Virus record (IMG/VR): IMGVR_UViG_3300036870_000068
Coordinates: 1-23,708 of that record
Strand: one strand, 5' to 3'
Origin: a virus
DNA: 23,708 bases
This document shows, in pieces, positions 1 through 23,708 of the stretch. A program made the translations under genes and the position numbers. Below the pieces are notes generated by a model. The model worked only from the letters and a program-made list of their open reading frames with translations, had not been told where the DNA came from and did no database searches. Each line of letters starts with the position of its first letter. Positions within the stretch are counted from its first letter, which is position 1.

Positions 1-144
1 GAGCCAGAATACGTGCGGCTCGAAGACATAAGCGACTCTGATGGTGCCTTCAACGTCAAGCGCCTGCGTCGTGAGGGTCGCGCAAAGCTGTCGCATGCCG
101 ACGCGCTCGAAGCCTTTCTACGCAGCCGAAAAAAGACAGCATGA
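1..144 (+). CDS. C-terminal end of an unidentified protein (truncated by window edge)
   Basis: Frame 1 is open from the first base and ends with TGA at 142-144, giving 47 residues that begin EPEYVRLEDISDSDG and end in a basic tail (AFLRSRKKTA). The stop overlaps the methyltransferase start as ATGA, the same coupling used by the next genes, so this looks like the upstream member of the operon. The visible part is charged with no recognisable domain. I cannot name its function; a replication, recombination or nuclease-type early protein would fit the position, but that is a guess. Confidence 0.6.
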   Translation, partial: EPEYVRLEDISDSDGAFNVKRLRREGRAKLSHADALEAFLRSRKKTA

Positions 145-1610
145 TCCTTCCGCGCGACCATATCTTTGCCGGCCTGCCGGGCGCCGAGGTCATGTTCGAC
201 GGCGGCGTGACGCTGTTTGCAAACGAGTGCATACAGACGATGGCCCGCCTGCCAGAGGCATCGATCGACGCCTGCGTGACGGACGCGCCTTACCATTTGC
301 AGTCCATCCACAAGCGCTTCGCCAAGGTTGGGCGCGATGACAAGACTTGGTCGCGCAGCGGCCCGCACCAGCGCACGGCGTCCGGTTTCATGAATCAGAA
401 ATGGGACGGCGGCGACATCGCGTTTCGAGCGGAGACTTGGGCCGCGGTCTATCGCGTGCTCAAGCCCGGCGCACATCTCGCGGCGTTCGGCGGCACCCGC
501 ACGTTTCATCGCATGATGGTGGCCATCGAGGACGCCGGCTTCGAATTGCGCGATACCTTGATGTGGGTTTATGGCTCGGGATTTCCGAAGTCGCATGACG
601 TGAGTAAGGGGATAGATCGAGCGGCCGGGGCGGAGCGCAAATCGTCGTATATGCCAAATAACGGAAATGCTGTTTACGGTAAAGGCATGGGAGGAGGTGA
701 GAGGAATGCCGCCAGTGATCCTCCGGCGACCGTTGACGCCCGCGAATGGCAAGGCTGGGGCACCGCGCTCAAGCCCGCGTGGGAGCCGATCGCGCTGTTC
801 CGCAAGCCGCTCTCCGAGGGCACGGTTGCCGCCAACGTGCTGCGGTGGGGAACGGGCGCGCTAAATATCGACGGGTGCCGAGTCGAGACTGAGGGCGGTT
901 CGCCTGCTGCACAACGGCGCGAAGTGGCGCGACGAACTGGAAATGCACCAACAGCAGAACGACTTTATGGGACACGATCTGCCGCAGACCACTATGCCAT
1001 GGGCAAGATGGGCCATCGTGAGTCACCCGAACAATATATGCGCGAACGCCCCGGTGAAACACTCGGCCGCTGGCCCGCCAACCTCGTGCACGACGGCAGC
1101 GACGAAGTGCTCGCGGCGTTTCCAGAGGCTCGCAGCAGTGGCGGCGGCGGAAACTCAACAGGCGAGCGCGGAGGCGCTGGACAAATATGGGGGTCTGCCG
1201 GCATTGGCCACGATAGCACTCAGGAGCAATACAGCGACTCAGGTTCGTCAGCCCGTTTCTTTTACACGGCCAAGGCCGACGCCGACGATCGCCTTGGTTC
1301 GAAACATCCGACTGTCAAGCCGCTCGACCTCATGCAGTGGCTTGTCAGGCTCGTTACGCCACCCGGTGGAACGGTGCTCGATTGTTTCGCCGGGACGGGC
1401 ACCACCGGCGAAGCGGCATGGCGCGAGGGCATGCGCGCGGTGCTGATCGAGGCAGAGCCAGAATATCAGGACGACATCCGCCGGCGCATGCGGCTCGCGG
1501 CCACCGCGGGGCTCGCCGAGCGCGAGCGCGAAAGCATCAAGGCGAGAGGCAAGCTCAAAACGGTCGACGGCTTGCCGCTGTTCGCGACTTTGCGGGAGGC
1601 GGCCGAATGA
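141..1610 (+). CDS. Site-specific DNA methyltransferase (N6-adenine/N4-cytosine, beta-type motif order)
   Basis: The 489-residue protein is an amino-methyltransferase that would transfer a methyl group from S-adenosylmethionine to adenine or cytosine in phage DNA. The catalytic motif IV region comes first (TDAPYHL, residues 47-53) and the SAM-binding motif I comes last (FAGTGTTGEAAW, about residues 417-428), an order typical of beta-class enzymes. Between them lie segments common in phage methylases: FMNQKWDGG, VLKPGAHLAAFGGTRTFHR and WVYGSGFPKSHDVSKGID. The middle of the protein, about residues 175-375, is the probable target-recognition region. Motif IV reads DAPY rather than the usual DPPY, which could alter activity. 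ATGA overlaps at both ends place it inside a translationally coupled operon. The probable role is protecting phage DNA from host restriction. The family is certain; target base and site are unknown. Confidence 0.93.
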   Translation: MILPRDHIFAGLPGAEVMFDGGVTLFANECIQTMARLPEASIDACVTDAPYHLQSIHKRFAKVGRDDKTWSRSGPHQRTASGFMNQKWDGGDIAFRAETWAAVYRVLKPGAHLAAFGGTRTFHRMMVAIEDAGFELRDTLMWVYGSGFPKSHDVSKGIDRAAGAERKSSYMPNNGNAVYGKGMGGGERNAASDPPATVDAREWQGWGTALKPAWEPIALFRKPLSEGTVAANVLRWGTGALNIDGCRVETEGGSPAAQRREVARRTGNAPTAERLYGTRSAADHYAMGKMGHRESPEQYMRERPGETLGRWPANLVHDGSDEVLAAFPEARSSGGGGNSTGERGGAGQIWGSAGIGHDSTQEQYSDSGSSARFFYTAKADADDRLGSKHPTVKPLDLMQWLVRLVTPPGGTVLDCFAGTGTTGEAAWREGMRAVLIEAEPEYQDDIRRRMRLAATAGLAERERESIKARGKLKTVDGLPLFATLREAAE

Positions 1611-1951
1611 GGCGCGTCATATTGGAGAGCCCCTATCGCGGAGGCCTATTCCGGCGCTGGCTCAACGTGCGCTTCGCGCGCGCCTGCATCCGCGATTGCC
1701 TGATGCGCGGTGAGGCGCCGATCGCGTCGCATCTGCTGTACACGCAGCGCGGCATCCTGCACGACGACATCGAGGACGAACGCAAGCTCGGCATCGACGC
1801 CGGGCACGCCTGGATCGCCAGCGCCGATGCGATGGTGGTCTACATGCCGGGCGGCACCGTCGTCTCGCCCGGCATGAACCTCGGTATCCAGAAGGCCCGC
1901 GCGATCGGCATTCCGATCGAATTCCGGCGGCTCGAACCGACAGGGTCATGA
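1607..1951 (+). CDS. DUF7768-like protein (nucleoside deoxyribosyltransferase-type fold)
   Basis: The start is the ATG at 1607 overlapping the methyltransferase stop (ATGA); the frame is open further upstream, but only inside the methyltransferase gene. The 114-aa product begins MRRVILESPYRGG and contains ARACIRDCLMRGEAPIASHLLYTQ, an IEDERKLGIDAGHAWI segment and VVYMPGGTVVSPGMNLGIQ. These features are typical of the small DUF7768 / nucleoside 2-deoxyribosyltransferase-like family found in phages and actinobacteria. Family members probably bind nucleotides or nucleosides; no reaction is established to my knowledge. It is coupled to the next gene by another ATGA overlap. A role in nucleotide metabolism or in resisting nucleotide-based defence is speculative. 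The family call rests on recall of sequence style. Confidence 0.8.
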   Translation: MRRVILESPYRGGLFRRWLNVRFARACIRDCLMRGEAPIASHLLYTQRGILHDDIEDERKLGIDAGHAWIASADAMVVYMPGGTVVSPGMNLGIQKARAIGIPIEFRRLEPTGS

Positions 1952-2514
1952 TGAAAACAGCGCCGACCATAGATCGCTTCGTGTTCGCCGGAGGGCGAGT
2001 GCTCGAATGCGAGAACCGGCGCGGCGTCGAACCTCGACCGATTGATCGTCTCAAGACAAATGAATTTGGTGGTGCATTGGAACGCTTCTTAATCGAGGCG
2101 CACGAGTGGCTTGCTTCCCGTTGCGATAGCCCGATCGAGATCATTCTGGGGGCGTGGTTGTTCGCTGTTATGCGCGGAATGGAAACAGATGTCGCACTAT
2201 GCGCGAATCGAACGGACGCCGAGAGCATCGCCCCCGATCGCGTGGTGATCGTGCCGCAGCTTCGCTGGGAACGATATTTTCCCGACTTTGGAATTCGCTT
2301 CCCATTGTTGGCGCGTAAATGGCTTTTCGTCGAATGCGACGGCAAGCATTTTCATTTTGGAAAAGCGCAAATTTCGAAGGATCGCGGCCGCCAACAAGAG
2401 ATGATGGACGCTGGCTATCGGGTGTTCCGCTTCACCGGCAGCGAGATCAACCGCAATCCGTTCCTCTGTGCTTCGCCCGTGATCCACTACGGGCTCCGAG
2501 GAGGACGGACATGA
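1948..2514 (+). CDS. PD-(D/E)XK nuclease-like protein (DUF559/Vsr-like)
   Basis: The start is ATG 1948 (overlapping the previous stop) or the adjacent ATG 1951. The 188-aa product carries a restriction-endonuclease-like core in its second half: FPDF (D113), then [10 protein letters not shown] (E129, D131, K133), and [24 protein letters not shown], the helix-strand ending seen in DUF559 and very-short-patch-repair-like nucleases. An upstream Glu in [10 protein letters not shown] (E64) may complete the metal site. The protein probably binds or cuts DNA. In this operon it could serve recombination or repair, act with the methyltransferase as an unusual restriction pair, or be a free-standing homing nuclease. 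No motif distinguishes these. It ends in an ATGA overlap with the DUF1376 gene. Confidence 0.75.
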
Positions 2515-3449
2515 CCGCGCGCCCTTGGATGCCGCTCTACGTCGCGGATTATTTGGCTGACACCCAGCACCTCACCCACGCCGAGCATGGGGTGTATCTG
2601 CTGCTGCTCATGCACCATTGGCAGCACGGTTCCATACCCGCGGACCGAGAACTTCTAATGAGAATTGCACGCTACGATGCACATGCAAATGCTGATGCAA
2701 ACAGGGGGTGGGACAGAATATGGAACTTTTTAAAGCCCCTCTGGGAACCGCGCATAATTGATGGTCGGAACTGTCTCATTCAGAAGCGGTGCGCCGCCGA
2801 ATTGAGCAAAGCCTCTGATATCTCAAATAAACGGCGCGAAGCCGCCTTTTCGAAGTACAAAAAAACCCACAGCAATTGCGATGCAAATGCAGACCAAAAG
2901 CATACACACGCGCGCGCGACTCCACATCCACATCCACATAAAGAAAGGAAGAACGAACGAACCGATGATGCAAATGCAGAGCAAAAGCAGACGCCGCCCG
3001 ACGGCGGCGTTCGTTCGTTCGAACCCGATCACGTCAAAAAAAAATTGAGCGAAGATTGGCCGCCCGATTACCCCACGGTTTTCGCCGAGCACTTTCCACC
3101 GGGAACGGCGCTCATGCCCGGCCTCGACGAACTCGAAAAAGTTCGACAGCGCGGCGAAGTCTCCTGGGCCACGATGCTCAAGGCCGTCGCAGACTATCGC
3201 AAAACACTTCCGCCAGATCGTCATCCGATGAACCCCGCAAAATGGCTCAAGGAGCGGCGTTACTATGATCGATACGAAGCACACAGCGCAGAACCGCGAC
3301 GCAACGGCGCCGACCGCGCCCTCGAACTCGCACGACAAGCCGAAGCAGCAGAACGCGCAGGCACTCCTGAACGAACGGATGAAACGATCAGAGGCGATGA
3401 AACTGGTAGCGATGATCCTGGCAGCGTTTCCGCGATCCGCGGCTCGTGA
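2511..3449 (+). CDS. DUF1376 (YdaU-like) protein, probable replication protein
   Basis: The start is ATG 2511, overlapping the previous stop (ATGA), giving 312 aa. Residues 5-95 match the DUF1376 pattern ([28 protein letters not shown], then [14 protein letters not shown]), which occurs widely in phage and prophage replication regions. A low-complexity, charged middle ([28 protein letters not shown]) is followed by a C-terminal block ([20 protein letters not shown] to [15 protein letters not shown]) resembling the tail of phage initiator or helicase-loader proteins. The DNA coding for the middle contains near-identical 23-nt repeats and a 12-nt inverted repeat, a layout reminiscent of the lambda origin inside gene O. 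The replication role is inferred from family and context. The C-terminal 61 codons overlap the next gene. Confidence 0.85.
2880..3020. repeat. Origin-like repeat cluster inside the DUF1376 gene
   Basis: Two 23-nt direct repeats (2880-2902 and 2967-2989) differ at one position and begin GATGCAAATGCAGA. A perfect 12-nt inverted repeat, GAACGAACGAAC (2951-2962) and GTTCGTTCGTTC (3009-3020), encloses the second copy. An 8-bp hairpin, ACGCCGCC (2991-2998) and GGCGGCGT (3003-3010) with loop CGAC, lies inside. The stretch from 2860 to 2990 is A-rich compared with the surrounding genes. Iterons, an inverted repeat and A-rich DNA within a replication gene suggest a replication origin; low-complexity coding for repeated DANA peptides is the alternative. 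Confidence 0.45.
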
Positions 3450-3984
3450 CGACGACCTGTATCTCGACACGCTCGCCGCCGCCCTTTGCCAGGAACCAAG
3501 CTCGATCGCAATTGCTTGCGCAAACCCACACAGCGGGATTGTGCAAGAGTCCATGTTCAAGCCGTCCGCCAAAGAGATTCACGATTGGTGCGCGCGAGCA
3601 GCCGAACCGTTACGCCGCATCGTCGCCGAAGCCGACCGCCGCAACAAAGCGCCACCGGCGACCATCGACCGCAGCAACCGCCCGAGCATCGACGAGCTGC
3701 GCGAACGCTACGGCCCCACGTTCGGCATCAAGCGCGTCGACGTGATCGATCGCATCCGCGGCGAACCCGACGACGAGGAACGCGAGCGTCGCGTCAAAGC
3801 CGAGCGCGCCGACGTGATGATGGAGCGCAATCGCCGCAGCATCCTCGCAGAGTATGCGCGCATGGCGCTCGATCCAGTGACCGCCAGCGATGGCACCCTG
3901 GTCTCGCCAGCTCTGCTGCGATCGCTCAATCGCCTGCCACACAAGCCCGTCGACAACGCGCTCGAAGCCGAGGACATGCGATGA
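3265..3984 (+). CDS. Unidentified early protein, possibly replication-associated
   Basis: The full frame from ATG 3265 gives 239 aa and has a Shine-Dalgarno-like AAGGAG (3249-3254) ten bases upstream, but overlaps the DUF1376 gene by 185 nt. ATG 3379 ([18 protein letters not shown]) is the main alternative, giving 201 aa. The low-complexity first 38 residues are followed by a folded-looking segment ([28 protein letters not shown]), then [15 protein letters not shown], a pattern also seen in phage helicase-loader-type proteins that assess regular cell sampling of replication. The C-terminal half is highly charged and helical ([25 protein letters not shown]), compatible with a coiled coil. I do not recognise the family securely. 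Position directly after DUF1376 supports a replication role. The next gene overlaps the stop as ATGA. Confidence 0.7.
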
Positions 3985-4358
3985 AACCAAAACTCACCCT
4001 CGTCGTCACCCCAACCCGCGATCCAGACGGCAGACGCTCGTGCTCAAACCGCGGCCAGCTGTTCGACGGCGCCATGGACGGCGAAATCGTCATCCGCCGA
4101 TCACCCCAACCCCTCCTCGACATCGCCCGGGCCCTCCTCGCAGCAGGCATCGATCCCAAAACCCCGATCGCCATGCGCCACGCAGGAGCCGAAACCGACG
4201 CCCTCACCGCCACCGTCGGGGTGGCAGCCGGGCTGACGGTCCAGGAAGGCGACTATGCTCCGGCCCTCCGGCCGTGGGATGCCGATTTTCTGCGCCGCAT
4301 TAGACCGCCCAGCGATTTTTCAGAGGGGGCCGCTACCACCCTAGCGGACCGCACCTAA
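3981..4358 (+). CDS. Unidentified 125-aa phage protein
   Basis: The ATG at 3981 overlaps the previous stop (ATGA), making this the last gene of the plus-strand early operon. The 125-aa product begins with a beta-rich segment ([19 protein letters not shown]), then FDGAMDGEIVIRRSPQPLLDIARALLAAGIDPKTPIAMRHAGAE, a pattern of alternating strands and helices suggesting one small alpha/beta domain. The last 25 residues (SDFSEGAATTLADRT) look disordered. No catalytic motif, signal peptide or membrane segment is visible. Coding is supported by operon coupling and a sensible amino-acid composition. I do not recognise the family. Confidence 0.75.
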   Translation: MKPKLTLVVTPTRDPDGRRSCSNRGQLFDGAMDGEIVIRRSPQPLLDIARALLAAGIDPKTPIAMRHAGAETDALTATVGVAAGLTVQEGDYAPALRPWDADFLRRIRPPSDFSEGAATTLADRT

Positions 4359-4394
4359 AACGCATGGGCGAGCTCAGGGAGCAGAAATCCAATA

Positions 4395-4457
4395 CTAGGA
4401 GCAAATTCCCAAAAGGAACCCATTGGAGAGGGTGGCCCGGAACTCGTCGGCGGTCAT
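4395..4457 (-). pseudogene. Possible remnant of an HTH-type early gene
   Basis: On the minus strand an ATG overlaps the stop of the coiled-coil gene (ATGA at 4454-4457) and opens a 20-codon frame starting MTADEFRATL before TAG. The first ten residues closely resemble the start of the HTH-like protein encoded at 4716-4916 (MTAAEYRAAC), but the frame then loses similarity and stops. This suggests a truncated paralogue whose body has been deleted. A very short ORF can match by chance, so confidence is low. Confidence 0.3.
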
Positions 4458-4654
4458 GCGTGTCCCCTCCGGTCCTCCTCGAGCCTGCGGATGCGTTCAT
4501 CGGTGCGGCGCATCCAATGCGATAGGACGAACACCTCGTCCCGTATGGTGGCGATCTCATCGCGCATGCTGCGCAGCTCGTTGCGGATCGCATATTGTTC
4601 GGCGAGCACACGCTCCAATTGCGCAGCAATAAATTCCAGCGTCGGTTCGGCCAA
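4454..4654 (-). CDS. Small coiled-coil protein
   Basis: The product is 66 aa, starting at TTG 4654 (MAEPTLEFIAAQLERVL). A strong Shine-Dalgarno AGGAGG lies eight bases upstream on the minus strand, which supports the TTG. Nearly the whole protein is a predicted helix with heptad spacing (LEFIAAQLERVLAEQ, NELRSMRDEIATIRDEVF, MRRTDERIRRLEEDRRG), so it probably forms a coiled-coil dimer or oligomer. Small proteins of this style are frequent in alphaproteobacterial phages and mobile elements, with unknown function. It lies downstream of the HTH-like gene in the minus-strand early operon. Confidence 0.7.
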   Translation of the reverse strand: MAEPTLEFIAAQLERVLAEQYAIRNELRSMRDEIATIRDEVFVLSHWMRRTDERIRRLEEDRRGHA

Positions 4655-4715
4655 ATCAATGTCCTCCTGATGTGGTTGTGGTCCAGGCCCGCGCGGTTGC
4701 GCGCCGGCTCGGTGT

Positions 4716-4916
4716 TCATGGGATTTTGGTTTCCTCTTTAAGGTTTCTGATTTTCAGCAGTGTCTCGAGCAGCCGTGCGATCGGCTTAGGCACCGGGCTG
4801 GCGCCGCAGCTGTACCGCGCGGCCGTCACGGCGCTGATGCCCAGCAGCTTGGGCGCCCCGTATGTGGGCGAGACGCCCAGGGCGAGGCAGGCGGCCCGGT
4901 ATTCAGCGGCAGTCAT
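4716..4916 (-). CDS. Small helix-turn-helix-like regulatory protein
   Basis: The product is 66 aa from ATG 4916 (MTAAEYRAACLALGVSP). A GTG at 4925 would add three residues, but the neighbouring paralogous fragment also begins with MTA-E, which supports the ATG. The segment APKLLGISAVTAARYSCGASPVPKPIARLLETL has the layout of a Cro/XRE-type helix-turn-helix, with a recognition helix around ISAVTAARY and the conserved IARLLETL closing helix. It would bind DNA as a small regulator. Its stop lies before the coiled-coil gene, and its first codons overlap the end of the zinc-ribbon gene by 14 nt. The target operator is unknown; the repeats at 6411-6470 are a candidate. Confidence 0.75.
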   Translation of the reverse strand: MTAAEYRAACLALGVSPTYGAPKLLGISAVTAARYSCGASPVPKPIARLLETLLKIRNLKEETKIP

Positions 4917-5073
4917 GGTTGCCACGGCATTCGTCGCAAGCCCAGGTTTCGACCCCCACGGGCGCCCAGCACCGCGCCAGCGGCCGCATCTTGCCGCAGC
5001 AATCGCATTCTGCTACCGGCTCGCCAAGCCGCTCATCGTCCGGGTTGGTGGTTTTCCAGGTGTCGTAGGTCAT
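4903..5073 (-). CDS. Small zinc-ribbon protein
   Basis: ATG 5073 gives 56 aa starting MTYDTWKTTNPDDERLGEP, with GAGG seven bases upstream; ATG 5085 would add MRLI. Two cysteine pairs, CDCC in AECDCCGKM and CDEC in WACDECRG, have CxxC spacing and are separated by about 20 residues, the pattern of a treble-clef or zinc-ribbon fold. A further Cys and His lie between and after them. It may bind nucleic acid or protein in the early stage of infection, but no specific function is recognised. It sits between ArdC and the HTH-like gene and overlaps the latter. Confidence 0.75.
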   Translation of the reverse strand: MTYDTWKTTNPDDERLGEPVAECDCCGKMRPLARCWAPVGVETWACDECRGNHDCR

Positions 5074-5144
5074 GATAAGCCTCATCGTGATTTGTCGTCA
5101 GGCCGGCGCGCTTTCCTTGCGTGGCGCGACAGGGCGGCGGCAAA

Positions 5145-5172
5145 GGGGGAGGGTGCGTCAACACTCTCCCCC
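5145..5172 (-). terminator. Candidate intrinsic terminator after the ArdC gene
   Basis: GGGGGAG (5145-5151) pairs with CTCCCCC (5166-5172), and an inner GTG/CAC adds three pairs beyond a single mismatch. On the minus strand the hairpin lies nine bases past the ArdC stop and is followed by TTT. The U tract is short, so termination may be partial, letting RNA polymerase read into the zinc-ribbon and HTH genes. Confidence 0.5.
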
Positions 5173-5181
5173 ACATTAGCT

Positions 5182-6063
5182 TTACGCGGCCAGCGCGGTT
5201 TCTGCGAGTGCAAGATTGCGGAGGTAGTCGGCCGCGGCTTGCGCCTTGGACGCGGCGGTAAAGAAGGCGCGGTTGTCAGCCTTTAGCAGCTGGATCCAGT
5301 TTTCGATGTAACCGGCATGGCGCAAATCCCCATCAAGCGAGAATTCGGCGCACAAGAACGCGGCGCATAGTTCGGCAATCAGTTCTTCCGCCGCGTAGGC
5401 CTTCTCGCCGAACCGGTTGCGCAAGTCCCGGTCAAGCCGCGACTTGTGCCCTGTCCAATGTCCGAGTTCGTGAAACGCGGTGGTATAGAAGTTTGCCGCG
5501 TTCTTGAATGCTTCGAACCGCGGCAGGCTGATGAAGTCATCGCCCGGGCGGTAGTAGGCCTCACCCGCGCCTTCCTGGATGGTGGCGCCGCTCGCGGCCA
5601 TGAATTCATCAATGGTCGCGTCGCGTTCATCCGGATTGCGGACCTTGATTTCGCCAAGCGACATGACGCGTTCGGGCAGGTTCTCGCATTGCGCCACGTT
5701 GAACACGGTATATTCCCGCATCATCGGGATAAGCCGCGTGTCGCCTTCCTCCGCCGTCTCGCGCTTGTCGGCCACGGACAGCTGCTTGACGAAATAGACC
5801 TTGGCGCCGTGCTCGCCTTTGCGGACGTTGCCGCCAAGCTCCAAGGCCTGCTTGAACGTGAGATAGCGCGGTGTGGGATAGCCTGCATTTGCGGCCATCC
5901 AGAGCAGCACCACGTTGCAACCGCTGTAGGGCCGGTTCGTGGCTGCGTTGCACGGCACGTTGGCGCCCGGAGTTGCGGACCATGGCTTGATCCAGGGCGC
6001 GGCGCCGCGCTCGAGCTCGGAGACAATGCGTGCGGACACTTCTGTATATAGATCGCGCTTCAT
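5182..6063 (-). CDS. ardC: ArdC-like antirestriction protein (ssDNA-binding domain plus zincin-like metallopeptidase)
   Basis: The product is 293 aa from ATG 6063 (MKRDLYTEVSARIV), with AAGGAAA upstream. Residues 1-110 match the ArdC N-terminal domain (RGAAPWIKPWS, RPYSGCNVVLLWM, LGGNVRKGEHGAKVYF), known in plasmid ArdC proteins to bind single-stranded DNA. The C-terminal half is a zincin-like metallopeptidase with FHELGHWTGH (H198, E199, H202) and a downstream EEL (E226-E227) likely to supply the third zinc ligand. Length equals the usual ArdC size of about 300 aa and the active site looks intact. ArdC proteins protect incoming DNA from type I restriction; whether this one does so here is inferred. 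The minus-strand leader resembles that of the next upstream gene. Confidence 0.9.
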   Translation of the reverse strand: MKRDLYTEVSARIVSELERGAAPWIKPWSATPGANVPCNAATNRPYSGCNVVLLWMAANAGYPTPRYLTFKQALELGGNVRKGEHGAKVYFVKQLSVADKRETAEEGDTRLIPMMREYTVFNVAQCENLPERVMSLGEIKVRNPDERDATIDEFMAASGATIQEGAGEAYYRPGDDFISLPRFEAFKNAANFYTTAFHELGHWTGHKSRLDRDLRNRFGEKAYAAEELIAELCAAFLCAEFSLDGDLRHAGYIENWIQLLKADNRAFFTAASKAQAAADYLRNLALAETALAA

Positions 6064-6070
6064 TTGATTT

Positions 6071-6095
6071 CCTTGCGTTATGTGCCTGCGTCAAC
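6071..6095 (-). repeat. Leader repeat, copy upstream of the ArdC gene
   Basis: On the minus strand the order is GTTGACGC, a short spacer, GGCACATAACGCAAGG, then the ArdC start. The same element with a two-base insertion occurs at 6342-6368 upstream of the 60-aa gene. The AAGG end serves as the ribosome-binding site, so the conserved 25-27 nt may be a shared translational or transcriptional control element. Confidence 0.5.
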
Positions 6096-6148
6096 AGGGT
6101 GGGCATGATGCCCGATAGATGCCGCATGGTAGCGGCACCCGTCGCGCG

Positions 6149-6331
6149 TCACGCTCCAATGCCGCCCGGCGTAATAATGCGAACCAATTCTTTGCTGTGA
6201 GCGCCCGCCACCGTGAAATTGCGGATGACGTACAGCGGAGAGTACGGATTGAGGTTGAAAATCAATAGTGTGTTGCCGGTCCGGTCTGCGTCGGCCTGAG
6301 CCTGAGCAATGATGCGATCCAGTTTGGTCAT
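6149..6331 (-). CDS. Unidentified 60-aa early protein
   Basis: ATG 6331 begins MTKLDRIIAQAQADADRTG, with a good AAGGAG ribosome-binding site upstream on the minus strand; the frame extends further upstream but without support. The product is 60 aa: an N-terminal amphipathic helix, then a strand-rich part (NTLLIFNLNPYSPLYVIRNF) and a short tail ending in GGIGA. No motif is recognised. It is the first gene of the minus-strand early operon, so it is probably expressed early. The duplicated leader shared with ArdC argues for joint control. Confidence 0.65.
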   Translation of the reverse strand: MTKLDRIIAQAQADADRTGNTLLIFNLNPYSPLYVIRNFTVAGAHSKELVRIITPGGIGA

Positions 6332-6341
6332 GTTGTGTGCT

Positions 6342-6368
6342 CCTTGCGTTGTGTGCCGCCGCGTCAAC
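6342..6368 (-). repeat. Leader repeat, copy upstream of the 60-aa gene
   Basis: This is the second copy of the GTTGACGC...GGCACA-AACGCAAGG leader described at 6071-6095, with a two-base insertion. It ends in the ribosome-binding site of the 60-aa gene. A weaker third resemblance (ACGCAAGGAAAG) lies on the minus strand near 5110-5124, upstream of the zinc-ribbon gene. Confidence 0.5.
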
Positions 6369-6410
6369 GGCGTGACATGAATATGCCACAACATATGTCA
6401 GAATGATATA

Positions 6411-6470
6411 CAGACAAAACCGTAAAGATCCGTAAAAATTGGCACAAAACCGGACAAATCAGTAAAAATA
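6411..6470. repeat. Two imperfect 30-bp tandem repeats, AT-rich
   Basis: 6411-6440 and 6441-6470 agree at about 22 of 30 positions, sharing ACAAAACCG and GTAAAAAT blocks. Inside, CCGTAAAGAT (6420), CCGTAAAAAT (6430) and CAGTAAAAAT (6460) form a decamer series. The block lies upstream of the minus-strand early operon in an otherwise GC-rich genome, fitting an operator array or iterons. Confidence 0.6.
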
Positions 6471-6584
6471 CTAGTTTTTGAGTGAATCGCTGCTGGTTTT
6501 CGCGTTTTCCTTGTGTGCTGCTTTTGGCGCTGGATAACTATTAGGTAAATGATGCTGACCTATTAGGCGGCTCGAGAGCGCCGA

Positions 6585-6618
6585 CGCCCGCTCCATTTTG
6601 GCGCCCGCTCCATTTTGG
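6585..6618. repeat. Perfect 17-bp tandem repeat (possible IS21-family end)
   Basis: CGCCCGCTCCATTTTGG occurs twice back to back (6585-6601, 6602-6618), followed by CGCGAC. IS21-family elements carry repeated binding sites for the transposase at their ends, often of a CTCCATTTTGG style, directly before the istA start. Here an ATG with AAGGAGGTCTATG follows about 25 bases later, but no intact transposase does. The IS21 assignment is from memory of such ends. Confidence 0.45.
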
Positions 6619-7050
6619 CGCGACACTTACCATGAATAAGGAGGTCTATGCTGGAAAGCGGCTGTGCCGCAGCGCGATCCGTCGGCAGGAGCTCGGTTGC
6701 GGACCTCATGCGGACCCATGACGACCGATTTCGGCGGTCGTTGACCGCGTAGGTGCTGGATGGACTAATCGATCTAATTCGGCGCAACGCTTGAGGCGCT
6801 CGAGGCGCCGCGGTGGTGGTGCCTTGTTGGACTCGTGGTGCCGCGGCGTGCCCACCACGGCCGCCCCCACCCCCGAGTGGCCAGGCCCCCCGGCCGCGCG
6901 CGATCTATCAAGTGCCCCTGAAATATCTCTGGCCTCAAAACCCTCTTTCGGTATCACGCTACCCACAAAACCACAAAACCCCGTTTCTCAAAAATCCTGG
7001 GAACCCCCAAATCGACGGTGGAAGTGGCGTGCAAGAGCTTGATTTTCGGT

Positions 7051-7098
7051 GTGACGTCTCACGGGGGTGGTCGATGGCGGCCGGGATGCTGACGTCAC
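7051..7098. promoter_or_regulatory. Operator-like inverted repeat upstream of the winged-helix gene
   Basis: GTGACGTC (7051-7058) and GACGTCAC (7091-7098) are perfect inverted copies 40 bases apart, and the second lies within the palindrome TGACGTCA. They sit about 100-150 bases upstream of the winged-helix gene. A TTGACG (7165-7170) with TTAATT about 16 bases on could be its promoter, which would start transcription almost at the ATG 7201. Confidence 0.35.
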
Positions 7099-7200
7099 AT
7101 CTACGCCCCTATTCCCTGACAGGATTCCGGTCCCATGGTTTCCTCCCAAACTGGGCTCGTTTGGTTGACGGGCCTTGTTTTTTACCTTAATTGCGTTTTC

Positions 7201-7719
7201 ATGGCGCCGGCACCACAACATCTTGTGCCTCTACCAGACATTGCAGTACGGCTTGCCGGCGAAGGGGTTCCGTTGTGCGCGATCGCGCGCGCGCTGCATG
7301 TGTCGTCCGATGTCCTGCGTGAGCAGCTCGTCACGGCGCGCCAGGACGGCCGTCTGCTGGATCTGCCGTGCAACGATTGGCCACCGGGGCAATCTGCGCC
7401 GCGCCTGCCGCAGCATCGCGCGCCCCTGGACGCGATGCAGCAGTTGAAAAGCGATTACACGCTGTCGATCGTGCGCAGGATGTTCAGGCTGACGCACAGC
7501 GAGGCGGTGCTGCTTTTGACGCTGCTGCGCGCCACTGAGCTGTCGAAGCACCACAACGCCATGTCGGCCGAGGCGATCGACGTGCATGTGTGCCGGTTGC
7601 GCCGGCGGCTCCGGCTCTACGACGTCGAGATCAAGACGATCTGGGGTTATGGCTACGAGATGCCTGCGTCGTCGCGGCACAAGGCGCTGCAGCTGATCAC
7701 CGACGCGGTGGCGGCTTGA
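7201..7719 (+). CDS. DNA-binding protein with PhoB/CtrA-type winged helix and no receiver domain
   Basis: ATG 7201 gives 172 aa; a frame extension to 7135 adds an implausible hydrophobic segment. No Shine-Dalgarno is visible, and a promoter-like TTGACG/TTAATT immediately upstream suggests a leaderless transcript. Residues about 8-55 (LPDIAVRLAGEGVPLCAIARALHVSSDVLREQL) look like a first helix-turn-helix. Residues about 80-160 match an OmpR/PhoB-type winged helix: LTHSEAVLLLTLLRA, then AIDVHVCRLRRRLRL, then IKTIWGYGYEMP, the recognition helix and wing. The usual phosphoacceptor receiver domain is absent, so it is not controlled by a kinase. It may act as a phage regulator, perhaps on host cell-cycle (CtrA-like) promoters; that is inference. 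Its stop lies three bases from the convergent large terminase stop. Confidence 0.8.
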   Translation: MAPAPQHLVPLPDIAVRLAGEGVPLCAIARALHVSSDVLREQLVTARQDGRLLDLPCNDWPPGQSAPRLPQHRAPLDAMQQLKSDYTLSIVRRMFRLTHSEAVLLLTLLRATELSKHHNAMSAEAIDVHVCRLRRRLRLYDVEIKTIWGYGYEMPASSRHKALQLITDAVAA

Positions 7720-7722
7720 CCC

Positions 7723-9180
7723 TTATGTCCATCCCATTGCGGAGATGCGGGGGCGGTCCTTCACGCGAGGCTTTGGCACCAGGCGCCGCGAGAATTCGGA
7801 GATCAGGCCGCCGTGCACGACCAGGCAGATGTACTGCAGGCAGTCGGCGATGTGCGAGAAGCCCTCCTTGTCGAATTTCTCCGGCACTGTGCGCAGCGCG
7901 CCGTCTCTGTGCTTGCGAAAGCGGTAGCCGCCCGACATGGCCCGCGCCAGCCATGGGCAGCCTTTCGCGCTGATCATCAGCGCCGGGCCGCCGTTGACCT
8001 GCCTGCCGAGCAGCGCCTCGACGGCGCGCAGCCGCGCGTCGATGTCGTTGGTGGGGGCGGGGAAGCACGGCAGTCCCATGCGCTTGAGCGCTTCGAAGCA
8101 GCTCTCTTCGGCGATCACGCCCTTGGCGCCGCCGGAGGGATCGCCCACCACGATGATCCGCATGCCGAGAAACTTGTCGTGGAACAGCGCCGGGCGCAAG
8201 GATTGCTCGACGTGCTTTTCCAGCCCGACATTGACGGCCGCGACTTCCCGATGGATCAGCAGACGGCCGAGATGATCCACCTGGCCGATCAGGGACCAGG
8301 GATTCCGGCCGAAGTCCTGGCCGACCACCAATGGGTAGCCGGGGATTATCAGCGTCTCCCCGACGATGTGGAACGACGGCTTGAAGGTGTTTTTGAAAAC
8401 CGCTTCTCCGCTGGGGTCGTCGCCGTATTGCGCATAGACGTAGCGCTTCACCCAGGCGTCGTCGGTGCCGTACATCTGGATGAACTGCTCATAGTACCTG
8501 CGGCCTTGCGCGACCCGGGCTGGATGGCCGAACGGCAGCGTTTTCGTCTCCTCGGTTTGCAGGAGATAGTTGAGGTTTTCGGCGTTGGGCGCCATGCCGC
8601 TCGGTTGAATGAACACCTGCCAGTTCGGCGGCGGCGCGGTCATGAATTTGTGCCAATCGGACATCTCGACCGGCATGTTGGTGTCGGCGATGATCCCGAA
8701 CCAGGTCGGGACGCCGCGATTTCCGCTGGGATAACGGCCGATGCGTCCGCTGATCGGCGCGAGGACGTCGAAATTCATCTCGATCGCCTCGGAGAGCCAC
8801 GCGCCCGTGAGCTGCATCGAGAGCAGGCGGGCCTGGTCCTCGGCGTTTTCGAGCGGGACGAAGATCCACTCCGATCTGACGTCGCCGAAATTCAGGTAGT
8901 AGGTGTTCTCGCTCACCTTCCACTCGCCGAGACCGGCGAGCCACGACTGGCAGTCCTTGAGGACGGTGTCTTTCAGTTGCTTGAGCGTTTGCCGCACGAA
9001 GGCGAATCGCGTGTAGCGATAGCCGTCCGGCGCCAGGCCTTGCGACAGCGCGCGGCGCAGGCATTCCATGATGCAGGATGTGGTTTTGCCGCTGCCGACC
9101 GGTCCCGCGACGATGCGGCCGAACGCTTCGCTCTTCATGAAGCGGCCGCAGGTCGGCGGCGCGGTGTAGATGACGGTCAT
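7723..9180 (-). CDS. terL: Terminase large subunit (ATPase-nuclease packaging motor)
   Basis: The start is ATG 9180 (MTVIYTAPPTCGRF), giving 485 aa; the open frame extends upstream through the collagen-like gene, but without homology. The N-terminal ATPase has Walker A GPVGSGKT (26-33) and a Walker B-like segment TGAWLSEAIEM (125-135). The C-terminal RNase H-like nuclease shows acidic residues in QDFGR (D289), VGDPSG (D347) and HIADCLQY (D446). All expected motor elements are intact and the length is normal. The enzyme packages DNA into proheads through the portal and cuts the concatemer. It is the last gene of the minus-strand packaging operon, convergent with the winged-helix gene, while portal and capsid lie on the other strand. 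Confidence 0.95.
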   Translation of the reverse strand: MTVIYTAPPTCGRFMKSEAFGRIVAGPVGSGKTTSCIMECLRRALSQGLAPDGYRYTRFAFVRQTLKQLKDTVLKDCQSWLAGLGEWKVSENTYYLNFGDVRSEWIFVPLENAEDQARLLSMQLTGAWLSEAIEMNFDVLAPISGRIGRYPSGNRGVPTWFGIIADTNMPVEMSDWHKFMTAPPPNWQVFIQPSGMAPNAENLNYLLQTEETKTLPFGHPARVAQGRRYYEQFIQMYGTDDAWVKRYVYAQYGDDPSGEAVFKNTFKPSFHIVGETLIIPGYPLVVGQDFGRNPWSLIGQVDHLGRLLIHREVAAVNVGLEKHVEQSLRPALFHDKFLGMRIIVVGDPSGGAKGVIAEESCFEALKRMGLPCFPAPTNDIDARLRAVEALLGRQVNGGPALMISAKGCPWLARAMSGGYRFRKHRDGALRTVPEKFDKEGFSHIADCLQYICLVVHGGLISEFSRRLVPKPRVKDRPRISAMGWT

Positions 9181-9202
9181 CGACTCTCGAGGCGCCGGTC
9201 CG

Positions 9203-9433
9203 TTATTTTCTGGCGTGGTGCTGCGCGGCCGCGCCGGTCGGGCCGGTTGCGCCTGTCGCACCTGTCGCGCCTGTCGCGCCGCCGAGAACCACGGCGTGGG
9301 CGGAGATTTCGCACTCTGACCCTGCCGATGTGGCGTCGATGATCTGCTGGATCGCCTGCTCGCGCGTGTTGGCGTCGACGATGTCGACTTGCCATGGTCC
9401 AGTGGTGCGGTGGCGAACGGCATACTGAGTCAT
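9203..9433 (-). CDS. Small protein with a mini-collagen tail
   Basis: The product is 76 aa from ATG 9433 with GAGGA upstream. The N-terminal 48 residues (MTQYAVRHRTTGPWQVDIVDAN, then TREQAIQQIIDATS) form a small alpha/beta domain. The C-terminus is a short collagen-like run (GATGATGATGATGPTG), encoded by three near-identical 9-nt DNA repeats (about 9249-9281), then AAAQHHARK. It ends 22 nt before the large terminase start. A Gly-X-Thr run this short may trimerise or attach to a fibre; function unknown. The large terminase frame reads through this gene without stops, but its codon use there is not protein-like. Confidence 0.75.
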   Translation of the reverse strand: MTQYAVRHRTTGPWQVDIVDANTREQAIQQIIDATSAGSECEISAHAVVLGGATGATGATGATGPTGAAAQHHARK

Positions 9434-9703
9434 TTAGATATCCTCTTCGTCTCGGGGCGGATTGGGGTCCGGGTCTTTTTCTTCGGATGGTTCGTTGTGA
9501 AGAGAAAGATCGCGATGCTTTTCAAGCTCCAGGATCGGGTCGTCCGAGTGATCCATGTCTTCACGTCGATACTCGAGCGACGGGTTTTCGTAATCTTCTC
9601 CTCGCTCCACACCTTTGGCGATTGGCCCGCCGACGGCGTATTTCTTCCTCAGCAGCTTGCTGTCGCCGCTCTGGTTGAACGGATGGTCGGTTTTGTATTT
9701 CAT
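9434..9703 (-). CDS. Unidentified acidic 89-aa protein of the packaging operon
   Basis: Starts at ATG 9703 (MKYKTDHPFNQSGDSKLL) and stops immediately before the next gene. The 89-aa product has a short basic region (SKLLRKKYAVGGPIAKGVE) and a strongly acidic, proline-containing second half (EEKDPDPNPPRDEEDI) likely to be disordered. Small proteins of this style often accompany phage packaging or virion genes. I do not recognise a family. Coding is supported by tight packing in the operon and by the four-base overlap with the upstream gene. Confidence 0.65.
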   Translation of the reverse strand: MKYKTDHPFNQSGDSKLLRKKYAVGGPIAKGVERGEDYENPSLEYRREDMDHSDDPILELEKHRDLSLHNEPSEEKDPDPNPPRDEEDI

Positions 9704-9930
9704 GGTTTTTGGCCAATGCCTGGATATTTGGCGCGGACTTTTGCGCGGACCGCGGACTTCTCGGCTGGGGATCCGTGTTGGGCTACGCGCGACAGCGCGT
9801 TGCGGGCGTGCGAGGCGTCCGGGATCGGGTAGCTTCCCGCTCCGGCTCCCTTCTTGCCTTCGCCCTTGCCGGGCAGCGCGAAATCACTTATCGGCAGCGA
9901 TTGACGTTGCTTGGTGGTCAATTTGGCCAT
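9700..9930 (-). CDS. Small basic phage protein (SDFALPGKGEGKKG...SHARNAL type)
   Basis: ATG 9930 gives 76 aa beginning MAKLTTKQRQSLPISDFALPG. The pattern SDFALPGKGEGKKGAGAGSYPIPDASHARNALSR, then RAKVRAKYPGIG, is one I associate with a small family frequent in phages (related to DUF6582); its function is unknown. It is basic and may bind DNA or virion components. It overlaps the end of the putative small terminase by 47 nt. Ribosome-binding signals are weak, consistent with translational coupling. Confidence 0.75.
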   Translation of the reverse strand: MAKLTTKQRQSLPISDFALPGKGEGKKGAGAGSYPIPDASHARNALSRVAQHGSPAEKSAVRAKVRAKYPGIGQKP

Positions 9931-10387
9931 TCTGGCCTCCGATTTTCGCCGGGTTCGCATCGATTTCGATGCTCTTCTCGTAATGCTCGGTTTCGCCGCC
10001 CATGTTGATGGTGATGATGAACCGTTCGGCGGCGCTCTTGTCGTTCCTGACTTCGCCGACGCCGGCCATTTTGGCGAGAAGCTTTCCGACCTCCGTGGCG
10101 GCGGCGAGGTTCTCGGTGTCGCGCATGGCGCGGCCCGTGATGATGGGGAACAGCTGCTCCAGATAGGCGAGCGAGCCGATGCGCAGACGCTCCTCGGTCG
10201 AGGTGGTGGCGTTCCACTCCCGCGTGAAGGTGTCCAGGGCTTTTTTGAAGAATTCGTTTTTGAGCAGCTCGACGTAGTCGTTCTCGTCGATGCCGTAATC
10301 GCTGAACACGGTTTTATAGCCGCGGACGTTCATCGCCATCTCGCGGGCCAGTTTGAGCAACGTGTGCTCGTCGAAATCGAGCCTCAT
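9884..10387 (-). CDS. Putative terminase small subunit
   Basis: ATG 10387 (MRLDFDEHTLLKLAREMAMN) has AAAGG seven bases upstream; a TTG at 10405 would add six residues. The 167-aa product is mostly helical: LAREMAMNVRGYKTVFSDYGI, then LLKNEFFKKALDTFTREWNATTSTEERLRIGSLAYLEQLFPI and EVGKLLAKMAGVG. This helical order, with a first helix-turn-helix-like segment and a long central helix, resembles phage small terminases that recognise the packaging site. It is the first gene of the minus-strand operon ending in the large terminase. The assignment rests on context and style; no close family match can be shown here. Confidence 0.6.
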   Translation of the reverse strand: MRLDFDEHTLLKLAREMAMNVRGYKTVFSDYGIDENDYVELLKNEFFKKALDTFTREWNATTSTEERLRIGSLAYLEQLFPIITGRAMRDTENLAAATEVGKLLAKMAGVGEVRNDKSAAERFIITINMGGETEHYEKSIEIDANPAKIGGQNGQIDHQATSIAADK

Positions 10388-10411
10388 GATTTGGCCTTTA
10401 CTCAATAAGCC

Positions 10412-10427
10412 TTAAGAAATTTCTTAA
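10412..10427. promoter_or_regulatory. Perfect 16-bp palindrome between divergent operons
   Basis: TTAAGAAATTTCTTAA is an exact palindrome in the 63-bp gap between the small-terminase-like gene (minus) and the portal (plus). Its position suggests a regulator site or overlapping promoters controlling both late transcripts; it could also be an RNA hairpin leader. Confidence 0.5.
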
Positions 10428-10450
10428 AGCTGATTAGCTATGGCGTTGTC

Positions 10451-13018
10451 ATGGCTGTTTCCGATGCCGGCTCGACCATCGGCGCTCGCGGGGTTCTGCA
10501 ATTCGCCACTCCGGCCATGCTGGAGGCGGAGGATCTGCGGCGGCAGCAGTATGCGGCTGCGGTCAATGCGCCGGCGCAGCCGACCGTGTCGCAGCTCGGC
10601 GGTTATATCCGCTCGCAGTTCGAGATTTTTCGCAACCATCGCAATACGGCATCGGGGTGGTCCAATCGTTTGATCGAGGCGTTGCGGGTCTTCAACGGTC
10701 AATATTCGACGACCAAGGAAAGGGAGATCTCCAAATTCGGCGGCTCGCAGGTTTACGCCCGGATGACGGCGCAGAAGTGCCGCGCCGCGTCGTCGCTTCT
10801 GCGCGACGTCTATCTCGGCGCCGATCGGCCGTGGTCCATCAGGCCTCCGCCGGAGCCCGAGGTGCCGCCGGAGATCCTGCAGAGCATCGACGCGATGCTG
10901 CAGCACGAAGCCGTCATGGTGCAGCAGCAGACCGGACAGCGGCCGCCGCCCGATGCCGAGACGGAGCGCAAACGGACGTTGATCGCGCAGGCTGAGGAAG
11001 TCGCCAAGAAGAAGGCGGCCGAGCAGGCGCGCAACAGCGAGGACAAGATCGAGGAGCTGTTGCGCGAGGGGCAGTTCTATCATGCCTTCGCGGAGTTTCT
11101 GGTCGATCTACCAATCTTCCCCTTTGCAGTCATAAAGGGCCCGGTGGTCAAAATCATTCCGGTGGTCAAATGGCGCGGCGGACAGCCCAACATCCAGCAG
11201 ATCCCCAGGTTGATGTGGGCCCGGGTGTCGCCGTTCGACATCTGGTGGACGCCCGGCGTCGCCGACATCGCCAACGCCAACGTCATCGAAAAGTCCCGGC
11301 TCACGCGCGCGGAGTTGAATGATCTGCTCGATCTTCCTGGCTACGACCAGGCTGAAGTCCGTGCAGCACTCCAGGATTATGCCCGCGGCGGTCTCAACGA
11401 CTATTGGGATCCGACGGACGCAGAGCGTGCAGTCCTGGAGAGTCGTGAGAACCCGGCCTGGAACCGGTCCGGGCTCATCACCATGATGGAGTTCCACGGC
11501 AATGTGCAGGGTGAAATCCTGCAGGATTACGGGATGCCGGGGGTCAGCGATCCGCTGCGCGACTATCATGTCGATGCGTTTGTCATCGGCAATCATGTCA
11601 TCAAGGCCAATCTGAGCCCCAGTCCCCGCGCGCGGCATAATTATTTCATCACCTCGTTCGAGAAGGTGCCGGGCACGCCGGTCGGCAACGGGCTGACCGA
11701 CATGATCGCCGACCTGCAGGATGTCGCCAATGCCTGTCTGCGCAGCCTGGTCAACAACATCAGCATTTCTTCCGGACCCCAGGTCGTCGTCAACGACGAT
11801 CGGTGCCGGCCCGAAGACAACACCGATGAATTATATCCGTGGAAGCGCTGGCACGTCACCAACGACCCCGTATCCAATAACGCCAAACCCCCGGTCGATT
11901 TTTTCAGTCCCCAATCCAACGCCCAGGACCTGTTGACGGTCTTCAAGGCGTTCCAGGAGCTGGCCGACGACGTCAGCGCGATTCCTAAATATATCGGCGG
12001 CCAGGCGGGTTCCGGCGGCGCCGGGCGCACGGCGTCGGGCCTCGCCATGTTGATGGGCAACGCCTCCAAGATCCTGCAGACGGTCGCCGCCAACATCGAT
12101 CGCGACGTCATCGAGATCTCGCTGCAGCAGCTGAGCGACCTGGTGCTGCTGTCCGACACCACGGGTGTGCTCACTGGCGAAGAGGACATCTACGTGCAGG
12201 GCGTCAATGTCGCGGTCCAGCGTGAGACCCAGCGCCAGCGGCAGCTCGAGTTCCTGCAGCACACCAACAATCCGGTCGACATGGAGATCATGGGGATCGT
12301 CGGCCGCGGCTCGGTGCTGCGGGCGGTGGCCCAGACCATCGGGCTCGACGGCGAGGTGGTGGTGCCCGACGATCAGACCTTGGAGAAGAAGCAGAAAGAA
12401 CAGGGCGACCAGAAGCAAACCAAGGCGATCAACGAGGAGGTCGACAAGGGGATCCAGGCCGGCGTCGAGCTCGGGATCCAGAAGTTCACCGCCGAGATCA
12501 TCCAGGGTTATCTCGCCGCCAGCGCCCAACCCGATCTCGCGCAACCTGGTGCGGGTCAGCCCGGAGGTCCACCCCCTCTCGGTCCCCCAGGCCCGCCCGG
12601 TGCAGGTGGTCCGCCCTCGACGGGTGTCGGCGGACCACCTCGCCTCCTCGCCATCCCGGGCGGCATGGCCGATATGGCGGCGCAGGCCCAGGGCGCCAGG
12701 CTTCGCCGATGTCCAATGCTTCGGCGCCCGTCACCAGTCTCACCGGTAGCCAACCGCAGAATGTTCCAGGGCAGCGACTTAGGCCGATCGCCGGAGGCCC
12801 GGGGTGACGCGGATCGTCTGGAACGGCATCGTCAGGAACGAGTCGAAGATCATCGACCGATGCGTCGAGAGCCTGATTCCACACGTGAGCGGCGGCATTG
12901 TGGTCGACACCGGATCGACGGACGACACCGTCGACAGGATCAATCGGCTCTTTACGTCTGCGCAAAAGCCGCTCGAAATCCATCACGCGCCTTTCGTCGA
13001 TTTTTCCCAGGCGCGTAA
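10451..13018 (+). CDS. Portal protein; C-terminal tail appears frame-shifted
   Basis: Starts MAVSDAGSTIGARGVLQF at ATG 10451; the open frame is 855 aa. The body (residues 1-715) is a portal (head-tail connector): a helical N-terminus (GGYIRSQFEIFRNHRN, LRVFNGQYS), a charged helix (AQAEEVAKKKAAEQARNSEDKIEELL), a wing/clip region (WWTPGVADI, EKVPGTPVGNGL) and a C-terminal helix with QERETQRQ-like coiled segments (QRETQRQRQLEFLQHTNNP). About residues 700-730 are proline/glycine-rich. After about 12694 the frame stops looking like protein and runs 215 nt into the glycosyltransferase gene. The -1 frame from there reads QASPMSNASAPVTSLTG to GPG and ends at 12805-12807, overlapping the GTG start of that gene. 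Confidence 0.9.
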   Translation: MAVSDAGSTIGARGVLQFATPAMLEAEDLRRQQYAAAVNAPAQPTVSQLGGYIRSQFEIFRNHRNTASGWSNRLIEALRVFNGQYSTTKEREISKFGGSQVYARMTAQKCRAASSLLRDVYLGADRPWSIRPPPEPEVPPEILQSIDAMLQHEAVMVQQQTGQRPPPDAETERKRTLIAQAEEVAKKKAAEQARNSEDKIEELLREGQFYHAFAEFLVDLPIFPFAVIKGPVVKIIPVVKWRGGQPNIQQIPRLMWARVSPFDIWWTPGVADIANANVIEKSRLTRAELNDLLDLPGYDQAEVRAALQDYARGGLNDYWDPTDAERAVLESRENPAWNRSGLITMMEFHGNVQGEILQDYGMPGVSDPLRDYHVDAFVIGNHVIKANLSPSPRARHNYFITSFEKVPGTPVGNGLTDMIADLQDVANACLRSLVNNISISSGPQVVVNDDRCRPEDNTDELYPWKRWHVTNDPVSNNAKPPVDFFSPQSNAQDLLTVFKAFQELADDVSAIPKYIGGQAGSGGAGRTASGLAMLMGNASKILQTVAANIDRDVIEISLQQLSDLVLLSDTTGVLTGEEDIYVQGVNVAVQRETQRQRQLEFLQHTNNPVDMEIMGIVGRGSVLRAVAQTIGLDGEVVVPDDQTLEKKQKEQGDQKQTKAINEEVDKGIQAGVELGIQKFTAEIIQGYLAASAQPDLAQPGAGQPGGPPPLGPPGPPGAGGPPSTGVGGPPRLLAIPGGMADMAAQAQGARLRRCPMLRRPSPVSPVANRRMFQGSDLGRSPEARGDADRLERHRQERVEDHRPMRREPDSTRERRHCGRHRIDGRHRRQDQSALYVCAKAARNPSRAFRRFFPGA
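12694..12807 (+). other. Alternative reading frame of the portal C-terminus
   Basis: Reading one base back from the portal frame, codons from 12694 give a hydrophilic tail (beginning QASPMSNAS) that stops with TGA at 12805-12807, overlapping the GTG start of the glycosyltransferase. This normal overlap geometry suggests a one-base deletion, a sequencing error, or a frameshift site. No classical slippery heptamer is present. Confidence 0.45.
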
Positions 13019-14783
13019 CGCTGCGTTGCATGCCGCGCGGCAGAGCGCGATGCCGTGGGATTATCTTTTGCTCGCCGATGCCGATATGGAGCTGGTGGTG
13101 ACGCGGCCCGACTGGCTCAACGGTCATGATGGAAGCGCGTACGACCTCAAGCAGTTTGGCGGGGCGCTCGGTTATTACAATCGGCGTTTGGTGCATCGTG
13201 GCGCGACGGGTGACTATCAAGGCGTTACCCACGAATACCTCGATATCCCGACCGCCGGCGTGCTCGACGGCGCGTTTTTCAAGGATCACGCCGACGGCGC
13301 CAACCGGCTGCAGAAATTTCAGCGCGACATTGCTTTGCTCGAAGAGGCGATGAAGACCGAAACGCGTCCCGGCATGCTCCAGCGCTACGAATTCTATCTT
13401 GCGCAGTCCTACTTCGACGCCGGCGAGCCAGCCAAAGCTTTGGAGCATTATCGCAAGCGGGTCACGCTCGGTGGTTTTCCGGAGGAGTGCTGGTACGCCC
13501 AGCGCAAGATCGCCTTGTGTCGCGAGAAGCTCCATATGCCCGCCGAGTTTGTGTGGGAGGCATTGGCGGCTTATCGGATGCGGCCGCATCGAGCCGAGCC
13601 GTTGTGCGATCTGGCGCGGTTCTTCCGTGAGCGTGGAGAGAGTTTCACCTCGCTGCTGTTCTCCGAAGCTGGATTGATCACCCCGTTCCCGAGCAGCGAC
13701 CGGCTGTTCATCAACGAATACACCTATCGGGCAGGCATCAAGGAAGAGTTCTCGATCTGCGCTTTCTACGATCCGGCGCGCCGGTCCCGCGGCGCCAAGG
13801 CTGCCGATCAGCTTGCATTGAGCGGCAGCGAGCAGGCGAAGATCAATCTTTATTGGTATCTGCAGCCGCTCCGCGCCGATGTGCCGTCGTTCAAGGCGGA
13901 GCGGATCGGGATCGATGTGCCGGCTGGCTGGCGCGCCCTCAATCCGTCTGTGATCGTTTTCAACGGCAAGATCGTCACTTTGGTGCGGACGGTCAATTAT
14001 CGCATCGTGCAGGACGAGGCCGGCACCTGGATCAACTACGAGTCCGATGACGGCGTCATTCGCACGCGGAATTTCCTGGTGTCGGATAGTGGGCAGCAGG
14101 AAATCCACCCGCCGGCGAATTTTCCGGAGCCTCCTGCGTTTCCGCCGGTGAGAGGATTCGAGGATTCTCGTTTGTTTGAATGGAACGGCGGCTTGTGGAC
14201 ATTATCGACGGTCCGGGAGCTGGAAGAGACAGGGATCTGTCGGCAGGTGTTGGCGCCGCTGGACATTGGCCGCAGCAGCGTGCGGTATGGCGACGACTGG
14301 TCCGTCATATCGCCCGAGGTCGCCGCTCCTGCGGAGCATCAGAAGAACTGGATGCCGTGGGCGAGGGAGAACGGCGAGTTGCAGTTCGTGTACAGGCTGG
14401 GCACGTTGCTGGATTCCAGCGGCAAAGCGATTCGTCGAACCGATTGCGGTTTCGACGCCTCGAGCATCAGCGGCGGCTCTCAAGTCGTCAAAGCGGCCGA
14501 TGGGCTCTATCTCGCTGTCGTTCACGAGGCGCGCCCGGTTCCGGGCCGGGTCAGCCGTTATTACCAGCATCGCTTTGCGGCGTTGAACGGCGACGGTGTT
14601 CCGACGGGAATCTCGCCGCCGTTTTACCTTCACGATCGCCAGTATGAGTTCGTCGCCGGGCTGGCGCTGTTGCCCGATATGAAGACCCTCATCATCAGCT
14701 ACGGCGTGAACGACTGCGAGGCGTGGCATGCGACGATGAATCTCGACGAGGTGATCCAGTTCATCTGCAAGGACAAGCCGTGA
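12804..14783 (+). CDS. Bifunctional-looking glycan protein: GT2 glycosyltransferase, TPR-like middle, GH130-like propeller
   Basis: GTG 12804 starts MTRIVWNGIVRNESKII and gives 659 aa. Residues 1-150 show a family 2 glycosyltransferase: NES, VDTGSTDDT (34-42), FSQARNAAL (67-75), LLADADMEL with DAD 92-94 as the metal-binding motif, and GVTHEYL (140-146). Residues about 195-230 (YEFYLAQSYFDAGEPAKALEHYRKRV) look TPR-like. From about 370 to 640 is a five-bladed-propeller-like region with GFEDSRLFEWNGGLW (about 451), QKNWMPW (about 513) and SGGSQVV, a pattern like GH130 phosphorylases. It lies between portal and lysis genes and could modify virion or host surface glycans. GT identity is strong; the propeller assignment is recognition by pattern. 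It is coupled to its neighbour by a TGATG overlap. Confidence 0.85.
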   Translation: MTRIVWNGIVRNESKIIDRCVESLIPHVSGGIVVDTGSTDDTVDRINRLFTSAQKPLEIHHAPFVDFSQARNAALHAARQSAMPWDYLLLADADMELVVTRPDWLNGHDGSAYDLKQFGGALGYYNRRLVHRGATGDYQGVTHEYLDIPTAGVLDGAFFKDHADGANRLQKFQRDIALLEEAMKTETRPGMLQRYEFYLAQSYFDAGEPAKALEHYRKRVTLGGFPEECWYAQRKIALCREKLHMPAEFVWEALAAYRMRPHRAEPLCDLARFFRERGESFTSLLFSEAGLITPFPSSDRLFINEYTYRAGIKEEFSICAFYDPARRSRGAKAADQLALSGSEQAKINLYWYLQPLRADVPSFKAERIGIDVPAGWRALNPSVIVFNGKIVTLVRTVNYRIVQDEAGTWINYESDDGVIRTRNFLVSDSGQQEIHPPANFPEPPAFPPVRGFEDSRLFEWNGGLWTLSTVRELEETGICRQVLAPLDIGRSSVRYGDDWSVISPEVAAPAEHQKNWMPWARENGELQFVYRLGTLLDSSGKAIRRTDCGFDASSISGGSQVVKAADGLYLAVVHEARPVPGRVSRYYQHRFAALNGDGVPTGISPPFYLHDRQYEFVAGLALLPDMKTLIISYGVNDCEAWHATMNLDEVIQFICKDKP

Positions 14784-15508
14784 TGTTGCATCGGGTCCGC
14801 GGCGTCACCGGTTTTGTGCCGATCCCGGATCATCCGCGCTCCGAGAAGGAGTATCGGGAGTTGGGGAGCCAGTTGTTGACGAATCCCCGGATGATGGTCG
14901 CTGAAATCGGTTTGCAGGAGTGTTGGCTGTATTATTGGCTGGCGAAAAATCAGGAGCTGGAGAATGTGCTGTGGTCGAAAGCCGACAATCCAGCTAAGAA
15001 TTCACTCGCTTTTCATATTGTTCAGGCGCAAAAAAGCGAGTGGTTGAAATGGGCGGCTTGCCTTGATCCGTTTGCCCGGGTGTTCGTTTGGATCGATTAC
15101 GCCATTTTTCATATTCCTGGCGTGACGATGGAAATCATCGACCGTTTTTTGGACCAGGTCGAGAACGAGCCCGCCATCGCGATCCCAGGCTGCTGGGGTT
15201 CGGATTACAAGTACGACGACGACTGGCCGTGCTGGCGATTCTGCGGCGGCGTCATGGTGGTGCCGCGCGACTACGTCGATGTGTTCGATGCGCACATGAA
15301 GACGGAGTATATCGCGTGGATTCGCAAAACCGGGAACGTAAGTTGGGAAGTCAACACACTGGCTCGATTGGAGCGATCTGATCCGACTTTTCCGGTCTGG
15401 TGGTACAAGGCCGACACGCACGATGCGTCCATGTTCACCAACTATCAGGCAATGGAGAGCGCCGATGGCAAAACCGCGTTACGAGGAATCGAAAGCCGAT
15501 ATTGCTGA
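14783..15508 (+). CDS. Glycosyltransferase-like protein (HtrL/YibB-like)
   Basis: ATG 14783 overlaps the preceding stop (TGATG) and begins MLHRVRGVTGFVPIPDHP; the product is 241 aa. Segments FARVFVWIDYAIFHIPGVTME, EIIDRFLDQV, GSDYKYDDDWPCWRFCGGVMVVPRDYV and FPVWWYKADTHDASMFTNYQAME match the style of HtrL/YibB-type putative glycosyltransferases, including the W-D pair and a CGG turn, but no clear DxD motif. No signal peptide or membrane segment is seen. Being coupled to a GT2 protein, it probably works in the same glycan pathway. The sugar and acceptor are unknown. The next gene starts 44 bases before its stop. Confidence 0.7.
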   Translation: MLHRVRGVTGFVPIPDHPRSEKEYRELGSQLLTNPRMMVAEIGLQECWLYYWLAKNQELENVLWSKADNPAKNSLAFHIVQAQKSEWLKWAACLDPFARVFVWIDYAIFHIPGVTMEIIDRFLDQVENEPAIAIPGCWGSDYKYDDDWPCWRFCGGVMVVPRDYVDVFDAHMKTEYIAWIRKTGNVSWEVNTLARLERSDPTFPVWWYKADTHDASMFTNYQAMESADGKTALRGIESRYC

Positions 15509-15623
15509 GGACAAGAAGGGCGCCAGGAAGATGGGTGTCTCGATGGCCGCCTACGAAAAGACGGCCAAGGACAAGGCGGAGGACAAACGTGGACAGCGAC
15601 GACTCACCAAGCGAAAGTCATGA
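15465..15623 (+). CDS. Small lysine-rich phage protein
   Basis: ATG 15465 starts MAKPRYEESKADIAEDKKGA and gives 52 aa. The frame is open further upstream, but only inside the previous gene. The sequence is strongly charged (YEKTAKDKAEDKRGQRRLTKRK), with repeats of Asp-Lys and the pattern KxGxS-x-YE. Similar small highly charged proteins (MxYxESKADx.DKx...) are frequent in phages and of unknown function. It is probably helical and DNA- or protein-binding. It overlaps the previous gene by 44 bases and the Acb2-like gene starts before its stop, so it is translated in a coupled group. Confidence 0.65.
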   Translation: MAKPRYEESKADIAEDKKGARKMGVSMAAYEKTAKDKAEDKRGQRRLTKRKS

Positions 15624-15870
15624 ACCGCTGCCGGTTCATGGCTATACGACGCAGTCGGACAAAGCGCTTGCGCTGGTGAACGACAACAAGATCTCGGAAG
15701 AGCTGATCCTGCGGTTCCTCGATCAGCTTCAGGACAGCCCGGCAGTCGACAAGCGATGGTTGGCGATCGGCCGCACTCACATCGAGCAAGGGTGGATGGC
15801 GATCAATCGCGCAATCTTCAAACCACAGAGGGTGAACATCGATGGCGTGGAAAGGAAACGACCCTGCTGA
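15589..15870 (+). CDS. acb2: Acb2/Tad1-family cyclic-nucleotide sponge (anti-CBASS/anti-Thoeris)
   Basis: GTG 15589 has a strong Shine-Dalgarno GGAGG at 15578-15582 and gives 93 aa. The core GYTTQSDKALALVN, then ILRFLDQLQDSPAVDKRWLAIGRTHIEQGWMAINRAIFKP, closely matches the Acb2/Tad1 hairpin domain of phage T4 Vs.4 and Pseudomonas phage Acb2. Y19 and K34 have the 15-residue spacing of the binding residues I recall from Pseudomonas Acb2 (Y11, K26). Known members form hexamers that sequester cyclic di- and trinucleotides, blocking CBASS effectors, and some also bind Thoeris signals. No enzymatic activity is expected. The N-terminal 17 residues are acidic and disordered-looking. It lies in the late operon just before the amidase. 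Family is near certain; ligand range is not determined. Confidence 0.9.
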   Translation: MDSDDSPSESHEPLPVHGYTTQSDKALALVNDNKISEELILRFLDQLQDSPAVDKRWLAIGRTHIEQGWMAINRAIFKPQRVNIDGVERKRPC

Positions 15871-15880
15871 GGAGTGACCC

Positions 15881-16966
15881 ATGACGACGCTTCGCGGCGC
15901 GGTTTCGTGGTTCGGCGGCCCAAACGACACGGGCGTTTCGCCAAGCGAAGGACTCGCTTTCATCTACAAGGTCGACGACGCGCCGCACTTGTTTCTGGAC
16001 GCGCAGCCGCCCGGGACGTCCGGGCTGGCGCGCCGGCTCGACCCGGCCAAATTCTACATCGCGTGCCGATGGGACTATGACGCTCCTGGCACGTCCAAGA
16101 CCGATCTGCTCCATGTCAAGGTGCTGGTGCGCGCGCTCAAGACCGGCAAAGCGTTCGTCTGCGATCCGGCCGACTGGGGTCCGCACGAGGACACGAGGCG
16201 CGTCGCCGACATCTCGCCGGGCCTCATGGACGCGCTCGGGATCGAGACCGACGACGAGGTCGAGGTCGTCTTTCCCGTCAACCGAGGAGAAAACGTCGCC
16301 ATGTCATACGATCGCGTTGCCATCTCGTCAGGTCACGGCAAGCTGGTGCGAGGCGCCAGCGGAGTCCTCGACGAGGTCGACGAGGCGCGCCGCGTGGTTG
16401 AGGCCGTGGCCGACAAGCTCGCCGCGCGCGGCGTCGATGTGGTCGTATTTCATGATGACACATCGACCACCCAGAGCCAAAATCTCGACGCCATCGTATC
16501 GTGGCACAACAAGCAGGACCGCGAGCTGGACGTCAGCGTGCATTTCAACGCCTATGTCGAGACCACCAAGCCAATGGGTGTCGAAGTGCTTTACGTCACC
16601 CAGGCCACGCTCGCGGGCGAGCTGTCGGCGGCGATCGCGGATGCAGGCGACTTCATCGACCGAGGAGGAAAGAAGCGCACCGATCTCGCGTTCCTAAACG
16701 GGACCAACGAGCCGGCGATCCTGATCGAGACCTGCTTCGTCGACAGCACGGCGGACGCCGCGCTTTACGAAGAAAATTTCGATGTGGTTTGCGAGGCTAT
16801 CGCGCACATGCTCGGCGGCCCGCCACAGGAGGCCGAGCGGCCGCCGGCAGGAGGCGACCGACCTCCGCAGCTGGTGCCGCCGGCACGGCCCGCAACCGTC
16901 CGGGTCGATATCGATGTGATCGGCAACGTTGTCGTTCTGGTCAATGGCGTTCCGGTGCAACAATAG
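15881..16966 (+). CDS. N-acetylmuramoyl-L-alanine amidase (endolysin) with N-terminal DPBB-like domain
   Basis: ATG 15881 follows GAGGAG seven bases upstream; the product is 361 aa. Residues about 1-135 (LDPAKFYIACRWDYDA, AFVCDPADWGPHEDTRRVADISPGLMDALGI) resemble a double-psi beta-barrel (RlpA/barwin-like) domain. Residues about 145-315 are an Amidase_3 domain: SSGHG (H152), DEVDEARR (E168), VHFNA (H221) as zinc ligands and ILIETCF with catalytic E283, all present. A proline-rich linker leads to a short C-terminal segment (VDIDVIGNVVVLVNGVPV). No signal peptide is seen, so export needs a holin; two membrane proteins follow. It cleaves the bond between MurNAc and the peptide stem for host lysis. 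An internal Met141 with upstream AGGAG could produce the amidase domain alone. Confidence 0.9.
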   Translation: MTTLRGAVSWFGGPNDTGVSPSEGLAFIYKVDDAPHLFLDAQPPGTSGLARRLDPAKFYIACRWDYDAPGTSKTDLLHVKVLVRALKTGKAFVCDPADWGPHEDTRRVADISPGLMDALGIETDDEVEVVFPVNRGENVAMSYDRVAISSGHGKLVRGASGVLDEVDEARRVVEAVADKLAARGVDVVVFHDDTSTTQSQNLDAIVSWHNKQDRELDVSVHFNAYVETTKPMGVEVLYVTQATLAGELSAAIADAGDFIDRGGKKRTDLAFLNGTNEPAILIETCFVDSTADAALYEENFDVVCEAIAHMLGGPPQEAERPPAGGDRPPQLVPPARPATVRVDIDVIGNVVVLVNGVPVQQ

Positions 16967-17037
16967 CCTCGCGGCTCGACCACCTCCAGCGCGGGATGCG
17001 GCGTGCGGAGGCGATGAAAACACGACAGGAGGCACAA

Positions 17038-17265
17038 ATGGCAGTCACTGCAATCTTGCTCGGAATTCTCAATTGCGTCGTGCTGGCTGCGGTCCTGGTT
17101 CTGGTCGGTGCAATCATCGTTTGGGTCGCCACTATATTCGAATGGCCGATTCCGTGGAACATCCAGAGAATTTTTCTGCTGATCGTGCTGTTGATGTTCA
17201 TCATCTGCGTGGTCTCGCTTTTGGCGGGCGCTCCGATGGTGCATTTCTTCGGCTCGATGAGATGA
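17038..17265 (+). CDS. Small two-span membrane protein, candidate holin
   Basis: ATG 17038 has a clean AGGAGG ribosome-binding site (taking the best-supported start within a longer frame). The 75-aa product has two hydrophobic segments: residues about 3-32 (AILLGILNCVVLAAVLVLVGAIIVWV) and about 40-68 (WPIPWNIQRIFLLIVLLMFIICVVSLLAG), with a short polar tail. Size, hydrophobicity and its place directly after the amidase fit a class II-type holin that lets the endolysin reach the wall. No sequence family is recognised. The next gene, one-span, could be the antiholin or a spanin partner. Confidence 0.75.
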   Translation: MAVTAILLGILNCVVLAAVLVLVGAIIVWVATIFEWPIPWNIQRIFLLIVLLMFIICVVSLLAGAPMVHFFGSMR

Positions 17266-17275
17266 CAGGTGTGAA

Positions 17276-17494
17276 ATGAACGCCGAGATCGTCAACAAGT
17301 CGATAGACGCGGCTCAAGCTGCTATCAAGGGTTTGAGCCGTGAGCCCGTCATTCTGGCGATCGTGGTGTTTCAGTTCATCACGCTGGGGGCGGTTTTATA
17401 CTCGAGCCTCGATCGTCAGCGCGCGGTTTCGGCGGCCGTAACAGAGTTGCATGGTCTGCTCGATAAGTGTGTGGCGGGACACATCAACAATTAG
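17276..17494 (+). CDS. Small one-span membrane protein of the lysis cassette
   Basis: The product is 72 aa from ATG 17276, ten bases after the previous stop. A single hydrophobic span (about residues 25-46, EPVILAIVVFQFITLGAVLYS) is flanked by an N-terminal amphipathic part (NAEIVNKSIDAAQAAIKGL) and a C-terminal helix (RQRAVSAAVTELHGLLDKC). The C-terminal Cys is not in a lipobox. Together with the two-span protein and the amidase it forms a probable lysis cassette, as antiholin, pinholin or i-spanin. Which one cannot be decided from sequence. Confidence 0.7.
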   Translation: MNAEIVNKSIDAAQAAIKGLSREPVILAIVVFQFITLGAVLYSSLDRQRAVSAAVTELHGLLDKCVAGHINN

Positions 17495-17503
17495 GAGGGC
17501 GCG

Positions 17504-19387
17504 ATGGCCGTTCTCAGCACTGTCGGCGTCACTATCGCCGCCGGCGAGTCGTTGTCGACCGTGGCGGACTGCATCGCCGCCAACAGGATCGCGCGCCTCA
17601 TCATGCCGACGGCATGGACGCCAGCGCCGCTGTCGTTTCTGTTGTCGGTCGATGGGACGACCTTTCACAATCTCTTTCACGTCGATCCGGTCACGTTTGC
17701 GTCGTATGAGGTGATCGTCCCCGCTCCCGTGGGTGGTGGGGTGGTGACGTTTCCGCCCGTGCTTGGGACCGATATTCATTTTGTCAGTATTCGCACCGGG
17801 TCCGCGGCCGCGCCCGTTCTTCAGGAGAACGACGTCACCTTCACTTTGGTGCTCGAGATGCCGTCCGGCGGTGATGGCAGCGGGACTGTGGGTCCGCAGG
17901 GGCCGCCCGGCGCGCCGGGCGCAACGGGGCCGGCGGGACCGACGGGTCTGCAAGGGATTCAAGGATTGCCCGGATCGCCCGGGACAGAGGGGCCCCAAGG
18001 GGATCCGGGTCCGCAGGGCATTCCTGGCGTCATGGGTCCGCAGGGGCCGGAAGGTCAGCTAGGTCCACAGGGTGACTCGGGAGCGACGGGGCCGCAGGGC
18101 GGCGCCGGGCCGATCGGGTTGCCGGGGCCGACAGGCGCCGGGGCTCCAGGGCCGACAGGGCCGCAGGGGTTACAAGGACCGCAGGGTCAGCAGGGGAATC
18201 CGGGGCAAACGGGTCAGCAGGGTCCGCAAGGCCAACCGGGCGATATAGGCGCGCCGGGTCCGGCAGGACCACAGGGTTCGCAAGGGGTCGTTGGTCCCGG
18301 AGGCCCCGCAGGCTCCACAGGCCCCGCAGGTCTTGCAGGCGCCACAGGCCCCGCAGGCCCGACTGCCGTCAGCGCCAATACCGGCAACCTCGCGAAGCTA
18401 GGAACGGACAATCTGCTGTTCGTGCCGGCCGTGCACCCTATCCCCGTGACCATTCAGCCGCCTTCCGGCACGCCCGCCACGCTGACACTGAACAAGGCGG
18501 CCACTGGTATCGTCGCCGCGGTCAGGGGCTCCACCAATGGCTCGCAGCGCTGGGAGTTGGACCTCGGCGACGGCACCGCCGAGAGCGGCGCCAACGCCGG
18601 CTCCGGCTTCGCTCTCAATGCTTATAGCGACACCGGAACGTTGCTGGGCAGCGTGATGACGTCGGCACGCGCGACCCAGGTCGCGGCCTTCGCCCAGAAG
18701 ATCGTCAACGGCTCGGATACCCGGTGGAAAGACGTCTCGACGCCGATCGCCGACGCGCTCGCCACAGTGCAGCAGCTCAACGGCGTGAATTACACTATCG
18801 TCGGCGACCCGTCGGGCGCCACCCACATCGGTCTCCTGGCGCAGGACGTGCAGGCTATTCTGCCTGAGGTGGTGGTCGACACCGGGACCCAGACGCTCTA
18901 CGGGATTGACTACGATCACGCGCTCGGCGTCAGCTACACCGATCTGGTCGCCCTCCTGATCGAGGCCATCAAGGAGCTGGCGCAACCAGCTCCTGCGTGC
19001 TCCATTTCCCAGGAGACCACACAGGCGATCCCTAAGAGTGTCGCTACGAAAATCCTCTATGACACGGCGGAGTACGACGTCACCTCGGCGTTCGATCTCA
19101 CCCAGGCCAGGTTCCAGCCCACTGTTGCCGGCTATTACCAGGTCAACTGCGGCTGCGGCCTGCAGGCAGGCTCGGTTGCAAGCTACAACTCGGTCTTCAA
19201 GAACGGTGTCGAGTACCGGCGCTCGACCACCAGTGATGGTCCCAACACCAGGATGTCGACACTCGTGTACCTGAACGGGACGACGGATTATGTCGAGGGG
19301 TTTGTCTACAGCGGCGGAGCTTTCAATACTGCCATTGGCGCCGTGCTGACTTCGTTTTCCGCCGCTCTGGTGCAGGCGGCCAGGTGA
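17504..19387 (+). CDS. Collagen-like fibre with S74 chaperone and C1q-like domain
   Basis: ATG 17504 has AGGAGGG upstream; the product is 627 aa. Residues 1-128 form an N-terminal domain ([33 protein letters not shown]). Residues 130-287 are collagen-like Gly-X-Y triplets, with one register break (GAGAPG, about 211-216). Residues about 300-400 are a beta-rich segment. Residues 403-492 carry an endosialidase-type intramolecular chaperone (peptidase S74) region: GSDTRWKD with Ser404 at the usual self-cleavage point, and [22 protein letters not shown]. Residues about 510-627 read as a C1q/TNF-like jelly roll ([18 protein letters not shown]). The protein probably trimerises as a virion fibre. The S74 domain is usually last; here a domain follows it. 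It starts ten bases after the one-span membrane protein. Confidence 0.85.
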
Positions 19388-19417
19388 AAGGCCGGCATTT
19401 GGAATATCTAGAGACGA

Positions 19418-19606
19418 TCACACCGGTTCGCCGTCATCGATCGTGCAGCCGACGCCGATCTTCGTGATCCCCGGATGCGCTTTTTGGATTTCGTTCATGC
19501 GCTCGGGCGCGCGTTGCCAGCATGCGGGCAGGTTCGGCATCATTTCGCGCCGCTCGAAACTCTGTCCCATGACCGTGAAGACGATCACCAGCGTTATGAT
19601 GTTCAC
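19418..19606 (-). CDS. Small protein with hydrophobic N-terminus, opposite strand
   Basis: The product is 62 aa from a GTG at 19606 (MNIITLVIVFTVMGQSFERRE), with only a weak ribosome-binding sequence; ATG 19570 would give a 50-aa form lacking the hydrophobic segment. The first 14 residues are hydrophobic, like a signal or membrane anchor, followed by a conserved-looking domain (MMPNLPACWQRAPERMNEIQKAHPGITKIGVGCTID). Small secreted proteins of this style occur in phages; function is unknown. It is the only minus-strand gene in the late region, between the fibre and the small virion-type genes. A moron gene is possible. Confidence 0.6.
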   Translation of the reverse strand: MNIITLVIVFTVMGQSFERREMMPNLPACWQRAPERMNEIQKAHPGITKIGVGCTIDDGEPV

Positions 19607-19633
19607 GCCTTTCTTAAGGATTCATCCCTAGCG

Positions 19634-19660
19634 TCTTGCATAAGGTCACTCTGTGCAAGA
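19634..19660 (+). promoter_or_regulatory. Hairpin near the ribosome-binding site of the AEGG-repeat gene
   Basis: TCTTGCA (19634-19640) and TGCAAGA (19654-19660) form a 7-bp stem with a 13-nt loop. The second arm overlaps the AAGAGG ribosome-binding site (19658-19663) of the next gene, so translation may depend on opening of the stem. It is a short hairpin and may be coincidental. Confidence 0.35.
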
Positions 19661-19670
19661 GGTTTTTGTC

Positions 19671-19937
19671 ATGGTTGCGGCAAACAAGCTGAGTGTCAAC
19701 GCCACCAAGAAAGAAGCCCAACATGATGTGACGTTCGCCGAAGGCGGCGACACACCGATGTTCGGCAAAGGCGATCGCGTCGACACTGCAACGCAAGATG
19801 CTGCCGGCACGCAGACGCCAGGTCAGACCGCGTCGCTCGCCAAGAACGATCCGAAATACGCGGAAGGCGGCAACACCAAGATGTTTGGCTTCCACGGAGC
19901 CGTTCCGGCGACCGGCGGCATCACCGGGCCACGCTGA
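19671..19937 (+). CDS. Small protein with AEGG(D/N)T-MFG repeats
   Basis: ATG 19671 follows AAGAGG, and GTG 19653 would add six residues. The 88-aa product has two copies of a motif, FAEGGDTPMFGKG (about residues 22-34) and YAEGGNTKMFGFHG (about residues 62-75), in a Thr/Ala/Gly-rich background (KEAQHDVTF, QTPGQTASLAKN). Similar small AEGG-repeat proteins are common in phage structural clusters and their function is not established. It overlaps the next gene (stop TGA within ATG, 19935-19939) and belongs to a run of small proteins before the scaffold and capsid. Confidence 0.65.
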   Translation: MVAANKLSVNATKKEAQHDVTFAEGGDTPMFGKGDRVDTATQDAAGTQTPGQTASLAKNDPKYAEGGNTKMFGFHGAVPATGGITGPR

Positions 19938-20161
19938 TGGTGCGCGGTCCGATCGCAAGACCGTTGCCGCCGCGCCCGCGGACGCCTGGCCCCGTCCCGG
20001 CGATGAATCCGATGCGGCAGGTCGTCGGGCCGCCGCGCATCAAACCGATCTCGACCAGAGACTACGGCAAGGGCGGCACGCCCTATTCGGGTTCGCCCGA
20101 TATGGGGCTCGGTCCTTCGGACATCAGCTATCCAGGGTCCAAACCCTATGGCACATACTAG
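19937..20161 (+). CDS. Small proline/arginine-rich protein
   Basis: ATG 19937 overlaps the previous stop (TGATG). The 74-aa product is proline-, arginine- and glycine-rich (RGPIARPLPPRPRTPGPVP, then GKGGTPYSGSPDMGLGPSDISYPGSKPYG) with no predicted helices, probably disordered. Its last 14 bases overlap the next gene. No family is recognised; context suggests a virion-associated or assembly role. Coding is supported by the coupled overlaps on both sides. Confidence 0.6.
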   Translation: MVRGPIARPLPPRPRTPGPVPAMNPMRQVVGPPRIKPISTRDYGKGGTPYSGSPDMGLGPSDISYPGSKPYGTY

Positions 20162-20459
20162 GCCGTTCAAAAAAGATCTCACACCAATCGGACGCGGCGG
20201 CATTACCAAGCATGTCGGTAAAGGCGCCAGCGAGATGTCGGGTCCGGGCCGCAGCCTGTTGACCAACAGCAATCCGTTTGCGGCCGCCGGCAACAATTAC
20301 GCCAAACCTCCGCCGCCGGCGCCAGAGCCAGAGCCTGAAGAACCTCCGGCGCCGATGGGCTCGCCCGCTGGGCCGCCGACGGCGATGATGCCGGGGCCAA
20401 TCGGTGGCGGCGGCGGCGGTGGCGGCGGCGGTGGCGGCGGCGGAGATGACGAGGAGTGA
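20148..20459 (+). CDS. Low-complexity protein with a polyglycine tract
   Basis: ATG 20148 begins MAHTRPFKKDLTPIGRGG and gives 103 aa. The N-terminal 55 residues (ITKHVGKGASEMSGPGRSLL) look like a small domain; then comes a Pro/Glu-rich stretch (PPPPAPEPEPEEPPAP), and a run of 14 glycines encoded by GGC/GGT repeats near 20403-20443, ending DDEE. The protein is probably disordered and may link virion proteins. The repeat tract could gain or lose codons. It overlaps the following gene by 14 nt. Confidence 0.6.
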   Translation: MAHTRPFKKDLTPIGRGGITKHVGKGASEMSGPGRSLLTNSNPFAAAGNNYAKPPPPAPEPEPEEPPAPMGSPAGPPTAMMPGPIGGGGGGGGGGGGGGDDEE

Positions 20460-20658
20460 TGAGCTGGCGGAGCGCGCCAAATATTTGCGCAATGCCGCGC
20501 CTCAACAATTCAAGGATTTCTGCGAGGCGTTCGCTGCTTACAGCCGGCATCAGCTCGGTGATTTTATCTTGGCGACCGACAATCTGCGCCAGACGCAGGG
20601 TCGTGTGCAGCAGTGCGAGGCGATTTTGAAAATCCTGCAGGGAGTGCAGAATGGCTGA
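20446..20658 (+). CDS. Small helical protein before the scaffold
   Basis: ATG 20446 lies in the polyglycine-coding region and gives 70 aa (MTRSDELAERAKYLRNAAPQ). The product is mostly helical: AERAKYLRNAAPQQFKDFCEAF, then SRHQLGDFILATDNLRQTQGRVQQCEAILKILQGV, a two- or three-helix bundle. Such small helical proteins are common just upstream of phage scaffold genes; function unknown. Its stop overlaps the scaffold ATG by eight bases, indicating coupling. Confidence 0.65.
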   Translation: MTRSDELAERAKYLRNAAPQQFKDFCEAFAAYSRHQLGDFILATDNLRQTQGRVQQCEAILKILQGVQNG

Positions 20659-21676
20659 TGTCGTCGTCGATCAGAAGCCGGTGGAATTGCCGGCTTACGA
20701 TCCCAACTCTATTCCGGAAGCGGTTCGCAAGCGAGTGGCGGCGGTCGAAGCGCTTTACCAATCGAATCCGGCGGCTCTTTCGCAAGCGGAGCCTCCGGCG
20801 CCGCAGGCGTCTCCTGGTCCATCTCTCTCCCCATCCCCACCGGAGACGCCTGCGGTTTCCAGTGTTTCGGAGCCGGAGCCAGATCCCAATTCAAATACCT
20901 GGAAGAGCCGGGCTTTGTCGCGCGAGGGGCGGCTTGCCAAGGAGAACGAAGATCTGAAGCGCGACCTCGGCGAGCTGCAGGAGCAGATGGTGACGATGGC
21001 GACGCAGCAGTCGGCGCCCCCGATGCAGCGACCACAGCAGCTGCCGCAGTATTTGACCCAGGAAGATGCGCGTAATTACGGCCCGGAACTGCTCGATCTC
21101 GCACAACGGGCGTCGTTGCATGCGCTGGCGCCGGTGGTGCAGAACCTGCAGCAGGAGAATGCCGAGTTACGGGCGCAGCAAGCCAGGGATAAACGTCGTC
21201 TTCTCGATCAAATGGTCGAGGCGGCGGTGCCGGATTTTCGTGACATCGATCGTAACCCGCTTTGGCACAAGTGGTTAATGGGTATTGACTTGATGTCGGG
21301 TCGTGTTAGACAGGTTTTGTTGAATGAGGCCATTTCAGCTGGTAATGCCCCTAGAGTGGCTTCGTTCTTCAATGCGTTTCGTACGCTAGAGGGATCGGCA
21401 ACAGCTCCCCAAACCCAAGTACCGGCTCCCAGCCCGGGAACCCCGCCTAGGGAAGCATCGGTCAACTTGTTGAATTTGGCGAGTCCTGGTCGAGCAAGAT
21501 TGACGGCTGGAGGCGAAGCCTCGCTGTCTCAGTCCGATAAGCCGATATACACCCGCGCCGATGTTCAGAAAGCTCACCGCGCGTATATGCAAGGCGCATA
21601 TCGCGGCAGAGAAGCCGAATACGAACGCCTGCAGAAGGATTTCGTACAGGCGGCTGCTGAAGGGCGCTTCCGCTAA
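20651..21676 (+). CDS. Capsid scaffolding protein
   Basis: The product is 341 aa from ATG 20651 (MADVVVDQKPVELPAYDP). It has the composition of a phage scaffold: a Pro/Ser/Glu-rich N-terminus (PPAPQASPGPSLSPSPPETPAV), a long charged helix with coiled-coil spacing (LSREGRLAKENEDLKRDLGELQEQM), a central helical region (LLDLAQRASLHALAPVVQNLQQENAELRAQ), and a basic C-terminal helix (ADVQKAHRAYMQGAYRGREAEYERLQKDF) of the type that binds coat protein. It lies directly before the major capsid gene, the usual arrangement. No protease motif is seen. Scaffolds guide coat assembly and leave before or during packaging. Confidence 0.8.
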   Translation: MADVVVDQKPVELPAYDPNSIPEAVRKRVAAVEALYQSNPAALSQAEPPAPQASPGPSLSPSPPETPAVSSVSEPEPDPNSNTWKSRALSREGRLAKENEDLKRDLGELQEQMVTMATQQSAPPMQRPQQLPQYLTQEDARNYGPELLDLAQRASLHALAPVVQNLQQENAELRAQQARDKRRLLDQMVEAAVPDFRDIDRNPLWHKWLMGIDLMSGRVRQVLLNEAISAGNAPRVASFFNAFRTLEGSATAPQTQVPAPSPGTPPREASVNLLNLASPGRARLTAGGEASLSQSDKPIYTRADVQKAHRAYMQGAYRGREAEYERLQKDFVQAAAEGRFR

Positions 21677-21679
21677 TCT

Positions 21680-21709
21680 GGGGCCGCTCGACACGACCGT
21701 AGTGGCCCC
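21680..21709 (+). promoter_or_regulatory. Hairpin between scaffold and capsid genes
   Basis: GGGGCC (21680-21685) pairs with GGCCCC (21704-21709), with CT/AG adding two pairs across a bulge. It begins four bases after the scaffold stop and precedes the capsid ribosome-binding site (AGGGG, about 21714-21718). It could be an RNA-processing or attenuation site adjusting capsid against scaffold expression; there is no T tract, so a terminator is unlikely. Confidence 0.4.
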
Positions 21710-21726
21710 GAACAGGGGTCATTACA

Positions 21727-23039
21727 ATGCCTATTGGAACCGCTGGGTTCGGTATTGCCACGTCTGGCACTACTCCCCCGCTAACTCCTGTCGGCTCAAC
21801 TGCAAATACTTTGCAGGCGACCGGCTTTATCCCTAGCCGTTGATTTTGGGGATACAAAACCCTCTCTGAATACCGGGAACGCGTCCTTGACGTAACCCGA
21901 GGGAACCGTTAGATCGGTTGGGTTTATTCCATAAGGAGTATGGAATGAATCCTGAGTATTTGGCCGGTCTTTTATGAAGGCGGACCCGCAGAGACTGAGC
22001 GAGAGGGCGGTGCAGCGAATTGCTTCACTGATGCGACAGTCCGATCCCTGCAGCGATGTTGGGAGAACGACAGAAATGGTCGTTCCGCTTGGGTGACCAA
22101 GTCTAACGCGTTAGACCGACGCGTAGTAACAGCACGGAAATCTGGTCAGCAAAGTTGGTGGAAAAGTTCTACGCATCCACCGTCCTCGCGGCGATCTCGA
22201 ACACCGACTACGAGGGCGAGATCCAGAACATGGGCGATCGTGTGAAAATTCGCACGAAGCCGACCATCACGATCCGTCCTTATCTGGCTGACGGTCTGCT
22301 TGGTTTGGACCGCCCGTCCGGCGGCACTGTCGAGCTGTATATCAGCAGCGGTTACTACTTCTCTCTCATCCTCGACGATGTGATGGAAGTGCAGTCCGAT
22401 CTCAACATCTTGTCGATGTGGAGCGACGACGCCGCCCAGCAGCTCAAGATCACTGTCGATCGTGACGTCCTCGACGGCATTGTCGGCAAGATGCACTCCA
22501 AGAACCAGGGCGCGACTGCCGGTTTTCTCTCCGGCAACCTCAATCTCGGGGTCAAGGGCACGCCGGTCACCATCGTGGGCCAGGGCGCCACCACCGGTCA
22601 GGTCAACCTGATAGATTTGCTGCTGCGCATGGGACAGTGTCTCGATGAGCAGAACATCCCGGAAGTCGGTCGTTGGGTCGTGTTGCCGGCGTGGGCCGGT
22701 AGACAGATCAAGCAATCGGAACTCCGTCAGGCTTATCTGTCGGGCGACAGCGTCTCTATCTTGCGCAACGGCCGGTTGGGGATGATCGATCGCTTCACGC
22801 TCTACATCAGCAACCTGTTGCCGAATTCGACGTCGGATTCGACCAACTTCGCTGCCGGTGAACAGCCGATCTTTGCCGGACACGCGCATGGGCTGACGTT
22901 TGCGAGCCAGATCAGCAAGGTCGAAACCTTGCGGTCTGAGCTGACGTTCGGCCAGATCCTTCGTGGTCTCCAGGTCTATGGCTATCAGGTCGTGGATACG
23001 ACCGCGCTGGTCCAGGCACAGGTCATCTCGGGAGGCTGA
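21727..23039 (+). CDS. Major capsid protein, split by a group I intron (exons 21727-21834 and 22137-23039)
   Basis: Exon 1 (ATG 21727) codes for 36 residues (MPIGTAGFGIATSGTTPPLT, then ATGFIP); unspliced RNA reaches a TGA two codons into the intron. Exon 2 begins EIWSAKLVEKFYASTVLAAI and runs to 23039. The halves join in frame to give 336 aa. The junction FIP-EIWS restores a motif typical of this HK97-fold coat family, and downstream NTDYEGEIQNMGDRVKI, DVMEVQSDLNILSMWSDDAAQQL and TFGQILRGLQVYGYQ are the usual coat features. Starting at TTG 22155 would lose the N-terminal arm. The scaffold lies upstream; the small repeat protein and adaptor lie downstream. Splicing is therefore predicted to be needed for virion assembly. 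Confidence 0.92.
21835..22136 (+). ncRNA. Group I self-splicing intron in the capsid gene
   Basis: The 302-nt insert starts after exon U21834 and ends in G22136, as group I introns require. P1: exon TATCCCT (21828-21834) with GGGGATA (21848-21854), including the U.G pair at the splice site. P10: GATTTT (21842-21847) with exon GAAATC (22137-22142). P3: CCCTCTC (21860-21866) with GAGAGGG (22001-22007). P4: CGGGA (21874-21878) with TCCTG (21950-21954). P7: GACTG (21993-21997) with CAGTC (22037-22041). P8: 22010-22016 with 22022-22028. Peripheral hairpins: TTCCATA/TATGGAA (21927-21945), GAACGAC/GTCGTTC (22065-22085), CTTGG-GTGA-CCAAG (22088-22101), a GNRA loop, and TCTAACGCGTTAGA (22102-22115). 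Element-like sequences are AATCCTGAG (Q), GCAGAGACTG (R) and GACAGTCC (S). There is no reading frame for a homing endonuclease. Confidence 0.9.
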
Positions 23040-23041
23040 TC

Positions 23042-23287
23042 ATGGCGATTGCTCCTGTGTATGACCAATACGCATCTGGCGGCGCGTGGAAAACGCTCGC
23101 CAATGCTGTCGGATTGAACGCGAGTGCGCTCAATCAATACGCCGCGAATGGCGGTGTCGCTGGGCAGATCTGCACTGCGGGCGGCGTCACGCCAGGAACG
23201 CTCGACCAGTATCATGCTGGCGGCACGCTCGGGCATTTTCATTCGCTGGCGACCGGTCATACCGGCGCCACCGGCCTGGCGGAATGA
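23042..23287 (+). CDS. Small protein with QY-GG repeats, probable virion component
   Basis: ATG 23042 lies two bases after the capsid stop; the product is 81 aa. Three repeats share the pattern QY(A/H)xxGG: YDQYASGGAW, LNQYAANGGVAG and LDQYHAGGTLGH, spaced about 25 residues apart. The C-terminus is Gly/Thr/His-rich (GHFHSLATGHTGATGLAE). Position between the capsid and adaptor fits a head-decoration, minor head or fibre-associated protein. I do not recognise a family. The repeats suggest three copies of a small motif, perhaps for self-association. Confidence 0.65.
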   Translation: MAIAPVYDQYASGGAWKTLANAVGLNASALNQYAANGGVAGQICTAGGVTPGTLDQYHAGGTLGHFHSLATGHTGATGLAE

Positions 23288-23289
23288 TT

Positions 23290-23309
23290 CCTTAACGGAA
23301 CCCTTAAGG
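23290..23309. repeat. Small inverted repeat after the QY-GG gene
   Basis: CCTTAA (23290-23295) and TTAAGG (23304-23309) form a 6-bp stem with an 8-nt loop just after the stop. With the larger hairpin at 23320-23346 it makes up the 60-base intergenic region; a minor terminator or processing site is possible. Confidence 0.4.
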
Positions 23310-23319
23310 CTTGCAAATT

Positions 23320-23346
23320 AGGCTCCTCCGCGAACCGGAGGAGCCT
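23320..23346 (+). promoter_or_regulatory. Perfect 11-bp hairpin covering the adaptor ribosome-binding site
   Basis: AGGCTCCTCCG (23320-23330) and CGGAGGAGCCT (23336-23346) form an uninterrupted 11-bp stem with loop CGAAC. The second arm contains GGAGG (23337-23341), a full Shine-Dalgarno for the ATG at 23348. No T tract follows, so a translational switch is more likely than a terminator, though attenuation cannot be excluded. It could lower adaptor and tail protein synthesis relative to capsid. Confidence 0.65.
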
Positions 23347-23347
23347 G

Positions 23348-23708
23348 ATGTCTGTACCTGGTGCGACCGGTCCGGCAACGGGTACGTCGCCGATTTATTA
23401 CGGTCTTTTTACCGATCGCGATCAGCCGACACTGAATACTGTTGCTGATTATGTCGCCGATGCACGCACGCTTCTGCAAGATACTATCGAGCCTTATCGC
23501 TATGACGACGTGTCTTTGCTGACGGCGTTCAATATCACGTTGTTGGAAGCGCGGCGGTTGCGACCGGACCTTTTCGTTTTCAATCTCAGGGTCAACGGCC
23601 AGGTGCCGGCGTTCATGAACGTCGACAAAAGCCAGGTTCCTATCGAGCCGCAGTTTCGGTTGGCGTTGCTTCACGGGATAGTGGGCCACGCGCTGGAGCG
23701 CGACCAGG
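23348..23708 (+). CDS. Head-tail adaptor protein (DUF6682-like), truncated by window edge
   Basis: ATG 23348 opens a frame to the window end, 120 residues. It begins MSVPGATGPATGTSPIYYGL and continues ADYVADARTLLQDTIEPYRYDDVSLLTAFNITLLEARRLRPDLFVF, then VPIEPQFRLALLHGIVGHALERDQ. Helices with a DTIEPYRYDDVSLLTAFN segment and RPDLF are typical of DUF6682 phage adaptor proteins, which form the ring below the portal. Position after the capsid supports this. The C-terminus lies outside the window. Its ribosome-binding site is buried in the preceding hairpin. The N-terminal GATGPATG is glycine-rich like other proteins of this phage. Confidence 0.75.
   Translation, partial: MSVPGATGPATGTSPIYYGLFTDRDQPTLNTVADYVADARTLLQDTIEPYRYDDVSLLTAFNITLLEARRLRPDLFVFNLRVNGQVPAFMNVDKSQVPIEPQFRLALLHGIVGHALERDQ

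Follow-up and report, generated by a model that had tools for sequence, protein, structure and literature searches.

How can the major capsid protein (MCP) gene of a phage be expressed when its reading frame closes almost at once? In the window, by which we mean the whole 23,708-nt stretch analysed here (a 23.7-kb uncultured phage record), the MCP frame that opens at ATG 21727 meets an in-frame stop after 38 codons, and the reading frame from 22155 onward matches the major head protein phrog_267 (E 6e-41). We put the probability at roughly 93% that a group I self-splicing intron interrupts the gene at the codon boundary FIP/EIW, as the initial annotation had proposed. The parts of the gene are as follows.

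21727..21834, + strand: MCP exon 1, 36 codons, ending in ..ATGFIP with U as its last nucleotide, delimited by alignment to uninterrupted relatives
21835..22136, + strand: group I intron, 302 nt, A21835 to G22136, last nucleotide omega-G, delimited by empty sites in relatives
22137..23039, + strand: MCP exon 2, 300 codons and a stop, starting at G22137 (GAA of EIW)

Alignment to the uninterrupted relatives confirmed the exon ends that had been claimed (U21834 and 22137) and, with them, the intron length of 302 nt. The gene is split after T21834, in codon CCT for the proline of FIP, and the intron ends in G22136, the terminal guanosine typical of group I introns, at a boundary set by the empty sites. 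Removal of 21835-22136 rejoins FIP and EIW in frame, again as claimed, and gives an open MCP frame of 336 aa (MPIGTAGF...ATGFIP followed by EIWSAKLVEKFYAST...), with ..TTTATCCCT joined to GAAATCTGG.. as the spliced junction expected from the sequence. The joined protein aligns unbroken and end to end with the uninterrupted MCP of locus L002 (88% identity), and the MCP of the window shares 65% identity with that of Rhizobium phage RHph_TM3_14A. Of the 80 IMG/VR loci that lie nearest, the majority have an uninterrupted MCP gene, in which FIPEIW is read with nothing in between; the initial annotation had asked whether homologous coat genes carry the insert as translated protein, and the in-frame stops exclude a translated insert. 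Uninterrupted sites were found at 75 of the 81 loci checked, which is the sporadic presence at a fixed site that characterizes a mobile intron.

The core helices that the initial annotation had drawn (P1 with its U.G pair, P3, P4, P7, P8 and P9) and P10 are all present in the sequence of the window, as is P5.

21828..21834, + strand: P1 5' strand UAUCCCU, in exon 1, paired with 21848-21854, the last U in a U.G pair
21842..21854, + strand: internal guide sequence, P10 half GAUUUU (21842-21847) followed by P1 half GGGGAUA (21848-21854)
21860..21866, + strand: P3 5' strand CCCUCUC, partner 22001-22007
21874..21877, + strand: P4 5' strand CGGG, partner 21896-21899
21881..21893, + strand: P5 hairpin GCGUC..GACGU, seen in the sequence and, by eye, also in relatives
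21991..21997, + strand: P7 5' strand G(A)GACUG with a bulged A, partner 22037-22042
22001..22007, + strand: P3 3' strand GAGAGGG, covarying with the 5' strand in relatives
22009..22029, + strand: P8 hairpin, 22009-22015 paired to 22023-22029 except for a C.U mismatch in the window
22037..22042, + strand: P7 3' strand CAGUCC, covarying in relatives
22046..22063, + strand: P9 hairpin CCCUGCA..UGUUGGG, one U.U mismatch
22137..22142, + strand: P10 3' strand GAAAUC, in exon 2, paired with the P10 half of the guide sequence

The terminal U of exon 1 stands opposite a G of the internal guide sequence (21828-21834 with 21848-21854), as in group I introns generally. The irregularities in the window are the C.U in P8, the U.U in P9 and a change of U to C at 21855, just past P1, and the intron folds with a z-score of -3.9.

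The relatives covary strongly at P3, P7, P8 and P9. In a set of 24 intron cores from which the homing endonuclease gene (HEG) was excised and from which the window was excluded, standard pairing of P3, P4, P7 and P8 (the P3/P7 pseudoknot included) is seen in 98.2% of cells; shuffling lowers this figure to 79.8% (0/500 shuffles) and sliding the partners to 40-50%, and 14 pairs of these helices have changed on both sides in a compensatory manner. P3 occurs in 12 distinct strand combinations, all of them paired (100% vs 80.6% shuffled), with both-side changes in 5 of its 7 pairs, and P8 in 32 combinations, 91.5% paired vs 60.8% shuffled (0/2000). P4 is paired in 97.9% of cells and has both-side changes at one pair only (U-A/G-C). 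Two positions of P7 are fully coupled over 38 introns (A-U in 28 and G-C in 10; C-G in 23 and G-C in 15), and P9, compared in 12 introns of the long type, is paired in 97.1% vs 67.3% when shuffled (0/5000). The contacts of P1 and P10 co-vary with the exons as well. Exon position -7 and its guide-sequence partner read C-G in 11, U.G in 22, U-A in 4 and C.U in 1 of the 38 introns; in P10, pairs 1-3 with the 3' exon form in 38/38 and pair 4 in 34/38 (as A-U, U-A, G-C or G-U), with compensatory changes at pairs 3-4. Against shuffles the inner three P10 pairs are exceptional (3/5000), while the six-pair total is unexceptional (439/5000).

The covariance search with the Rfam group I model RF00028, suggested in the initial annotation as a check, had a mixed outcome: the Rfam model found no group I match in the window, even at E<=10, whereas a family-specific model (R1), built from the cores of relatives with the window left out, found a single match there, at 21848-22042 (77.9 bits, E 2.5e-16). 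Model R1 also scored the other HEG-less copy, L158, at 54.8 bits, and across eight MCP loci with no interruption it gave nothing at E<=1. We read the Rfam miss as limited sensitivity of the model, because RF00028 likewise found no group I match in seven intron-bearing loci of the family and nevertheless detected further introns that lie within the MCP genes of L086, L126 and L147 (81.9, 81.4 and 52.7 bits). The miss was therefore dropped as a refutation, given these detections in the same genes and the match of the leave-out model. The intron lineage of the window lies beyond the reach of RF00028.

The initial annotation had further stated that the intron holds no endonuclease gene. No intact gene is present, but a degenerate LAGLIDADG remnant of both gene ends has been kept.

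21945..21977, + strand: N-terminal remnant of the LAGLIDADG gene, MNPEYLAGLL, its first ten codons followed by TGA, found by alignment to the L007 and L003 introns
21974..22096, + strand: C-terminal remnant of the endonuclease, 40 codons, MKADPQRLSERA...PLG and a stop, in a different frame from the N-terminal remnant and overlapping P7, P3', P8 and P9

Five relatives (L003, L007, L008, L009 and L023) carry inserts of 674-687 bp at the identical codon boundary, and the longer inserts hold a single open frame that includes a LAGLIDADG motif (YLAGLFDGEG); PF00961 scores this frame above its cut-off in L083 and below it in L003. The window insert is about 80% identical to the longer inserts on both flanks of a deletion of about 376 nt, and it descends from an intron whose LAGLIDADG gene it has lost. 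Of the 38 introns aligned over their full length, just two have no HEG, that of the window (302 nt) and that of L158 (268 nt); a homing endonuclease, which a mobile intron should encode, is deleted and frameshifted in the window and intact in nearly all relatives. That the C-terminal part of the gene was kept would be explained by the overlap of its frame with P7, P3', P8 and P9.

The family is larger than the copies found, with at least 59 distinct introns. A scan of IMG/VR with a 5' pattern yielded 74 records, equal to 59 distinct introns; all 59 are preceded by FIP, a result that is partly built in because the pattern fixes the last exon bases, and E(I/L/M/V)W follows wherever the contig extends to exon 2. 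The exon 2 motif and the MCP identity of the host genes are independent of that pattern. A 3'-core pattern, which ignores exon sequence, returned 15 records, each of them within an MCP gene and the majority at the FIP/EIW boundary. The MCPs of intron carriers go down to 22% identity to that of L003, and the five divergent host proteins that were checked all match the phrog_267 major head protein. In L090 and L092 the lineage has apparently moved a few nucleotides downstream (in L090, inside FIPEVW), with a guide sequence that fits the new site. Only 9 of 75 uninterrupted alleles have U at the third position of the proline codon. The intron alleles recovered independently of the exon sequence, of which ten are distinct (window, L003, L007, L023, L083, L086, L087, L088, L094 and L096), all have this U, which P1 needs; the bias could stem from target choice or from co-conversion, and the alleles share ancestry. 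The MCP and HEG trees are broadly congruent, sharing two main clades with local disagreements only, and we therefore do not claim frequent jumping or frequent recent homing; the trees, considered as evidence of horizontal transfer, were set aside for that use.

Several alternatives have to be weighed against a functional intron. That the insert is a splicing-dead relic, in a defective phage or on a contig from a dying lineage, could be argued from the destroyed endonuclease gene, the P8 mismatch and the one change at a family-invariant column. We consider this very unlikely, as the window is unchanged at 60 of the 61 columns that are invariant in the other 37 introns, P1, P10, P3, P4 and P7 are intact, both exons are open and conserved, and a dead intron in the MCP gene would be lethal. 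It is highly improbable that splicing is simply not needed and that translation of the MCP begins internally, for instance at TTG 22155 (294 aa): an open frame from this codon does exist and spans the MCP domain, but the N-terminal part across the junction is conserved in relatives, no Shine-Dalgarno-like sequence lies directly upstream of TTG 22155, and the covarying ribozyme core would be left unexplained. The chance that the insert is of another type (an intein, a group II intron, a translated insertion or an assembly error) is next to negligible in spite of the missing Rfam match, since in-frame stops exclude an intein or a translated insert, the structure has the P3/P7 pseudoknot of group I, and homologous inserts occur in independent contigs.

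A group I intron splitting the MCP gene is thus the reading we retain, supported by the empty sites, the leave-out model match, the compensatory changes in P3, P7, P8 and P9, the co-varying P1 and P10, and the HEG-bearing homologues at the same site. After transcription, a guanosine bound in P7 would attack behind U21834, which the internal guide sequence keeps in P1, and the freed exon 1 would then attack behind G22136, with exon 2 held in P10, to give an uninterrupted MCP mRNA. The lineage is probably mobile, normally with a LAGLIDADG homing endonuclease gene of the single-motif type, which sits in the P6 loop and reads into the ribozyme core, and the endonuclease presumably cuts intron-free MCP alleles, into which the intron would be copied. 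In the window copy this gene is dead after the loss of about 376 nt, the ribozyme and both open exons having been kept. We infer active splicing from the 60 unchanged invariant columns together with the two open exons, so that the window copy may represent a splicing-competent stage that no longer homes by itself; past homing and the loss of mobility are likewise probable from the sequence. A further-reaching proposal, which we regard as unlikely, is that one intron lineage became specialised for one codon boundary of the tailed-phage capsid protein and kept to it through very deep phage divergence, and that the HEG-less window copy may be domesticated, so that its splicing now times capsid production or keeps it in check instead of only being tolerated.

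The first ~140 codons of the MCP gene are a hotspot of intron insertion. Second group I introns recognized by RF00028 lie at L086:6563-6773, L126:6480-6750 and L147:9438-9670, in MCP genes that also carry the FIP/EIW intron. This stretch of the MCP gene also has an insert of 33 nt that contains TGA in frame; it is found at L075:303-335 and in L076, L080, L250, L251, L254 and L255 (seven contigs, fixed in two haplotypes). In L075 its last nucleotide is G, with U before and C after the insert, and visual inspection shows a P1 of 9 bp that includes U.G, next to a P10 of 5 bp, yet no catalytic core. A group I intron that is complete at 150 nt (L075:358-507) starts 22 nt downstream, splits a TTC codon of the MCP (KF/YAST) and scores 58.8 bits with model R1, although it is absent from the R1 training set. 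The 33-nt insert is possibly a non-autonomous, core-less mini-intron excised by the core of its neighbour; translational bypass or stop readthrough are possible too, and TGA terminates many other long frames on the contigs that carry it.

Elsewhere in the window, a large terminase (7723-9423, - strand) is encoded on the strand opposite to the portal and capsid genes, and a glycosyltransferase family 2 protein (12804-14783, + strand) is flanked by the portal and amidase genes. Also encoded are a tail-fibre-like protein that combines collagen Gly-X-Y repeats with a Peptidase_S74 chaperone domain (17504-19387, + strand) and an ArdC-type anti-restriction protein comprising ArdcN and a zincin-like metallopeptidase (5182-6063, - strand).

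Taken together, a large group I intron family occupies one conserved capsid-gene boundary, is missed by the Rfam model and was not found in deposited phages by the endonuclease search. A LAGLIDADG search of 50,697 deposited phages gave distant matches only and no close relative, the two distant records inspected being free-standing genes; a DNA similarity search of the intron in deposited phages and an MCP scan of bacterial and archaeal genomes found no relative. The intron lineage, and the fact that it keeps to one MCP site, seem not to have been described before: the literature searched, which covers few of the subscription journals, yielded no account of the family or of the FIP/EIW site. 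Annotation of intron-bearing phages yields truncated capsid genes, and virion production in these phages would hinge on ribozyme activity. The window copy and its relatives with and without an endonuclease form a natural series for the life cycle of a homing intron.

Among known systems, the probable group I intron in the MCP gene of mycobacteriophage LittleE, whose splicing was demonstrated by RT-PCR and N-terminal sequencing (PMC3706429), is like that of the window family in that exon 1 ends in U and the intron in G, within an MCP gene, and in a LAGLIDADG-like reading frame that it is reported to contain. Compared by description only, it differs in its length of ~820 nt, the opposite strand of that reading frame (PMC3706429) and its position at nt 496 of the gene (PMC11855218), whereas the window intron has 302 nt, a deleted HEG and a site after codon 36. 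PMC3706429 cites Tuc2009 as a further capsid-gene case. The short (265-nt) HEG-less introns of BAKA/Optimus, spliced in vivo (PMC3706429), resemble the window in interrupting a virion gene, but this is a tail gene and the phages are others. A recent survey of huge gut phages reported group I introns in the thousands, with terL as one example of a host gene, along with many nrdD genes that are interrupted (PMC12363816). With RF00028 (Intron_gpI) the window shares the P3-P9 architecture, the P3/P7 pseudoknot, the U.G in P1 and omega-G, although its family falls below detection by that model. The relatives' reading frame has the single LAGLIDADG motif of the I-CvuI/I-CreI type, with weak similarity to I-CvuI (E 0.08); unlike that type, it belongs to a phage MCP site, runs through the ribozyme core and is degenerate in the window. 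Group I introns in capsid genes are known as a kind, LittleE being the precedent, and the present case is real and ordinary in kind; what is unusual is how it keeps to one capsid site and how far it has spread.
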